A stretch of DNA of 64,000 bases from Alishewanella aestuarii B11 (GTDB taxonomy: Bacteria > Pseudomonadota > Gammaproteobacteria > Enterobacterales > Alteromonadaceae), in NCBI RefSeq assembly GCF_000280055.1, contig NZ_ALAB01000021.1, positions 1 through 64,000 on the forward strand, in the 5' to 3' direction. Within the stretch, counting starts at the first letter, position 1, and each line of letters starts with the position of its first letter. The translations under genes were made by a program, and so were the position numbers. A model generated the notes under the pieces. The model had not been told where the DNA came from and did no database searches. It saw nothing but the letters and a program-made list of their open reading frames with translations. Of this stretch, positions 1 to 64,000 are shown one piece after another.

Positions 1-1689
1 TAGAGCACCATATAGTTTAAAAACTAAGCAGCCATGGCCATGCTAATATGTAAATTGGTGATGGCTGCTGTGCGGTTGAGATCATATTCGTTTAATCTTA
101 ATCCAATGTATCTTGCCCTGTGTTTTTTCCGGTTACAAATAGATGCAAGTGCATGTTCTACTTTGGTTCTTTCCCTTGCTTGAGCACGACCTTCTGGTGT
201 CTCAACGAACCTTCTTAGACCTTGTAACATCTCTTCATTGACATGTAATGTTAGTGTTTTGCCTGTTTTTGAATCTGTGCATTGTGGTTTCAACGCACAT
301 TTATCACAGCGCTCTTTACCAAATCGAATCTGAGTCGGCGTTGCACGACTAAATCCGGCACTATGCCCTGCGGGACAGACCGCACGGCGGTTAAGTAAAT
401 CTATTTCAAACTCCTTTTTACTGAACTTCCCTTTATTGGTCGACGTCCAGGGTTTAGCTATTACCTTATGACCAAGATGAAACAATTCCACTGTCCACGA
501 CGCGGCTAGATAACCACGGTCAATGCTGAGCTCCTTAACTTCTCCCACCTTTAGTACCTTAGGTTTGAGCCATTCTGCCGCTTTATGTTCCGGTTCATTA
601 GCTGGCCGCACACAAGTGGCAAGTATCAGCTTCGTGTCTATATCAACGGCTATATGCTGTTTAAAACCATTGATTGTTCGGGAGCTGGACTTTTTACCAT
701 GTCGCATTGCTCCATCATGAAGCGATATAAGTCTGTCTTCTGCAACACCTTGCTTTATCCTGCTTCCACCATCAGGATCGGGCTCAATATTTTGAGATAG
801 CACCGTGTCCAGCAAGGTCAAACAGGCTTGGAGCTCCTTATGCTCGGACACCAAGGGAGCCTGTGTACTAAGCCACTGCTGAAGCTGTAACACATCCTTG
901 AGTAAGGTATTGATAGCGTTCTGTTTCTCCGCTGCAACTGACCAGTCAATGTCCAGCGCCGCTTTTATACTACTTTTCCCGACCAATTGTGTGCCGGCTT
1001 CAAGCTGGATTTGCTCTTCTGTCGTCATGCGGATCTTTGCTGCGCAACTGACCAAGAGTTCTAATGCGTGGCCCACCAGATTGAAGGTATCTTCAACACG
1101 CCCTGCGCCTTGTAATGGCGCGGAATCAAGGGCAATCCGAAGTTGTGTGTGACCAAAGCCCCCAAATTCTCTGGCGATATTCACCGTATGCTCTAATAGC
1201 ACTTCATCCATATTGTGCCTGACCAGACGATGCCGGAAATCACACAATGTTCCTTGAGAAAAAGGGGCGATTTCATCATCAAGTGAGAGACAATTAAGAA
1301 CCATGCGCCATCGCACATCAAACATGGCTTCAAGCGTGGCTGCCGCATCGGATTTTTGTTCATAACACTGCAGCAATGAGGCCATCGCAAGTAATGCCGC
1401 AGGCACAGGAGGTTTACCGATCGGATGGTCAGCATACAAGGTTAGCAATTGTTGCTCCATTTGAGCGTCAAAAATTCGATGGCGCTGCTCACGAAGAAAC
1501 ACAAATAATTTGCCGGAGTTCTTAAGTTTAGAGCAGATAAACTTCTCTTTTTTTGACAGTTCTACCGGGCAATCCCACTGACGTGATGAGGACATAATCA
1601 AATACTCTGAATGAAACAATTTGCGCATTTGATCATAGAGACGTTACAAAGTCGATCCCTGTATAATTTTTAAACTGATCGGTGTTCTA
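1..1689 (-). mobile_element. IS1182-family insertion sequence, probably near complete
   Basis: A single long transposase gene is flanked by imperfect terminal inverted repeats. The left end (positions 1-23) and the complement of the right end (1667-1689) both begin TAGARCACC and share AGTTTAAAAA, matching at 18 of 23 positions. The left end coincides with the window edge, so the outermost bases and any target duplication cannot be seen. The family is assigned from the transposase. The element points away from the toxin-antitoxin pair that follows. Confidence 0.8.
24..1628 (-). CDS. IS1182-family transposase
   Basis: This 534-residue protein has the layout of IS1182-type DDE transposases: an N-terminal InsH-like helical domain (about residues 50-150), a catalytic core carrying the NGFKQHIAVDID segment (about residues 320-332), and a cysteine-bearing C-terminal region (CPAGH, CDKCALKPQC). 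It ends with a conserved-looking arginine-rich helix (EHALASICNRKKHRARY). It is full length with no visible frameshift, so it may be active. Two starts are possible, the first ATG or an ATG 11 codons downstream (MSSSRQW); neither has a clear ribosome binding site, which is usual for transposases. Confidence 0.9.
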   Translation of the reverse strand: MRKLFHSEYLIMSSSRQWDCPVELSKKEKFICSKLKNSGKLFVFLREQRHRIFDAQMEQQLLTLYADHPIGKPPVPAALLAMASLLQCYEQKSDAAATLEAMFDVRWRMVLNCLSLDDEIAPFSQGTLCDFRHRLVRHNMDEVLLEHTVNIAREFGGFGHTQLRIALDSAPLQGAGRVEDTFNLVGHALELLVSCAAKIRMTTEEQIQLEAGTQLVGKSSIKAALDIDWSVAAEKQNAINTLLKDVLQLQQWLSTQAPLVSEHKELQACLTLLDTVLSQNIEPDPDGGSRIKQGVAEDRLISLHDGAMRHGKKSSSRTINGFKQHIAVDIDTKLILATCVRPANEPEHKAAEWLKPKVLKVGEVKELSIDRGYLAASWTVELFHLGHKVIAKPWTSTNKGKFSKKEFEIDLLNRRAVCPAGHSAGFSRATPTQIRFGKERCDKCALKPQCTDSKTGKTLTLHVNEEMLQGLRRFVETPEGRAQARERTKVEHALASICNRKKHRARYIGLRLNEYDLNRTAAITNLHISMAMAA

Positions 1690-1843
1690 GTGTACTCGTT
1701 TGTTGGTTAAGTTCTACTTCTAATATTTCTAATTAGTCCGCTAAGTGCCTATTACAGTGACGACTTGCTAACAAAGAACCACTCTTATCTTGAACTTCGT
1801 TTCGTTCATGCTTAATTTTTATTTAGGATGATTTTTATTTGGA

Positions 1844-1863
1844 ATATAGGCTTTAATCTATAT
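1844..1863. promoter_or_regulatory. candidate operator of the HigBA-type pair
   Basis: The dyad ATATAG-N8-CTATAT lies 33 bases before the toxin start. A related AGCTATATT sequence, which could serve as a -10 element, follows at about 1873-1880. Antitoxins with a helix-turn-helix usually bind such dyads to repress their own operon, so this is a reasonable operator candidate. It is inferred from position and symmetry only. Confidence 0.35.
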
Positions 1864-1895
1864 AGGTTTTGAGCTATATTGGATGAGGCACTCTT

Positions 1896-2246
1896 ATGTG
1901 GAACATAGAAACAACGGATCTGTTTGATAGCTGGTTTGAAAGTTTGGACGATACCGATCGTGGCAGCGTGCTTGCCGCAATGTTAGCGTTGAATGCGCGC
2001 GGTCCCATGTTGCCGAGGCCCTATGCAGATACGATTAAAGGTTCGAAGTATGCCAACATGAAAGAGCTTCGGGTACAGAGTAAAGGCGATCCTATTAGAG
2101 CATTTTTCGTCTTCGATCCCAGGCGACATGGCATAGTGCTGTGTGCCGGCCATAAAGCCGGCAACGAAAAACGTTTCTATCAGATTATGATACCGCTGGC
2201 TGATGAGGAATATCGTAAGCATTTACAGAAATTGCAGCAGGAGTAA
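1896..2246 (+). CDS. RelE/HigB-like toxin (Gp49-type) of a type II toxin-antitoxin pair
   Basis: This 116-residue protein resembles the Gp49/HigB branch of the RelE/ParE superfamily, which cleave mRNA at the ribosome. The family pattern is visible in the middle and C-terminal half: a basic strand with KELRVQSKGDPIRAFF (about residues 52-67) followed by a hydrophobic strand and HKAGNEKRFY (about residues 86-95), where the basic residues are normally catalytic. The start has a GGATGAGG ribosome binding site at 1881-1888. Toxin precedes antitoxin, the HigBA order, and the stop codon overlaps an upstream possible start of the next gene. Confidence 0.82.
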   Translation: MWNIETTDLFDSWFESLDDTDRGSVLAAMLALNARGPMLPRPYADTIKGSKYANMKELRVQSKGDPIRAFFVFDPRRHGIVLCAGHKAGNEKRFYQIMIPLADEEYRKHLQKLQQE

Positions 2247-2251
2247 TGAGG

Positions 2252-2554
2252 ATGGCAAAAACATTGGAACAAATTCTGGCACAGGAAAAACCTGAAGTGG
2301 TAGCTAGTGCTAAAGAACAGGCCGCCGAGATACTGTTGAATATTCACTTGGCTGAGCTACGTGAACGTATGAATCTGACCCAACAAGAGATTGCTACAGC
2401 ACTTAATGTAAAACAGCCAACAGTGTCCGATATGGAAAAACCGGGTCGCGATCTGAAGCTATCATCGCTTAAACGCTATGTTGAAGCCTCTGGTGGTAAG
2501 TTACGGTTAGATATCGAATTACCGGATGGTACTCATTATGGTTTTACGGTATAG
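2252..2554 (+). CDS. XRE-family antitoxin of the HigBA-type pair
   Basis: This 100-residue protein has a central helix-turn-helix of the XRE/Cro type (about residues 38-75: LRERMNLTQQEIATALNVKQ) after an N-terminal alpha-helical segment likely to contact the toxin. The ATG at 2252 is preferred over the one at 2246 because AGGAG at 2238-2242 is nine bases from it and only three bases from the earlier ATG. It should neutralise the toxin encoded just upstream and repress the shared promoter. The pair borders an insertion sequence, consistent with an accessory island edge. Confidence 0.85.
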   Translation: MAKTLEQILAQEKPEVVASAKEQAAEILLNIHLAELRERMNLTQQEIATALNVKQPTVSDMEKPGRDLKLSSLKRYVEASGGKLRLDIELPDGTHYGFTV

Positions 2555-2630
2555 CATGGTTTAGCAGAACATAAATTGAACAAAGGTGACGTCTAACCGG
2601 GCTTGATTCGCCTTTGTCTGACACTCCTTG

Positions 2631-2636
2631 TATAAT
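2631..2636 (+). promoter_or_regulatory. likely -10 element of the ygiQ promoter
   Basis: A perfect TATAAT lies 33 bases before the ygiQ start. No good -35 element is found at the standard 16-18 base spacing; a TTGATT sequence at 2603 is too far away (22 bases). The assignment rests on the -10 box and its position. Confidence 0.5.
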
Positions 2637-2668
2637 ACGCGCCCTTGTAACACTCAGGTGCTTGTTTT

Positions 2669-5029
2669 ATGTCCACTGCTACTGCTCCCTTATCACGTAA
2701 ATCTGCTCCGGTAGCGCGGATGGCGCCTGAACGCGACCTGTTTTCCTATCCCAAATACTGGGCTGAATGCTTTGGTCCGGCACCTTTTTTACCGATGTCA
2801 CGCGCCGAGATGGATAAGCTTGGTTGGGACAGCTGTGATGTGATCTTAGTGGTGGGCGATGCCTATGTTGATCACCCGAGCTTTGGTATGGCGGTAGTCG
2901 GCCGGATGCTGGAAGCCCAGGGCTACCGCGTAGGCCTGATTTGCCAGCCTGATTGGCACAGCAAAGATGATTTTATGCGCCTGGGTAAGCCGAACCTGTT
3001 TTTTGGTGTTTCGGCCGGCAATATGGACTCGATGATTAACCGTTATACCGCCGATAAAAAACTGCGGCACGACGATGCTTACACGCCGGGCGATATTGGC
3101 GGCAAGCGGCCGGATCGGGCGGTGACGGTGTATACCCAGCGTTGTAAAGAAGCCTACAAAGAAGTGCCGGTGATTATCGGCGGTATTGAGGCCAGTTTAC
3201 GCCGCATTGCGCACTATGATTACTGGTCAGAAAAAGTACGGCGCTCGGTTATTTTTGATGCCAAGGCCGATATTTTAATCTACGGCAATGCCGAGCGGCC
3301 GCTGGTTGAAGTAGCACATCGTATTGCGTCGGGCATACCTGTTAGCGAAATTCAGGATGTACGTGGCACGGCGGTTATTCGCAAAGAGCCGTTGCCGGGC
3401 TGGCGCGGCGTCGATTCCACCGCCATTGATAAAGTCGGTAAAATTGACCCTATCCCGAATCCTTATGGCGCCGATGATGTTGGCTGTAGCAGCTATTCCG
3501 AATTTGCCAAAGCCGGTATTGATTTAACCAAGCCCGCTGAGGTCGAAGCGAAGCCAATTATGGTGCAGGCGCCGCGGCAAAAGCCGTGGGAGCAAACTTA
3601 CGTTAAGTTACCCGCTTTTGAGCAGGTCAGTGTGAATAAGCCGCTGTATGCGCATGCGTCACGGATCTTACATCAGGAAACCAACCCCGGCTGTGCCCGT
3701 GCCATTATGCAGCGCCATGGCGATCGGCATATCTGGGTTAATCCGCCGGCCTTTCCACTCAGTACTGCGGAAATGGATCTGGTGTTTGGTTTGCCGTATC
3801 AGCGGGTGCCACATCCGGTGTATGGCAAGGCGAAAATTCCCGCCTATGAGATGATTAAAACCTCGGTCAATATTATGCGTGGCTGTTTTGGCGGTTGTTC
3901 GTTCTGTTCGATTACCGAGCACGAGGGACGAATTATCCAAAGTCGCTCGAAAGAGTCGATTATGCAGGAGATCAAGGATATTCGCGACAAAGTTCCCGGT
4001 TTTACCGGGGTGATCTCCGATCTGGGTGGCCCGACCGCCAATATGTACCGTTTAAACTGTAAAAACCCGAAAGCCGAGCAAACCTGTCGTCGCCCCAGCT
4101 GCGTCTATCCGACGATTTGCGAGCATATGGATACCGATCAGAGCCCAACGGTTGAACTGTATCGTGAGGCCCGTAATTTACCGGGCATTAAGAAAGTACT
4201 GGTCGCCTCGGGGGTTCGTTACGATTTGGCGGTAGAAGATCCGAATTATGTCAAAGAGTTAGTGCAGCACCATGTCGGGGGCTATTTAAAAATTGCCCCT
4301 GAGCATACTGAAGAGGGGCCTTTGTCGAAAATGATGAAGCCGGGCATGGGCGCCTACGATAAATTTAAAGAAATGTTCGACCGCTTTAGTAAAGAAGCCG
4401 GTAAAGAGCAGTATCTGATCCCGTATTTTATTGCCTCGCACCCGGGTACCACCGATCTGGATATGATTAATCTGGCGCTGTGGTTAAAGGCGCGCGATTT
4501 TAGGTTGGATCAGGTACAGAATTTCTACCCGAGCCCAATGGCCAATGCCACCACCATTTATCATACCGAAATGAATTCGCTGAAAAATATCAATAAAGCG
4601 AATACTGAAGTGGTGCCGGTGCCCAAGGGCGAGCGGCAGCGCCGGCTGCATAAAGCGATCCTGCGTTATCATGATCCCAAAGGTTGGCCGATCATTCGCG
4701 AAGCGCTGATCCGCTTGAAAATGCAGCACCTGATTGGCCGGGGTAAAGACTGTCTGGTGCCGCCAGAGACGAAAGATGAGCAGCAGCAAAGACCACAGCG
4801 CGGTGGTAAGCCGGCATTAACGCGGCACACTGGCTTAAATCCGGCTGCGCAGGCCACAGCAAGGTCAAAGCACAGCACCGCGAACGGCAAAGCAAACGGT
4901 AAAGCCAAAGCAGAGCAGGCTGCATCTAAGCCGGCCAGCCAGGCACCGGTAAAAGGTAAGCCTGCAGCCAAAGGTAAACCGGTAGTCAAAGGTAAACCGG
5001 CAGCAAAAACCGGCCGTGCCGGCAGCTGA
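2669..5029 (+). CDS. ygiQ: YgiQ-family radical SAM protein
   Basis: This 786-residue protein belongs to the UPF0313/YgiQ family of radical SAM enzymes. The iron-sulfur motif CFGGCSFC (CX3CX2C) is at about residues 406-413, preceded by the conserved [11 protein letters not shown]. The N-terminal third resembles the cobalamin-binding-like region common in such proteins. The catalytic reaction of YgiQ is not established, to my knowledge. After about residue 715 the protein has a low-complexity lysine, alanine and proline tail with GKPAAK-type repeats, probably disordered. The gene stands alone upstream of a 2'-5' RNA ligase-like gene that starts four bases after its stop, so the two are probably cotranscribed. 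Confidence 0.93.
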
Positions 5030-5032
5030 GCA

Positions 5033-5557
5033 GTGGAAAGCCGGCGGCTGTTCTTTAGTTTGTGTTTTTCGGCGCAGCAGCAACAGCTATTAGCGCCTTA
5101 TCAGCAGCTGGCGCTGCAAGCTTGTCCCGGCGCCAAAGCGGTAGCGGTGACAAACTTGCACCTGACGTTATTTTTTCTGGGGCAGGTGACGGCTGAGCAA
5201 CAGCAGCTGTTATTGCAATCAGCAGCAAAGCTTCGTTCTGCTGCATTTGAGCTAGAGCTTGATTATCTGGCGGGTTTTAGGCAGCCAAAAATTCTGTATC
5301 TGGCGCCCTCATCGATACCACCAGCCTTGCTATTGCTGCAGCAACAGCTGGCGCAGTTTTGTCAGGTACAGGGCTTTACCGAGCCACATGCTGAGTATCG
5401 GCCGCATATTACGCTGGCGCGTCAGGCGCTGTTTGAGGGGCAACAGCGCGTCACGCCGCTCAGACTTAAGGTGCGGGAGTTTGCGCTCTATCAATCACGG
5501 CGAGAGGGCGAGGTTCTGGAGTACTTGCCATTGCAGCGCTTTAAATTAATCAGTTAA
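5033..5557 (+). CDS. thpR: RNA 2',3'-cyclic phosphodiesterase / 2'-5' RNA ligase family
   Basis: The product (174 residues) is a member of the 2H phosphoesterase family. Both catalytic HxTx motifs are present: HLTLF at about residue 43 and HITLA at about residue 123. These enzymes open 2',3'-cyclic phosphates on RNA or reversibly join 2'-5' ends. The start codon is GTG, four bases after the ygiQ stop, which suggests translational coupling. Glutamine content is high, as in several neighbouring genes. The length is normal for the family. Confidence 0.88.
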   Translation: MESRRLFFSLCFSAQQQQLLAPYQQLALQACPGAKAVAVTNLHLTLFFLGQVTAEQQQLLLQSAAKLRSAAFELELDYLAGFRQPKILYLAPSSIPPALLLLQQQLAQFCQVQGFTEPHAEYRPHITLARQALFEGQQRVTPLRLKVREFALYQSRREGEVLEYLPLQRFKLIS

Positions 5558-5698
5558 GCAAAGCCTGAGGCCGCTTTCGGTAAAGTGCCGGCAATAACCG
5601 GCAAAATGTCATGAAGCGGTCAACAAAAATCAGTACACTTAATGGTTTTCTGCCTGAGTTGCTAAGATCAGGCTAATTTCGATCCGGACCTGATACTT

Positions 5699-6952
5699 AT
5701 GAAATTTTTTGTGTTTTTTATCAGCCTGTTGCTACTTGGCTGCCATCAGCCACCAGCCACACCTAATACTAGTGCTGCCAGCACAAATAGTCTGCTGATT
5801 ATCTCAATTGACGGTCTGCGTCATGACTACCTGAGTTTGCATCAGGCGCCGATGTTAGCCGAACTGGCGGCAGGTGGTGTGCATGTCAAACAATTACAGC
5901 CGGTATTTCCAAGTAAAACCTTTCCCAATCATTATTCACTGGTCACCGGTTTACACCCGGAGCGGCACGGTATTGTTGATAACTCGATGTATGATCCTGA
6001 GCATCAACGGCATTTTGCGATGAGTATGGCGGATCAGGTAGCAGATGGTTTCTGGTGGCAGGGTGAGCCGATTTGGATCACGGCTGAATTGCAGGGCGTG
6101 AAGGCGGCCACTTATTTTTTCCCGGGCTCGGAAGCGGAAATTAAAGGTAAGCGGCCCAGCCACTGGTTTCCCTATGTGCATGAGACGCCAAACCGTGAGC
6201 GTACCGAGCAGGTGCTGGCCTGGCTGGCGCTGCCTGAAGCCGAGCGGCCAAGAGTGATCACCTTGTATTTTAGTGATGTGGATAGTGCTGGTCATAACTA
6301 TGGCCCGCGCTCAAAGCAGGTGGCTCAGGCTCTGGCCGAGGTGGATGCCGAACTGGCTTATCTGGTGCACACGCTGCGTGAACGCGGTCAGGCGGAGCAG
6401 GTTAACCTGATCATCAGCTCCGACCATGGTATGGCAGAGGTCGATCAGCGCAAGTATATTATTGCTGATGAGTTGTTTGATGGCAGTTTAACGCAGAATG
6501 TTCGCTTTTCACGTGAAATTGTCAGCATTTTCCCGAAAGATGGCCAGGAAGAGTTACTGTATCAGCAAATTGCCGGGCGTTATAACCCAGAACAGATGCG
6601 CCTGTACCGCAAGCATGAGTTGCCAGAACGCTTTCAGCATCAACACCATGTCCGCATCGCGCCGATTATTTTGCTGGCGGAGCAGCCCTGGATCTTTGTC
6701 CGGCGCAGTTTACTACCCGGTTTAAAGGCTGACCCGTCTTTCCTCAGAGCACGTGGCAGCCATGGTTATGATAATACCGAGCCAGATATGCAGGGAATGC
6801 TGATTGCCTATGGACCGGCCTTTAAACAACAGGCGACGGTAGCGCAATTAAGCATGGTCGATTTTTACAATGTGATGGCCAGAGTAGTGGGCCTGACACC
6901 GGCGCCTAATCAGGGTGATCCGCGCGCGTTATCGCTGTTATTGCGGGACTAA
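5699..6952 (+). CDS. lipoprotein alkaline phosphatase-superfamily phosphodiesterase (NPP type)
   Basis: This 417-residue protein starts with a lipoprotein signal (LLLLGC, cysteine at residue 15), so it is probably anchored to an outer or inner membrane leaflet facing the periplasm. It matches nucleotide pyrophosphatase/phosphodiesterases: a metal-binding ISIDGLRHDY near residue 35, the nucleophile region FPSKTFPNHYSLVTG (threonine nucleophile), and later SDVDSAGHNYGP and SSDHGM metal ligands. A conserved histidine in GSHGYDN follows near residue 355. Substrates of the family include nucleotides and phosphodiesters; the true one here is unknown. It ends six bases before rlmC. Confidence 0.85.
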   Translation: MKFFVFFISLLLLGCHQPPATPNTSAASTNSLLIISIDGLRHDYLSLHQAPMLAELAAGGVHVKQLQPVFPSKTFPNHYSLVTGLHPERHGIVDNSMYDPEHQRHFAMSMADQVADGFWWQGEPIWITAELQGVKAATYFFPGSEAEIKGKRPSHWFPYVHETPNRERTEQVLAWLALPEAERPRVITLYFSDVDSAGHNYGPRSKQVAQALAEVDAELAYLVHTLRERGQAEQVNLIISSDHGMAEVDQRKYIIADELFDGSLTQNVRFSREIVSIFPKDGQEELLYQQIAGRYNPEQMRLYRKHELPERFQHQHHVRIAPIILLAEQPWIFVRRSLLPGLKADPSFLRARGSHGYDNTEPDMQGMLIAYGPAFKQQATVAQLSMVDFYNVMARVVGLTPAPNQGDPRALSLLLRD

Positions 6953-6957
6953 GCCTG

Positions 6958-8112
6958 ATGCATTGTGCGCACTTTGTTGCAGGCCGTTGTCAGTCCTGCC
7001 AATGGCTGGCGATGCCCTATGCCGAGCAGTTGGCATTAAAGCAGCAACAACTGTTGCAGTTAGTCTCTCCTTTGGCGCCGCTGGAGATCCTGGCGCCGGT
7101 GGCAAGTCAGCAACAGGCGTGTCGTTATAAAGCCAAGATGGTGGTGCAGGGCAGCTGTGAGGCGCCGCTACTGGGGATCATTAATCAACAGGGGCAGGCA
7201 GTTGATCTCGCCGATTGCCCCTTATATCCGCCAGCCTTTGCGGCCGTTTTTGCGGTGATTAAGCAATTGATTAGCCGCGCTCAGCTTACCCCGTACGATA
7301 TTGCCGAGCGCCGCGGTGAGCTCAAGTATGTGCTGCTGCAGCAAAGTTATCACAGTGGTCACTTTATGCTGCGTCTGGTACTGCGTTCAAAGAACTGTCT
7401 GGCGGCGTTGCAAAAGCATTTACCCTGGTTATTGGCGAGCTTACCGGCGTTGTCGGTGGTCAGTGTTAATTTACAGCCCAAGCCGGCAGCGCTGCTGGAA
7501 GGGCCGGAAGAAATCCTGTTAACAGAGCAGGCTTTGCTGCGCGAGCAACTTAATCAGGTACCGCTGTATTTAAACCCGCAGAGTTTTTTTCAGATCAATC
7601 CTGAATTGGCTGCCCGGCTCTATGCCACTGCGGCAACCTGGACTGCGGAACTTACGCAACAAGGCGTGCCGATCCGGCACCTCTGGGATCTGTTCTGTGG
7701 CGTGGGCGGTTTTGGTTTACATTTGGCCAGCAATCAGATGACACTGACCGGGATTGAAATTGCGCCCTCCGCCATTGCCAGTGCCAAGCAGGCCGCGGCT
7801 GAGCTGGGGTTGACTCAGGTCGATTTTAGGGCGCTGGACTCCGCTGCTTTTGCCACGGCGGCGGTTAGCCCACCGGATCTCCTGGTCGTGAATCCACCCC
7901 GCCGCGGCTTAGGCGTCGAGCTGGTGACGGCGATTAAACAGCTGGCCCCCGCTTATATTATTTATTCCAGCTGCAATGCCAATAGTCTGGCAGCTGACTT
8001 GGCCCTGTTAGACAACTATCAGTTACTGCGGGTGCAACTTTTTGATTTATTTGCCCATAGTAGTCATTACGAAGTGCTTACCCTGTTACAGCAGCGGGCT
8101 AAAACCAGCTGA
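6958..8112 (+). CDS. rlmC: 23S rRNA (uracil(747)-C(5))-methyltransferase RlmC
   Basis: The 384-residue protein matches RlmC, which makes m5U747 in 23S rRNA. At the N-terminus the CxxF...CxxC iron-sulfur cysteines are seen (CAHFVAGRCQSCQW, residues 3-16). The C-terminal half carries the SAM-binding LWDLFCGVGGFGLHLA, the substrate motif NPPRRGLG and the nucleophile cysteine in YSSCNA. The short N-terminus without a TRAM domain favours RlmC over RlmD. It is six bases downstream of the phosphodiesterase gene and may share its transcript. Confidence 0.92.
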   Translation: MHCAHFVAGRCQSCQWLAMPYAEQLALKQQQLLQLVSPLAPLEILAPVASQQQACRYKAKMVVQGSCEAPLLGIINQQGQAVDLADCPLYPPAFAAVFAVIKQLISRAQLTPYDIAERRGELKYVLLQQSYHSGHFMLRLVLRSKNCLAALQKHLPWLLASLPALSVVSVNLQPKPAALLEGPEEILLTEQALLREQLNQVPLYLNPQSFFQINPELAARLYATAATWTAELTQQGVPIRHLWDLFCGVGGFGLHLASNQMTLTGIEIAPSAIASAKQAAAELGLTQVDFRALDSAAFATAAVSPPDLLVVNPPRRGLGVELVTAIKQLAPAYIIYSSCNANSLAADLALLDNYQLLRVQLFDLFAHSSHYEVLTLLQQRAKTS

Positions 8113-8209
8113 TCCGCTTTTGTAAACCCGCTAACCACACACCTTTGCCCACAGCCGGCAGACTGTGGGTACTCTATGGGTGCTTGCATTTTTAACACCA
8201 GCAAATATA

Positions 8210-8225
8210 CTGTATACATAAACAG
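8210..8225. promoter_or_regulatory. LexA box (SOS operator) of the imuA-imuB-dnaE2 operon
   Basis: The sequence CTGT-ATACATAA-ACAG is a perfect match to the gammaproteobacterial LexA consensus CTGT-N8-ACAG, inside an extended TA...TA palindrome. It lies 15 bases before the imuA start, where bound LexA would block transcription. This predicts DNA-damage induction of the mutasome genes downstream. Confidence 0.92.
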
Positions 8226-8239
8226 TATATTGGTGGTCT

Positions 8240-8902
8240 ATGCACAGCTTACTTGAACAACTGACGCAGCGGCAATGGCTCTGGCAAGGCTCAGCCTTAC
8301 CCGCTGCCGGTCAGCAGCTAAGTTCCGGTTATGCCGAATTTGACCGGCAACTGGGTGGCTGGCCGGCGTCCGGTTTGCTGGTATTGCAAAGTCAGCCGGC
8401 AATTGGCGAGTTGCGTTTACTGTTACCCTTATTCAAACAACTGCAGCAGCAAGGCCTGCTGGGGCTGATCAATCCGCCGCAGTTACTCCAGGCTGAGCCG
8501 TTGGCGGCACAGGGGATTAACCCGTCACAGTTGCTCTTGCTTTCCGGTGTCAGTGAAACAGATGCACTCTGGGCTGCAGAGCAGTTATTACAAAGTGGTT
8601 TATGTAGCCTGGTCTTGCTCTGGCAGGGGACGCTGGCGCGCAAGGCGGCACGTCGTTTACAGCTGGCAGCTCAGGCGCAGCAGGCGTTAGTGCTGCAACT
8701 GACCACGCAACAGCCGGAATTAACACTGCCTTTAGCACTGGCGCTACAGCTACTGCCACAGCCTCAAGGTTTGCAGCTTAAAGTGTTAAAGCGCCGTGCC
8801 GGCTGGGCCGGGCAACAATTTTATCTTAACTGGCAACAGGAGTGGCCTGAGCTTTATCCGGTACTGACCCGCAGCCACGCGGCCTTGGCTGAGACCGCCT
8901 GA
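8240..8902 (+). CDS. imuA: translesion synthesis-associated protein ImuA
   Basis: This 220-residue protein is the first gene of a LexA-controlled imuA-imuB-dnaE2 operon. It has the RecA/SulA-like fold pattern of ImuA: an ELGGW-like segment (QLGGWPASGLLVL, about residues 36-48) is followed by a position where RecA has its Walker A, here degenerate (SQPAIGEL), so ATP binding is doubtful. ImuA is thought to assist ImuB and DnaE2 in damage-induced mutagenesis. The gene is 10 bases from imuB. The assignment rests strongly on the operon as ImuA sequences are divergent. Confidence 0.88.
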   Translation: MHSLLEQLTQRQWLWQGSALPAAGQQLSSGYAEFDRQLGGWPASGLLVLQSQPAIGELRLLLPLFKQLQQQGLLGLINPPQLLQAEPLAAQGINPSQLLLLSGVSETDALWAAEQLLQSGLCSLVLLWQGTLARKAARRLQLAAQAQQALVLQLTTQQPELTLPLALALQLLPQPQGLQLKVLKRRAGWAGQQFYLNWQQEWPELYPVLTRSHAALAETA

Positions 8903-8912
8903 GGGCTTTGTC

Positions 8913-10316
8913 ATGCGCTGGCTTTATCTGTATTTCCCCAGCCTGCAACTTGATCAACTGGCAGTACAATATCCGGCACAACCGATGGCGCTGGCATGTC
9001 CGAAACGACATCAATTGCTGGGGGTTAATGCACTGGCAGCGGCAGCCGGGGTCAAGGTCGGGCAAAGTGTGGCAACGGCCGTGTTACTGTGTCGTGAGTT
9101 ACAGCTGTTTAGTCCTGAGCCGGCACGGGTAAAGCAGCAGCTGCAGCAGCTGGCGGAGCGGTTATATCAGGTGACAGCCGATCTGGCGCTGCAGCCGCCG
9201 GATGCCTTGTTGATTCGGGTGAGTAGCATGCTAAAACTCTACCCGGATCCTGCCCGTTACTGGCAGCACCTCCAACTGCAACTGGCAGACTGTCCCTATC
9301 AATATCTGGCCGCAGCGGGGCAAACTCCGCTGGCTGCAAAATTACTGGCCCGCTCCGGGCAGGCCGCGCTGTACTTAACGCCAGCGGCAGAGCAGGCCAA
9401 GCTGGCACTTTGTCCGTTAACTGCCAGCGATCTGCCGGCGGCTAGCATTGAGCAGTTAGCCCGGTTGGGGATCCGGCAGTTAGGTCCCTTACTGGCATTG
9501 CCGGCAGCAGAGCTGGCGCGGCGTTTTTCTCAGGACGTGCTGCAATATCTGGCGGCATTAACGGGCAGAGTACTGCAATTACCACAATTTTACCGACCCC
9601 GGCTGCAATTTAACCGTGAACTACAGCTGCATTATGAAATTACTGAAAGTCCACAGTTATTAAAGCCGTTACAGCCATTGTTACAGCAACTGCAGCAGTT
9701 TTTACGCCGGGCCAACTTACTGTGTCAGTGTTTGCAACTTACCCTGCAGTTTCGCCAGCACAGCCCCTTACCTCTGCAGATCCGCGCCCGGGCCGGTGAA
9801 GCCTGTGCCGCAAACTGGCAGCAATTACTGTCCCTGCACCTGGCGCAGCTGCAGCTGCCAGAGCCGGTGTATGCGCTGCAATTGGCGGCAACAGACTATG
9901 TACCCGATCAGCGCGCAAGTTGTAATTTACTGGCACAGCGCTCACAGCCGCTGAGCAAAGCACAACTGCTCAGTATGCTGGTGGCCCGCCTGGGGGAGAA
10001 GGCGGTGGTGACACCGGTGCTAAGCCTGAGTCACTGGCCGGAGGCAGAGTCATCGGTATCAGCTGTAGCGGCGCTGCCGGCATTGAATGCGGCGCTTTGT
10101 TATCAGCTCAGGCCTATTTTACAACTGCCCAAAGCCCTGCCTTTAACCGAGGCGGTGACGCTGTTAAGTGGTGCCGAGCGTTTGGAGCAACTGTGCTGGC
10201 AAAGTGGCACCTTACTGCAGCGGGATTATTATCTGGCCCGTACTGAGCAGGGGCAGCTGTGGTGGGTATACCGCACACCGCAGCAGCAATGGTATCTGCA
10301 AGGCTGGTTTAGCTAA
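8913..10316 (+). CDS. imuB: Y-family polymerase-like protein ImuB
   Basis: This 467-residue protein is a DinB/UmuC-like polymerase homologue. The N-terminal strand reads WLYLYFPSLQL where active Y-family enzymes have a metal-binding aspartate, and the second site reads DALLIRVSS rather than a D-E pair. Loss of these acidic residues is typical of ImuB, which acts as a non-catalytic adaptor linking the clamp, ImuA and DnaE2. It follows imuA closely and precedes dnaE2 by nine bases. The C-terminal 100 residues are variable. Confidence 0.9.
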   Translation: MRWLYLYFPSLQLDQLAVQYPAQPMALACPKRHQLLGVNALAAAAGVKVGQSVATAVLLCRELQLFSPEPARVKQQLQQLAERLYQVTADLALQPPDALLIRVSSMLKLYPDPARYWQHLQLQLADCPYQYLAAAGQTPLAAKLLARSGQAALYLTPAAEQAKLALCPLTASDLPAASIEQLARLGIRQLGPLLALPAAELARRFSQDVLQYLAALTGRVLQLPQFYRPRLQFNRELQLHYEITESPQLLKPLQPLLQQLQQFLRRANLLCQCLQLTLQFRQHSPLPLQIRARAGEACAANWQQLLSLHLAQLQLPEPVYALQLAATDYVPDQRASCNLLAQRSQPLSKAQLLSMLVARLGEKAVVTPVLSLSHWPEAESSVSAVAALPALNAALCYQLRPILQLPKALPLTEAVTLLSGAERLEQLCWQSGTLLQRDYYLARTEQGQLWWVYRTPQQQWYLQGWFS

Positions 10317-10325
10317 GGGGGGCCG

Positions 10326-13300
10326 ATGAGCGAAACGTCAGCGGCAGCGCCGCCATCCGAGGCCGTGGCCTACGCGGAGTTATTTTGCCGTTCGAACTTT
10401 AGTTTTTTACAAGGCGCTTCCTCGCCGGAGGAGTTAGTTAGCACGGCGGCAGCTTTGGGCTATCAGGCGCTGGCACTGACCGATGAATGTTCGGTCGCCG
10501 GGGTAGTGCGGGCACACCGGCAAATCAAGCGGCAGCAATTACCGTTAAAACTGATCATAGGCAGTTATTTTCAGCTGCCTGGCCTGTCCTTAGTGCTACT
10601 GTGTCCGGATCGGCAAGCCTATGCTGAGCTGTGCCGCATTATTACCAATGCCCGACGGCGCGCTGAAAAAGGCCATTACCAGCTGGAAGAATGGGATTTA
10701 CGCAGCAGCAAGCATTGCCTGGCACTCTGGTTGCCGCAGGGGGAGGCGGAAGTGGACCAGTACTGGGGGCAATTGTTAAGCCGGCATTTTAGTGGTCGCC
10801 TGCACCTGGCGCTAGTGCGGCAATTGCGTTATCGCGAAGCGCGCTACCTGGCGTATTGCCAGACGCTGGCCCACGATTTTGCACTGCCACAGCTGGCGGT
10901 AGGTGCGGTATTAATGCATCAGCGTGAGCGACTGGCATTACAGCAAACCTTGACTGCCATTCGCCTGAAAACGCCGGTCCAGCAATTAGGCCGCCAGTTG
11001 CTTAGTAATGCTGAGGCCTGTTTAAGACCCCTGAGCAAACTGGCAAAGCTCTATCCCGCTGCTGCACTGGCGCAGAGCGTGACGCTGGCTGCGGCGTGCC
11101 AGTTCTCGCTGGATGAGCTGCGTTATGAATATCCATCTGAGCTGGTGCCGTCTGATCTTAGTGCCAGTCAGTATTTGCAGCAACTGGTGCAAGCCGGAGC
11201 CCGGCAGCGTTTTGGTACAGCAGGGCCGGCAGCGTCGATCCAGGCACTGATTAACAAGGAATTGGCGCTGATTGCCGAGCTGCGTTATGAGTACTTTTTT
11301 CTGACCATCTATGATTTGGTGCAGTTTGCAAAAGCGCGCGGCATTTTATATCAGGGCCGCGGCTCTGCCGCTAATTCGGTGGTCTGTTATTGCCTGGAAA
11401 TTACCGCTGTCGATCCGCGGCAAATTAATGTGCTGTTTGAACGCTTTTTATCCCGCGAGCGGCAGGAGCCGCCGGATATAGACGTAGATTTTGAGCACGA
11501 AAGGCGCGAAGAAGTGATGCAGTATCTGTATCAGAAATATGGCCGCGAGCGGGCAGCGCTGGCGGCAACGGTGATCAGCTACCGCTTGAAAAGCGCGATC
11601 CGTGATGTTGGGAAGGCGCTGGGGATTAATGAAATGCAACTGGAGCATTTTATTAAAAACCTGAACCGCCGCCATGGTGTGGTCAGCTGGCAACAACAGC
11701 TTAGCCAGCTTGGACTGAATACCGAACAAGGTCTGGGGCAGCAGCTGGTGCAGCTGGTGGGGCAAATCCGCGGCTTTCCGCGGCACTTATCACAGCATGT
11801 CGGGGGCTTTGTGATCTCGGCCGGCCCTTTGTATGAGTTGGTACCGGTAGAAAATGCGGCCATGGCTGAGCGCACTGTGATCCAATGGGATAAAGATGAT
11901 TTGGAAACACTTGGGCTGTTAAAGGTCGATGTGTTGGCTTTGGGCATGTTAACGGCAATCCGCCGCTGTTTTCAGTTGGTGCAGCAATACTATGGCTTGA
12001 CGCTTAGTATTGCGGCAATTAATGGCTATGGTGATGACCCTCAGGTGTACCGGCAAATTCAACAGGCGGATACAGTGGGGGTGTTTCAGATTGAATCCCG
12101 CGCACAGATGAGCATGCTGCCAAGGCTCAGGCCAGCCTGCTATTACGACTTGGTGATTCAGATAGCGATAGTGCGGCCAGGACCGATCCAGGGGGATATG
12201 GTGCACCCATATTTGCTGCGCCGGCATGGCAAGGAGGCGGTAACCTATCCTTCCGACGCAGTCGCCGGCGTGTTATCCCGCACCCTGGGCGTACCGATTT
12301 TTCAGGAGCAGGTGATTCAGCTGGCAATGGTGGCCGCTGGTTTTAGCGGTGGCGAAGCGGATCAACTCAGACGCGCCATGGCCAGTTGGAAGAAAACCGG
12401 TGAGCTGTTGCAGTTTAAAGAAAAGCTGATCAATGGCATGCTCAGCCGCGGCTATCAACAAGACTTTGCCGAGCGGCTCTATCAGCAAATTTGTGGCTTT
12501 GGCGAGTACGGTTTTCCGGAGTCGCATTCCGCCAGCTTTGCAGTACTGGCCTATGTTTCTGCCTGGTTAAAACATTATTTTCCGGCGGCATTTTATACCG
12601 CCCTGTTAAACAGCTATCCCATGGGGTTTTATAGCCCGTCGCAACTTATTCAGGATGCCAGACGTCATCAGCTTAGGGTGCTGCCGGTCTGTATTAATGC
12701 CTCCGCTGCCGCTCACCAATTGGTCCTGCATCAGGGTGACTGGGCTATCCGGCTTGGTTTACAACAGGTTAAGGGCTTAAGCCCACAGACGCTGCAACAG
12801 CTATTACAGCAGCGGCCAGCGGCGGGCTTTTGTCATCCGGCACAGTTAAAGCAACTGGGATTAAATGCCCGCGAACTGGCGGCGCTGGCCAGTAGCAATG
12901 CCTTGCAGAGCTTAACTGGCGATCGCTATAACAGTCGCTGGCATTTGCTGGATCAGCAAACGCAGCTACCGTTATTTGCCGCTGTAGCTGAACCGGCGGC
13001 ACCGCTGCTGCAGCCACCCGGCGAGCGCGAAGCGATGCTGGAAGATTATCAGGCGCTGGGGTTTAGTCTTGATTATCATCCACTGCACTATTTACGCCAG
13101 CGAGGGAAGCTGGCCGGTTGTACTTTGGCTAGCGACTTGGCGACAGTGCGGCAACAGGCGGTGGTTAAGGTCGCCGGCTTAGTGACTTGCCGGCAGTGCC
13201 CGGGGACTGCCGCCGGCGTCACTTTTTTAACGCTGGAGGATGAAAGCGGTAATATTAATGTTGTGGTATGGCAGGGGACGGCTCTGGCACAGCAGCAGCC

Positions 13301-13439
13301 CTATCTGACAGCGAAGATCCTGCAGGTAAATGGTATTTTAGAGCGCGAAGGCGAGGTCGTGCATGTGATTGCCGGACGCCTGACCGATCTGACGCCCTTA
13401 CTGGAAGCTCTGCCGGCCGGGTCACGGGATTTTCACTAG
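10326..13439 (+). CDS. dnaE2: error-prone DNA polymerase DnaE2 (ImuC)
   Basis: This 1037-residue C-family polymerase lacks the extra length of replicative DnaE and fits DnaE2. It has an N-terminal PHP domain (from about residue 16, with FCRSNFSFLQGAS), the catalytic PDIDVDF motif near residue 382, a third acidic site in KVDVLALG, and an OB-fold near residues 945-1015. A QLPLF motif (about residue 882) is a classical beta-clamp-binding pentapeptide. It performs lesion bypass after SOS induction together with ImuA and ImuB. The ribosome binding site is a run of six Gs after the imuB stop. Transcription probably ends in the short gap before the converging chemotaxis gene. Confidence 0.94.
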   Translation: MSETSAAAPPSEAVAYAELFCRSNFSFLQGASSPEELVSTAAALGYQALALTDECSVAGVVRAHRQIKRQQLPLKLIIGSYFQLPGLSLVLLCPDRQAYAELCRIITNARRRAEKGHYQLEEWDLRSSKHCLALWLPQGEAEVDQYWGQLLSRHFSGRLHLALVRQLRYREARYLAYCQTLAHDFALPQLAVGAVLMHQRERLALQQTLTAIRLKTPVQQLGRQLLSNAEACLRPLSKLAKLYPAAALAQSVTLAAACQFSLDELRYEYPSELVPSDLSASQYLQQLVQAGARQRFGTAGPAASIQALINKELALIAELRYEYFFLTIYDLVQFAKARGILYQGRGSAANSVVCYCLEITAVDPRQINVLFERFLSRERQEPPDIDVDFEHERREEVMQYLYQKYGRERAALAATVISYRLKSAIRDVGKALGINEMQLEHFIKNLNRRHGVVSWQQQLSQLGLNTEQGLGQQLVQLVGQIRGFPRHLSQHVGGFVISAGPLYELVPVENAAMAERTVIQWDKDDLETLGLLKVDVLALGMLTAIRRCFQLVQQYYGLTLSIAAINGYGDDPQVYRQIQQADTVGVFQIESRAQMSMLPRLRPACYYDLVIQIAIVRPGPIQGDMVHPYLLRRHGKEAVTYPSDAVAGVLSRTLGVPIFQEQVIQLAMVAAGFSGGEADQLRRAMASWKKTGELLQFKEKLINGMLSRGYQQDFAERLYQQICGFGEYGFPESHSASFAVLAYVSAWLKHYFPAAFYTALLNSYPMGFYSPSQLIQDARRHQLRVLPVCINASAAAHQLVLHQGDWAIRLGLQQVKGLSPQTLQQLLQQRPAAGFCHPAQLKQLGLNARELAALASSNALQSLTGDRYNSRWHLLDQQTQLPLFAAVAEPAAPLLQPPGEREAMLEDYQALGFSLDYHPLHYLRQRGKLAGCTLASDLATVRQQAVVKVAGLVTCRQCPGTAAGVTFLTLEDESGNINVVVWQGTALAQQQPYLTAKILQVNGILEREGEVVHVIAGRLTDLTPLLEALPAGSRDFH

Positions 13440-13468
13440 CCAACAAGGCTGGCGGTTACGCGCTGAGG

Positions 13469-15025
13469 TTAGCGTTTAAAGCCAATCCGAAAGCCGCCCC
13501 AGTGCTTGCCATTAACATAGATAGGTACCGATAAGTCATGCACAATTTCGCCGGTATCTCTTTTATAGGTTTGCAGTAGCATCGGCTCAGTGTTGCTGCC
13601 ACAGCGGCTACCGGTTCGGTCACTGAATATCCGTTTGGTACGATTTTGCAGCAAATCTTTATCGTAATTACCGGTCAGCGGCTGACTGAACTTTTTATTA
13701 TGGGTCGGGAAGTAACCCTTGCGATCGACTGCGCCGGCATAGAGTACATTCTGATGCCGGCTTAAAATCGGCTCCTGGATCGGCGGGAACAGCTGATCCG
13801 TCAGTTTGTCATAAGCGGTACTGAACTTTTGTGGCTTGGTATTGGCAATTGGCTGATATTTTTCGGCAAAGAGTTCGCTTTGACTGACTTTACCTTCATT
13901 AATCAATTGTGTCAGCGCGGCGGCAATCGCTGTTGCCGCCTGTTTGGCCTCCGCCAGTATTGGCTGATAGAAGCTGTTCGTTGTCTGATCACTCAGTTCA
14001 CGATAAATGGTTTCTGTCTCGGTTGACACCTCTACCGCCTGACCGGCGATGCGGGTGCCTTTTTGTTCAATATCAGACAGCGCCTGACTGATATTACCAA
14101 TGGCGCCACTGATCTGGCTGCTGTTTTCCTGCAGGTTATCACTTAGCTGTTCAATCTCACGTAAGGCAGAAGAGGCTTGCTTAACCTCCTGACTAATATG
14201 GTTCACCCCGGCTGCAACCTGCTGTAATTCCTGCTGTACCGTTTGACTGGACAGCTCCAGCTGTTGCATCAACTCCGCTGTATGGCTGCTTTGACTACGG
14301 ATCTCCTGCAACATCGCCGCAATATCCTGGGTGGCGCCGGCTGTTTTGCCTGCCAGTGCCCGTACCTCGTCGGCCACCACGGCAAAGCCACGGCCTTGTT
14401 CACCGGCGCGAGCGGCTTCAATGGCGGCATTTAACGCCAATAGATTAGTTTGCGCGGCGACGTTATTAATCACTTCGGTGATATGCTGAATTTTATCAGC
14501 GCTGCTGCGCAGGCTTTGTAATTCGGCTGCCGCATTGGCGACCGCTTGCGCCAATGCTTCAATCCGCACCACACCATTTTGCAGGTTTTTATCTGCCTGC
14601 TCTGAGGCGCTGGCGGTTTGATTTATCGTTTGATTAATGGTTTGCAGGTTATGATTTAAATCACTGCTGCCGGCTGCCACACTCTGGCTGGCATTGGCCA
14701 GTTGCTGGCTATCATCGCTGCTATGTTTAATATCTTTAATCAAGGCATCAATATAAAAGGACACTTCTGCCGCGCCTATTGCCATCTTCGACGTTGCTTC
14801 GGTGATATTGCGGACCATCCGATCTGAGGTTGGTTGAGTCTGAGCCTGAGCGGGATCTGACGCTGCCGTTTTCTGTGCTGGTAGCAAAAATAAAAAAGCA
14901 GCACTTAACAGCACTGTTATAAACACAGCCACCATTGGCTTGGTCAGCCACAACAGTAAGCTTAGCAGTGTCGTTAACATCACCAGAAATAAGATATTAC
15001 GGATCAGCGGGGTAGACATAGACAC
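13469..15025 (-). CDS. methyl-accepting chemotaxis protein with a C-terminal extension
   Basis: This 518-residue receptor has two adjacent membrane segments (about residues 8-25 and 30-48) with almost no periplasmic loop, so it is unlikely to sense periplasmic ligands in the usual way. The cytoplasmic signalling domain follows, with the hairpin-tip core [20 protein letters not shown] near residue 190 that binds CheA and CheW. After the coiled coil an additional region of about 150 residues (370-518) contains aromatic and glycine-rich strands ending HWGGFRIGF. That region resembles a Cache- or PAS-like sensor module in character, an inference. No other chemotaxis gene is nearby. Confidence 0.9.
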
Positions 15026-15245
15026 TCCGGAAACACTAATACTTTTGGCAGGTTGGAGAATGCCGCAATCTTTGTAAATAGCTAACGGCGGCTTTTAGAC
15101 TAAAGTCTATCGGAAAGCTTATTTTTTGCCAGTGACTTAGCCATGGTTTTACCTATGACAAACTTAAACAAAAGCCGACAGTTTTAGCTAAAATAGCCGT
15201 TAAAAATGCTAGACTTTGCCGCACCTGATTAGACAGAACTGTGTT

Positions 15246-15668
15246 GTGGCTTATTTTTCACTTTTTCTAACCGGCTTTATCGCCGCGACGCTATTCCCAG
15301 CCTCCTCCGAAGTGCTGCTACTGGCCTTACTGGCGCAGGGCTATCTGCCTGTTTGGTTGTGGTTGGCAGCGACCCTTGGTAATACCCTGGGATCCTGTGT
15401 TAACTGGTATCTTGGTCGGGAGTTGCTACGCTTTCAGCATAAAAGTTGGTTTCCCATTTCAGCCGCCGCACTGACGCGGGCGGCAACACAGCTTCAGCGT
15501 TATGGCCGCTGGAGTTTACTCTTTGCCTGGTTACCGGTGGTGGGTGATCCGCTGACCATGGTAGCCGGGGTACTCAGAGTACCCTTCCGGTTGTTTTTGT
15601 TGCTGGTGGCACTGGGTAAGGGGCTACGCTATGCGCTGTTGATTTGGCTGGGACATCAGCTCTGGTAA
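15246..15668 (+). CDS. YqaA-family (DedA/SNARE-associated-like) inner membrane protein
   Basis: This small membrane protein matches YqaA: an N-terminal FIAATLFPASSEV segment, a GNTLGSCVNWYLGR re-entrant-like motif and a C-terminal DPLTMVAGVLRVP region. Four or so hydrophobic segments are visible. The GTG at 15246 is preferred because family members begin shortly before the first membrane segment; the frame stays open 30 bases further upstream to a TTG. No clear ribosome binding site is seen. The family function is not firmly established, although DedA relatives are lipid transporters. Confidence 0.82.
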   Translation: MAYFSLFLTGFIAATLFPASSEVLLLALLAQGYLPVWLWLAATLGNTLGSCVNWYLGRELLRFQHKSWFPISAAALTRAATQLQRYGRWSLLFAWLPVVGDPLTMVAGVLRVPFRLFLLLVALGKGLRYALLIWLGHQLW

Positions 15669-15744
15669 CAGCGCGTTTTTCTGATAGCTTTTGCGCAGCG
15701 GATCCGTCATCATTAGCAGTATTTACTGGCAAAGAGAACACACT

Positions 15745-16137
15745 ATGGATTATCAACTGACTGCTGAAGAACTGGCCCGGATCACCGCGCTGGATGCGGA
15801 ACAGCGCTATGAGTATTTTATTAAGGCCGTCGCCGATCTGGAGCAGATCTGGATCCTGACCGATGACGAAGGCTTTGTGCTGGTCAGCGCCGAGGACGAG
15901 CGTTGCATTCCGGTATGGCCACATGCTGAGCTGGCAGAACAGTGGATCGAAGGCGAGTGGTCAAATTGTACCGCTCAGGCTGTTGCCATCGATACCTGGC
16001 TGGAAAAATGGACTGAAGGTTTAAACGGTGACGAATTAAGTATCGCTGTACTGCCGGATACGGACGGTCCTGGCGTGGTGGTAACGCCGGACGAATTAGC
16101 CGAAACCCTGGTAAACGAGCCGGAAGACGAAGCTTAA
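15745..16137 (+). CDS. DUF2750-like acidic cytoplasmic protein
   Basis: The product (130 residues) is strongly acidic and lacks a signal sequence. It resembles DUF2750 proteins: RYEYFIKAVADLEQIWIL near residue 20, then a strand-rich VPVWPH-like stretch (CIPVWPHAELAEQW). Its function is unknown. It is monocistronic, with its own ribosome binding site (AGAGAA) and a strong terminator 20 bases downstream. Confidence 0.75.
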   Translation: MDYQLTAEELARITALDAEQRYEYFIKAVADLEQIWILTDDEGFVLVSAEDERCIPVWPHAELAEQWIEGEWSNCTAQAVAIDTWLEKWTEGLNGDELSIAVLPDTDGPGVVVTPDELAETLVNEPEDEA

Positions 16138-16157
16138 GCCAGCTGCAATACCAGAAG

Positions 16158-16187
16158 AAACGGCAGGGGAACCTGCCGTTTTTTTTA
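16158..16187 (+). terminator. Rho-independent terminator after the DUF2750-like gene
   Basis: An AACGGCAGG/CCTGCCGTT stem with a four-base loop is followed by a run of eight T residues. It lies just after the stop codon of the DUF2750-like gene and separates it from the converging dehydrogenase. Confidence 0.9.
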
Positions 16188-16219
16188 TGAGGTAAATTCA
16201 ACTATGAAGAGCATAAATC

Positions 16220-17203
16220 TTAGTTAACCAACTCATTACCATTACTTTGCCCCCCGGCAAAAGCCACCAGATTATCACTGGTGATCTGGCTGATTTGTTG
16301 CAGCGCTTCGCGGGTGAAAAACGCCTGATGGCCGGTGATCAGCACATTAGGGAAGGTGAGTAAGCGTTTAAAGACTTCATCTTCAATCATCTGCTCAGAC
16401 AGATTCTCAAAAAAGATATCCGCTTCCTGTTCATAGACATCCAAACCCAGATAGCCGATTTTCCGGTTCTTCAGGCTATGGATCACGGCTTTAGTGTCAA
16501 TCAGGCCGCCACGACTGGTATTAATCAGCATCACACCGTCTTTCATCTGTGCCAGACTATGTTGATTAATCAAATGCTTAGTTTGCGGGGTAAGCGGGCA
16601 ATGTAAGCTGATAATATCGCTTTGCTGATACAGATTTTCCAACGTGGTGTAGTGCTCGGTTAGCTCAGCGTCTGGCTGAATATCGTAACAGAGCAACTTA
16701 CAACCAAAGCCTTTCAAAATGCGGGCGGTCGCCAGACCGATGCGACCGGTACCAATCAAACCAACGGTTTTGCCGTGCATATTAAAGCCGAGCAAACCGT
16801 CCAGGGCAAAGTTATCATCCCGCACTCTGTTATAGGCCTTATGCAGTTTGCGATTTAAGGTCAGCATCATTGCGATAGTGTGTTCGGCTACCGCCTCTGG
16901 TGAATAGGCCGGCACCCGGGCTACTCTGATCCCTAACGCCTTGGCGGTATCCAGATCGACATTATTAAAGCCGGCGCAGCGCAGGGCGACCATTTCGATG
17001 CCCATTTCGGATAGCAGCTGCAGTACCGGAGCAGACAGATCATCGTTGACGAAAACACAGACGGCGTGACAGCCCGCGGCCATCTTCACCGTCTCAACAT
17101 TCAGACGGCTGTCAAAGTATCGAAATTGCAAGCTGGCATCAGCCCACTGGCTAAAGCCGTCCTGATCGTATTTTTTCGCACTGAACACAGCGATTTTCAT
17201 TGC
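16220..17203 (-). CDS. ldhA: D-lactate dehydrogenase (2-hydroxyacid dehydrogenase family)
   Basis: This 327-residue NAD-dependent enzyme would interconvert pyruvate and D-lactate. Family features are seen in order: the N-terminal AVFSAKKYD, ALRCAGFNNVD (substrate contact), the Rossmann motif GLIGTGRIG, the catalytic arginine in NTSRGGLID, the glutamate region LDVYEQEADIFF and the catalytic histidine in TGHQAFFT. The start is placed at an internal ATG with a GGGAG ribosome binding site; the frame is open 16 codons upstream without support. It lies 67 bases downstream of a glutathione peroxidase gene on the same strand. Confidence 0.88.
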   Translation of the reverse strand, partial: AMKIAVFSAKKYDQDGFSQWADASLQFRYFDSRLNVETVKMAAGCHAVCVFVNDDLSAPVLQLLSEMGIEMVALRCAGFNNVDLDTAKALGIRVARVPAYSPEAVAEHTIAMMLTLNRKLHKAYNRVRDDNFALDGLLGFNMHGKTVGLIGTGRIGLATARILKGFGCKLLCYDIQPDAELTEHYTTLENLYQQSDIISLHCPLTPQTKHLINQHSLAQMKDGVMLINTSRGGLIDTKAVIHSLKNRKIGYLGLDVYEQEADIFFENLSEQMIEDEVFKRLLTFPNVLITGHQAFFTREALQQISQITSDNLVAFAGGQSNGNELVN

Positions 17204-17270
17204 TTCTCTCCCATCTTGATGACGGGAGAATACCGGATCCTGATTTTGCATATTTAGCGCCAGATCAAAG

Positions 17271-17756
17271 TTACAGTAATTCTTCGATGGCTTGCGCTAT
17301 GCTGGCAGGTTTAGTGCGCGGGGCATAGCGTTTTACCACCACCCCCTCTTTGTTTACCAGAAATTTGGTAAAGTTCCACTTAATAGCACGGCTTTTTAGT
17401 AAACCGCGGGCATGATCTTTTAAATACTCAAATACCGGCGCGGCTTCCGGACCATTCACATTGACTTTTCCCATCAGCGGAAAGGTCACACCGTAATTCA
17501 GTTCACAAAACTGCATAATCTCAGCGTTAGAGCCTGGTTCCTGGCTGCCAAACTGGTTACAGGGAAAGGCCAGAATCACCAGACCACGCTGGTGATACTC
17601 TTTATGCAAGGCTTCAAGATCTTTATATTGCGGCGTAAAACCGCACTTACTGGCGGTATTGACAATTAAAACCACTTTACCGCGAAACTGGCTTAGCTCA
17701 AGCGGCTTACCGGCATTGTCCTGGACGGTAAAATCATAAAGTGTCGTCATGGTCAT
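17271..17756 (-). CDS. glutathione peroxidase (BtuE-like thiol peroxidase)
   Basis: This 161-residue protein has the three glutathione peroxidase signature blocks: NTASKCGFTPQY with the peroxidatic cysteine (not selenocysteine), FPCNQFGSQEPG with the glutamine, and WNFTKFLV with the tryptophan and asparagine. Bacterial enzymes of this type reduce hydrogen peroxide and lipid peroxides, often with thioredoxin. No signal peptide is present, so it is cytoplasmic. Two ATGs two codons apart are possible starts. Confidence 0.93.
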   Translation of the reverse strand: MTMTTLYDFTVQDNAGKPLELSQFRGKVVLIVNTASKCGFTPQYKDLEALHKEYHQRGLVILAFPCNQFGSQEPGSNAEIMQFCELNYGVTFPLMGKVNVNGPEAAPVFEYLKDHARGLLKSRAIKWNFTKFLVNKEGVVVKRYAPRTKPASIAQAIEELL

Positions 17757-17830
17757 TCCTTTAGACTTTCAATTAGGCTGATAACTTTGTAAGCTCACAC
17801 TCCACTATGTCACAGCTTTAAGTCATTTTT

Positions 17831-18712
17831 ATGTCAAATATTAGCAATAAAAGCGTCGCCTTTATTGGTCTTGGGGTAATGGGCTATCCGATGGCCGGTT
17901 ATCTGCAGCAAAAAGGCTATCAGGTTTGTGTGTATAACCGTACTACGGCCAAGGCTGAGGCCTGGGTCAGTCAGTATGGCGGCAAGTGCGCGCTAACGCC
18001 AGCAGCGGCGGCAGCGGGCGCCAGTCTGGTATTTATGTGTGTCGGTAATGATGATGATGTGCGCTCTGTAGTTTACGGCGAGCAGGGAGTACTGGCCACC
18101 ATGGCCGCCGGCGCAGTGCTGGTCGATCATACTACGGCATCTGCCGAATTGGCGCGTGAACTGGCCGCAGCTTGCGCTAAACAGCAGTTGGGCTTTTTAG
18201 ATGCGCCGGTATCCGGTGGCCAAGCAGGTGCTGAGAAGGGCATTTTAACGGTGATGGTCGGTGGCAGTGCAGCCGACTACAGTCTGGCTGAGGCGGCGAT
18301 GCAGAGCTATGCCCGTTGCGTTAAGTTACTCGGGCCGGCCGGTTCTGGCCAGTTGGCGAAGATGGTGAATCAAATCTGTATTGCTGGTGTGGTGCAGGGG
18401 CTGGCTGAGGCCCTAAACTTTGCTAAAAATGCCGGATTAGACGGTGCCGCTGTGGTCGAGGTGATTTCGCAAGGTGCCGCATCCTCGTGGCAGATGCAGA
18501 ACCGCTCACTGACGATGCTGGATGATAAATTTGATTTCGGTTTTGCGGTGGATTGGATGCGTAAGGATTTATCAATTGCGTTAAATGAAGCTCGCAAAAA
18601 TGGCAGTGCTTTACCGCTGACGGCGCTGGTGGATCAGTTTTATGCTGAGGTGCAGCAGATGGGCGGCGGACGATGGGATACGTCGAGTTTAATTAAGCGG
18701 TTGAGCCGGTAA
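17831..18712 (+). CDS. NAD(P)-dependent beta-hydroxyacid dehydrogenase (3-hydroxyisobutyrate dehydrogenase family)
   Basis: This 293-residue enzyme has the family hallmarks: GLGVMGYPMA nucleotide-binding loop near residue 13, the substrate loop DAPVSGGQAGAEKG near residue 125 and a catalytic lysine in GSGQLAKMVNQ near residue 175. It is a paralogue of mmsB at 36888 but only distantly similar and not within the valine operon, so a role as tartronate-semialdehyde or succinate-semialdehyde reductase is equally possible. Its stop is immediately followed by the first A/B repeat array. Confidence 0.85.
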   Translation: MSNISNKSVAFIGLGVMGYPMAGYLQQKGYQVCVYNRTTAKAEAWVSQYGGKCALTPAAAAAGASLVFMCVGNDDDVRSVVYGEQGVLATMAAGAVLVDHTTASAELARELAAACAKQQLGFLDAPVSGGQAGAEKGILTVMVGGSAADYSLAEAAMQSYARCVKLLGPAGSGQLAKMVNQICIAGVVQGLAEALNFAKNAGLDGAAVVEVISQGAASSWQMQNRSLTMLDDKFDFGFAVDWMRKDLSIALNEARKNGSALPLTALVDQFYAEVQQMGGGRWDTSSLIKRLSR

Positions 18713-18736
18713 AAGATCATTTACTATCTAAGATTC

Positions 18737-18842
18737 GTGCATCCGGCGGCTAAACACGCCGTACAACTTTCCTGGGACTCGCCGCGAATACCTCACTGGG
18801 GGTTATAAACTTCATCCTGAAGTTTACCCAGCTAAGGTCGCA
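18737..18842 (+). repeat. deleted A unit fused to the 3' end of a B unit
   Basis: The block begins like the other A units (GCATCCGGCGGCTAAACACG) and holds the small hairpin AAACTTC-ATC-CTGAAGTTT. It then switches directly into the last 20 or so bases of a B unit (ACCCAGCTAAGG, 18826-18837). Everything between is missing, so it is a decayed A-B repeat, probably formed by recombination or slippage. It is the only clearly truncated copy in the array. Confidence 0.7.
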
Positions 18843-18876
18843 GCAATGGGCTCGACGCTTCAGAATCGTGATATAA

Positions 18877-19076
18877 GCATCCGGTGGCAAGCACACCGTA
18901 CAACTTTGACGGGACACGCTGTGAATACATCCCTTACGGTTACAAACTTCATCCTTGAAGTTTGCCCTTCGGGCCAGCGTGCCGCTGTTCAAATTTGTTC
19001 CTGACAAATTTGTGCATTTTTCATCCATGAAAAATACATTCCCTTACAAAGTGTACGGAATGCTTACCACCTCGTT
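18877..19076 (+). repeat. A unit, long form
   Basis: This is an imperfect long hairpin whose arms run CCGTACAACTTTG (18896 on) against CAAAGTGTACGG near 19047-19058. Inside are, in order, an AAACTTC/GAAGTTT hairpin, a GCCC-TTC-GGGC hairpin, a CAGCG/CGCTG hairpin, a CAAATTTGT/ACAAATTTG hairpin with a TTCCTG loop, and an ATTTTTCATCCATGAAAAAT hairpin. The same set in the same order recurs at 22729-22927. Confidence 0.8.
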
Positions 19077-19128
19077 TTATATCTGCTGTGTTCTAAGATG
19101 TTTTTCGTGACGTCTAAGAGATTCTATT

Positions 19129-19250
19129 TAAGCCCTTGGCTGCGGTAGAATTTTCGTAACAGCAGCAGGGATGCTGCGGAGGCTGAAAGGGCACAGGGAC
19201 GTGATCCTTGAAGCCGGTGGAGAAAATTACTACCCAGCTAAGGGCGTTGC
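19129..19250 (+). repeat. B unit, copy 1 (candidate structured RNA)
   Basis: The unit runs from TTAAGCCC to GCGTTGC. Predicted pairing: an outer helix CCCTTGGCTG with CAGCTAAGGG (one G-U), a second helix GGTAGAATTTTC with GAAAATTACTACC (one bulge), and two side hairpins, GCAGCA/TGCTGC and GGCT-GA-AAGG/CCTT-GA-AGCC. The fourth helix has a symmetrical GA/GA internal loop, which would form tandem sheared pairs in RNA. It has no open reading frame of note. Confidence 0.8.
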
Positions 19251-19282
19251 GCTGGTCTGGACGCTGCAGAGTAGGGATATGA

Positions 19283-19411
19283 GCATCCGGCGGCTAAACA
19301 CGCCGTACAACTTTCCTGGGGCACGCCGTAAACCCATCCCTGGGGGCTCCCCTTTCGCATCCATGCGAAAGACGTCCCCAGAAAAGTGTACTCTGCGTTT
19401 ACCGCCTCGTT
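19283..19411 (+). repeat. A unit, short form with TTTCGCATCCATGCGAAA
   Basis: Same outer arms as the other A units, but the interior holds only a GGGG/CCCC pairing and one inner hairpin TTTCGCATCCATGCGAAA (19353-19370). The 3' flank carries another small hairpin GTGAGTC-GTCAT-GACTCAC (19420-19438), which is also found after the A units at 27.3 and 27.6 kb. Confidence 0.8.
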
Positions 19412-19447
19412 CACTCTTTTGTGAGTCGTCATGACTCACCGATATTC

Positions 19448-19572
19448 GTTAAGCCCTTAGCTGCGGTAGAATTTTCGTAACAGCAGCATGGATGCTGCGG
19501 AGGCTGAAAGGGCACAGGGACGTGATCCTTGAAGCCGGTGGAGAAAATTACTACCCGGCTAAGGGCGTTGCA
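19448..19572 (+). repeat. B unit, copy 2
   Basis: Nearly identical to the copy at 19129. The right arm of the outer helix reads CGGCTAAGGG instead of CAGCTAAGGG, giving a U-G wobble opposite the left-arm T and so keeping the helix. The hairpin GCAGCATGGATGCTGC is at 19482-19499. Confidence 0.8.
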
Positions 19573-19608
19573 ATGGTCTTGACGCTTTAGAATCGTGCAA
19601 AGAGTGAC

Positions 19609-19642
19609 AAGGCCGGCTAGCAGCTGAAGCCGCTAGCCGGTT
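19609..19642 (-). terminator. inverted repeat after the aminopeptidase gene, possible terminator
   Basis: A nine-base perfect stem, CCGGCTAGC against GCTAGCCGG, with a ten-base loop lies 12 bases beyond the stop codon of the aminopeptidase gene. In that direction no long T run follows, so it may be a weak terminator or a transcript-stabilising hairpin. Confidence 0.5.
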
Positions 19643-19653
19643 CTATTTATGGA

Positions 19654-21171
19654 TTACTCAGCGGTTAAAACCCACTCGGTTAACAAGCGCACACCATAGC
19701 CGGTGGCACCTTCAGTTTGTAAGCCACGATTACTGCTACTTAGGGCATTACCCGCGATGTCCAGATGTGCAAAAGGCGTGTCTTTAACAAACTGCTGCAG
19801 GAATAAGGCGGCAGTTGAAGCGCCGGTGCTGCTGCCGGTGTTGCGTAAATCGGCGATGCGGCTCTTTAACTCCGGTAACATCTCATCTGTCATCGGTAAA
19901 CGCCATAATTTTTCCTGCGTTTTCTCCCCTGCCTGAGTTAATTGCGCAACCAGGTTATCATCCTTACTGAAAATACCGGCGTAGTAAGACCCCAGGGCGC
20001 CCACTTTAGAACCGGTTAGGGTCGCAATATCAACAATGGCGCGCGGTTTAAAGTTGGTCTCGGCGTAGAACAGCGCATCGGCCATCACCAGACGACCTTC
20101 GGCATCGGTATTGATAATTTCGATAGTTTTACCGTTACCGGCGGTAATCACATCACCTGGCAGGTAAGCGCGATCAGAAATCATATTCTCGGCCAGAGCC
20201 ATCAATCCAACCACATTAACCGGCGCTTTCTGCTTCGCCAGCGTATGCATGGTACCCAGTACAGCGGCAGCACCCGCCATGTCACTGGTCATGCGCAGAA
20301 TTGAATCGGCCTGGGTTTTCAGGTTGTAACCACCAGTATCAAAGGTGATACCTTTACCAATTAACGCCACAGGCGCTTGCTTGCTACCTTCCCAGTGCAC
20401 AATCACCAGGCGCGGCGGGCGGGCACTGCCGCGGCCAACAGCAAGAATTGCGCCTAAACCGGCCTTTTCCAGCGCTTTTTCATCCATTACTGTCACTTTA
20501 GCGCCAAGTTTACGCAGCTCCAGTGCCTGTTTAGCGAAGGTCTCAGGATAAATTCCATTGGCTGGTTCATTGGTCAGATCTCGAGCCAGTGCTACGCCTT
20601 CACTTAGTGCTGTTAATTGGGCCAGACGTTGTTCAGTAGCCGCTTGCTCCGCACTCAGCAAATGCAGTTGGCGAACTTTTGAAGGTTGCTTATTGGTGTG
20701 GTAACGAGTGAAGGTGTAGCTTGCTAAATCAATACCATGACTGATTTGGGCTAATAATTCTGCCTGGCCAATCGGCGCCTTAATTAATGAGGCATCAAGC
20801 TGGATAGTATTGGCAGCGCTGCCTTTCAGGCTACGGGCGGCGGTGGCACCGAGCAGGCTGGCCTGATAAGGAGTCAACTTAGCACTGTCGCCGGTACCCA
20901 GTAGCAATACGCGCTGATACTGAGAATAGGGCGAAGCCGGTGCCAGCCAGTTCAGCGTTTTGCCATGCGCGGCGCTAAAATTCTCTTGTTTGCTGATCGC
21001 TTCCAGTTGCGGATTAGCATTGAGTTGGTCCGGGCTAACCAGCAACACCAGGGTATCAGCAGTGGCAGCAATACTGCTGCTGGCTTTTACCTGAAATTGG
21101 TCAGCAATAGCCGCAAAACTGCAGCTGGCGGCAAGGATGGCGGCGATAGCGCTTAAACGAAACATAGACAA
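19654..21171 (-). CDS. exported M17-family leucyl aminopeptidase
   Basis: This 505-residue protein begins with a Sec signal peptide (about 23 residues ending AAIADQ), so it should act in the periplasm or outside the cell, unlike cytoplasmic PepA. The M17 catalytic domain is complete: GKGITFDTGGYNLK (metal and lysine), then NTDAEGRL, the family signature with metal ligands and the catalytic arginine. It releases N-terminal amino acids such as leucine from peptides. It sits next to the leucine-degradation genes on the same strand, a plausible functional link, although a terminator and 140 bases separate it from the CoA-transferase genes. Confidence 0.9.
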   Translation of the reverse strand: MSMFRLSAIAAILAASCSFAAIADQFQVKASSSIAATADTLVLLVSPDQLNANPQLEAISKQENFSAAHGKTLNWLAPASPYSQYQRVLLLGTGDSAKLTPYQASLLGATAARSLKGSAANTIQLDASLIKAPIGQAELLAQISHGIDLASYTFTRYHTNKQPSKVRQLHLLSAEQAATEQRLAQLTALSEGVALARDLTNEPANGIYPETFAKQALELRKLGAKVTVMDEKALEKAGLGAILAVGRGSARPPRLVIVHWEGSKQAPVALIGKGITFDTGGYNLKTQADSILRMTSDMAGAAAVLGTMHTLAKQKAPVNVVGLMALAENMISDRAYLPGDVITAGNGKTIEIINTDAEGRLVMADALFYAETNFKPRAIVDIATLTGSKVGALGSYYAGIFSKDDNLVAQLTQAGEKTQEKLWRLPMTDEMLPELKSRIADLRNTGSSTGASTAALFLQQFVKDTPFAHLDIAGNALSSSNRGLQTEGATGYGVRLLTEWVLTAE

Positions 21172-21267
21172 GACTCCTGTTAATTCAGTTTGTCGCTATA
21201 GTGACGAAAAGGCTGCATTTATACAATAAAACGGCGGGTAATCTGTCGTGAATTTCTGCGGATACAA

Positions 21268-21293
21268 CAAAAAGGCGCCATTGCGGCGCCTTG
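21268..21293 (-). terminator. Rho-independent terminator of the liu operon
   Basis: Read on the minus strand, AAGGCGCC pairs with GGCGCCTT across a five-base loop and is followed by TTTTTG. It lies 19 bases downstream of the CoA-transferase subunit B stop and closes the leucine-degradation transcript. Confidence 0.88.
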
Positions 21294-21311
21294 TCTGATA
21301 AGCATTACTGC

Positions 21312-21971
21312 TTAGTTAAACTGCATTTCCGGAATATCGCCGTTAATCACCAGCTTACCGGCGGTTTTCTGCTGAATTTCCTCAACCGAAATGCCCGGTG
21401 CGCGTTCCAGCAGGTGGAAGGCGCCGTCTTTGACTTCCAGCACCGCCAGATCGGTCACGATCTTCTTAACACAACCAACGCCGGTCAGTGGCAGGGTACA
21501 GTTTGGCAACAGTTTGCTGCTGCCGTATTTGTCGGCGTGGGTCATAGTCACAATAATATTCTGAGCGCCGGCCACTAAGTCCATCGCGCCGCCCATGCCC
21601 TTAACCAGTTTACCCGGGATCATCCAGCTGGCGATATTGCCGTTCTGGTCAACTTCAAAAGCCCCCAGTACTGTCAGATCAACATGACCGCCGCGGATCA
21701 TGGCAAAGCTTTCCGCTGAGCTGAAAATCGCCGCGCCTTTAATCGCAGTGACGGTTTCTTTACCGGCGTTAATCATATCGGCATCAATTTCGGCTTCGGT
21801 TGGGTAGGGTCCCATACCCAGTAAACCGTTTTCCGATTGCAGCATCACTTCAATACCGGCGGGTACATAGTTTGCAACCAGGGTCGGGATGCCAATGCCG
21901 AGGTTAACGTAGTAACCGTCTTTTAATTCCTGCGCCACTCGCATGGCGACTTGTTCACGTGATAAAGCCAT
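21312..21971 (-). CDS. scoB: 3-oxoacid CoA-transferase subunit B
   Basis: The product (219 residues) is the small catalytic subunit of a succinyl-CoA:3-ketoacid or acetoacetate CoA-transferase. The SENGLLGMG motif near residue 50 contains the catalytic glutamate. The ATG is chosen because AAGGAG lies nine bases upstream; the frame extends 17 codons further without a good start. It activates the acetoacetate released by MvaB to acetoacetyl-CoA. It follows subunit A by ten bases. Confidence 0.92.
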
Positions 21972-21981
21972 TGTTGTCTCC

Positions 21982-22683
21982 TTAACCCTGACGAACCATA
22001 CGGCGCTCGATGCGTTTCTCAAAGTTGCCTTTGATCACGCGCTGCACATAGATACCCGGCGTATGAATTTGTGAGGGCTCTAATTCACCCGGCTCAACAA
22101 TTTCTTCGACTTCGGCCACGGTAATTTTACCGGCGGTCGCCGCCATCGGGTTAAAGTTCATCGAGGTATGACGGAATACCAGGTTGCCGTAACGATCGGC
22201 TTTCCAGGCGCGTACTATGGCAAAATCACCGGTAATGGATTCTTCCAGTACATAGTGCCGGCCATTGATTTCGCGGGTTTCTTTGCCTTCAGCCACTGGC
22301 GTGCCGTAGCCGGTGGCAGTAAAGAATGCCGGTATACCGGCGCCGCCAGCGCGCATCTTTTCTGCCAGCGTGCCTTGTGGGGTTAATTCCACTTCCAACT
22401 CGCCGCTAAGCAGTTGTTTTTCAAACAGGGCGTTTTCGCCAACGTAGGAGGCAATCATTTTTTTAATTTGCCGATCTTCCAGCAGAATGCCTAAGCCAAA
22501 GCCGTCGACGCCGCAGTTGTTTGAAACCACTGTCAGATCTTTGGTGCCCATTTTTTTAATCTGGGCAATCAGGCCTTCCGGAATACCACATAAACCAAAG
22601 CCACCGGCAATAACGGTCATGCCGTCTGTCAGGCCGGCCATGGCGTCTTCGTAGCTATGTACGACTTTATTAAACCCTGCCAT
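21982..22683 (-). CDS. scoA: 3-oxoacid CoA-transferase subunit A
   Basis: This 233-residue subunit has the family pattern [12 protein letters not shown] near residue 25 (CoA binding) and the CGVDGFGLG segment. The ATG at 22681-22683 follows an AGAGGA ribosome binding site. The reading frame stays open upstream into the neighbouring A repeat, but that extension (RVPAKLYGV) is repeat sequence rather than protein. It works with subunit B. A 454-base repeat-filled gap separates it from mvaB. Confidence 0.92.
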
Positions 22684-22728
22684 TTGTTGTCCTCTGTTTT
22701 TAACGTATATGTCAGATTCAGGTTCTGA

Positions 22729-22927
22729 GCATCCGATGACAAGCACACCGTACAACTTTGCCGGGACACGCTGTGAATACATCCCTTACGGTTACAAACT
22801 TCATCCTGAAGTTTGCCCTTCGGGCCAGCGTGCCGCTGTTCAAATTTGTTCCTGACAAATTTGTGCATTTTTCATCCCTGAAAAATACATTCCCTTGCAA
22901 AGTGCACGGAATGCTTATCATCTCGTT
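22729..22927 (+). repeat. A unit, long form, between scoA and mvaB
   Basis: Same order of inner hairpins as the copy at 18877: AAACTTC/GAAGTTT, GCCC/GGGC, CAGCG/CGCTG, CAAATTTGT/ACAAATTTG, ATTTTTCA/TGAAAAAT. Outer arms are CCGTACAACTTTGCCGGG and its imperfect complement CCCTTGCAAAGTGCACGG. It is about 200 bp long. Confidence 0.8.
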
Positions 22928-22943
22928 CGCAACCGCTATGTAA

Positions 22944-23068
22944 GTTAAGCCCTTAGCTGCGGTAGAATTTTCGTAACAGCAGCATGGATGCTGCGGAGGC
23001 TGAAAGGGCACAGGGATGTGATCCTTGAAGCCGGTGGAGAAAATTACTACCCAGCTAAGGGCGTTGCA
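22944..23068 (+). repeat. B unit, copy 3, between scoA and mvaB
   Basis: This copy has the fully Watson-Crick form of the outer helix, CCCTTAGCTG with CAGCTAAGGG. The inner helices match the other copies. Just after it, at 23086-23102, the 3' end of the unit is echoed once more (CAGCTAAGGGCATTACA), the trace of a lost second copy. Confidence 0.8.
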
Positions 23069-23137
23069 CCGATCTATAATCTGCTCAGCTAAGGGCATTA
23101 CACCGATCTTTAAGCTGCCATCAGGCAATGCACTAAA

Positions 23138-24052
23138 TTACTGACCAGTTTGGCTGCACTTGGCCTGTAACGCCAATCCTACTTTAGAACTAGGCTGCTT
23201 CCCCAGCTCGCGGGTGATAAACCAGCCGGCCTGCGCCAGCAGGGTTAAATCTACGCCATGTGCAATGCCAAGACCATTGAGTAAATACACCACATCTTCG
23301 GTAGCGACATTGCCCGAAGCGCCGTCAGCATAAGGACAGCCGCCTAAACCGGCGACTGCGCTGTCAATGACGGCGATACCGCGACTGAGCGCCACATAAA
23401 TATTAGTCAGTGCCTGGCCATAGGTATCGTGAAAATGCACCGCCAGTTGTTCCTTCGGTACTACTGCCAGCACCGCATCCAGCATAGCATTGACTTTAGC
23501 TGGGGTGCCGACACCTATGGTATCACCCAGTGAAATTTCGTAGCAGCCCATGTCCAGTAGGGCTTTGGCGACGAAAGCTACGTCAGCTGGTGCAACCTCA
23601 CCCTGATAAGGGCAGCCGACCACGCAAGAGACATAACCGCGCACTTTGATACCATCAGTTTTCGCCGCTTCGAGTACCGGCGCAAAGCGCTGCAGGCTTT
23701 CAGCCACCGAGCAGTTGATATTTTTCTGACTAAAGGCTTCCGAAGCAGCACCAAAGATCGCCACCTCTGTGGCGCCGGCGGCTTTGGCCGCTGCATAGCC
23801 TTGCAGATTTGGCGTGAGCGCGGCGTAAGTCACGCCGTGATGCCGCTTTATCCCGGCAAAAACTTGCGCTGAATCGGCCATTTGCGGCACCCACTTGGGT
23901 GAGACAAAGGCACCGGCTTCGATATACTGATGACCGGCTGCACTGAGCAGATTAATCAGCTGAATTTTTGCGCCGCTGCTCACGCTGCTTTCGTTTTGCA
24001 GGCCGTCGCGCGGCCCGACTTCGACCAGCCGGACCTGTTTGGGAAAACTCAT
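23138..24052 (-). CDS. mvaB: hydroxymethylglutaryl-CoA lyase
   Basis: This 304-residue TIM-barrel lyase cleaves 3-hydroxy-3-methylglutaryl-CoA to acetyl-CoA and acetoacetate, the last step of the leucine pathway (also named LiuE). The N-terminal [10 protein letters not shown] holds the catalytic residues, VHFHDTYGQ provides metal-binding histidines and [10 protein letters not shown] carries the conserved cysteine loop. It overlaps the 3' end of liuD by four bases, implying coupled translation. Confidence 0.95.
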
Positions 24053-26031
24053 GCTTCCTCCGGGCTAAAGTCCACCAGTTGGGCGCCATCTTTTACCAGA
24101 TCGCCGGCAGCATAGAATACGGCATTGACGGTACCGGCTTTAGGGGCCTTAATCGCATATTCCATCTTCATCGCTTCCATAATCACCAGTGTTTCACCGG
24201 CTTGCACCTGTTGTTCTGGCTGACACAGCACGGCAACGATAGTGCCGTTCATCGGCGCGGTCAGGCTGCCGGCGTTATCGGCGGCATCGATAACCGTAGC
24301 GACTTCGGTCTGATAGACAATGTCGTAGCGCTGATGTTTGATAAAGACACTGATGGTGTCCTGATACTGGCTAACCCGCACTTTCATCCGGTGCCCGGCG
24401 AGGATAGCGCTCAGCTCATCGCCATTTAAACTGGCCTGACAATCCAGCGTCTGGCCGTTTAACGTCAGGCTATAGTGTTGTTGCTGCGCCGCTACGTTAA
24501 TCAGCTGCTTGTCATCACCCAGCTTTAACTCCAGGTTTAAGCTTGGGGTTTCGTTTAGCCGCCAGCCATGGCTGAACTGCCAGGGGCTGCTGGCCGTTTG
24601 ACAGCTGGGTGCCTGCTGCTTACTGACAATATAAAGTGCGGCCAGCAATAACGCCTGGCTTTGCTGGTTATGCGCCGGCGCAAACAGACTGGCCTGATGC
24701 TTATTGATAAAGTTGGTATCCAGCTCCGCTGCTTTAAAGGCCGGATGTTCCACCAAACTGGTTAAAAAGCCAAGGTTGGTAGTAACACCGGCAATGCGGT
24801 AATCATCCAGTGCCCGCAGCATGCGGCTGATGGCGCGATCGCGGCTTTCATCCCAGACAATCAGCTTGGCGATCATCGGATCGTAGTAGGGCGTGACTTC
24901 GTCGTGCTCGACCACACCGGTGTCCACCCGTACATGCCGGCTTTGCTCTGGCTGGCGCAGGTAGGTCAGCTTACCGGTAGCAGGCAGGAAGTCGTTATCC
25001 GGATCTTCGGCATAGACCCGCACTTCAATAGCATGGCCATCCAGCTGAATTTGCTGTTGCGATAGCGGCAGTTTTTCCCCGGCTGCGACCAGTAATTGCC
25101 ATTGCACTAAATCCTGACCGGTGATCATCTCGGTGACCGGGTGTTCAACCTGTAACCGGGTATTCATTTCCATAAAATAGAAGGAGCCGTCTTCGTCAAA
25201 CAGGAATTCGACGGTACCGGCACCACGATAATCAATCGCCTGAGCCGCCTTTACTGCCGCTTCACCCATCGCCTGACGCTGTGCCGGGGTAAAATTCGGC
25301 GCCGGTGCTTCTTCAATCACTTTTTGATGCCGACGCTGAATCGAGCAGTCACGCTCGGCCAGATAAACCGCATTGCCGTGGTTGTCGGCAAACACCTGAA
25401 TTTCGACATGGCGTGGTTTGGTCAGGTAGCGCTCCAGCAACATTTTGTCGTTGCCAAAACTGGCCTTGGCTTCGCGGCGGGCGCTGGCCAGTGCCGGGGC
25501 AAATTCATCGGCGTTCCAGACCACGCGCATACCTTTACCGCCGCCACCATAGGCGGCTTTTAACAATTGCGGATAGCCAATTTTGGCAGACTCAGCAGCC
25601 AGGGTGGCATCACTTTGATCATCGCCATGATAGCCCGGTACTAACGGCACGCCGGCGTGCTGCATAATTTTCTTGGCCGCGCTTTTTGAACCCATGGCTG
25701 CAATAGCTGGCACCGGTGGGCCAATAAAGACCACACCGGCTTCAGCACAGGCGCGGGCAAAGTCTTCGTTCTCAGATAAAAAGCCGTAGCCAGGGTGAAT
25801 CGCCTCGGCGCCGCTTTGTTTGGCAATAGCGAGGATTTTGTCCGCCCGCAGGTAAGAATCTTTACTGGCGGCAGGGCCAAGTAAAAAGGCTTCGTCGGCC
25901 AGACGCACATGGCGGGCGTTGGCATCGGCTTCTGAGTAAACTGCCACACAGCGAATACCCAGCTTGTGTGCGGTGTCGATCACCCGGCAAGCGATTTCGC
26001 CGCGGTTTGCTATCAGTATTTTACGGAACAT
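24049..26031 (-). CDS. liuD: methylcrotonyl-CoA carboxylase biotin-containing (alpha) subunit
   Basis: The 660-residue protein has a biotin carboxylase part (ATP-grasp; GGGGKGMR near residue 165; [14 protein letters not shown] near residue 288) and a C-terminal biotin carrier domain with the biotinylated lysine in EAMKMEY near residue 625. With LiuB it carboxylates 3-methylcrotonyl-CoA to 3-methylglutaconyl-CoA. It is placed as in other liu operons. About 80 bases separate it from liuC upstream. Confidence 0.95.
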
Positions 26032-26112
26032 ACTTCCTTATCCTGCTGAGTTGGCCGGTATCATCTCCGGCTGGCGTTATTCGTGATAATGCTGTGCTTT
26101 ACGTTTTTGCTG

Positions 26113-26904
26113 TTAATTCGTCAACCAGCCTGGCTTGCGCTTTTCTAAAAAGGCCGTTAAGCCTTCCTGGCCTTCTGCCGAAACCCGAATTGAGGCAATA
26201 GCTGCGGTGGTATCACCAATCAGTTCGGCATTAATCGGGCGCTGGTAGATATGCTGGATCAGCTGTTTGGCACTAGTCACTGCTGCAGGACTATTTTGCA
26301 GCAGGCTGTTGATCAGCGTTTCAGATTGAGATTCCAGTTCACCGGCAGCGACAACCTGATGCAATAAGCCCAGAGTTAAGGCGCTGTCTGAACTAAAGCG
26401 CTCGGCAGTTAAAAAGTAACGCCGGCACTGGCGCTCACCCAGCGCCCGCATGACATAGGGGCTGATTACCGCCGGGATCAGGCCGATTTTTACTTCGCTC
26501 AGGCAAAAACTGGCGCCTTGTTCGGCCAATGCCATATCACAGCATGCGACTAAACCCACAGCGCCACCAAAGGCGGCGCCCTGTACCAGCGCGATGGTAG
26601 GTTTAGGAAATTTATCCAGCTTATGCATCAGTGCGGCCAGTTCGTTGGCATCGTCCAGATTTTGCTGGTAGTTTTTTTGCGCCATTGAGCGCATCCAGTT
26701 GAGATCAGCACCGGCCGAGAAGTTTTTACCGCGGGCGCTTAGCGTTAATACTTTGACCTTATCGTCGGCAGCCAACTGGTCCAGTACCCTGATCAATTCT
26801 GCGATCATCTGGTCGTCGAAGGCGTTGTGGACTTCCGGGCGATTTAGGATCAGGTTAGCGACACCGCGGGAGTCAATGCTGATTTCGGTATAATGTTGGC
26901 TCAT
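26113..26904 (-). CDS. liuC: methylglutaconyl-CoA hydratase (enoyl-CoA hydratase family)
   Basis: This 263-residue crotonase-fold protein has the oxyanion-hole segments SARGKNFSAGADLNWM (about residues 56-71) and QGAAFGGAVGLVACCD (about 104-119). Its position between liuB and liuD marks it as the hydratase forming 3-hydroxy-3-methylglutaryl-CoA. Upstream the transcript would have to cross a 1-kb A/B repeat array before reaching it from liuB, so polarity or a separate promoter is possible. Confidence 0.9.
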   Translation of the reverse strand: MSQHYTEISIDSRGVANLILNRPEVHNAFDDQMIAELIRVLDQLAADDKVKVLTLSARGKNFSAGADLNWMRSMAQKNYQQNLDDANELAALMHKLDKFPKPTIALVQGAAFGGAVGLVACCDMALAEQGASFCLSEVKIGLIPAVISPYVMRALGERQCRRYFLTAERFSSDSALTLGLLHQVVAAGELESQSETLINSLLQNSPAAVTSAKQLIQHIYQRPINAELIGDTTAAIASIRVSAEGQEGLTAFLEKRKPGWLTN

Positions 26905-26966
26905 AATGATGTCGCTCCGTTATTCTTGCTGTGTTCTGAACTGGAATCTGCGGCCCCCGGTTCAGT

Positions 26967-27095
26967 GCATCCGATGACGAGCACACCGTACAACTTTGCC
27001 GGGACACGCTGTGAATACGTCCCTGTACGCTTGCATTTTTCATCCCTGAAAAATACAGTCCCTTGCAAAGTGCACGGAATGCTCATCATCTCGTT
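26967..27095 (+). repeat. A unit, medium form, between liuC and liuB
   Basis: The outer arms are as in the copy at 22729, but only one inner hairpin is kept, ATTTTTCATCCCTGAAAAAT. The four other modules of the long form are absent. It is the first of three A units in this array. Confidence 0.8.
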
Positions 27096-27110
27096 CGCAA
27101 TCGCTTGTTA

Positions 27111-27235
27111 GTTAAGCCCTTGGCTGCGGTAGAATTTTCGTAACAGCAGCATGGATGCTGCGGAGGCTGAAAGGGCACAGGGATGTGATCCTTGAAGCCG
27201 GTGGAGAAAATTACTACCCAGTTAAGGGCGTTGCA
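27111..27235 (+). repeat. B unit, copy 4
   Basis: The outer helix here reads CCCTTGGCTG with CAGTTAAGGG. Compared with the copy at 22944 both strands have changed, giving two adjacent G-U wobbles where the other copy has A-U and G-C. Pairing is therefore kept in a fashion that suits an RNA helix. The hairpin core CATGGATG is at 27150-27157. Confidence 0.8.
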
Positions 27236-27266
27236 CCGATCTAAAATCTGTAAGTCAAAATCCGGT

Positions 27267-27396
27267 GCATCCGGCGGCTAAACACGCCGTACAACTTTGT
27301 CGGGGCACGCTGTAAATACCTCCCTGTACGCTCTTGTTTGGCATCCATGCCAAACAGGTCCCCGAGCAAAGTGTACTCTGCGTTTACCGCCTCGTT
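27267..27396 (+). repeat. A unit, short form with GTTTGGCATCCATGCCAAAC
   Basis: Outer arms contain GTACAACTTTGTCGGGG and CCCCGAGCAAAGTGTAC. The single inner hairpin is GTTTGGCATCCATGCCAAAC (27336-27355), a stem different from those of the other A units around the same CATCCATG core. It belongs to a 321-bp direct repeat together with the next copy. Confidence 0.8.
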
Positions 27397-27431
27397 TACT
27401 TTTTGCGAGTCGTCATGACTCACTGATATTC

Positions 27432-27556
27432 GTTAAGCCCTTGGCTGCGGTAGAATTTTCGTAACAGCAGCATGGATGCTGCGGAGGCTGAAAGGGCACA
27501 GGGACGTGATCCTTGAAGCCGGTGGAGAAAATTACTACCCAGTTAAGGGCGTTGCA
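27432..27556 (+). repeat. B unit, copy 5
   Basis: Same G-U variant of the outer helix as copy 4 (CCCTTGGCTG with CAGTTAAGGG). The sequence is almost identical to copies 4 and 6. Hairpin core CATGGATG is at 27471-27478. Confidence 0.8.
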
Positions 27557-27587
27557 CCGATCTAAAATCTGTAAATCAAAATCCGGT

Positions 27588-27717
27588 TCATCCGGCGGCT
27601 AAACACGCCGTACAACTTTGTCGGGGCTCGCTGTGGATACGTCCCTGTACGCTCTTGTTTGGCATCCATGCCAAACAGGTCCCCGAGCAAAGTGTACTCT
27701 GCGTTTACCGCCTCGTT
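27588..27717 (+). repeat. A unit, short form, second tandem copy
   Basis: Near-identical to the unit at 27267, offset by 321 bases, with the same inner GTTTGGCATCCATGCCAAAC hairpin (27657-27676). The few differences (for example GGCTCGCTGTGGATAC against GGCACGCTGTAAATAC) show that the duplication is recent but not brand new. Confidence 0.8.
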
Positions 27718-27752
27718 TACTTTCTGCGAGTCGTCATGACTCACTGATATTC

Positions 27753-27877
27753 GTTAAGCCCTTGGCTGCGGTAGAATTTTCGTAACAGCAGCATGGATGC
27801 TGCGGAGGCTGAAAGGGCACAGGGACGTGATCCTTGAAGCCGGTGGAGAAAATTACTACCCAGTTAAGGGCGTTGCA
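27753..27877 (+). repeat. B unit, copy 6
   Basis: Same form as copies 4 and 5. It ends 45 bases before the stop codon of liuB, on the opposite strand to the operon. Confidence 0.8.
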
Positions 27878-27922
27878 CCGATCTAAACTCTGCTATTTTC
27901 AAACACTCACAAGGTGTTTTAT

Positions 27923-29530
27923 TTACATCCTGAACACGCCAAAGCGGCTCTCTTCAATCGGTGCATTTAACGCTGCAGCAAGCGCCAGTCCTACCGTCAT
28001 GCGGGTTTGCGCCGGATCGATAATGCCATCATCCCACAGCCGCGCACTGGCATAATAAGGATGCCCCTGCTGCTCATACTGCTCAATAATCGGCTTTTTC
28101 AGCGCAGCTTCGGCTTCCGTTGATAAGGTTTCACCCTTACGTGCCAAACCGTCTTTCGTTACCTGCGCCATGACACCGGCAGCTTGCTCGCCGCCCATTA
28201 CTGAAATGCGCGCGTTGGGCCACATCCACATCATGGTTGGATCATAAGCGCGGCCGCACATGCCGTAGTTACCGGCGCCGTAGCTGCCGCCAATCAGTAC
28301 GGTAAATTTCGGTACTTTGGCACAGCTTACTGCCATCACCATCTTGGCGCCGTGCTTGGCAATACCCTCGGCTTCATACTTTTTGCCGACCATAAAGCCG
28401 GTGATATTTTGCAGGAACAACAGCGGGATCTTGCGCTGGGCACAGAGCTCGATAAAGTGCGCGCCTTTTTGCGCTGATTCTGAGAATAAAATCCCATTAT
28501 TGGCGACAATGCCTACCGGATAGCCGAAGATGCGCGCAAAGCCACAGACCAGGGTCGCGCCATAGTATTGCTTAAACTCATCAAATTCTGAGCCATCGAC
28601 AATCCGCGCTATCACTTCTTTCACATCAAACGGCTTACGCAAGTCGGTACCGACAATGCCGTACAGCTCTTTGGCATCGTACAGCGGTTCTGCTACCGGT
28701 TTCACGTCCAGCTGCGCTGGCGCAGGGCGGTTTAAGCGTGATACCGCATTGCGTGCCAGTTGCAGCGCGTGTTCGTCGTTTAGTGCGTAATGATCGGCGA
28801 CGCCGGAAATTTTACAGTGCACATCGGCACCGCCCAGCTCTTCGGCGGAGACCTCTTCGCCCGTCGCTGCTTTAACCAGCGGTGGACCGGCCAGAAAGAT
28901 GGTGCCTTGTTCTTTAACGATAATGCTTTCATCAGCCATTGCCGGCACGTAGGCGCCGCCGGCGGTACAAAGGCCCATTACCACTGCAATTTGCGGGATG
29001 CCTTTGGCAGACATATTCGCCTGATTAAAGAAGATGCGGCCAAAGTGCAGCTTGTCCGGGAAGACTTCATCCTGCCGTGGCAGGTTGGCACCACCGGAGT
29101 CAACCAGATAAATACAGGGCAGGTGACAACGCTCCGCAATTTCCTGGGCCCGCAGATGTTTTTTTACCGTCAGCGGATAATAGGTACCGCCTTTGACGGT
29201 GGCGTCATTGGCGACAATCATGCACTCGACGCCGCTGACGCGGCCGATGCCCGCGACGACACCGGCGGCAGGGACATAGTCGTCGTAGCATTCCCAGCCG
29301 GCAAACTGGCCGATTTCCAGAAAAGGTGAGCCTGGGTCCAGCAGCTTTTGCACGCGGTCGCGGGCAAAGAGTTTGCCGCGCGCCACATGGCGGGCGATCA
29401 GGCTTTCGCCACCGCCCAGTTTAATCTGCTGCACCTTGGTTTGCAGATCATCGACCACCGCCTGCATCGCTGCGGCGTTTTTCTGAAACTCGTCGCTACG
29501 CGGATTAATTTTACTGGTGATTTTTGCCAT
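27923..29530 (-). CDS. liuB: methylcrotonyl-CoA carboxylase carboxyltransferase (beta) subunit
   Basis: This 535-residue subunit transfers carboxylate from biotin on LiuD to 3-methylcrotonyl-CoA. It shows the acyl-CoA carboxyltransferase pattern, with [11 protein letters not shown] in the first half and [18 protein letters not shown] in the second, both glycine-rich oxyanion loops. The ATG lies one base after the liuA stop; an upstream extension of nine codons inside liuA is not needed. It is the last liu gene before the large repeat array. Confidence 0.95.
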
Positions 29531-29531
29531 C

Positions 29532-30701
29532 TTAGTTCGACTCAGTAAACAGCTCACGACCGATCAGCATACGGCGGATTTCTGAGGTGCCGGCACCGAT
29601 CTCGTATAACTTGGCATCACGCAGTAAGCGGCCTGTCGGGTATTCATTAATATAGCCATTACCGCCTAATAACTGGATGGCATCCAGTGCCATTTGCGTC
29701 GCCAATTCAGCCGCATACAGAATCACGCCAGCGGCATCTTTACGGGTGGTTTCGCCACGGTCACAGGCTTTAGCAACCATATAAACATAAGAGCGGGCGG
29801 CGTTCATTTTGGTGTACATATCGGCAACCTTGCCTTGTACCAGCTGGAATTCACCAATCGCCTGGCCAAACTGCTTCCGATCATGGATATAAGGCACGAC
29901 CACATCCATACAGGCTTGCATTATGCCCAGTGGGCCTGCTGACAGTACCACGCGCTCGTAGTCCAGACCGCTCATCAGTACCTGCACGCCGCGGCCAACC
30001 TGACCCAGTACGTTTTCTTCCGGTACTTCGCAATCTTCAAATACCAGTTCACAGGTGTTGGAGCCACGCATCCCCAGTTTGTCGAGCTTTTGCGCCTGCG
30101 AGAAACCTTTAAAGCCGCGCTCAACGATAAAGGCGGTAATGCCTTTACTACCGGCGTTAACATCGGTTTTGGCGTAAATCACATAGGTATGGGCATCCGG
30201 ACCATTGGTGATCCACATCTTGTTGCCATTCAGAATATATTTATCGCCTTTTTTGTCAGCGCGCAGTTTCATGCTGACGACATCAGAGCCGGCATTCGGC
30301 TCACTCATTGCCAGAGCGCCAATGTGCTCACCAGAGCAGAGTTTCGGTAGATATTTTTGTTTTTGTGCTTCGGTGCCGTTACGGAAGATTTGGTTTACGC
30401 ACAGGTTGGAGTGCGCGCCGTAGGACAGCGCTACAGAGGCTGAGGCGCGGCTGATTTCTTCCATCGCAATCACGTGCTCTAAATAGCCCAGGCCTGAACC
30501 GCCGTATTGTTCGTCAACCGTGATGCCTAACAGGCCTAAATCGCCGAATTTACGCCATAAGTCATTGGGGAACGCATTATCATGGTCAATTTGTGCTGCA
30601 CGCGGGGCAATTTCTTCGCGGGCAAAGCTATTTACCTGCTCGCGGATCATATCTACGGTTTCGCCCAGGTCGAAATTCAGGCCTTTATATGTACTAATCA
30701 T
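29532..30701 (-). CDS. liuA: isovaleryl-CoA dehydrogenase
   Basis: This 389-residue acyl-CoA dehydrogenase oxidises isovaleryl-CoA to 3-methylcrotonyl-CoA and passes electrons to ETF. FAD and substrate motifs are seen ([10 protein letters not shown] near residue 132, [12 protein letters not shown] near 165). The glutamate in [14 protein letters not shown] (about residue 250) is the position used as catalytic base in isovaleryl-CoA dehydrogenases, separating it from short-chain enzymes that use a C-terminal glutamate. It is first after liuR. Confidence 0.95.
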
Positions 30702-30702
30702 C

Positions 30703-31116
30703 TTATTCCCCGTTTGCGTTCTTTTGCTGTTTGGCTTCGGCCAGCGTGTCGCGGCAACGTTTTTCTACCGTTACCAGCTCCATCAACACGACCTTAATGT
30801 CATCCATCTGCTGCTGCAGCTCGGATTTTTTATGTTCAATTAACTTCAGCATGGTATTGAGCTGGGTTACGCTGCTTTTATCGGCATCGTACAGCTCAAA
30901 CAACTGGCCGGTTTCGGACAGACTAAAGCCCAGACGTTTACCGCGCAGGATCAGTTTCAGCCGCACCCGATCGCGTTTGCTATAAATGCGGGTTTGGCCG
31001 GCGCGGGTTGGTGATAACAGCCCCTGATCCTCATAAAAGCGGATACTGCGGGTGGTGATATCAAACTCTTTTGCCAGTTCACTGATACTGTAGGTTTTTT
31101 CGTCTTTTTCTTTCAT
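30703..31116 (-). CDS. liuR: MerR-family regulator LiuR
   Basis: This 137-residue regulator has a MerR winged helix-turn-helix at its N-terminus ([20 protein letters not shown], residues 6-25, then YEDQGLLSP) and a C-terminal coiled coil for dimerisation (about residues 80-125). It lacks the metal-binding cysteines of metal sensors. It heads the leucine operon, as in other gammaproteobacteria, where LiuR controls branched-chain amino acid catabolism. Dyads resembling its target are found on both sides of the divergent region. Confidence 0.93.
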
Positions 31117-31143
31117 TGCAGGCCTTCCCGAAAAGTGCAGGCA

Positions 31144-31172
31144 ACTATAAGTGAAGTTTACGTAAAGGTAAA
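31144..31172 (-). promoter_or_regulatory. candidate promoter and LiuR site of the liu operon
   Basis: On the minus strand TTTACC and TATAGT are spaced 17 bases apart, and the region between forms the dyad TTTACcTTTACGTAAA (31157-31172 on the plus strand). This lies 28-56 bases before the liuR start and matches the kind of palindrome described for LiuR targets. The promoter elements are inferred from sequence alone. Confidence 0.55.
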
Positions 31173-31306
31173 GCTGTGGGCGCGCGAATTAAGGCCTGTA
31201 GGCGGACGAAACGGCAAAAATGTAAAGATATGATGCCAAATAGCCGGCACTTTTCGGGACGAAAATCGCCGCTGCGTTTTCCGGCTACAACCATAGTGTT
31301 ATGATG

Positions 31307-31332
31307 TTGACGTTGGCGTAAACGTAAATTTG
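31307..31332 (+). promoter_or_regulatory. candidate LiuR-regulated -35 region upstream of the thiolase gene
   Basis: TTGACG at 31307 is followed by GTTGGCGTAAACGTAAAT, which contains the same GTAAA half-sites as the dyad in front of liuR. MerR-family activators bind between a -35 box and a -10 box separated by 19-20 bases; the -10 here is weak (GTGTAG at 31333). Its position suggests that LiuR controls both divergent operons. Confidence 0.45.
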
Positions 31333-31378
31333 GTGTAGGCTCTGTGCCAGAAAAAATGCCGTAACGGGAGAGAACCGC

Positions 31379-32563
31379 ATGACTCAGCAGAATAGTATTG
31401 TGATTGTTGCCGCTAAGCGCACCGCCATGGGTGGCTTTATGGGCGGTCTGGCCGAGGTGGATGCGACCGTATTAGGGGCCACGGCAATTAAAGCGGCGCT
31501 AGCCGATGCCGGCATTGCAGCTGAGCAAGTTAGCGAAGTCATTATGGGTAACGTGCTGCCAGCCGGTTTAGGTCAGGCGCCAGCCCGTCAGGCAACCTTA
31601 AAAGCCGGGCTGCCACTGAGTGCCGGCGCGACTACTATTAATAAGGTATGCGGTTCCGGCTTAAAAGCGGTGATGTTGGCTGCTGACTTACTCAATGCCG
31701 GCAGTGCTGATGTTGTGGTAGCCGGTGGTATGGAGTCAATGAGCAACGCCCCGTATTTACTGGATAAAGCACGCAGCGGCTACCGCATGGGCCACGGTCA
31801 GATTAAAGATCATATGATGCTGGATGGGCTGGAAAATGCCTATGACGGCAAAGCCATGGGCTGTTTTGCCCAGGACACGGCGAACGAGAAAGGCATTAGC
31901 CGGGAGCAGATGGATGCCTATGCGGTGGAATCATTACGCCGTGCCCAGCACGCGATTAGCAGCGGTGCTTTTGCCGCTGAAATTACCCCGGTGGTGTTCC
32001 AAACCCGCAAAGGTGAGGTCAGCTTTAGTGTCGACGAGCAGCCGGGTAATGCCAAACCAGAGAAGATCCCTTCGTTAAAACCGGCTTTTGCTAAAGACGG
32101 TACCATCACTGCCGCCAACTCCAGCTCGATTTCAGACGGTGCTGCGGCGCTGGTATTAATGCGTGAAGCCGATGCCAAAGCTCAGGGTTTAACGCCACTG
32201 GCGCGGGTCGTGGCTCATGCTACGCACTCGATGGAGCCGGCGCTGTTTACGGTAGCACCGGTCGGTGCCATGCAAAAAGTATTGGCCAAAGCCGGCTGGC
32301 AAAAACAGCAGGTTGATCTGTGGGAAATTAATGAAGCCTTTGCCATGGTGACCATGCTGGCGATTAACGAGCTGGGCTTAGAGCACAGCAAGGTTAACGT
32401 CAATGGCGGTGCTTGTGCCCTGGGCCATCCGATCGGTGCCTCTGGTGCCCGGGTATTAGTGACTTTAATCCATGCCCTAAAACAGCGCGGTTTAAAAACC
32501 GGTATCGCGTCACTGTGTATTGGCGGTGGTGAGGCCGTTGCGCTGGCTGTGGAAGCGCTGTAA
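31379..32563 (+). CDS. atoB: acetyl-CoA C-acetyltransferase (thiolase)
   Basis: This 394-residue thiolase cleaves acetoacetyl-CoA to two acetyl-CoA or performs the reverse. The nucleophile cysteine is in NKVCGSGLKAV (about residue 90), the histidine in GHPIGASGARVLV near residue 350 and the second cysteine in SLCIGGGEA near residue 380. It stands at the head of the valine-operon side and completes the route from MvaB acetoacetate through the CoA-transferase. A GGGAG ribosome binding site precedes it. Confidence 0.94.
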   Translation: MTQQNSIVIVAAKRTAMGGFMGGLAEVDATVLGATAIKAALADAGIAAEQVSEVIMGNVLPAGLGQAPARQATLKAGLPLSAGATTINKVCGSGLKAVMLAADLLNAGSADVVVAGGMESMSNAPYLLDKARSGYRMGHGQIKDHMMLDGLENAYDGKAMGCFAQDTANEKGISREQMDAYAVESLRRAQHAISSGAFAAEITPVVFQTRKGEVSFSVDEQPGNAKPEKIPSLKPAFAKDGTITAANSSSISDGAAALVLMREADAKAQGLTPLARVVAHATHSMEPALFTVAPVGAMQKVLAKAGWQKQQVDLWEINEAFAMVTMLAINELGLEHSKVNVNGGACALGHPIGASGARVLVTLIHALKQRGLKTGIASLCIGGGEAVALAVEAL

Positions 32564-32776
32564 TACAAATTGTCGGAAACACGAAATCAGTCTCACTATA
32601 ACAGCAACACCATAACAAAAAGCGGTTGGGGAGAAGCGCCGCAAATTGCCTGAAAAATAATAGATCAAAAGATCAGCCAGGCACGCTTAACAGGGTAGGA
32701 ACCGGCCAACAACACAAACACTAAAGCGCCGGCCGCCCGTTTACTAATAGCAGTTAAAAATCAAAGAGATACTAAA

Positions 32777-34273
32777 ATGACACAACAGGTTAAGTTATTT
32801 ATTGATGGTGAATTTGTGCACTCGAACAGTGACAAATTGATCCCGGTAACCAATCCGGCCACCCAGGAAGTGATTGCACAGGTACCTTGTGCCACTGCCG
32901 CCGAGATGCAGCAGGCGATCGACTCTGCCAAAGCCGCCTTTAAAACCTGGAAAGAAGTGCCAGTGTCTGAGCGCGCCCGTTTAATGATGCGCTACGCCCA
33001 GTTGTTAAAAGATCACCAGGGCGAAATCGCAGCCATTATCTGTGAAGAGCTGGGTAAAACCGTGGAAGATGCCAAGGGCGATGTCTGGCGCGGTATTGAA
33101 GTGGTGGAGCAGGCAGCGAATATTCCGTCGCTGATGATGGGTGAAACGGTGGAGAACGTCGCGCGCAGCATCGATACCTACAGCTATATTCAGCCATTAG
33201 GTGTCTGTGCCGGTATTACGCCGTTTAACTTCCCGGCGATGATCCCGCTGTGGATGTTCCCGATGGCGATTGCCTGCGGTAATACCTTTATTTTAAAACC
33301 GTCTGAACAGGATCCGATGACAGTAAACAAGCTGGCGGAACTGTTTGTCAAAGCCGGTGCCCCTAAGGGTGTATTGCAGGTCGTACACGGTGCCAAAGAG
33401 CAGGTCGATACCATTTTGCATCACCCGGATATTAAAGCGATTTCATTTGTCGGTTCGGTCAATGTCGGCCAGTATATTTACAAAACCGGCACGGACAATT
33501 TAAAGCGCGTACAAGCCTTTGCCGGTGCGAAAAACCATATGGTGATTATGCCGGATGCGAATAAGCAGCAGGTGATTAATGCGCTGGTTGGTGCCTCTGT
33601 TGGCGCGGCCGGTCAGCGTTGTATGGCGATCTCTGTGGCGGTGTTTGTTGGTAGCGCAGCCGAGTGGATCCCGGAAGTGGCGGCGGCCATTGGTAAGGTT
33701 GGTCCAGGTCATTACAGCAATGACAAAGCAGCCTATGGCCCGCAAATCAGCCCGCAAGCAAAAGCCCGTATTCTGTCGTTAATTGCCCAGGGTAAAAAAG
33801 AAGGCGCAACCTGTCTGCTGGATGGTTCTGATTGTCAGGTTGACGGTTATCCAAATGGTAACTGGGTTGGCCCAACGGTGTTTAGTAATGTGACCACCGA
33901 AATGGAAATCTACAAGCAAGAGATCTTCGGCCCGGTATTAACCACGATGACAGTGGCTAATCTGGATCAGGCACTTGAGCTGGTGAATAGCAGCCCGTAC
34001 GGGAACGGCACCTCGATCTTTACCGCCAGCGGTGCCGCCGCCCGTAGGTATCAGCATAATGTTGAAGTGGGTCAGGTCGGTATCAACGTACCGATCCCGG
34101 TGCCAATGCCGTTCTTCTCGTTCACTGGCTGGAAAGGCTCTTTCTACGGTGATCAGCATGCCTACGGCAAGCAAGCCGTGCGGTTCTATACCGAAACCAA
34201 AACCATTACAGCGCGTTGGTTCGATGACGATATTCAGGTCAGTGGCCCGAATATGTCAATTAACCTGCGTTAA
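32777..34273 (+). CDS. mmsA: methylmalonate-semialdehyde dehydrogenase (CoA-acylating)
   Basis: The 498-residue aldehyde dehydrogenase oxidises methylmalonate semialdehyde to propionyl-CoA. It lacks the usual general-base glutamate region of ordinary aldehyde dehydrogenases, has [12 protein letters not shown] near residue 218 and the nucleophile cysteine in [11 protein letters not shown] near residue 280, all typical of MmsA. Its C-terminus ([19 protein letters not shown]) is the family signature. It starts a run of plus-strand valine-pathway genes. The 213-base upstream gap shows no other gene. Confidence 0.94.
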
Positions 34274-34406
34274 CCGGTGACAGGAGCAGGCGTGGCGGCG
34301 TCTAAAGTAAAGACAAACTAAAAAAATTTGCAGCTTTAGCGTCGCCCGTTTTGCCTTTTACTGAGCACTTTTACTGTAATTAATCAGGTAGTACAGGACA
34401 GTAACG

Positions 34407-35564
34407 ATGAATTTCAATCTGACTGAAGATCAACAGGCCTTTGTTGAGGTTGCCCGCCAGTTTGCTGAGCAAGAGTTAGCGCCGCATGCTGCGACCTGGG
34501 ATCGCGAACACCATTTCCCGAAGGACGTGCTGCAAAAAGCCGGTGAGCTCGGCTTTTGCTCACTGTATACGCCGGAAGAGTCTGGCGGCATGGGCTTATC
34601 CCGGCTGGATTCCTCGATTATTTTTGAACAGCTGGCAATGGGCTGTACTGCGACCACAGCAATGCTGACGATTCATAATATGGCAACCTGGATGATTGCC
34701 AGCTTTGGTACCGAAGCAGTGAAAGCGTACTGGTTGCCGAAGCTGGTGACCGGTGAGCAATTGGCGTCCTATTGTTTAACCGAACCAAGTTCAGGCTCAG
34801 ATGCCGCCAGTTTACGCACTAGTGCCCGCAAAGACGGTGAGCACTATGTATTAAACGGCTCAAAAATGTTTATCTCTGGCGCCGGCTCAACTGAAGTCTT
34901 AGTCGTGATGGCACGCACCGGCGAAGCCGGCCCGAAAGGGATTTCTGCCTTTGTGGTACCTGCTGATGCGAAGGGCGTGATCTACGGCAAAGCCGAAGAA
35001 AAAATGGGCTGGAATGCGCAGCCGACCCGACTGGTAACCTTTGAAGACGTGCGTATTCATCAGTCTGCGCTGTTGGGTAGTGAAGGGCAAGGCTTTAGTT
35101 TTGCGATGAAAGGCTTAGATGGTGGCCGGATTAATATTGCTACCTGTTCTATTGGTACTGCGCAGCAAGCCCTGAATACGGCCCGTAATTATATGCTGGA
35201 GCGGCAGCAATTTGGTAAGCCGCTGGCGGCGTTCCAGGCACTGCAGTTTAAACTGGCTGATATGGCGACCGAGCTGGTCGCCGCCCGTCAGTTAGTACGC
35301 TTAGCCGCCTTTAAACTGGATACTCAGGATCCGGAAGCAACTGCCTATTGTGCGATGGCCAAGCGTTTTGCTACTGACGTCGGTTTTAGTGTCTGTGATC
35401 AGGCACTGCAGCTGCATGGTGGTTATGGTTATATTAAAGAATATCCGCTGGAGCGGCACTTCCGTGATGTACGGGTACACCAGATCCTGGAAGGCACCAA
35501 CGAAATCATGCGGCTGATTATTGGTCGTCGCCTGCTGGATGAAGCTGCCGGCGCTATCCTGTAA
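34407..35564 (+). CDS. acyl-CoA dehydrogenase, probably isobutyryl-CoA dehydrogenase
   Basis: This 385-residue flavoprotein would oxidise isobutyryl-CoA to methacrylyl-CoA in valine breakdown. It has CLTEPSSGSDAAS (about residues 125-137), the FISGAGS substrate loop, and a catalytic glutamate in LEGTNEIMR near residue 365, the position used by short/branched-chain enzymes and different from LiuA. The gene order with mmsA before and the hydrolase after supports the isobutyryl specificity. Confidence 0.88.
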   Translation: MNFNLTEDQQAFVEVARQFAEQELAPHAATWDREHHFPKDVLQKAGELGFCSLYTPEESGGMGLSRLDSSIIFEQLAMGCTATTAMLTIHNMATWMIASFGTEAVKAYWLPKLVTGEQLASYCLTEPSSGSDAASLRTSARKDGEHYVLNGSKMFISGAGSTEVLVVMARTGEAGPKGISAFVVPADAKGVIYGKAEEKMGWNAQPTRLVTFEDVRIHQSALLGSEGQGFSFAMKGLDGGRINIATCSIGTAQQALNTARNYMLERQQFGKPLAAFQALQFKLADMATELVAARQLVRLAAFKLDTQDPEATAYCAMAKRFATDVGFSVCDQALQLHGGYGYIKEYPLERHFRDVRVHQILEGTNEIMRLIIGRRLLDEAAGAIL

Positions 35565-35611
35565 TACAGCTAGGTTAAACTCGGGTAGGTTTGTTGCAAA
35601 GCCTAGCCGTG

Positions 35612-35648
35612 GCCGTCACCGCTTAGCCAGACGCTATGCGGTGACGGC
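35612..35648 (+). other. perfect 11-bp stem in the gap before the hydrolase gene
   Basis: GCCGTCACCGC (35612-35622) pairs perfectly with GCGGTGACGGC (35638-35648) around a 15-base loop. No T run follows, so it is not a classical terminator. It lies inside the valine operon, in the gap between the acyl-CoA dehydrogenase and the hydrolase. It could set transcript stability or mark a past rearrangement. Confidence 0.6.
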
Positions 35649-35691
35649 AAGCGCTGCGCCTTACACCTGCAGCCAAACAGAAGGACTCATC

Positions 35692-36837
35692 ATGCTTGAA
35701 CACTCTGTTGCTCCGGTGCTCTATCAGGAGCTGACCGCAGTTAATGGCAAAAAAATTGCCGTCGCTACCCTTAATTCTGAAAAATCCTTAAACGCGCTTA
35801 GCCTGCCAATGGTGGAGTCATTGCTGCCACAAATGCTGCAGTGGAAGGCCGATCCGCAAGTGGCGCTGGTGGTATTACAAGGCGCTGGCGATAAAGCCTT
35901 TTGTGCCGGCGGCGATATCCGCGATCTGTACCAGGCGATGAAAGATCAGCCCGGCATTTATCAGCCCTATGTCGAAGATTTCTTTACCAAAGAATACCGG
36001 CTGGATTATTTAATTCATACCTTTGATAAACCGGTACTGGTTTGGGGCAACGGTATTGTGATGGGCGGTGGTCTGGGCTTAATGGCCGGTGCCTCGCATC
36101 GCGTAGTCACGGCGAGCAGCCGGATTGCAATGCCGGAGATGGCCATTGGCCTGTATCCGGATGTTGGTGCCAGCTGGTTTTTAAACCGTATGCCGGCGGG
36201 CTGCGGCCTGTTTTTAGGTTTGACCGGCGCTTCTATTAATGCTGCCGATGCGCGTTTTATAGGTTTGGCTGATGTCTTTATCTGCCACGAGCAAAAAGCC
36301 GAACTGCTGGACAAACTGTTGACGGTTAATTGGGGTAATACGGTGGCGCTTAATCATCAGAAGCTCTCTGATGTACTGCGCGCGCAGGAAGAAGGTTGTC
36401 GCACCCAGATGCCACTTAGTCAAATCCGGCTGCATCAGGATGCGATCAGCCGCTTACCCGGGCAAGCGGATCTGGCTGGCGTAATGGCGGCAATAGACGC
36501 CATGCAGGGTGAGGATAAATGGCTGCTAAAAGCCAAGGACTCACTGCGCTACGGTAGTCCAATCACGGCACATATTGTGTATCGCTTATTGCAACTGGGG
36601 CAAAGTTTAATTCTGGCCGACAGTTTCCGCTTGGAGCTTGGCTTAAGTGTGCAATGCGCCAAACTGGGCGAGTTTCAGGAAGGGGTGCGGGCACTGTTGA
36701 TTGATAAAGATTTACAACCCAAGTGGCAGTATCCGAATGTGAGCGCTGTGCCGCAGGCGGTGATCGATGAGTTATTCCGTTCACCGTGGAGCGCCGGGCA
36801 ACATCCGCTGCAGGATTTAGGCAAGCTAGAAAACTAA
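35692..36837 (+). CDS. 3-hydroxyisobutyryl-CoA hydrolase (enoyl-CoA hydratase/isomerase family)
   Basis: The 381-residue length and motifs identify the HIBCH-type hydrolase rather than a hydratase (about 260 residues): GAGDKAFCAGGDIRDLYQ (about residues 62-79), GIVMGGGLGLMAGASHRVVT and PEMAIGLYPDVGASWFL, which hold the catalytic glutamate and aspartate. It frees 3-hydroxyisobutyrate for MmsB. The ATG with AAGGAC upstream is chosen; the open frame 57 codons upstream runs through a hairpin-bearing spacer and has no ribosome binding site. Confidence 0.9.
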   Translation: MLEHSVAPVLYQELTAVNGKKIAVATLNSEKSLNALSLPMVESLLPQMLQWKADPQVALVVLQGAGDKAFCAGGDIRDLYQAMKDQPGIYQPYVEDFFTKEYRLDYLIHTFDKPVLVWGNGIVMGGGLGLMAGASHRVVTASSRIAMPEMAIGLYPDVGASWFLNRMPAGCGLFLGLTGASINAADARFIGLADVFICHEQKAELLDKLLTVNWGNTVALNHQKLSDVLRAQEEGCRTQMPLSQIRLHQDAISRLPGQADLAGVMAAIDAMQGEDKWLLKAKDSLRYGSPITAHIVYRLLQLGQSLILADSFRLELGLSVQCAKLGEFQEGVRALLIDKDLQPKWQYPNVSAVPQAVIDELFRSPWSAGQHPLQDLGKLEN

Positions 36838-36887
36838 TTTATTGCGCTGGCCGCAAGGCGGTCAAACCTGATAACAAGGATAAGACA

Positions 36888-37781
36888 ATGGCAAAAGTAG
36901 CTTTTATTGGTTTAGGTAATATGGGCGGCCCGATGGCGGTCAATCTGGTTAAAGCCGGTCATCAGGTTACGGCTTTTGACTTATCGGTCAATGCATTGGC
37001 CCAGGTAAAAGCCGAAGGGGCAGCCGTGGCCAGCTCGGCAGCTGATGCCGTTGCCGGCGCTGACTTTGTGATTTCGATGCTGCCTGCGGCGAAACATGTA
37101 CTGAGCTTGTATCTGGGGGAGCAGGGCATTGCTACCCACATCGATAAAAAAGCGCTGGTAATTGATTGCTCGACTATCGATGCGGACAGTGCCCGTAAAC
37201 TTGGCGCAGCTTTGGCTGAGCAAGGTCTGGCCTTTATTGATGCGCCGGTTTCCGGTGGTGTCGGCGGTGCTAAAGCCGGTACCTTAACTTTTATCGTCGG
37301 CGGCAGTGACGCAGATTTTGAGCGGGCGAAAACCGTACTTGGCAATATGGGGAAAAACCTGTTTCATGCCGGCGCGGTTGGCGCCGGGCAGGTCGCAAAA
37401 ATTTGCAACAATATGCTGCTCAGTATCCTGATGGTTGGTACCTCAGAAGCGCTACAAATGGGGATTGATAACGGTCTGGATCCGAAGGTCTTGTCGGAGA
37501 TTATGCTAAAAAGCTCGGGCCGTAACTGGACCCTGGAATTATATAACCCTTGCCCGGATGTGCTGCCAAATGTGCCGTCATCTAATGGCTATCAGGGCGG
37601 CTTTATGGTCGATTTGATGGTAAAGGATCTGGGTCTGGCGCTGGAAGCGTCGCTGCAAAGTGGCAGCAGTACGCCGCTGGGGGCCCTGGCGCGTAGCTTG
37701 TATGTGGCGCATCAGCGGGCCGGCAATGGTAAGCTGGATTTTTCCAGTATCTTCACCGCCTTCGAAAAAGTTAAGAATTAA
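36888..37781 (+). CDS. mmsB: 3-hydroxyisobutyrate dehydrogenase
   Basis: This 297-residue NAD-dependent enzyme makes methylmalonate semialdehyde, the MmsA substrate. Motifs: GLGNMGGPMA (residue 7 on), DAPVSGGVGGAKAG near residue 120 and the catalytic lysine in GAGQVAKICNN near residue 170. An AAGGA ribosome binding site is nine bases before the start. A 450-base palindromic repeat separates it from the SDR gene that follows. Confidence 0.94.
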   Translation: MAKVAFIGLGNMGGPMAVNLVKAGHQVTAFDLSVNALAQVKAEGAAVASSAADAVAGADFVISMLPAAKHVLSLYLGEQGIATHIDKKALVIDCSTIDADSARKLGAALAEQGLAFIDAPVSGGVGGAKAGTLTFIVGGSDADFERAKTVLGNMGKNLFHAGAVGAGQVAKICNNMLLSILMVGTSEALQMGIDNGLDPKVLSEIMLKSSGRNWTLELYNPCPDVLPNVPSSNGYQGGFMVDLMVKDLGLALEASLQSGSSTPLGALARSLYVAHQRAGNGKLDFSSIFTAFEKVKN

Positions 37782-37812
37782 CACTGAGAAAACTTTCTCC
37801 GAACCGCGGGAT

Positions 37813-38196
37813 GACTGCGTACATTTTTTCTGAGACACGCCGTGAACCGTCCCTGGGGCTCGATTGTGAATATCATCCATGATATTCACCGGAGGCCAGC
37901 AGGGCTGTCCAAATTCGTTCCCGACGAATTTGTCCGGCCATCCATGGCCTCCAACGGTCTCAGAAAAAAGTACATCCGCCATCCCGCTTACTACGGATGT
38001 ATCCTTAGATTTTCATCTGAGACAGATGCGGATGTACTTTTTTGACGGAACGTCTTTCGCATAGATGCGAAAGAGACAAATTCGTCGGGAACGAATTTGA
38101 ACAGCGGCACGCTGACCCTAAGGGCAAACTTCAGGATGAAGTTTGTAACCCTACATGGATGTATTCACGGCGTGTCCGGCAAAAAATGTACGCAGT
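37813..38196. repeat. large composite palindrome built of A-type hairpin modules
   Basis: Outer arms ACTGCGTACATTTTTT...ACACGCCGTGAA (37814-37846) and their complement (38164-38196) match at most positions. Inside lie two opposed sub-elements: the left pairs TTTTTTCTGAGAC with GTCTCAGAAAAAA, the right pairs GTACTTTTTTGACGG with CCGGCAAAAAATGTAC. Small hairpins include GTGAATATCATCCATGATATTCAC (37866-37889), GGCCATCCATGGCC, AAATTCGT/ACGAATTT twice, TTTCGCATAGATGCGAAA and AAACTTCAGGATGAAGTTT. These are the same modules as in the A units at 19-27 kb, partly inverted. It fills the mmsB-to-SDR gap. Confidence 0.85.
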
Positions 38197-38231
38197 ATCT
38201 GTCGTAGCCTGATAGAAGTGGTGAATTTATT

Positions 38232-38990
38232 ATGAACTTAAAAGATAAAACAATAGTAATTACCGGTGGCGCCCAGGGCTTAGGCCTGGAAATGGCGCGG
38301 ATGTGTGCTGCAGAGGGTGCCAAACTGGCGCTACTGGATATGAACCCGGAGCAGCTGGCAGCGGCGAAGGCGGAGCTGTCAGCGCAAACCCAGGTGGCAG
38401 TCTACGTTGCTAACGTGGCGGATGAGGCGCAGGTCGAAGCCACTTTTGCGCAAATCGATGCAGACTTTAACGGTATCGATGGCTTGATTAACAACGCCGG
38501 TATTTTACGTGATGGCCTGCTGCTGAAAGTTAAAGACGGTGAACTGGTTGCCAAGATGCCATTACAACAGTTCCAATCGGTGATTGATGTTAACCTGACC
38601 GGGGTATTCCTGTGTGGTCGGGAAGCCGCTGCGCTAATGGTTAAACACGGTCGTAAGGGGGTTATTATCAATATGTCGAGCGTGGCCCGTGCCGGTAATA
38701 TGGGGCAAACGAACTATGCTGCCTCTAAAGCCGGGGTCGTGGCGATGACGGTCACCTGGGCACGTGAATTGGGTCGTTATGGCATCCGCGTGGGCGCTAT
38801 TGCCCCTGGCGTGATCCGCACCGCGATGACCGATGCCATGAAGCCGGAAGCGCGCGAGCGCCTGGAAAAAATGAAACCGGTTGGCCGTTTAGGTGAAGCT
38901 GCAGAGATTGCCCATACCGCTAAGTATATCTTTGAAAACGATTTCTTCACTGGTCGGGTGGTAGAAATTGACGGTGGTATCAGCTTCTAA
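38232..38990 (+). CDS. SDR-family oxidoreductase of the valine operon
   Basis: This 252-residue short-chain dehydrogenase has the TGGAQGLG cofactor loop near residue 11, NNAGI near residue 87, a catalytic serine (NMSSVAR) and the YAASKAG tyrosine-lysine pair near residue 160. Similar genes end the valine operon in related gammaproteobacteria, where they are annotated as 3-ketoacyl-ACP reductase or 3-hydroxyacyl-CoA dehydrogenase; the true substrate is unknown. It ends with a terminator 24 bases later. Confidence 0.87.
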   Translation: MNLKDKTIVITGGAQGLGLEMARMCAAEGAKLALLDMNPEQLAAAKAELSAQTQVAVYVANVADEAQVEATFAQIDADFNGIDGLINNAGILRDGLLLKVKDGELVAKMPLQQFQSVIDVNLTGVFLCGREAAALMVKHGRKGVIINMSSVARAGNMGQTNYAASKAGVVAMTVTWARELGRYGIRVGAIAPGVIRTAMTDAMKPEARERLEKMKPVGRLGEAAEIAHTAKYIFENDFFTGRVVEIDGGISF

Positions 38991-39013
38991 GCTGTTGTTT
39001 TCTCTTTGCTCAA

Positions 39014-39038
39014 GAAAAGGCGCTGCGGCGCCTTTTTT
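39014..39038 (+). terminator. Rho-independent terminator of the valine operon
   Basis: AAAAGGCGC pairs with GCGCCTTTT across a four-base TGCG loop, followed by further T residues. It lies 24 bases beyond the SDR stop. Confidence 0.92.
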
Positions 39039-39124
39039 AATTGTATTATTGAGTTGCAGTATTTATATTGAGATTTAACATTTTGTGGTGCAATAACGCA
39101 TCACTTTTGCACCAGAGGCGCGCA

Positions 39125-39364
39125 ATGACGAGACAGAGTGTAACACTTAGCCAAGCGAACGAGCAGTGGCTACAAGAAAAAGTGCAGAATGCTCATGAAT
39201 ACAACAGTAAAAGTGAGCTGATCAACGAGTTAATCCGCAAAGCGAGGCGAGCTGATGCCATCAATCAAAAACTCGCGGCAGCAGAAGCGGCCGGCTTTAC
39301 TGATAAAAGTGCGGAGCAAATACTTGCAGAGTTTAAAAAAAAGCTGCTGATTAGGGCGTGTTGA
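39125..39364 (+). CDS. parD: ParD-type antitoxin, C-terminus altered by a MITE insertion
   Basis: The 79-residue protein has an N-terminal ribbon-helix-helix (RQSVTLSQANEQWLQEKVQN, residues 3-22) and a toxin-binding C-terminal helix, the ParD pattern. The last four codons (IRAC) and the stop are partly supplied by the inverted repeat of an inserted element at 39354. Removing the element and one copy of its TA duplication would give an ending LLIND followed by a stop that overlaps the ATG of parE. The protein may still be functional, since only the extreme C-terminus is changed. Confidence 0.82.
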   Translation: MTRQSVTLSQANEQWLQEKVQNAHEYNSKSELINELIRKARRADAINQKLAAAEAAGFTDKSAEQILAEFKKKLLIRAC

Positions 39365-39664
39365 CGTTTGCTGCTTGTTTTTGCAGCCGTTTGGCTGGTG
39401 TTTATACAAGGCAGAGCTTGTGATGTGTAGTTATTCTACATGAGCAAGCGATAACGCAGTAGAAACGCCAGCCAAACGCTGCCCGAAGGGTTCACGCTGG
39501 CGGCGCTTTGCTCTTTGTGGCCTGCATGGATGCAGGTCAGGGGCGAGAGCAGGACGCGGTAGCTTCACTCGTCACTTATTTAGAATAACTAAACTGCGCT
39601 CCTCGTTTCGCGATCAAAGCGCCGCAGTGTGAACAAAATCTAAGCAGCAAACGTCAACACGCCC
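39354..39664. mobile_element. 311-bp MITE-like element inserted between parD and parE
   Basis: Perfect 23-bp terminal inverted repeats (GGGCGTGTTGACGTTTGCTG..., 39354-39376 and 39642-39664) are flanked by a TA duplication (39352-39353 and 39665-39666). There is no transposase gene inside. The interior has a second pairing (CGTTTGGCTGG with CCAGCCAAACG) and a CCTGCATGGATGCAGG hairpin (39522-39537) whose core is shared with the A and B repeats. The structure fits a non-autonomous TA-targeting element, mobilised by a transposase elsewhere. Confidence 0.87.
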
Positions 39665-39666
39665 TA

Positions 39667-39967
39667 ATGACTGAGTCTTATCAATATCGCTTATCAGAAT
39701 TAGCAGTCGCTGATTTAGAACGGATCTATGCTTTCGGGATTTGCAACTATGATATTTCGCAAGCGGATCTTTATTATTATGAATTTTTTTCAGATGTTTC
39801 AGAAAATAGCAGAAAATCCTTTTTTATTTCAAACGATTGATCACATAAGACCAGGATATAGACGCTGTCTTTGTGGTCGTGACCATATTTATTTTCGCAT
39901 TAATGGGCAATTAATTGAAATTATGGCAATAATAGGTTCTCAATCATTAGAGTTATGGCTACCTTAA
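39667..39967 (+). pseudogene. parE: ParE-type toxin, disrupted by a one-base frameshift
   Basis: The first 39 codons read as ParE (YRLSELAVADLERIYAF, then QADLYYYEFF). At a run of seven T residues (39784-39790) the frame shifts and a stop follows at 39838. If the run had six Ts the protein would continue in the other frame with FQMFQKIAENPFLF, RPGYRRCLCGRDHIYFRI and a normal end at 39967, giving about 99 residues. The toxin is therefore probably inactive unless slippage occurs at the T run. The ATG abuts the MITE end. Confidence 0.8.
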
Positions 39968-39985
39968 CCGGCGTACGGAGTTTAT

Positions 39986-40411
39986 ATGCGAGCTATCTTT
40001 ATAACCTTGTTATTATTAATGTCCTCTACTGCTTATGCTGATGATAGGGCCGAGCTGACTGCTTTACTGGCCGAGTTTTTGGATGGCGCGACCCGTAATG
40101 ACCCTGCGGTACACAATAAGTATTGGGCGGAAGAACTCATTTATACCAGTTCGGCCGGGCGACGTTTTGGCAAAGCCGAGTTAATGCAAGGGGTTAATAG
40201 TCGTGGTGAGCTACCAGCGGCTGAGATTAACATGCGTTATAGCAGCGAAGATCTGCAGATCCTGCAATATGGCGATACCGCAGTGGTCGCTTTTACCCTG
40301 GTTGGCACCTCAGCACAGGAAACCCTACGTTTTTTAAATAGCGGCACTTTCGTCAAACGTAATGGTAAATGGCAGGCAGTAAACTGGCAGGCCACCCGTA
40401 AGCTGGATTAA
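39986..40411 (+). CDS. exported NTF2-like / DUF4440-type protein
   Basis: This 141-residue protein has a signal peptide ending near AYADD (residue 18) and an NTF2-like fold pattern: RAELTALLAEFLDGATRNDPAVHNKYWAEE-type helices first, then strands ending NSGTFVKRNGKWQAVNWQATR. Small exported members often act as binding or isomerase-like proteins, but the substrate is unknown. It begins 18 bases after the parE remnant, with a weak ribosome binding site. Confidence 0.8.
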   Translation: MRAIFITLLLLMSSTAYADDRAELTALLAEFLDGATRNDPAVHNKYWAEELIYTSSAGRRFGKAELMQGVNSRGELPAAEINMRYSSEDLQILQYGDTAVVAFTLVGTSAQETLRFLNSGTFVKRNGKWQAVNWQATRKLD

Positions 40412-40501
40412 ATAAAGTTTTGCCAGGCGGCGATCTGAGGAAAAACTCTGAGCGTAAGCTAAGCTAGACTAACAAGCTGTCTAGCCAAGCAGGAGCTAAT
40501 T

Positions 40502-40798
40502 ATGCCTTATCATCGCGCAGAGCATCTTAATCATCAGGATGTACGGATTGACGAGCTGGTGGTGCATTCCTACGAAATGGGGGTCTATCTGGTCGAGGCC
40601 GACTACGATGGTCGTCGTGGTTTTTTGGTTAATGATGACAATCATCCACAGCGGTTTCAGAGTGTGGAGCAGGTTAAGCAATCGCTGAGTGATTGTACCG
40701 TGCGCCAGGCCTGGTTGGTGCATCAGTCGGCCTACGACGAGATGTGTGGTGGCCCGGAAAAGACTGACAACACTTTAAAAGTGCCGCTTTGGGTCTGA
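40502..40798 (+). CDS. small DUF6482-like protein
   Basis: This 98-residue cytoplasmic protein is rich in aromatic and acidic residues; no signal or membrane segment is seen. It resembles short gammaproteobacterial proteins grouped as DUF6482 (pattern YLVEADYDGRRGFLVN and a C-terminal RQAWLVHQSAYDEM). The function is unknown. An AGGAG ribosome binding site precedes the ATG. It is probably monocistronic. Confidence 0.7.
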   Translation: MPYHRAEHLNHQDVRIDELVVHSYEMGVYLVEADYDGRRGFLVNDDNHPQRFQSVEQVKQSLSDCTVRQAWLVHQSAYDEMCGGPEKTDNTLKVPLWV

Positions 40799-40844
40799 GT
40801 GGCTCCAGCTGAACCAATACTGGTTAGCTGAACCTGTTTATATG

Positions 40845-40881
40845 AGCACAGGCCTTGCGCTGATTGCGCCATGCCTGTGCT
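40845..40881. terminator. inverted repeat between converging genes, possible terminator
   Basis: AGCACAGGC (40845-40853) pairs with GCCTGTGCT (40873-40881). It lies between the converging DUF6482-like and pyruvyl transferase genes and could stop transcription from both sides. No long T run is present. Confidence 0.45.
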
Positions 40882-40895
40882 GAGTGTTTAATTGC

Positions 40896-42053
40896 TTAGA
40901 TGACTTGCGCCAGACGCTGCCACATTTTCTGGTTACGCTGTTTTAGCGTAGCCGCCCGCTCTGCCACCACTGCAGCTAAGGCATCTTTTTCGTGCAGTAG
41001 CTGCGCTAAGGCATCTAATAAGCTTTGCTCTGACAGTTCAGCAACACAAAAATCACCCATGCCAAAATCACTCATCATCGCATGATATTTATGGCTCCAG
41101 CTGGTAGCGATACAGGGGACACCCTGGCTGAGTGCATTTACTGCACCGTGAAAACGTGAACTGACCGCCAGCTCAGCCTTACCAATAAAATATTTTACCG
41201 CCAGCGGATCTTCGATTTGTACCAGGCCGCAGGGCGAACGGGCGGCAATTTCGGCGCATAGCTCAGCATCTTCCTTACCTTCGTGGTTGACCAGCACCGG
41301 CTGAATGCCCAATGCCGTCAGATAATCGGCCGCAGCAGCGAAAGCCGCAACATAGTCGCTGCGCATCGCTTCGGCATTGGCATGATTAAACTTGGAGACG
41401 ACCTTGGAATTTGGGATCAGCGCTGCGAAAGGCACATTCAGCTGTGGCACCTCGGCATTGGCTTCCGCGCTTAAACCGACGGTAAAGTCCGGGGTTAACA
41501 CCACATGCTCTGGCAGGACATCGACACAGCTTTGTAAATGTTGCAGCGATACCGGATCACGGACAAAAATCAGCCGTGCGTGCTGAATAATATCGCGCAT
41601 TGCCGCTTTACTCTCCTTAGAGCTAAAGGGGCCAAAGGCTTGCGGCATAAAGACAAAGGGTTTACCGGCTTTGCTAAAACGCACCACTTCTTTGGCGGTA
41701 TTCTGCAAGAAAGTCAGCGGCCACTGGTCACCATAAGCAAAGCCACTGGCCTCCAGAATCAGATCGACATCGCGCTCGGTAACCATACCGTAACGTTTAA
41801 ATAAACGTAGTAAAGGCCCAGGTAGTTTGCCCAGAACACCGGTGAGATCCAGGCCTTTGCGCCGGAATGAGAGTTTTTGCCAGGCGCCATGGCGGGCACG
41901 CTCCGGGTAAGGCAGATTGGGGCCGGGAGACAGCACCAGCTCAAAGGATTTATTCAGTTTTTTCAGGCCTTGCAAACAGGCCAATAGCATCAGATAGGCG
42001 CCTTTGTTACGGAATTGCACGCCTTTAATTTCGACAAAATAGGGTTTAGTCAT
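40896..42053 (-). CDS. polysaccharide pyruvyl transferase-family protein
   Basis: This 385-residue protein matches the CsaB/WcaK polysaccharide pyruvyl transferase family: an N-terminal GVQFRNKGAYLML stretch, the central FMPQAFGPFSS and C-terminal SSRFHGAVNALSQGVPCIA with the arginine-histidine pair. Such enzymes add pyruvate ketals to sugars in exopolysaccharides. It is the last gene of a three-gene minus-strand arm (wecA-like, flippase, pyruvyl transferase), 13 bases downstream of the flippase. Confidence 0.88.
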   Translation of the reverse strand: MTKPYFVEIKGVQFRNKGAYLMLLACLQGLKKLNKSFELVLSPGPNLPYPERARHGAWQKLSFRRKGLDLTGVLGKLPGPLLRLFKRYGMVTERDVDLILEASGFAYGDQWPLTFLQNTAKEVVRFSKAGKPFVFMPQAFGPFSSKESKAAMRDIIQHARLIFVRDPVSLQHLQSCVDVLPEHVVLTPDFTVGLSAEANAEVPQLNVPFAALIPNSKVVSKFNHANAEAMRSDYVAAFAAAADYLTALGIQPVLVNHEGKEDAELCAEIAARSPCGLVQIEDPLAVKYFIGKAELAVSSRFHGAVNALSQGVPCIATSWSHKYHAMMSDFGMGDFCVAELSEQSLLDALAQLLHEKDALAAVVAERAATLKQRNQKMWQRLAQVI

Positions 42054-42066
42054 AAGGTTTCCTTGA

Positions 42067-43374
42067 TCAGGCTTTTACCCGCAGCAGTTGCCAGAACTGT
42101 TCGCGGGTGCGCTTGGCGAAAAATAAAAAGAAGAAAGAGGCATAGGCATAAGAAATCAGCGTCGCCCAGGCGGCACCGACAATGCCGTACTGAGGGATTA
42201 GCCATAAATTCAGCCCGACATTTAAAAGCGCACCCATACCATGGCTAAATAGCGATAGTGGTTCTTGTTCGGTGATCACCAGGTGCTGGCCAATCAGATA
42301 ACGGACAAAGATAAAACAGCCGGACCAGATATGAATTTGTAATACGGTTACTGCGGCGCTAAAGGCTTCACCAAATAATAGCACCACTATCCAATCTGCT
42401 GTCAGGCTCATCACCACCGCGATCGCCAGGGCAGCACTAAAAAACAGCAGCGCAAAACGGCGTAGCTTGATTAAATAACCGTCCCAGCTTTTTTCATAGG
42501 CTTTTAGCATATCCGGGTAATAGCGCACGGCCAGCGTGGCCGGAAACACATACCACAGCTCCGACAAACGGCTGGCCGCGGCATAGATACCGGCTTGCTC
42601 AGTACCGGCCATTGCACCCAGCATCACAATATCAATTTTCAGATAGATAACAGAGACAATGCCGGATAACCACAGCCAGGATGAGCGTTGTAACAACTGC
42701 TTGCCATAGGCCAGGCTAAAGTATTTTGGGTGATAGCCCGGCCAGCGCTGTTGCTCTTCTTTAAAAGGCCGGTGTTTCTGGCGATAGATCCAATACTGGG
42801 CCTGCGCGACAATCAAAAACTCGCCGGCGTAAATCAGCAATAAACTGGCAATACCGAAGCCCTGATAGAGCAAAACCAGTTTTAAGCCAAAACTTACCAG
42901 TGAAATTATCGATTTAACATAGGCCGGGGTGCGGAAAGTTCCCTGATAATTCAGATAAAATTCAAACAGCAGAAAGCCAAAAAACGCCTGCAACATAAAC
43001 AGCAGCGGTATGGTATAGCTTAAATGGCCGCTAAAGAGTTCGCCATTAAGCAGGTAGAATAGCGCCAGCATCAGGGCGCCGCCGAGTAGCCCCAGCCCCA
43101 GCCGGATACTGACGGCGGTGTAGAGCATCGTCATGGCTTGCTGACCGCTATCTAGCTTAACCATTTGCCGCACGACCAGATTATTTAGTCCCATGCTGGT
43201 TAGCGGCACTAAAAAGGCACTCCACGCCATCACGATAGAGTATATACCCAGCTCACTGGCACCCAGCATGCGGGCGACAAAGATCGTCAGTACTGCACCG
43301 GCACTGAGTTTAACCAGCTTATCACCCAGCATCGCCGTAGCGCGGGCCAGTAAGATTTTTTTAAGCAGTTTCAA
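42067..43374 (-). CDS. Wzx-like oligosaccharide flippase
   Basis: This 435-residue polytopic membrane protein of the MOP/PST superfamily has about 12-14 hydrophobic segments and the family N-terminus (DKLVKLSAGAVLTIFVARML). It would move lipid-linked repeat units across the inner membrane. The start overlaps the wecA-like gene by four bases. Specificity cannot be told from sequence. Confidence 0.88.
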   Translation of the reverse strand: MKLLKKILLARATAMLGDKLVKLSAGAVLTIFVARMLGASELGIYSIVMAWSAFLVPLTSMGLNNLVVRQMVKLDSGQQAMTMLYTAVSIRLGLGLLGGALMLALFYLLNGELFSGHLSYTIPLLFMLQAFFGFLLFEFYLNYQGTFRTPAYVKSIISLVSFGLKLVLLYQGFGIASLLLIYAGEFLIVAQAQYWIYRQKHRPFKEEQQRWPGYHPKYFSLAYGKQLLQRSSWLWLSGIVSVIYLKIDIVMLGAMAGTEQAGIYAAASRLSELWYVFPATLAVRYYPDMLKAYEKSWDGYLIKLRRFALLFFSAALAIAVVMSLTADWIVVLLFGEAFSAAVTVLQIHIWSGCFIFVRYLIGQHLVITEQEPLSLFSHGMGALLNVGLNLWLIPQYGIVGAAWATLISYAYASFFFLFFAKRTREQFWQLLRVKA

Positions 43375-44432
43375 CCTTTGGCTCCCTGTAAACGGCGGCG
43401 TAGCGCCGATAGAATGCGCCAGACATTCTGCAATAGCTGGATATAACCGGCGAATAGCAGCAAAAACAGCAACAACATAATGCCCTCCGGGATCAGCAAA
43501 TACTCACCGATAATGCCGATACAGGCAAAGATACAAGCCAGAGCGGTAATCAGCGTTAACGATTCGCGGGAGTTCAGGCCCAGACGCAGCGAGATATGGT
43601 GTAAGTGTTCGCGATCGGCCTGAAAGGGGGACTGGCCTTTGCGGATCCGTCGCACCATAATAGCGACCATATCCATCAGCGGTATGGCAATTAACCACAG
43701 TGCAGTAACGGGCCGGAAACTGGCACTTTCACTCTGGGTGCCGACGATCAGCAGCCAGATCACAGAAAAACCAATTAACATGCTGCCGGCATCGCCCATA
43801 AAGATCTTTTTACCCGGCACCAGCTGTAAATTAAACGCCAGATACGGCAGCATAGCGCAGATCAGTACCATCGGTAGCAGCGCCTGTTCAACCTGACCCC
43901 ACAACAACATAAAGCCGGCAATGGCAACAAAACTAACCAGACTGAGCATGCCGGCTAAGCCATCAATACCATCCGTCATATTAAAGGCGTTAATGGCGGC
44001 AATTACTGCAATCAGCGTGACAGGAACACCGAGGAAACCAAGCCGGACATCACCAAAACCAAATAAATTGCCCAGATTGGCCAGATGTAAGTCTAATGCG
44101 AACACCATACCAGCACTGATTGCCAGTTGTACCGCCAGTCGCAGCTTTACACTCAGATCGAGAAAATCATCGAAAGCACCCAGAATGACCAGCGCACCGG
44201 CCAATGTTAGGTAGTAAGGTAATTGCAAACCATCAACCGAAAACAAGATAAAACCAATCAGGATACCGCTGTATATCGACAAGCCGCCGATTAACGGAAT
44301 GGCGCCCTGATGCTGTTTACGGCCACGCGGGATGTCAACCAGCCCGATCCGTTGTGACAGTGGGTAATAACCTAAAATTGCGAGCAGACAACCACAAAAA
44401 GCGGTTATCATAAGTAAGAGCTGCGCTGTCAT
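43371..44432 (-). CDS. undecaprenyl-phosphate sugar-1-phosphate transferase (WecA-like)
   Basis: The 353-residue membrane enzyme belongs to the MraY/WecA family. Diagnostic motifs are present: DDFLDL near residue 90 (metal and substrate), NAFNMTDGIDGLAG near residue 150 and the HLHH histidine cluster near residue 275. WecA enzymes load GlcNAc-1-phosphate, or a similar sugar phosphate, on undecaprenyl phosphate, initiating glycan synthesis. A 164-base gap separates it from the divergent plus-strand arm, so the two arms probably share a regulatory region. Confidence 0.9.
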   Translation of the reverse strand: MTAQLLLMITAFCGCLLAILGYYPLSQRIGLVDIPRGRKQHQGAIPLIGGLSIYSGILIGFILFSVDGLQLPYYLTLAGALVILGAFDDFLDLSVKLRLAVQLAISAGMVFALDLHLANLGNLFGFGDVRLGFLGVPVTLIAVIAAINAFNMTDGIDGLAGMLSLVSFVAIAGFMLLWGQVEQALLPMVLICAMLPYLAFNLQLVPGKKIFMGDAGSMLIGFSVIWLLIVGTQSESASFRPVTALWLIAIPLMDMVAIMVRRIRKGQSPFQADREHLHHISLRLGLNSRESLTLITALACIFACIGIIGEYLLIPEGIMLLLFLLLFAGYIQLLQNVWRILSALRRRLQGAKG

Positions 44433-44596
44433 AGTAGTTTCATTTTTATCATTTTTTGTTCAGCCGGCCGTCAGCTGATACTTGTTGTAATAATACTGCT
44501 AAGTCTACCAAGAAACGATGGTAGTACCATGATTAGCAAAAATAAAAATTTGTCGGGCCAGCCAAGGCCCGGTATTTAAATGGAGTAGCTAAGCCA

Positions 44597-45655
44597 GTGT
44601 CAGAGGCCGACGTCAAATTATTGGTTATTACCAACATGGGGCCTAAACCCTCATCGCCATTCCAGGGGCAGTTTGTGCAGGCCCAGGTAACTGAGCTTCA
44701 GGCTCAGCACCAGCCCACTGACTATCATTATATGCGCTGGCACCGTGACTCCTGGCTGAACAGGCTTTTGAAATATCCGGTGTTTTTGCTGGATTTCTGC
44801 TGGCGGTTTTTATTCAGCACTAAGCGTTACGATATTCTGCATGTGCATTTTTTTTACCCCACCATATGGCTGGCACTGCTTTACCGTTTGGTACGTTATC
44901 GCCGGGTAAAAATCGTGGTAACTTGTCACGGCTCGGATATCTATCATTATCAGCCACCGGGCCGGCTGTATCGGTGGTGTGCAAAACAGGTGGATAGCTG
45001 GGTTTTTAGTAGTCAGGCGCTGGCGCAGAAATTTTTTATGCGGCCACAAAAGGCACAGGTATTAGCAGCAGGTATCCATCGTCGTTATGCCGGGGCTAAC
45101 TGTGTAAGTCGTGCAGATAAAGACATAGATTTGCTCTATGTCGGCACACTGGATAAAAATAAAGGCATGGATCGTTTAATCGCGTTACTGCCGGCCTTAC
45201 AGCAATATAAAGTAGTGATTGCCGGTGCCGGTTCCTGGCGTCCAGCGCTTGAGCAAGCGATCGAGGCATACCCGAACGTCAGGTTACTCGGCTCGCAAAG
45301 TGGCGGGGAGTTAATGTGCTTATACCAACGCGCGCGCTGTTTTATCAGCTTGTCCCGTAATGAGTCCTTCGGCTTGGTGATGGCCGAAGCAATGGCCTGT
45401 TACACCCCGGTGGTGGCAACCGAAACCGATGGCGCGAAAGCGCAAATCCGGGCTGGTATCACCGGTTATTGTGTGCCGCAGCAGGATGAAGCCGCGTGTC
45501 TTCTTGGCTTACAGCAAGCGGTTGCGCAACTGATGGCCCTGGATGCGCCTGCTTATCAGCAATTACAGCAGCACTGTCGGAACCAGGCTGAACAGATTCT
45601 TCTACCGGTAGTGGTGCAAAGACTACGGAAACATTATCAGGAACTTATGTTATGA
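44597..45655 (+). CDS. GT4-family glycosyltransferase
   Basis: This 352-residue GT-B enzyme has the retaining GT4 features: an N-terminal VITNMGPKPSSPFQG segment, a VTCHGSDIYH middle motif, and SRNESFGLVMAEAMA with the E-x7-E signature near residue 255. The start codon is GTG. It overlaps the wecG-like gene by four bases, suggesting coupled translation. It adds a sugar to the growing lipid-linked chain; donor and acceptor are unknown. Confidence 0.9.
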   Translation: MSEADVKLLVITNMGPKPSSPFQGQFVQAQVTELQAQHQPTDYHYMRWHRDSWLNRLLKYPVFLLDFCWRFLFSTKRYDILHVHFFYPTIWLALLYRLVRYRRVKIVVTCHGSDIYHYQPPGRLYRWCAKQVDSWVFSSQALAQKFFMRPQKAQVLAAGIHRRYAGANCVSRADKDIDLLYVGTLDKNKGMDRLIALLPALQQYKVVIAGAGSWRPALEQAIEAYPNVRLLGSQSGGELMCLYQRARCFISLSRNESFGLVMAEAMACYTPVVATETDGAKAQIRAGITGYCVPQQDEAACLLGLQQAVAQLMALDAPAYQQLQQHCRNQAEQILLPVVVQRLRKHYQELML

Positions 45656-46389
45656 CAACAGCTTCTGAAGCGGTAATTGCAGAAGTAAAAATTGGCCCGG
45701 TACAGGTATCCGCTTTTACCGATATGGCGCAATTACTATCTTATATTATTCGCGACGATGCCAGTGTTTATGCGGGCTCGGCGATTGCGATAAATCCGGA
45801 AAAAATTCTGACTGCTATGGAAAACCGGCAGGTATTAGCGGTCATTGAGCAGGCCGATCTGCGTTATGCCGATGGCATCGGTGTAGTTAAAGTGATGCAG
45901 CAGCGACTGGGACGTAAAGTTGAGCGTATCCCCGGCTGTGAGCTTTGGCAGGCCTTGATGGCGCGGGCGGCAGAGTATCAGGTACCGGTGTATCTGGTGG
46001 GAGCTAAGCCTGAAGTGTTGGCACAAAGCCGTGATAAGTTATTGCAAATGGGTGTTAAGGTGGTCGGCGCGACCGATGGTTATTTTAAAGATGAAGCACA
46101 ATTGCTGCAGGCGATCAAAGCCAGTGGCGCCCGCTTTGTCAGCGTGGCGATGGGATCGCCCAAGCAAGAGTTGCTGATCCAGCGCATCCGGGCAGTACAT
46201 CCGGATTGTTTTTATATGGGCGTCGGTGGCACCTACGACGTCTTTACCGGCAATGTAAAACGCGCTCCGGCACTCTGGTGTAAGCTTAATCTGGAATGGG
46301 CTTACCGTTTATTGGCGCAACCAAGCCGCATTGGTCGCCAATTACGCTTATTCAGGTACCTGTGGTGGGTGCTGATTGGAAAAATTTAA
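45652..46389 (+). CDS. WecG/TagA/CpsF-family glycosyltransferase
   Basis: This 245-residue GT26 protein has YADGIGVVKVMQ near residue 80, PGCELWQALMARA near residue 100 and VAMGSPKQE near residue 165, the family signature. Members transfer ManNAc or ManNAcA (or similar) to the WecA product, the second step of many lipid-linked glycans. Together with the WecA-like enzyme it suggests an ECA-like start of the glycan, but genes making ManNAcA donors are absent from this window. Confidence 0.9.
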   Translation: MTTASEAVIAEVKIGPVQVSAFTDMAQLLSYIIRDDASVYAGSAIAINPEKILTAMENRQVLAVIEQADLRYADGIGVVKVMQQRLGRKVERIPGCELWQALMARAAEYQVPVYLVGAKPEVLAQSRDKLLQMGVKVVGATDGYFKDEAQLLQAIKASGARFVSVAMGSPKQELLIQRIRAVHPDCFYMGVGGTYDVFTGNVKRAPALWCKLNLEWAYRLLAQPSRIGRQLRLFRYLWWVLIGKI

Positions 46390-46399
46390 GGAGCAAAGG

Positions 46400-47293
46400 G
46401 TGAGTGCATTACCGTTAATCAGTGTCTATATGCCTACCTATAACCGGGCTGAGATGGCGTGCCGGGCTATCGACTCGGTACTGGCGCAGGATTATCCGAA
46501 CTTTGAGCTGATCGTGGTGGATGATGCGTCAAAAGATCAGACCTATGAGCAGCTGAGCTCGCGTTATGCTAACGAACCGCGGGTACGGATCCTGCGGCAA
46601 GAACAGGGGCAGGGCGCCTGCGCCGCCCGCAACAGAGCCATTAATGAGGCCCGTGGCGACTTTGTCACCGGCCTGGATGATGATGATGAGTTCTTACCAC
46701 AGCGCCTCAGCAGCCTTTATGCGGCCTATGATGATCAGTTCAGCATGGTCTGTAGCGCCTATATCTGGGATTACGGTACCTTTAGCAAAACCTTGTTTGC
46801 TGATGAAGCTACGGTAAGTCTGAGTGAATTACTGGATTTACACACGCTGTCAAATCAGGCGCTGGTGCGCCGAGAGCGGATGTTAGCGCTGGGTGGTTTT
46901 GATACCGGTCTGGCGGCGTTTCAGGATTATGATATGTGGGTGCGGGTGGTCGCGGCCTATGGCCCGGCGAAGCGGATTGCCAATGCCAGCTATAAGGTGA
47001 ATGTCGGGCATGAGCTCGGCCGGATCACCGATTCGCCAAAACGACTGGATGCACATCAGCAATTTGTTGCTAAACACCGGCCACTGATGAGCGAGCGTAA
47101 TCTGCAGAATCAGATGTTTTACCGCTTAACGATGCAAAAGAAACCTCTGACACTGACGGAGTTTTTCCGCCAGTGCCGCTATGGTTTGCTGAACTTGAAA
47201 TGGCGGTACTTTTTAAAGCATAAGTTATCGTGGTTTAGTGCGCTCCGCTTACGGTTGATGAACAAAGGTATTCGGGGCTTGCTTAAAAAATGA
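46400..47293 (+). CDS. GT2-family glycosyltransferase
   Basis: This 297-residue GT-A enzyme begins with SVYMPTYNRAEMACRAIDSV and VVDDASKDQT (nucleotide-sugar binding), followed by the DDDDEFLPQRLSSL metal-binding cluster near residue 100. A GTG start with AAGGAG six bases upstream is preferred over an unsupported upstream ATG inside the preceding gene. It overlaps the polymerase-like gene by four bases. Confidence 0.9.
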   Translation: MSALPLISVYMPTYNRAEMACRAIDSVLAQDYPNFELIVVDDASKDQTYEQLSSRYANEPRVRILRQEQGQGACAARNRAINEARGDFVTGLDDDDEFLPQRLSSLYAAYDDQFSMVCSAYIWDYGTFSKTLFADEATVSLSELLDLHTLSNQALVRRERMLALGGFDTGLAAFQDYDMWVRVVAAYGPAKRIANASYKVNVGHELGRITDSPKRLDAHQQFVAKHRPLMSERNLQNQMFYRLTMQKKPLTLTEFFRQCRYGLLNLKWRYFLKHKLSWFSALRLRLMNKGIRGLLKK

Positions 47294-48630
47294 ACTGGCA
47301 AAACCGGCTGCTTTTCGTGTCGCCGCAACTGTTGGATCGGCTGATCCTGGTGATGGCGGCACTTTTTGTGCTGGTCGACTGGCTAAATGGCCTGTTGCGT
47401 CACAGTCTGGGCAGCCTGCTGCCGCTGTCAGCAGCATTTAAAGCCCTGTTATTGGCGCTACTGTTGTGGCGCGGCTGGCAGCTGTGTCGCAGTGAGTTGC
47501 GCTTACCTTTACTTCTGCTGGTACTGATGCTACCCGGCCCTCTGTATATCAAATGGTTGACCGGTCATCCTTATTTGTTGAGCGACCTGCAACTGATAGC
47601 CAAAGCCGGCGCCATGCTATTGGCACTGGCCTACTTTGCTGCCCGCGCGAAAACGCTGCAACAAGACTACCTGCGCTATGTTGATGCTGTGGTGCTGGCA
47701 GCCTTTATGCTGTTACTGCTCAATACTGTGCTTGGTGTTGTCGGCTACGGCGGTACTGCCTATCAACCGATGGAGCAGGTCAGTCAGAAATTTCTCGGTA
47801 TCAAGGGCTACTTTGTTTCTACTAACGAGCTCTCTGCCTTGTTATTAGTGTTAAGCGGCTGGTTACTTTGCCGTAGCTGGCAACGACGGCGCTGGGCCTA
47901 CCCACTGATTGCACTGGCAGCTTTCTTTATCGCGGCACTTATGCTGACCAAAACCGGTTTATTTGGCATCCTGCTGTTGGTATTGCTGACGCCCCTGCTA
48001 TTAATGGATAAAAGACAGTGGCAACAGGCTAAGCCTTATCTGCTGGCCGCTGGCCTGGTAGTAGTCGTACTCACCGCTTTGCTGCTCTATCATCTGACCG
48101 CCTTGCTGCAGTGGGTTGGGCTGTACGACAAGCTACAGTTTGCCTATCAACAGCGTGGACTGAGCGGCATTTTGTTATCATCGCGCGATTTTTATCTGCA
48201 ACGTAACTTTGCGTTAGTTGCTGAGCACTATCCGCACTGGTTACAGGTATTAGGCGTCGGTCAGGGCGGCGTGCGTCTGCTATTGAAAAAGTACTTTATT
48301 GAATTGGATTTTTTCGATCTGCTGCTGTTTTATGGGGTGGCAGGTGCCTTATTGTTCTGCTTAAGTTTTCTGCGTCTGTTTAGTTTGCTGTGGAGTCGCA
48401 TGGCAAAGAGTGAGCTGGTGTTGCCGTTAGCTTTGCTCAATCTGCTGTTATTGGCAGTGGCCTTGCTAGCCGGGCATGTCCTGACCTCGGGTATGCTATG
48501 GTTGCCCTGGGCACTGATTAACGCCGCGGTACTGGTAAATCGTGCGCCATCAGTGTTAACTACAGCCATGCCGCAGACGGTTGGCGGGGCGTCGACGCCA
48601 GCCGTTCAGCCAGATAGTGAGGCAAGATGA
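47290..48630 (+). CDS. Wzy/O-antigen ligase-like polytopic membrane protein
   Basis: The 446-residue product has about ten to twelve hydrophobic segments and a large loop near residues 280-330 with charged residues (KLQFAYQQRGLSGILLSSRD), a layout typical for Wzy polymerases and WaaL-type ligases. Sequence alone cannot tell polymerase from ligase, but in a locus with a flippase and glycosyltransferases polymerase is more likely. It overlaps its neighbours by four bases on both sides. Confidence 0.8.
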   Translation: MNWQNRLLFVSPQLLDRLILVMAALFVLVDWLNGLLRHSLGSLLPLSAAFKALLLALLLWRGWQLCRSELRLPLLLLVLMLPGPLYIKWLTGHPYLLSDLQLIAKAGAMLLALAYFAARAKTLQQDYLRYVDAVVLAAFMLLLLNTVLGVVGYGGTAYQPMEQVSQKFLGIKGYFVSTNELSALLLVLSGWLLCRSWQRRRWAYPLIALAAFFIAALMLTKTGLFGILLLVLLTPLLLMDKRQWQQAKPYLLAAGLVVVVLTALLLYHLTALLQWVGLYDKLQFAYQQRGLSGILLSSRDFYLQRNFALVAEHYPHWLQVLGVGQGGVRLLLKKYFIELDFFDLLLFYGVAGALLFCLSFLRLFSLLWSRMAKSELVLPLALLNLLLLAVALLAGHVLTSGMLWLPWALINAAVLVNRAPSVLTTAMPQTVGGASTPAVQPDSEAR

Positions 48631-49316
48631 AGGATCTGTTAGAACCCTTTTTATATCCGCAAAACCTGTTGCTTTATGGCCTGTTGCTCGCATGTCTGCT
48701 GTATCGCAAAAAGGGCCTCTGGCTGCTGTGGGGCTTTTACTATCTGGTTGGCAATACCTATATCGCCAATCACGCCCGGCTCTGGTACCAACAGGGCATT
48801 TCCAGCGTCACAGCCCCGGCCAGCCTGTATGTGGTGCTGGGTTGTGGTGGTTCAGCGACGCAGCTACCCGCCTGTGCCAGAGCCCGGATCCAGCAACTTA
48901 ACGCTGAAGTTGCACAGCCGGGGCCAGTGGCGGTATTAATCACCACCCGTTATTGCCAGCCTTATCTGGATTATCTGCAGCAGCAACTCCCTGCCGTGGT
49001 TGCTGACTGCTTTGATGCCGGTGACAATACCTATCAGGAGTTTGCCAGTCTGGCGCCACGACTGGCACAGCAGCGGCAAATTCGTTTTATCACCAGTGAT
49101 TTTCATAGCTGGCGCGTTAGCCGGCTGATCGCGGAATATCAGTTGGACGCCAGCATTGGTGCGGCCAGCAGCCAGACACTGAGGCCGGTAAACTGCAGTT
49201 TAAACTGCTTTTTTACCGTCAATCTGTCAAACCTGGATTTTTACAGTAAACTGACCGCAGAGTTTAGCAGTTACGCGGTGTACAAGTTAGGCGGACGCAA
49301 GCTCACTGGTGTTTGA
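48627..49316 (+). CDS. YdcF/ElyC-like DUF218 membrane protein
   Basis: This 229-residue protein has one or two N-terminal membrane segments (residues 12-50), then a DUF218 domain with VVLGCGGSAT near residue 70, DAGDNTYQEF near residue 135 and ITSDFHSWR near residue 155. DUF218 proteins such as ElyC affect envelope polysaccharide balance; the catalytic role is unclear. Its 3' end overlaps the converging rhombosortase gene by 14 bases. Confidence 0.86.
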   Translation: MKDLLEPFLYPQNLLLYGLLLACLLYRKKGLWLLWGFYYLVGNTYIANHARLWYQQGISSVTAPASLYVVLGCGGSATQLPACARARIQQLNAEVAQPGPVAVLITTRYCQPYLDYLQQQLPAVVADCFDAGDNTYQEFASLAPRLAQQRQIRFITSDFHSWRVSRLIAEYQLDASIGAASSQTLRPVNCSLNCFFTVNLSNLDFYSKLTAEFSSYAVYKLGGRKLTGV

Positions 49317-49881
49317 TCTGACGCCAGCTAAGCAGGGCTAGTAATATGCCACTGATAGCGCCGTAGAGGTGGGCGTCAATCGCCACCTCAGCCGCAATTT
49401 GCGCGCTTAGCTCAGGATCTGGACCATACCACTGTTCGCTACCAACCTTGACTGCAACTCCAAGTAAAATAAGGCCACCTGAGTTGAAGCCTTGTCGGAT
49501 ATCGGCAGTGGCGCCATAGCAAAGTAAGCCATGTAAAATGCCGGATAAGCCGACATAAATTTCAACATCCGGAGCCAGCCAGTATAAAGCGAGGCTAGTG
49601 CTTAGCGACAGCAGTATCAGCTGCCAGCCGACCGCCATGCGACCTTCGAGTTTGCCATGCAGTAACATTAACACCATTAAACCCAGCAGATTTAGCAGTA
49701 AATGCAGCAGATTGCTGTGCAGCAGGTGGCCACTAAATAGTCGCCAGAATTCACCACTACGGATGGCTACGGCCTGATATTCCAGCAGTTGCTGATAAGA
49801 CGCCGGTAAAAAATACAGCACTGTACTTAACATAAACAGGAGCAGATAGACTTTATAAGACTTTAGCGTAGTTGATAACAT
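49303..49881 (-). CDS. rrtA: rhombosortase (rhomboid-family intramembrane protease)
   Basis: This 192-residue membrane protein has six or so hydrophobic segments, with HLLHSNLLHLLLNLLGLM early, the serine motif GLSGILHGLL near residue 112 and the histidine in DAHLYGAISG near residue 175, the rhomboid Ser-His dyad. Short rhomboids of this pattern are rhombosortases, which process proteins with a GlyGly-CTERM tail. No protein with such a tail is visible in this window. Confidence 0.85.
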   Translation of the reverse strand: MLSTTLKSYKVYLLLFMLSTVLYFLPASYQQLLEYQAVAIRSGEFWRLFSGHLLHSNLLHLLLNLLGLMVLMLLHGKLEGRMAVGWQLILLSLSTSLALYWLAPDVEIYVGLSGILHGLLCYGATADIRQGFNSGGLILLGVAVKVGSEQWYGPDPELSAQIAAEVAIDAHLYGAISGILLALLSWRQIKHQ

Positions 49882-49950
49882 TGGGCGGTTGAATTTGCTG
49901 TCAGAACTGGTTAGGGTGTCAGGGCGCCATTGATTAGTAAAGTGCTTATT

Positions 49951-51690
49951 ATGAATAAATTCACGCTTTGTTACAGCTTATTATTTTCGGCCATACTGCC
50001 ATTACAAAGTGTGGCGGTAACGCCACAGGAAACCCGTGAGCCGGAAGCGGCTACGGGGCTGGTGCAACAGCAATTGACCCGTCATGCCAATGCGATGGTC
50101 GCGGCTGCGCATCCGCTGGCGGCGGAGGCGGGCAAGCGGATCCTGCAAGCCGGTGGTAGCGCTATTGACGCGGCCATTGCCACCCAGTTAATGCTTGGCC
50201 TGGTTGAACCGCAGAGCTCCGGGATTGGCGGTGGCGCCTTTATCCTGCATTTTCAGGCTGACAGTGGTCAGTTAACCAGCTTTGATGGCCGTGAAACGGC
50301 GCCTGCTGCCGCCGGCCCCTGGTTATTTGCCGAGGACGGTAAAGTATTAGGCTGGCGAGAAGCCTATGTTGGCGGTAAGTCTGTTGGCGTGCCGGGAGTG
50401 TTACGGGCGCTCGCTGATGCCCATCAACAGTTTGGTAAGTTGCCCTGGGCTGCGCTCTTTACCGATACCATCGCCGCTGCAGAGCAGGGCTTTATTGTGA
50501 ATGAGCGGATGGCGAAACAACTGGCGCTGGGATGGAATCAGGGATTAAGGCAGTTGTCACCGGCAAAAGAGTTTTATTACCCGGATAATCAGCCACTGGC
50601 TGCCGGTACCCTATTAAAAAATCCCGAGTACGCGGCCTTATTGCGAAAAATTGCCAGCGAAGGTGTCAGCGCCTTTTATCAGGGCGCGAATGCAGAAGCG
50701 CTGGTGCGCACTGTCAATCAGGCTGCGGTCAATCCTGGTACTTTGACGTTACAGGATCTTGCCAATTATCAGGCCCAGCAAAAGGATGCCCTCTGCATTC
50801 CGTACCGGGTGTATCAGATCTGCTCGATGACCGCACCCAGCTCTGGTGGGGTGGCGGTACTACAAATTATGGGTATGCTGGCGCAGTTTGATTTGGCAGC
50901 GCTTAAACCTAACAGTCTGGAAGCTGTGCATCTGATCAGTCAGGCATCGCGCGCCGCCTTTGCCGATCGAGATCGTTATCTGGCTGATCCGGATTTTGCA
51001 CCGGTCCCGGTGGCGGGTTTGCTGGCTGCGGAATATCTGAAGCAACGCGCGGCGTTACTAACAGGTCGTGATCAGACATTTAGCGCCGGTCAACCTGAAG
51101 GCGCCCAGCCACTGGCCAGCAGCCAGGCAGTGGAATTTCCCAATACCAGCCACTTGTCAATTGTCGATGCTACCGGCAATGCGGTCAGTATGACCACCAG
51201 TATTGAAAACGTCTTTGGCTCGGGCTTAATGGTGAATGGTTATTTGCTAAATAATCAGCTAACCGATTTTAGTTTAGAGCCTGTCGTTGACGGCGTTTTG
51301 GTAGCAAACCGGGTTGAGGGCGGTAAGAGGCCGCGCAGTTCAATGGCACCGGTGATGGTGTTTGATGCCGACAATCAACTGAAACTGGTGATAGGATCGC
51401 CAGGCGGCAGCCGGATAATTAATTATGTGGCGCAAAGTCTGGTTGCGGTTTTGGATTGGCAACTTGATGTACAACAAGCCCTGAATTTAGCCCGCTTTAC
51501 CCATCGCAATGATTATCTGGCGCTGGAAGCCGGTACTGAGCTGGTAGAACTAGCGCCGGCACTGCAGGAGCTGGGTTATCAGGTACAACTGCAGGATCTG
51601 AATAGTGGTTTACACGCCATTGAGGTCAAGCCAACCCAGCTTGAAGGTGCTGCCGATCCCAGACGTGAAGGGCGGGTAGCCGGATTTTAA
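49951..51690 (+). CDS. ggt: gamma-glutamyltransferase
   Basis: This 579-residue protein has a signal peptide (about 22 residues) and the N-terminal nucleophile hydrolase architecture of GGT. The self-processing site is the threonine in FPNTSHLSIVD near residue 387; the second half has GSPGGSRIINYV (oxyanion). It hydrolyses glutathione and gamma-glutamyl compounds in the periplasm. The ATG is preferred over a TTG 21 bases upstream as it begins a good signal peptide. It lies 13 bases before an enoyl-CoA hydratase-family gene. Confidence 0.94.
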   Translation: MNKFTLCYSLLFSAILPLQSVAVTPQETREPEAATGLVQQQLTRHANAMVAAAHPLAAEAGKRILQAGGSAIDAAIATQLMLGLVEPQSSGIGGGAFILHFQADSGQLTSFDGRETAPAAAGPWLFAEDGKVLGWREAYVGGKSVGVPGVLRALADAHQQFGKLPWAALFTDTIAAAEQGFIVNERMAKQLALGWNQGLRQLSPAKEFYYPDNQPLAAGTLLKNPEYAALLRKIASEGVSAFYQGANAEALVRTVNQAAVNPGTLTLQDLANYQAQQKDALCIPYRVYQICSMTAPSSGGVAVLQIMGMLAQFDLAALKPNSLEAVHLISQASRAAFADRDRYLADPDFAPVPVAGLLAAEYLKQRAALLTGRDQTFSAGQPEGAQPLASSQAVEFPNTSHLSIVDATGNAVSMTTSIENVFGSGLMVNGYLLNNQLTDFSLEPVVDGVLVANRVEGGKRPRSSMAPVMVFDADNQLKLVIGSPGGSRIINYVAQSLVAVLDWQLDVQQALNLARFTHRNDYLALEAGTELVELAPALQELGYQVQLQDLNSGLHAIEVKPTQLEGAADPRREGRVAGF

Positions 51691-51703
51691 CAAGGAATAC
51701 CTT

Positions 51704-52438
51704 ATGATACAGCAACAACAAGTGGATGCCGTACTGATCCTGAGTATGCAACGCTTTGAAAAGAAAAATGCGCTGAACTTACAGATGTACCGCGAGTTAT
51801 CTGCGGCTTTGCAAAGTGCTGCGGCAAACCCGGCGATCAAGGTCGTACTGCTGCAAGGCAACGAACACTGTTTTAGCAGCGGTAATGATCTGAAAGATTT
51901 TTTATCGGCCGGCGAATTAAATCGCCAGCATCCGGTGGTGGAGTTTCTGTATACCGTCGCCGCCTTTCCCAAGCCGCTGGTGGCTGCGGTAGCAGGGTTA
52001 GCGATTGGTATCGGCACCACGGTGTTACTGCATTGTGATCTGGTTTATGCGGCGCCGGACTGCCGTTTTCAATTGCCCTTTACCCAGCTGGGGCTTTGTC
52101 CTGAGGCCGCTTCCAGTTTGTTGTTACCACAAATCGCCGGTTACCAGCGTGCGGCACAATATTTACTGTTAGGCGAGGCTTTTAGCAGTGAGCAGGCGGC
52201 AGCCTTTGGTCTGGTAAATGAGATTGTGCCTGCTGCGCAACTACTGGCGCATGCTGCCAGCAAAGCGCAAGCATTAGCGGCGTTACCAGCGCAGGCGGTA
52301 CTGGTTAGCAAAGCGCTGTTAAAAGCCAATAATAAACAAACAGAACACGCGATAGCGACAGAGTTGGCCGAGTTTCAGCAGCTATTACAGAGCGACAGTT
52401 GTCAGCAACGATTACAGGCTTTCTTCAGCAGAAAATAG
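51704..52438 (+). CDS. enoyl-CoA hydratase/isomerase-family protein
   Basis: This 244-residue crotonase-fold protein has QGNEHCFSSGNDLKDF (oxyanion hole, residues 47-62) and VAGLAIGIGTTVLLHCD, the second loop. One of the usual hydratase glutamates is not obvious (QLPFTQLGLCPEAASS), so isomerase-type activity is possible. It is a candidate stand-in for a missing methacrylyl-CoA hydratase, but nothing here proves that. Confidence 0.85.
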   Translation: MIQQQQVDAVLILSMQRFEKKNALNLQMYRELSAALQSAAANPAIKVVLLQGNEHCFSSGNDLKDFLSAGELNRQHPVVEFLYTVAAFPKPLVAAVAGLAIGIGTTVLLHCDLVYAAPDCRFQLPFTQLGLCPEAASSLLLPQIAGYQRAAQYLLLGEAFSSEQAAAFGLVNEIVPAAQLLAHAASKAQALAALPAQAVLVSKALLKANNKQTEHAIATELAEFQQLLQSDSCQQRLQAFFSRK

Positions 52439-52453
52439 ACAGTGGTAATCAGA

Positions 52454-52476
52454 ACGCTGGCAGGTATTGCCAGCGT
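52454..52476. terminator. terminator-like hairpin between converging genes
   Basis: ACGCTGGC pairs with GCCAGCGT across a seven-base loop, with a short T-rich stretch after it. It lies between the enoyl-CoA hydratase-family gene and the converging lipoprotein gene. Confidence 0.7.
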
Positions 52477-52483
52477 CTTGTGC

Positions 52484-52930
52484 TTAACGGATGCTGGTAC
52501 TGAATTTATCTGCCTGCACTTCGCTGACCAACCAGCTACCACGCTGGCGGATTAATTGTACGGTACGCACTTCCTGCACCCTTTTACCATCAAACTCACC
52601 ATCCAGAATTAGCTGGATATTGGCATCGTTCTGATATTGCTCGCGCAGGTTACGGCCACTGCGGTTGACATTAATTTGCACGCTATCAAAATTCATATTG
52701 TATAAGATGCGACCTGCTTGCCGGGCGGTGCCGTACGATGCCAGTAATTTTGCGTAATCTGCAGTCGCCATGCTTTTGGCTTTGTCCAAATCTTTGGCGT
52801 TATAAATAGCGTCGAAAAAGGCTTCAGCAACGCTTTCCGGGTTGCCCTGTTGTGGGCTCAGTTGAGTGTTGCCGTCGCAACCTGATAGCAGCAAAGCAGC
52901 CAATAACAGCAGGCAATATTTTTTTAGCAT
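52484..52930 (-). CDS. small lipoprotein of unknown function (DUF4878-like)
   Basis: This 148-residue protein starts with a lipobox (LLLSGC, cysteine at residue 18), so it is a membrane-anchored lipoprotein. The remaining sequence resembles the NTF2-like DUF4878 pattern: PESVAEAFFDAIYNAKDLDKA then strands ending RQRGSWLVSEVQAD. The function is unknown. The ATG is placed at the signal sequence; the open frame extends 17 codons further without support. Confidence 0.8.
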   Translation of the reverse strand: MLKKYCLLLLAALLLSGCDGNTQLSPQQGNPESVAEAFFDAIYNAKDLDKAKSMATADYAKLLASYGTARQAGRILYNMNFDSVQINVNRSGRNLREQYQNDANIQLILDGEFDGKRVQEVRTVQLIRQRGSWLVSEVQADKFSTSIR

Positions 52931-53013
52931 TATGTGTTCACCTGTAGGGGCAAGCCTGAGCCTGCAGTTTTTCGCTAGCAAAATTGTGCGACTATTTAAG
53001 CTGGGTGTAAAGT

Positions 53014-53039
53014 AAAAAGGCCGCTAAGGCGGCCTTTTT
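53014..53039 (-). terminator. Rho-independent terminator of cysK
   Basis: AAAAAGGCCGC pairs with GCGGCCTTTTT over a four-base TAAG loop, symmetric enough to work in both directions. It is 41 bases beyond the cysK stop. Confidence 0.9.
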
Positions 53040-53079
53040 GGTTATACCGGCGTTAAGCCAGCATGATTAGTAACGACGA

Positions 53080-54051
53080 CTAAGCACTAAGCTCTTGTTC
53101 ACTAAACACATTTGCAAATAATGGGCTGGTCAGGTAACGCTCAGCCGCGCTGGCCAGCACTACGACAATATTCTTACCAGCATACTCTGGTAATTCCGCC
53201 AGGCGAGCGGCGGCCACAACGGCAGCACCCGAGGAAATCCCAGCCAGAATGCCTTCTTCTTTCATCAAACGGTGCGCCATGGCAATGGCGTCATCGCTGC
53301 TGACTTGCTCGACGCGGTCAATCAAATCCAATTCTAATACTGATGGGATAAAGCCGGCGCCAATACCCTGGATTTTATGCGGACCGGGCTTTAATTCTTC
53401 ACCGGCTTTGGCCTGGGTAATCACCGGCGATTCCACCGGCTCCACCGCGACACTGACCAGCGGGTGATTTTTTTCCTGTTTAAAGAAACGGCTGACTCCG
53501 GTAATGGTGCCACCGGTACCGACGCCGGCGACAAAGACGTCAACCTGACCATCCAGATCATGCCAGATCTCCGGGCCTGTGGTTTCAAAGTGGATTTGTG
53601 GGTTGGCCGGGTTATCGAACTGGCCGAGGATTAAATACTTATCCGGATTAGAGGCCTGAATTTCTTTGGCTTTTTCAATAGCGCCCTTCATCCCTTTCGG
53701 GCCTTCGGTTAGCACCAGATTGGCTCCCAGTGCCTTTAACAGCTTACGGCGTTCTAAACTCATGGTCGCCGGCATGGTCAGAGTCAGTTTATAACCGCGG
53801 CTGGCGGCAACAAAGGCCAGCGCAATACCGGTATTACCCGAGGTAGGCTCTACCAGCTCTTTGTCAGCGGTTAAGATGCCACGTTTTTCGGCATCCCAAA
53901 TCAGCGCCGCGCCCAAGCGGCACTTGACGCTGAAGCTGGGGTTGCGTGCTTCAATCTTGGCATAGACATTCGCGCCTTTAACCACGCGGTTTAATTTGAC
54001 CAGCGGGGTGCGGCCGATCGACAATGAGTTATCTGCGTATACATTTGCCAT
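53080..54051 (-). CDS. cysK: cysteine synthase A
   Basis: This 323-residue PLP enzyme makes cysteine from O-acetylserine and sulfide. The PLP lysine is in FSVKCRLG near residue 43, [10 protein letters not shown] near residue 70 binds substrate, and GTGGTITG near residue 180 binds the cofactor phosphate. The N-terminus and length are typical of CysK. The gene is single, flanked by a strong terminator. Confidence 0.95.
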
Positions 54052-54179
54052 AAAAAACTCCAGAATCAGAAGATATTGGTTATAAGAATACGCGTCTTAA
54101 TAAAAAACTGAAGAAGCATTTGGCTATAAGTTATAGCGGATTGCACTTTAAGTTATGGAAGTTATAAGCTGAGGAAGTT

Positions 54180-55025
54180 ATGTCATTTCAAAGTACTGAA
54201 AATTATATTGTCTCCGATGAATTGGCGCTGGCAGTAAATGCGGCTATGACGCTGCAAAAGCCGTTACTGTTAAAGGGCGAGCCGGGTACGGGGAAAACCC
54301 GGCTGGCGGAAGAGCTGGCCCAGAGCCTGGGTGCAGAACTGATCCAGTGGCATATCAAGTCCACAACCAAAGCCCAGCACGGCCTCTACGAGTACGACGC
54401 CGTATCGCGGTTACGTGATAGCCAGCTCGGCAGTGACAAGGTGCATGACATTGCCAACTACATTAAGCCGGGCAAGCTGTGGCAGGCCTTTACGGCACAG
54501 CAGCGGCCGGTGTTGTTAATTGATGAGATTGATAAAGCCGACATTGAATTTCCAAACGATTTATTGCACGAGTTGGATCGGATGAGCTTCTATGTGCATG
54601 AGACCGGGCAGCAGGTCAGTGCCGCGCAGCGGCCTATTGTACTGATCACCTCAAACAACGAAAAAGAGCTGCCCGATGCCTTTTTGCGCCGCTGTTTTTT
54701 TCACTATATCCGCTTTCCGGATGCCGACATTCTGCGCCAGATTGTGGCAGTGCATTTCCCGCAGATCCGCCAGCAGCTGCTTAGTACTGCGCTGGACGTC
54801 TTTTTTGAACTACGCGAGCTACCGGGGCTAAAGAAAAAGCCCTCGACGTCCGAATTACTGGATTGGTTAAAACTGTTACTGGCAGAGCAGATCCCGGCTG
54901 AAGTGTTACAGCAAAAGCAACAGCAGGGCGGCCTGATGCCGATGTTTGGTGCCCTGTTAAAAAACGAGCAGGATGTACAGCTGGTTGAAAAGCTGGCCTT
55001 TTTGGCCAAGCGGCAAGGGCGCTAA
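54180..55025 (+). CDS. MoxR-type AAA+ ATPase
   Basis: The 281-residue protein has Walker A (GEPGTGKTRLAE, about residue 33-44), Walker B (VLLIDEIDKAD, about residue 114) and sensor-1 (LITSNNEKELPDAFLRR). MoxR ATPases act as chaperones with von Willebrand factor A partners, here the gene directly after. The stop abuts the next start (TAAATG). Confidence 0.93.
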   Translation: MSFQSTENYIVSDELALAVNAAMTLQKPLLLKGEPGTGKTRLAEELAQSLGAELIQWHIKSTTKAQHGLYEYDAVSRLRDSQLGSDKVHDIANYIKPGKLWQAFTAQQRPVLLIDEIDKADIEFPNDLLHELDRMSFYVHETGQQVSAAQRPIVLITSNNEKELPDAFLRRCFFHYIRFPDADILRQIVAVHFPQIRQQLLSTALDVFFELRELPGLKKKPSTSELLDWLKLLLAEQIPAEVLQQKQQQGGLMPMFGALLKNEQDVQLVEKLAFLAKRQGR

Positions 55026-56195
55026 ATGCTGGTTGAGTTCTTTTTTACGCTGCGCAAATATGGCCTGAAAAGCAGTATCACTGAGCTGCTGGATTTACTG
55101 CAGGCGTTGCAGCAGCAGGTGATTTTTGCTGATACCGAAGCTTTCTATCAGCTGGCCCGACTGACACTGGTCAAAGATGAAAGCCAGTACGATAAGTTTG
55201 ACCGGGCTTTTGCCGAGTATTTCGAGGGCGTCGCAGCGATAGATCTGGCCAGCCTGATCCCGGATGATTGGTTAATCCCGGATATTATTCGCCAGCTCTC
55301 GGCTGAGGATAAAGCTGCCTTGCAGGGCCTTGGTAGTTTAGAAGAGTTGTTGAAGCAACTACGCGAGCGTTTGGCTGAGCAGCAGAAGCGCCATGCCGGC
55401 GGCAATAAATGGATCGGTACCGGTGGTACCTCGCCTTTTGGGGCTTACGGCTTTAATCCGGAAGGGGTGCGGATTGGTCAGCAAGGCAGTGGCGCGCGGC
55501 GCGCGGTAAAGGTGTGGGATAAACGCGAATTCAAAGATTTAGATAGCCAAAGCGAGTTGAATAACCGCAGTATTAAACTGGCACTGCGTCAGCTAAGACG
55601 CTTTGCCCGCAGCGGTGCAGCGACCGAGCTGGATCTGAACGGCACCATTCAGGCCACCTCTGAGCAGGGTGGTTTTCTGGAGCTGCGTTTTGTACCAGAG
55701 CGGCATAATGCGGTTAAGGTGCTGATGCTGTTTGATGTCGGTGGCTCGATGGATGATTATATTGAGCTGTGTCAGCAAGTCTTTGCTGCCGTGCGCACCG
55801 AGTTTAAACATCTGGAGTTTTTTTATTTTCATAACTGTGTCTACGAAGGTGTCTGGCGCAACAATCAACGCCGGCATAGTGAGCAAGTCAGTGTGCTGGA
55901 TCTGATCCATACCTATGGTAGTGACTACAAACTGATTTTTGTCGGCGATGCGACTATGGGCCCCTATGAAATTGATTACCCGGGCGGCAGCGTCGAACAC
56001 TGGAATCAGGAGCCGGGCCGGCTTTGGTTAGAGCGGCTGCTGGCACAGTATCCAAAAGCGGTCTGGCTGAACCCACAACCTGAGCAGTGGTGGCGGCATT
56101 ATCAGTCAATCAGTATTATTAAAGACATTATGCAGCAGCGGATGCAGCCGTTAACGCTGGAAGGGTTAACCCAGGCCATCAAACTTCTCAGTTAA
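55026..56195 (+). CDS. CoxE-like VWA-domain protein paired with the MoxR ATPase
   Basis: This 389-residue protein has a helical N-terminal half and a C-terminal VWA domain with a MIDAS-like motif in LFDVGGSMDDY near residue 236, where one serine of the usual DxSxS is replaced by glycine, as is common in CoxE-like proteins. MoxR-VWA pairs assist metal-cofactor insertion or protein assembly in known cases. The client here is not evident from neighbours. Confidence 0.9.
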   Translation: MLVEFFFTLRKYGLKSSITELLDLLQALQQQVIFADTEAFYQLARLTLVKDESQYDKFDRAFAEYFEGVAAIDLASLIPDDWLIPDIIRQLSAEDKAALQGLGSLEELLKQLRERLAEQQKRHAGGNKWIGTGGTSPFGAYGFNPEGVRIGQQGSGARRAVKVWDKREFKDLDSQSELNNRSIKLALRQLRRFARSGAATELDLNGTIQATSEQGGFLELRFVPERHNAVKVLMLFDVGGSMDDYIELCQQVFAAVRTEFKHLEFFYFHNCVYEGVWRNNQRRHSEQVSVLDLIHTYGSDYKLIFVGDATMGPYEIDYPGGSVEHWNQEPGRLWLERLLAQYPKAVWLNPQPEQWWRHYQSISIIKDIMQQRMQPLTLEGLTQAIKLLS

Positions 56196-56238
56196 GCGCA
56201 ATGCAAAGATGCTGTAAGGATAAAACGAAGCGAGACAG

Positions 56239-56532
56239 ATGTTGACAGTTGAATTGGCAGTAATTTTGTTAAATGCGGTGTTGTTGCTGCTGGCCTACTT
56301 CTGGTAGTATCCCAGAGTAGCTGGCGCTGATCTGCGTAAAGTGGCGGTATTTGATACCCTGATAACGCTGCTGGCGTTGTTGATTGTCGGTTCCCGCTTC
56401 TGGGGCACGGAGCAAGCTTTTGAACTCTTTGGTTTTAATAGCAATTGGTTCTGGTTTACTCTGGTGACTTATCTGATCCTGGAAATGCCGCTGGCCATCT
56501 GGTATTTCCGCCGCTATGGCCCACCGCGCTAG
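56239..56532 (+). pseudogene. small membrane protein gene split by an in-frame amber codon
   Basis: From the ATG at 56239 the frame encodes 22 hydrophobic residues ending LLAYFW, then TAG (56305-56307), then continues in the same frame for 75 codons (YPRVAGADLRKVAVFD..., with two more hydrophobic segments, ending YFRRYGPPR). Without the TAG it would be a 98-residue three-segment membrane protein. A GTG at 56341 can restart a 63-residue protein. It may be a recent nonsense mutation or natural suppression. I do not recognise the family. Confidence 0.65.
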
Positions 56533-56536
56533 CGGC

Positions 56537-57388
56537 CTATTCCGGTTCGGCTTGTTGTCTGGCGCGACGTAGCGCCGCTTCGTCACTGGCCGCCTGAATT
56601 TCACTGAGGATAGCCTCAAGATCGACAGCACCTTGCTGCTCGTTGTAGCAGCCGGTTAAGGCTTGCCTGGGGTCGAGATTGCCGGCTTCAAATAAGGCCC
56701 AGATTTCATCGGCATAGCGGGTTGCCGCCAACTCCGGCGCAAAGCGGGCATAGTAGGCGGTAATATTGTCGACATCGCGTTTCAGCATCCAGCGCGCATT
56801 ATTATTGGCCGCGGCATCCGCCGCCTGGGGTAAGTCGATAATTACCGGCCCCTCGCTGCCTTGCAGCACATTAAACTCAGACAGATCGCCATGCACCAGG
56901 CCTACTGCCAACATCTGCAGTATGGCTTGCATCATCTGATGATGGTCTTGCCGTGCCTGTTCTGCCGTTAAGCTGATGTCATTTAAGCGTGGGGCGACAT
57001 CGCCTTCGGCATCGACTACCAGTTCCATCAGCAGCACGCCATCATAGCAACCGTAAGGTGTCGGCACCCGGACACCGGCAGCGGCCAATTTAAACAGAGC
57101 ATCGACTTCAGCCGATTGCCAGCTTTCTTCAGCCTGCTCACGGCCAAACCCTGAGCCTTTTTCCATCGCTCTGGCGCGACGCGAGTTTCTGACTTTACGG
57201 CCTTCCTGATATTGGGCTGCTTTTTTAAAGCTGCGCTGGCGCGCGTCTTTGTAGACTTTAGCACAGCAGATCCGCCCGGCGCTTTGCACGACATAGACGG
57301 ACGCCTCTTTGCCACTCATTAAGGCATAATGCACTTCATCAATTAAGCCTTCCTCCAGCAGAGGGTGTAAGCGGACTGGCGTTCTCAT
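56537..57388 (-). CDS. RIO-type serine protein kinase
   Basis: This 283-residue protein is a bacterial RIO-family kinase: ATP-binding lysine in CCAKVYKD near residue 40, a hinge LMELVVD near residue 122, the catalytic HGDLSEFNVL near residue 165 and the metal-binding IIDLPQA near residue 182. RIO kinases are best known in archaeal and eukaryotic ribosome assembly; bacterial substrates are little known. It is monocistronic, converging with the amber-split gene at a four-base gap. Confidence 0.9.
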   Translation of the reverse strand: MRTPVRLHPLLEEGLIDEVHYALMSGKEASVYVVQSAGRICCAKVYKDARQRSFKKAAQYQEGRKVRNSRRARAMEKGSGFGREQAEESWQSAEVDALFKLAAAGVRVPTPYGCYDGVLLMELVVDAEGDVAPRLNDISLTAEQARQDHHQMMQAILQMLAVGLVHGDLSEFNVLQGSEGPVIIDLPQAADAAANNNARWMLKRDVDNITAYYARFAPELAATRYADEIWALFEAGNLDPRQALTGCYNEQQGAVDLEAILSEIQAASDEAALRRARQQAEPE

Positions 57389-57417
57389 AATGTGGCCTTA
57401 ACAGAGTGGAGGGTAGT

Positions 57418-57442
57418 CAGACCGGCAGCGAAGTGCGGTCTG
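57418..57442 (-). terminator. hairpin downstream of the J-domain operon
   Basis: CAGACCG (57418-57424) pairs with CGGTCTG (57436-57442). It lies about 35 bases past the end of the last gene of the J-domain operon, without a T run. Confidence 0.4.
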
Positions 57443-57476
57443 AGCACCATTTGAGTTTTGCGCTTAGAGTTCAAGC

Positions 57477-58373
57477 TTATAGTTCAAGATAGTGCGGCCA
57501 GCCCAGTAGTGGGCTTTGCAGGCCTTGTTTGTGTTCAAACGCATCCAGCTTTTCCGGGCTGGCATCGGTTTGTTGCAATTTTTGATAGTCGCGGCAAAAG
57601 TGTAGGGTACGCAGGAGCGCCGGAATAAAATGCTGGCCCAGATCAGCGCGGATCGCCTCGGCGTTAGCCTTGGGTAAGGCCGATAGCACTGCTTCGGTTT
57701 GTAGGCTAAGGTAGGTATCATTAAACCAGTGCTCAGCCAGGTTGATTTGTCGCAGGCGTTTTTTCAGATCCTGCTTTACTTTGTCGCCACTACAGAGTGC
57801 GCGGTACAGCACGATTTCGGCCAGCACTTCTTCCAGACTAAAGTGTTCAAACTCGTCAAAAACCTGCTGCTGGTAAAAGTGTTGCCGTAACAGTTGCATC
57901 GCCTGATGCCGGTGATGTTCAGTCAGGGCTTGCTGATAAGCTTGCCAACCTGGCCAGTCTTCAGCATCCGGCGGCGAGGAAACTTGCTGTAATAGCTGTT
58001 CATCGACGTCGCCATATAACGAGGTCTTGCCTGGTACTTTCTTGCTGACCAGACTTAACATCGACCAGCCTTTTTGAAAGGGCTTAACCACACCCTCCGG
58101 GCTTAACAGCAGATCTATCGCCTGTCTGGCGTCCCCATCTGACAAGGCCTGCAGGCCCAAACTGGTGATACCAATCACATCGTGTGCGGCCTGTTCTAAC
58201 AGATGCATCTTGTACTTATTGTAGAATTTATCTGCAAACTTCAGGCTCATCAGCACCGCTTTGCTTTTGATCTGTTGCAGCTGTTCGGCACTGAGTTGTT
58301 GCTCAGCGCGTGCTAAGGTCAGGACCTGGCTTAAAAATGGGCCGGCACCCTGCTCACGTACTACTAACTGCAT
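57477..58373 (-). CDS. unknown protein, last gene of a J-domain operon
   Basis: The product (298 residues) is largely alpha-helical and rich in leucine and glutamine; there is no signal peptide or membrane segment and I recognise no family. The middle has an EVLAEIVLYRALCSGD helix followed by a basic region (KVKQDLKKRLRQ). It starts 11 bases after the preceding gene and seems to be part of a four-gene unit beginning with a J-domain protein, which suggests a chaperone client or partner. Confidence 0.78.
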   Translation of the reverse strand: MQLVVREQGAGPFLSQVLTLARAEQQLSAEQLQQIKSKAVLMSLKFADKFYNKYKMHLLEQAAHDVIGITSLGLQALSDGDARQAIDLLLSPEGVVKPFQKGWSMLSLVSKKVPGKTSLYGDVDEQLLQQVSSPPDAEDWPGWQAYQQALTEHHRHQAMQLLRQHFYQQQVFDEFEHFSLEEVLAEIVLYRALCSGDKVKQDLKKRLRQINLAEHWFNDTYLSLQTEAVLSALPKANAEAIRADLGQHFIPALLRTLHFCRDYQKLQQTDASPEKLDAFEHKQGLQSPLLGWPHYLEL

Positions 58374-58384
58374 TGAAAAGTCCT

Positions 58385-59149
58385 TTAATCCAGAAAACTG
58401 AACATATCGTCGACTTCGGCAAACTCATCTTCGACCTTGTTCTTTTCTTTCGCCTGCATCACCAGTTCAGTGGCAAATTTGCTGATGATGGCTTCCCAGC
58501 CCGATTTTTCATCGCGGATCAAGGCTTTGATCGAGGTTTCAACCTTAGGGGTCAGTTGCCGGATCAGCGCCAGTAAACTTTTCGGATCATCATAGCCAAT
58601 ATTGTGCGCATCTTCCGCTAGTTGCCGCTCGGTATAGCTTTCGGCTTCTTCCAGATGTTCCTCATCTTCGTACAGCTTATCTTCCCAGTAGTTTTCATAC
58701 TCAAGAATTTCACCGCGATAGATCTCAATAAAGGGGATCGACAGATAAAACAGACCCGCCGGATCTTCGGCTATGCATTCCAGAATTTCTGCCTGTTTTT
58801 CTTCGTTGTCCTGAGTGCGGATCAGGTAGGTCAAAAAGTCGAAGGTATGCTGCTTCAGTTCTTCGGCATTATTTTTGATTTTCTCTTCCCAATACAGCGG
58901 TTGCTGGCAGACGATGTCGCGGATTTTCTCTGGCGTCATTAACTCGGAAATAATCGAAGGGAACGACAGATCATGCTGGCTGTTAATTTGCGTCAGGGTC
59001 ACGATATCAATTTGTTCAATGACCTCGGACAGCTGCTCATCGCTCATGGTATTGGCAATGATCTCGAAGCGTTCGCTGGCTTGTTTCGGCTCCACCAGCG
59101 CCAGTTGTTTAATTTCATCAGCCGCGATTTTAATCAGCTCAGTACTCAT
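58385..59149 (-). CDS. unknown acidic helical protein in the J-domain operon
   Basis: This 254-residue protein is strongly acidic, helical throughout and without signal or membrane segments. Clusters such as YENYWEDKLYEDEEHLEEAE (about residues 150-169) and a C-terminal DDMFSFLD tail stand out. No family is recognised. It follows the preceding gene by two bases, so the two are almost certainly cotranslated. Confidence 0.78.
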   Translation of the reverse strand: MSTELIKIAADEIKQLALVEPKQASERFEIIANTMSDEQLSEVIEQIDIVTLTQINSQHDLSFPSIISELMTPEKIRDIVCQQPLYWEEKIKNNAEELKQHTFDFLTYLIRTQDNEEKQAEILECIAEDPAGLFYLSIPFIEIYRGEILEYENYWEDKLYEDEEHLEEAESYTERQLAEDAHNIGYDDPKSLLALIRQLTPKVETSIKALIRDEKSGWEAIISKFATELVMQAKEKNKVEDEFAEVDDMFSFLD

Positions 59150-59151
59150 TA

Positions 59152-59709
59152 TTAGCCCTCGTGCTTAAAGCGGATTTCATCGTATTGATCGTCGTAGCCT
59201 TCTTCATCGCTATCCTCATCATCGGCATAGGGATCATCATAATCCGCCATATCCTCATCATTTTCATCGTCTTGATAGTCGTCGGCTTGGTCGGTGTCTC
59301 GCGATTTGGCAGGTAAAGGCTTATCCTGGCTAAGTAAATACAGCGCAGCGCAGGCCTCAATTAAGACGCTTTCTGAGTAGGCCCGAATGGCTTTAACTAA
59401 AGCCAGATCGGCATTATTAAAGGCAACTGAGATTTTAAATTCGTCCCAGGACGGCACCTTGCCGCTGCTGAGCCATTGCTGCCATTTGAGCTTAGCGGCG
59501 CTCGGGAACTGCACCCGGCCAAACAGTGCCATCGGCAGGTATTCCGGTACCGACTCCAGCATTTGGGGATCGGCCAGCAATACGGCTTTCATTTTGTTGG
59601 TAAATTGTTCCAACGCTTTCGGCTGCTCGGGATCGATATAGGAGTCCATATTTTCCCGGGCATCGGTTGTTAGCTGTTTAATTTTCGCCAGATTAAGTTT
59701 GGTCGCCAT
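59152..59709 (-). CDS. unknown protein with a long acidic tail, in the J-domain operon
   Basis: This 185-residue protein has a helical first part (residues 1-130) and a highly acidic tail rich in aspartate, glutamate and tyrosine (about residues 136-178, for example [11 protein letters not shown]). Such tails mimic nucleic acid or bind basic partners. The ATG beginning MATKLNLAK is chosen as it follows the J-domain stop by seven bases; the frame extends 19 codons upstream within that gene. Confidence 0.78.
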
Positions 59710-59716
59710 CTTGGTC

Positions 59717-60001
59717 TCACGCGTAATATTCGTCCCACAGCTCGCGCATTGCCGCGGCCGGATCATTCACAATAACGTTGTTAAAGTCTTTTAAAAAGGC
59801 ACTGCGCTGTTTCGGATCGGACAGCACCTCGTAAGCGGTTTTTACCTGCTGTAGCTGTGTCGCGGCCCGTTGTTGTTCATCTTCCGACAAACCATGCAGT
59901 TTATCCGGATGATATTTATTGGCCAGCCGCCGGTAAGCTTTTTTGATGTCTTCGTCACTGGCATTCGTTTTTACGCCCAGGATCCGAAAATGATTTTGCA
60001 T
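59717..60001 (-). CDS. J-domain protein (DnaJ-like co-chaperone)
   Basis: This 94-residue protein is little more than a J domain: [19 protein letters not shown] with the HPD tripeptide near residue 32-34, a helix with [11 protein letters not shown] and a C-terminal tail ending LWDEYYA. It would stimulate the ATPase of DnaK and direct it to a client. The short length, without zinc finger or client-binding domain, suggests that the three proteins encoded downstream provide specificity. Confidence 0.9.
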
Positions 60002-60210
60002 CGCTGTGGTTCCTCAGATCGCTAACGGTTAAGCGCCTTGCGTCGCTAATCTGTCGCGCAGCTATGATAAAGGGCTGATCATAGCAGATTGCACTGCTCA
60101 GCACATAGCAGGAGTTTTTTTAAATCGCCCCCTTGTTTATCGCCGGGCGCACCGTCATCATAAGCAGCATAACTGCAATCTGCTGCAGTTGTTGTCGTTG
60201 GCGGGAAGTG

Positions 60211-60513
60211 ATGCGCTGGTTCAGTGGTTTAGCCATTTTGTTGTACCTGAGTTTATTGTGCACGCCACAAGGCTTTGTGGTGCACGATTTACGTCTGGCA
60301 CCACTGGCCGATCAGCAACTGACAGCTGTTACCGCCAAACCACATAGCCTAAATGAGCGCACTCTGGCTGCGGATGACAATGATGACGTTGTCAGCGGTG
60401 GCGAAAACGTCGCCCCGGCTGTTACCGCACCGCCGGTAGTCACTGCCTTACCTGCTTTTGCTGCTGCCGGCTTTTATCGGTACTTCAGCGCCCGTGGCCC
60501 GCCACAACCCTAA
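60211..60513 (+). CDS. small hypothetical exported or membrane-anchored protein
   Basis: The product (100 residues) has an N-terminal hydrophobic helix (WFSGLAILLYLSLLCT) that could be a signal anchor, then a low-complexity region rich in alanine, valine and proline, ending GPPQP. The ATG is preferred over an upstream in-frame one because it follows GCGGGA. It lies 74 bases before secF, where secD would be expected, but shows no similarity to SecD. No family recognised. Confidence 0.55.
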   Translation: MRWFSGLAILLYLSLLCTPQGFVVHDLRLAPLADQQLTAVTAKPHSLNERTLAADDNDDVVSGGENVAPAVTAPPVVTALPAFAAAGFYRYFSARGPPQP

Positions 60514-60587
60514 TCCCAATCGTTAAGTATCTATATTGGGCGCCCTCTGGGTTTGCCTGTGTTTGGGTTTATGGTAATGGAGCTGTT

Positions 60588-61529
60588 ATGCAGCTATTTC
60601 GTAATGATCTGTCGATCAATTTTATGCGTTGGCGTTGGCTGGCCGTGGTGCTGTCCAGCCTTTTAGTGGTGTTGTCTTTAGTGTTATTACTGACCCGCGG
60701 TTTGAACTGGGGATTGGATTTTACCGGTGGTACTGTGCTGGAGCTTAGTTTCGCGCAGGCGGCCAACCTCGATCTTCTGCGGCAACAGCTGACGCAGGCC
60801 GGCTATGCAGAGGCGGTAGTGCAGTTTTTTGGCAGTACCCATGATGTGTTGGTGCGGTTGCCTTCAGAGGCGGGCGCAGTGCAACAGCAAGTCGGGGAGC
60901 AGGTGTTTCGTGCCTTACAGGCGCAGAGTGAGGTGGCAATGACACTGAGCCGGGTCGAGTTTGTCGGGCCGAGCGTCGGTGAAGAACTAAAACAGGATGG
61001 TGGGCTGGCAGTACTGGTTGCCTTACTGGGGATCCTGGTTTACGTTGGTTTTCGTTTTGAATGGCGTTTATCCTTGGGTGCGGTATTGGCGCTGGCACAT
61101 GATGTGATTTTAACGCTGGGCTTGTTTTCACTGCTGCAAATTGAATTTGATTTAACGGTACTGGCAGCCATTCTGGCGTTAATTGGTTACTCGATTAACG
61201 ATACGATTGTGGTGTTTGACCGGGTACGCGAAATGTTCCGTAAGCTGCGGGATGAAAGCGTATTAGAAACGGTCAATCAGGCCATTACCTCCACCCTAAA
61301 CCGCACCGTGATCACCTCGGCGACCACTATGCTAGTGCTATTTGTACTGTATTTTAAAGGCGGTGCTTTAATCCATGGCTTTGCCACTGCACTGCTGTTT
61401 GGTATTGCTGTGGGAACCTACTCTTCCGTTTATGTTGCCAGCTCGGTGGCAGTGTTACTGGGGCTGAGTCGTGAAGACTTGATGCCACCGAAGCCGGTTG
61501 AAACGGAAGAAGGTGAGCCTTTAGTCTAA
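60588..61529 (+). CDS. secF: protein translocase subunit SecF, without adjacent secD
   Basis: This 313-residue protein has the six-segment SecF design: GLDFTGGTVLE after the first membrane segment, the periplasmic VEFVGPSVGEEL near residue 125, HDVILTLGLFSLLQ, then IGYSINDTIVVFDRVRE near residue 200 and a last segment pair with YSSVYVASSVAVLLG. SecF acts with SecD and SecY to pull exported proteins using the proton gradient. No secD or yajC is seen next to it, so it may be a second, stand-alone copy. Confidence 0.92.
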   Translation: MQLFRNDLSINFMRWRWLAVVLSSLLVVLSLVLLLTRGLNWGLDFTGGTVLELSFAQAANLDLLRQQLTQAGYAEAVVQFFGSTHDVLVRLPSEAGAVQQQVGEQVFRALQAQSEVAMTLSRVEFVGPSVGEELKQDGGLAVLVALLGILVYVGFRFEWRLSLGAVLALAHDVILTLGLFSLLQIEFDLTVLAAILALIGYSINDTIVVFDRVREMFRKLRDESVLETVNQAITSTLNRTVITSATTMLVLFVLYFKGGALIHGFATALLFGIAVGTYSSVYVASSVAVLLGLSREDLMPPKPVETEEGEPLV

Positions 61530-62665
61530 TTAAACCAGCGTGGGTCAATAGCCAGCTTGAAGATTAGCGGTGAGAACTGCTGAAACGCCGCAGCATTATC
61601 CGGACATTTAATATTCTCCGGATAATGCCGCTGCCATGGATCATTGACGAGCGCCACCTGATCACCTACCACGGCAACACCCTCGATCGAGGTATTAGCC
61701 AGCGGCTCATAGGGCGGGCAACTGCTGTTTGGACGGGTAGGCGCGTAAAAGCGCAGTGGAACCACCTTTGCCGGTTGCTGCCGGCTTAAATCTAGCACCC
61801 AGAGCTGATCATCATTGCGTGCCGCGGCCAGCAGATAGCCGGGATGCCCCTCTTTTCTGGCCGGCAGAAAGTCCAGACCATTGATCGGGTGATCTTTGGC
61901 ATCCGGTACCGGCAGCGGCAACTTGAGATCGGCAACCTGAACAAACTCATCGCTGAGCCAGAAATCGTCGCTATAGGGCGTGACAAAGAGCATCGGCGCA
62001 TTGGCCTGATTTTTCTCCAGCGCCAGATACAGGTTACGCTGATTATCAAACGTCAGGCCTTCAATGCCATCATTTGGGAAGTTACCAACCTGAGCTGCTG
62101 CCGGGAACTGTACTGGCCGCACCGCGACGACCTCGGCAAAGCTTAAGGCTTTATCGGTTCGGATTTTTACCAGTAAGGTCGGATAGGCGGTGGAATGGGT
62201 AACGCCGAAGCGCCGGGCGCAATTTGCGGTTAACTGAAATTTGCTGGAGTCTTCGGTGACGCTGATTAGCGTGCTGTCGTCCAGGCGATCCCAGGTCAGG
62301 GATTCCCAGTCCGGGTTGCCGGCTAACAGCCCGGCAAAGCAGCTCTGTTTTAGCGCCGGGTTGACGCTAATGGCGAGCGGGGGCGCGACTAGCTGCCCGG
62401 TTGCCGGATTGATCCTTAGCAGCTTGTTTCTAAGTGCAGGGGTCGCGCTATTATCGCCAATATGCACCAGTTCACCATGGCGGTAGGTTAACCCTGAGCT
62501 TTGTGGGTCGGGTACTGTCTGGCCATTGACATCGGTAAGCCATTGGCCGGCGAGATGCTGTTCGGTTAACCATAGCGCCGGTGTATCTGCGGCGACAGCA
62601 AGACTGCCAGCAAGGTTTAGAGTACAGCCAGCGGCGAAAAGTAAAGATGTAACAGCGCGTTTCAT
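61526..62665 (-). CDS. exported phytase-like / esterase-like protein
   Basis: This 379-residue protein has a signal peptide of about 25 residues and beta-propeller-like repeats with DGIEGLTFDNQRNLYLALE near residue 185, PINGLDFLPARK near residue 235 and NTSIEGVAVVGDQVALVND near residue 320, the pattern of the 'esterase-like activity of phytase' family. Substrate unknown. The stop overlaps the secF stop by four bases on the opposite strand. A 5' extension of 17 codons in the open frame is discarded since the signal peptide starts at MKRAVTS. Confidence 0.82.
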   Translation of the reverse strand: MKRAVTSLLFAAGCTLNLAGSLAVAADTPALWLTEQHLAGQWLTDVNGQTVPDPQSSGLTYRHGELVHIGDNSATPALRNKLLRINPATGQLVAPPLAISVNPALKQSCFAGLLAGNPDWESLTWDRLDDSTLISVTEDSSKFQLTANCARRFGVTHSTAYPTLLVKIRTDKALSFAEVVAVRPVQFPAAAQVGNFPNDGIEGLTFDNQRNLYLALEKNQANAPMLFVTPYSDDFWLSDEFVQVADLKLPLPVPDAKDHPINGLDFLPARKEGHPGYLLAAARNDDQLWVLDLSRQQPAKVVPLRFYAPTRPNSSCPPYEPLANTSIEGVAVVGDQVALVNDPWQRHYPENIKCPDNAAAFQQFSPLIFKLAIDPRWFN

Positions 62666-62743
62666 TAGCGAATAGTCCTGAAATAAAAAGCGTATTCTGC
62701 CAGTGTCGGATGACAATTCAAGTTTTGCTGCGCTACGGGCAAC

Positions 62744-62766
62744 AAAAAACCCGGCGGACCGGGTTG
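62744..62766 (-). terminator. Rho-independent terminator of asnB
   Basis: On the minus strand AACCCGG pairs with CCGGGTT across a short loop and is followed by six T residues. It lies 74 bases downstream of the asnB stop. Confidence 0.88.
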
Positions 62767-62839
62767 AGTTTGTTAGTGCTTGGCTTTCGCTGCGCTATGC
62801 TTTGTCAGCGCTTGGCTGCGTCTACACTTGGCTGTGCGG

Positions 62840-64000
62840 TTAATAACCCTGAGCGTGCACATCGCGCACAGCACGACCAGACGGATCCGTCAGCTCGGCC
62901 ATTTTGGCATCCCAGGCCAGGGCTTCCGGCGTCGAGCAGGCAACGGATTTACCACCTGGTACACAGGCAATAGCGCCAGCATGTGGGAAGTGCTCTTCAA
63001 AGATCACCCGATAGTAATAGGCTTCTTTGCTGTCCGGCGTATTGACCGGGAAGCGGAAGGCGGCAGTCGCCATCTGCTGATCACTGATCTCTTTCGCGGC
63101 ATGGGCTTTTAAGCTGTCGATCCAGTTATAGCCAACGCCATCTGAGAATTGCTCTTTCTGACGCCACAGGATCTCATTCGGTAGCAAACCATCGAAAGCC
63201 TGACGCAGGATATGCTTTTCCATCTTACCGCCACCGCACATCTTCGCTTGCGGGTTTAAACGCATCGCCACGTCCATAAATTCCTTATCCAGGAAGGGTA
63301 CCCGGGCTTCAATACCCCAGGCTGACATGGCTTTGTTGGCGCGGTTACAGTCGAACATATGTAAGCGCTCCAGCTTACGCAGCGTCTCTTCGTGGAACTC
63401 TTTGGCGTTGGGCGCCTTATGGAAATACAGATAGCCGCCGAAGATTTCATCCGAGCCTTCGCCCGATAGCACCATCTTAATGCCCATGGCTTTGATTTTC
63501 CGTGCCATCAGATACATCGGGGTCGAGGCACGGATGGTGGTAACGTCATAGGTTTCTAAATGATAAATCACATCACGCAGCGCATCTAAGGCTTCCTGTA
63601 CACTAAAATGGATGGTGTGATGCACAGTACCGATGGCGTCCGCGACCTTTTGTGCGGCCGCCAGATCCGGTGAGCCGGGCAAGCCAACGGCAAAAGAGTG
63701 CAGCCGTGGCCACCAGGCTTCACTTTGATCATCATCTTCCACCCGGCGCTTGGCAAACTGCTGGGCAATTGCCGAGATCAGCGATGAATCCAGACCACCG
63801 GATAACAGCACACCATAGGGCACGTCTGACATCAGGTGGGTTTTAACACTGTGTTCTAGCGCGGCTTTTAACTCCGCCTCGCTGGCCAGGTTATCTTTTA
63901 CCGCGTCAAACTGCATCCAGTCGCGCTGGTAGTATTTACGTAGCTCGCCAATTTTGCTGTCAAAGTAATGACCCGGTGGGAATTCTTTAATTTGCTTGCA
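62840..64000 (-). CDS. asnB: asparagine synthase B, C-terminal part (runs off the window)
   Basis: The visible 386 residues are the synthetase half of AsnB. The frame stays open to the window end, where KEFPPGHYF marks the link from the glutaminase domain, so the N-terminal glutaminase part lies outside. The PP-loop is SGGLDSS, and SGEGSDEIFGGY follows near residue 155 of the visible part. It makes asparagine from aspartate, ATP and glutamine. A terminator follows the stop. Confidence 0.94.
   Translation of the reverse strand, partial: CKQIKEFPPGHYFDSKIGELRKYYQRDWMQFDAVKDNLASEAELKAALEHSVKTHLMSDVPYGVLLSGGLDSSLISAIAQQFAKRRVEDDDQSEAWWPRLHSFAVGLPGSPDLAAAQKVADAIGTVHHTIHFSVQEALDALRDVIYHLETYDVTTIRASTPMYLMARKIKAMGIKMVLSGEGSDEIFGGYLYFHKAPNAKEFHEETLRKLERLHMFDCNRANKAMSAWGIEARVPFLDKEFMDVAMRLNPQAKMCGGGKMEKHILRQAFDGLLPNEILWRQKEQFSDGVGYNWIDSLKAHAAKEISDQQMATAAFRFPVNTPDSKEAYYYRVIFEEHFPHAGAIACVPGGKSVACSTPEALAWDAKMAELTDPSGRAVRDVHAQGY

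Follow-up and report, generated by a model that had tools for sequence, protein, structure and literature searches.

What is the 125-nt element that recurs between positions 27111 and 27877 of the Alishewanella aestuarii B11 window (the whole stretch of DNA that was analyzed, 64,000 nt)? The first-pass annotation had described this element, unit B, as six near-complete copies with a shared fold and had recognized no known RNA family in it. Sequence comparison bore out the positions of the six near-identical copies, all on the plus strand, which are 81 to 100% alike over 170 nt. With the 22944 copy as the reference, the other copies are 98 to 100% identical over the matched 123 to 125 nt. They are given here with their scores for R1, a model built from 74 homologues, and for the Rfam family TwoAYGGAY (RF01731).

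19128 to 19250, plus strand: unit B copy 1; R1 119.6 bits; RF01731 31.3 bits
19448 to 19572, plus strand: unit B copy 2; R1 119.6 bits; RF01731 31.9 bits
22944 to 23068, plus strand: unit B copy 3; R1 121.6 bits; exact ACARGGATGT at 23010 to 23019
27111 to 27235, plus strand: unit B copy 4; R1 121.9 bits; RF01731 32.7 bits; exact ACARGGATGT at 27177 to 27186
27432 to 27556, plus strand: unit B copy 5; R1 120.7 bits; RF01731 30.2 bits
27753 to 27877, plus strand: unit B copy 6; R1 120.7 bits; RF01731 30.2 bits

The copies form three arrays between longer ORFs, at 18.7 to 19.65 kb, 22.7 to 23.1 kb, and 26.9 to 27.9 kb, the last with a repeat period of 321 nt. An ORF of 136 aa (22718 to 23128, minus strand) overlaps the 22944 copy. 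Over the whole genome, DNA comparison gave 15 matches to unit B, three of them clearly partial, and R1 gave 14.

The minimum-energy fold of unit B consists of an outer helix, an inner helix with one bulged A, and two side hairpins, the second of which carries the tandem GA as a GA/GA internal loop; this is the fold that had been drawn from inspection of the sequence. Two copies were folded as RNA and had z scores of −6.5 and −7.4; the minus strand of one of them had −4.8. An alignment of 74 homologues (A1, cleared of duplicates, locus-end rows, four BLAST rows that were truncated or odd, and a truncated copy in L053) revealed covariation beyond that of shuffled and slid controls. Standard pairs filled 95.6% of pair cells in the 74 homologues versus 84.7% in shuffles, cells changed on both sides numbered 272 versus 75 (a value reached by 0 of 500 shuffles), 17 of 32 pairs had changed on both sides versus 13.5 (1 of 500 shuffles reached 17), and the covariation score was 0.370 versus 0.160 when shuffled and at most 0.122 when slid, all for sequences that are related to one another and for a structure derived from one among them. 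In one of the five covariation measures, that of further pair types, the shuffles were not beaten (78 of 500 reached the observed value), and pair 17-101 was broken in 53 of the 74 rows.

The outer helix makes the strongest case. Its wobble changes between copies, which had been taken as helix preserving, are present in the sequence but are uninformative on pairing within unit B: when 3′ strands were re-dealt among the copies (16 rows), pairing was 97.7% either way. Since shuffling among unit B copies leaves pairing unchanged, support for this helix comes from other species. In the 58 rows outside unit B, the outer-helix letters differ widely while complementarity is kept, and 76.7% of cells are paired versus 47.7% in shuffles (maximum of 53.6% in 500 trials). 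G-U cells outnumber A-C cells by 178 to 6 over the 74 rows, which indicates that the plus strand is the folded strand. Covariation, the G-U/A-C asymmetry, and outer-helix pairing across species all support the earlier reading of unit B as a structured RNA. A folded single-stranded DNA intermediate, offered at the same time, is not favored, because G-U pairs are kept on one strand only and A-N-GGA loops suit an RNA-binding protein. That unit B is a real folded RNA element is well supported by these comparisons.

At the gathering score, Rfam gave no match in the whole 64-kb window. In permissive Rfam scans of two window stretches, with the 22944 copy outside both, TwoAYGGAY matched five unit B copies over the full model at 30.2 to 32.7 bits (E, 0.005 to 0.018), below the gathering cutoff of 43 bits; a microRNA-family match (E, 0.44) was at chance level and was given no weight. 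Reciprocally, R1 matched five of seven above-cutoff TwoAYGGAY hits (L055 twice, L080, L056, and L058; E, 9e-6 to 0.002) and missed two (L057 and L081). Of 60 relatives, 25 had an RF01731 match at E ≤ 0.01 and 4 had one above the cutoff, and none of 14 control genomes had a match, in a search with stricter filters under which A. aestuarii B11 itself was missed. The full-model match, the reciprocal matches, and the shared tandem GA show that the failure to recognize a known family was a mistake, and they give good support to the view that unit B is related to TwoAYGGAY, though divergent. We call it a relative and do not file it as a member of RF01731 because its scores lie below the 43-bit cutoff.

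Like TwoAYGGAY (RF01731, clan CL00106), unit B has two GGA-loop hairpins, tandem GA in one stem, and a poorly conserved closing stem. Unlike TwoAYGGAY, its loop 2 is mostly AGGGAY and rarely a literal AYGGAY, and it occurs in near-identical arrays that alternate with another element, unit A. TwoAYGGAY was reported in 2010 with no function assigned to it (PMC2864571). Gardner and Eldai noted that one of its stems has tandem GAs and that the CsrA motif has two strong matches in it, and they proposed CsrA binding from this motif analysis (PMC4333381).

The loops of unit B are A-N-GGA-U (loop 1) and ACA-N-GGA-Y (loop 2). Their letters are the most conserved positions of the element, and the stems vary freely yet stay complementary. 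The A is fixed in both loops, and GGA is kept in 73 (loop 1) and 74 (loop 2) of 74 rows. GGA-to-GGA spacing is 28 nt in 73 rows, the remaining row being without the first GGA. N is U in 49, G in 21, and A in 4 first loops, and it is G in 62, A in 7, and U in 5 second loops; a pyrimidine thus stands at N in 49 of 74 first loops and in 5 of 74 second loops. ACANGGA is found in all 74 second loops and the exact ACARGGAUGU in 52. PMC4347634 gives the CsrA consensus as RUACARGGAUGU, in which ACA and GGA are invariant, and states that binding is best with GGA in a hairpin loop. Where this consensus is fixed, the loop positions of unit B are fixed as well; at N they vary. The 64-kb window has ACARGGATGT 2 times versus 0.16 expected and ACANGGAYGT 9 times versus 0.53 expected, and all nine lie within A or B elements. 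By their letters and spacing, the two loops together resemble a dual site for a CsrA dimer.

A csrA match was present in 59 of 60 relatives, including A. aestuarii B11 (G000:C5:268013-268168), and numbered one in each of the 31 genus genomes. CsrA-titrating RNAs (CsrB and RsmY/RsmZ) resemble unit B in displaying the GGA of an ACA-N-GGA consensus in hairpin loops, and RsmY belongs to the same Rfam clan as TwoAYGGAY. Unlike CsrB and RsmY/RsmZ, the elements described here are dispersed repeats with two to four sites and without a visible promoter or terminator. A single CsrB-like match, below the family cutoff in every case, was found in each of 30 of the 31 genus genomes; that of A. aestuarii B11 lies at G000:C28:51207-51521 (29.1 bits, below the cutoff).

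Matches to unit A are given here with scores for its model, R2.

18769 to 18890, minus strand: unit A match; R2 38.1 bits
18906 to 19034, minus strand: unit A, long form; R2 130.5 bits; a row of alignment A3 and hence in the model training
19313 to 19442, minus strand: unit A, short form; R2 29.6 bits; R1 22.7 bits at 19297 to 19400
22758 to 22885, minus strand: unit A, long form; R2 128.6 bits; a row of A3
26996 to 27110, minus strand: unit A, short form; R2 41.8 bits; ACAGGGACGT at 27017 to 27026
27297 to 27402, minus strand: unit A, short form; R2 28.9 bits; R1 14.1 bits
27618 to 27723, minus strand: unit A, short form; R2 24.5 bits; R1 15.8 bits
37827 to 37954, minus strand: unit A match, half of a separate inverted A-A pair; R2 96 bits
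38055 to 38183, plus strand: unit A, other half of the inverted A-A pair; R2 125.2 bits; ACATGGATGT at 38153 to 38162

The inverted pair at 37827 to 38183 (minus and then plus) has no unit B nearby. R1, the unit B model, matched short unit A elements in the window at 22.7 bits (E, 2e-4), 15.8 bits (E, 0.03), and 14.1 bits (E, 0.09). Unit A elements have two to four GGA loops, and the long form has four GGA hairpins. For the long form, 86 of 146 BLAST rows were dropped from alignment A3 because they failed to cover the middle or extended past the locus end, and identical rows were merged to leave 41. Across these 41 homologues, all chosen by BLAST, the four loop stretches contain GGA in 39, 41, 40, and 40 cases, counts that exclude a set picked by a pattern requiring GGA. 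The letter before GGA varies in the loops tabulated, and the G-U to A-C ratio is 29:4. Read on the minus strand, unit A is an RNA of the same kind as unit B. R2 matches numbered at least 14 to 60 per genome in 25 of 25 genus genomes searched, with at least 22 in A. aestuarii B11; these are lower bounds (83 candidates were scored per genome) from a model partly trained on the same genomes. Of 16 genomes from elsewhere in the order, 7 had R2 matches.

No Rfam family matched long unit A in the eight loci scanned (E ≤ 0.5). In four of the same eight loci, a short unit-A-like element matched Ysr224 (RF02770) below its cutoff of 70, at 35.2 bits in L224 (1256 to 1355) and also in L222, L216, and L231. 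Like short unit A, Ysr224 is multicopy, and it is transcribed in Yersinia ruckeri according to the description in PMC12112432. It differs from unit A in that the strand annotated in Rfam is complementary to the one with the GGA loops. Ysr224 looks like the complement strand of short unit A, and its annotated strand is perhaps worth a second look. Matches to TD-2 (E, 3.4) and RsmY (E, 3) were rejected as chance level, though both fall on the GGA strand of unit A.

The three window arrays contain six unit B copies, all on the plus strand, and seven unit A matches, all on the minus strand. Among 104 unit-B-type elements in 80 named loci, 32 (in 10 site groups) have a unit A match within 300 nt, and the nearest unit A is on the opposite strand in 32 of 32, with a gap of 27 to 36 nt in 17. 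When all A-B pairs were counted, strands were opposite in 37 of 37 pairs within 100 nt and in 40 of 41 within 300 nt, the lone same-strand pair (L148) being 293 nt apart. Because unit A lies on the strand opposite unit B, CsrA-type hairpins would be displayed whichever way an array is transcribed.

The gap that holds the 27-kb array (26905 to 27922) lies between genes at 26113 to 26904 and 27923 to 29557, which we take to be liuC and liuB of leucine breakdown. It was compared across the genus in 30 loci, one genome (G019) having no such locus. Unit B was present in 3 of the 30 and a unit A match in 25, in one of which (L260) the neighboring gene lies beyond the locus. The five gaps with no unit A match measure 15 to 26 nt in four cases and 112 nt in one. 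Several gap loci have two adjacent unit A matches on opposite strands. L273 and L278 carry short versus long unit A at the same intercistronic gap, as would follow from the gain or loss of a module of two hairpins. An enoyl-CoA-hydratase-like gene match with one internal TAA was seen at G010:C5:119453-120235 and G023:C3:215591-216373.

If each element were a stand-alone small RNA gene of the CsrB/RsmZ type, it should have its own promoter and terminator. The loop motif, which is common to CsrA-titrating RNAs, would fit such a gene, as would the rating of TwoAYGGAY by Weinberg et al. as probably RNA and not cis-regulatory (PMC2864571). However, neither a sigma-70 promoter nor a terminator pattern was found in 26900 to 27925 by consensus scans, which miss other promoter types; TATAAT-like sites upstream of 102 elements numbered 29 versus 45 in shuffles, and T runs followed only 7 of 103 elements. 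We consider independent genes unlikely. With no promoter or terminator of its own seen, unit B is most likely carried inside the transcripts of neighboring genes.

The genomic setting bears on a simpler role, that of a plain 3′-end-stabilizing hairpin or transcription terminator. Divergent-gene gaps are depleted of elements, as such a role would have it: they account for 1 of 28 site groups (by majority) versus 45 of 193 background gaps (binomial P = 0.006; the background includes element-bearing gaps, genes were called with a simple ORF caller, and 18 of 104 elements have no flanking gene in the locus). The same caller placed 7 of 104 elements over an ORF of 200 aa or more. On the other side, no T run follows the stem, and the loop letters are the most conserved positions, the reverse of what a plain hairpin should show. 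We regard this explanation as very improbable. Site groups showed no sense-strand bias, with 11 antisense and 7 sense in tandem gaps and 9 groups convergent (11 of 104 elements had no flanking gene in the locus in this analysis).

A DNA search of 147 genomes from 89 genera found unit B homologues in 32 genomes and 2 genera, A. aestuarii B11 included. R1 matched 53 of 144 genomes in 20 of 89 genera and 31 of 31 genomes of the genus, several of which had contributed sequences to it. Among named genomes, a pattern scan yielded 92 stretches, and the 80 listed come from Rheinheimera, Alishewanella, Arsukibacterium, Alkalimonas, and Gammaproteobacteria metagenome assemblies. Multicopy, intergenic elements in inverted pairs, with near-identical copies in one genome, would also be expected of mobile repeats, REP/BIME-like or other, in which the hairpins are there for the repeat itself, in DNA binding or transposition, with no role for CsrA. 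A Y1 transposase domain is present in 27 of 31 genus genomes, including one in A. aestuarii B11, where nothing ties it to the A/B repeats. REP elements are short single palindromes, whereas unit B is about 125 nt long and branched and has CsrA-type loops. Further arguments against a mobile repeat are that the loop letters are fixed while the stems are free yet complementary, that the wobbles are strand asymmetric, and that plasmid and phage collections had no unit B match, by which plasmid or phage carriage was also rejected. We think the mobile-repeat explanation quite unlikely, a little more so than independent small RNA genes.

An insertion mechanism linked to tRNA genes was likewise rejected: the four A. 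aestuarii B11 arrays scanned outside the window (L004, L005, L042, and L043; the C2 copy was left out) all adjoin tRNA genes, but tRNA genes were found in only 3 of the 58 named loci scanned (of 80). In L005 (570 to 1623, on C5), csrA is followed about 0.8 kb downstream by a unit B copy, the interval containing tRNA-Ser, tRNA-Arg, and tRNA-Arg, and one copy in G023 is about 1.2 kb from csrA. A general link of unit B to csrA was dismissed, as no further such case occurs among the matches listed.

The reading that we prefer, with a probability of about two in three (0.66), is that these loci are bidirectional arrays in which intergenic transcripts carry hairpins with CsrA sites and that unit B is a divergent relative of TwoAYGGAY. 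The long closing stem, free in sequence but complementary, would hold out the two hairpins, and their loops, 28 nt apart, would form a paired site for a CsrA dimer. Because the strands alternate, a transcript entering from either side would expose CsrA-type hairpins. Binding would then draw CsrA away from other mRNAs, have a local effect on the carrier transcript, or do both. Counted against the CsrA part of this reading are the CsrB-like match already present in 30 of 31 genus genomes, which makes a need for further decoys less obvious, the lack of sense-strand bias of the sites, and a loop 2 that is seldom AYGGAY (5/74). A broader proposal, to which we give slightly less than even odds, is that two families of dispersed CsrA-site RNAs (14 unit B and at least 22 unit A elements here and up to 60 unit A elements in relatives) make up a genome-wide, repeat-borne bidirectional sink or a set of portable operators besides CsrB.

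TwoAYGGAY and the CsrA-titrating RNAs are known kinds of RNA. Amplified strand-alternating arrays with a four-hairpin partner were not found described in the open-licence literature searched, nor were CsrA-linked repeats or Rheinheimera intergenic repeats. CsrA binding is the one functional proposal found for TwoAYGGAY, and the elements offer a sharp test of it: the genus can be grown in culture, each genome has one csrA match (31/31), and the elements number in the dozens. If CsrA does bind them, how much of it is available would depend on how many repeats there are and on transcriptional read-through at numerous loci. The elements may serve as landing pads for CsrA or as built-in decoys. Were this true, dispersed repeats could tune a global regulator, which would be a reason to revisit other multicopy elements such as Ysr224.
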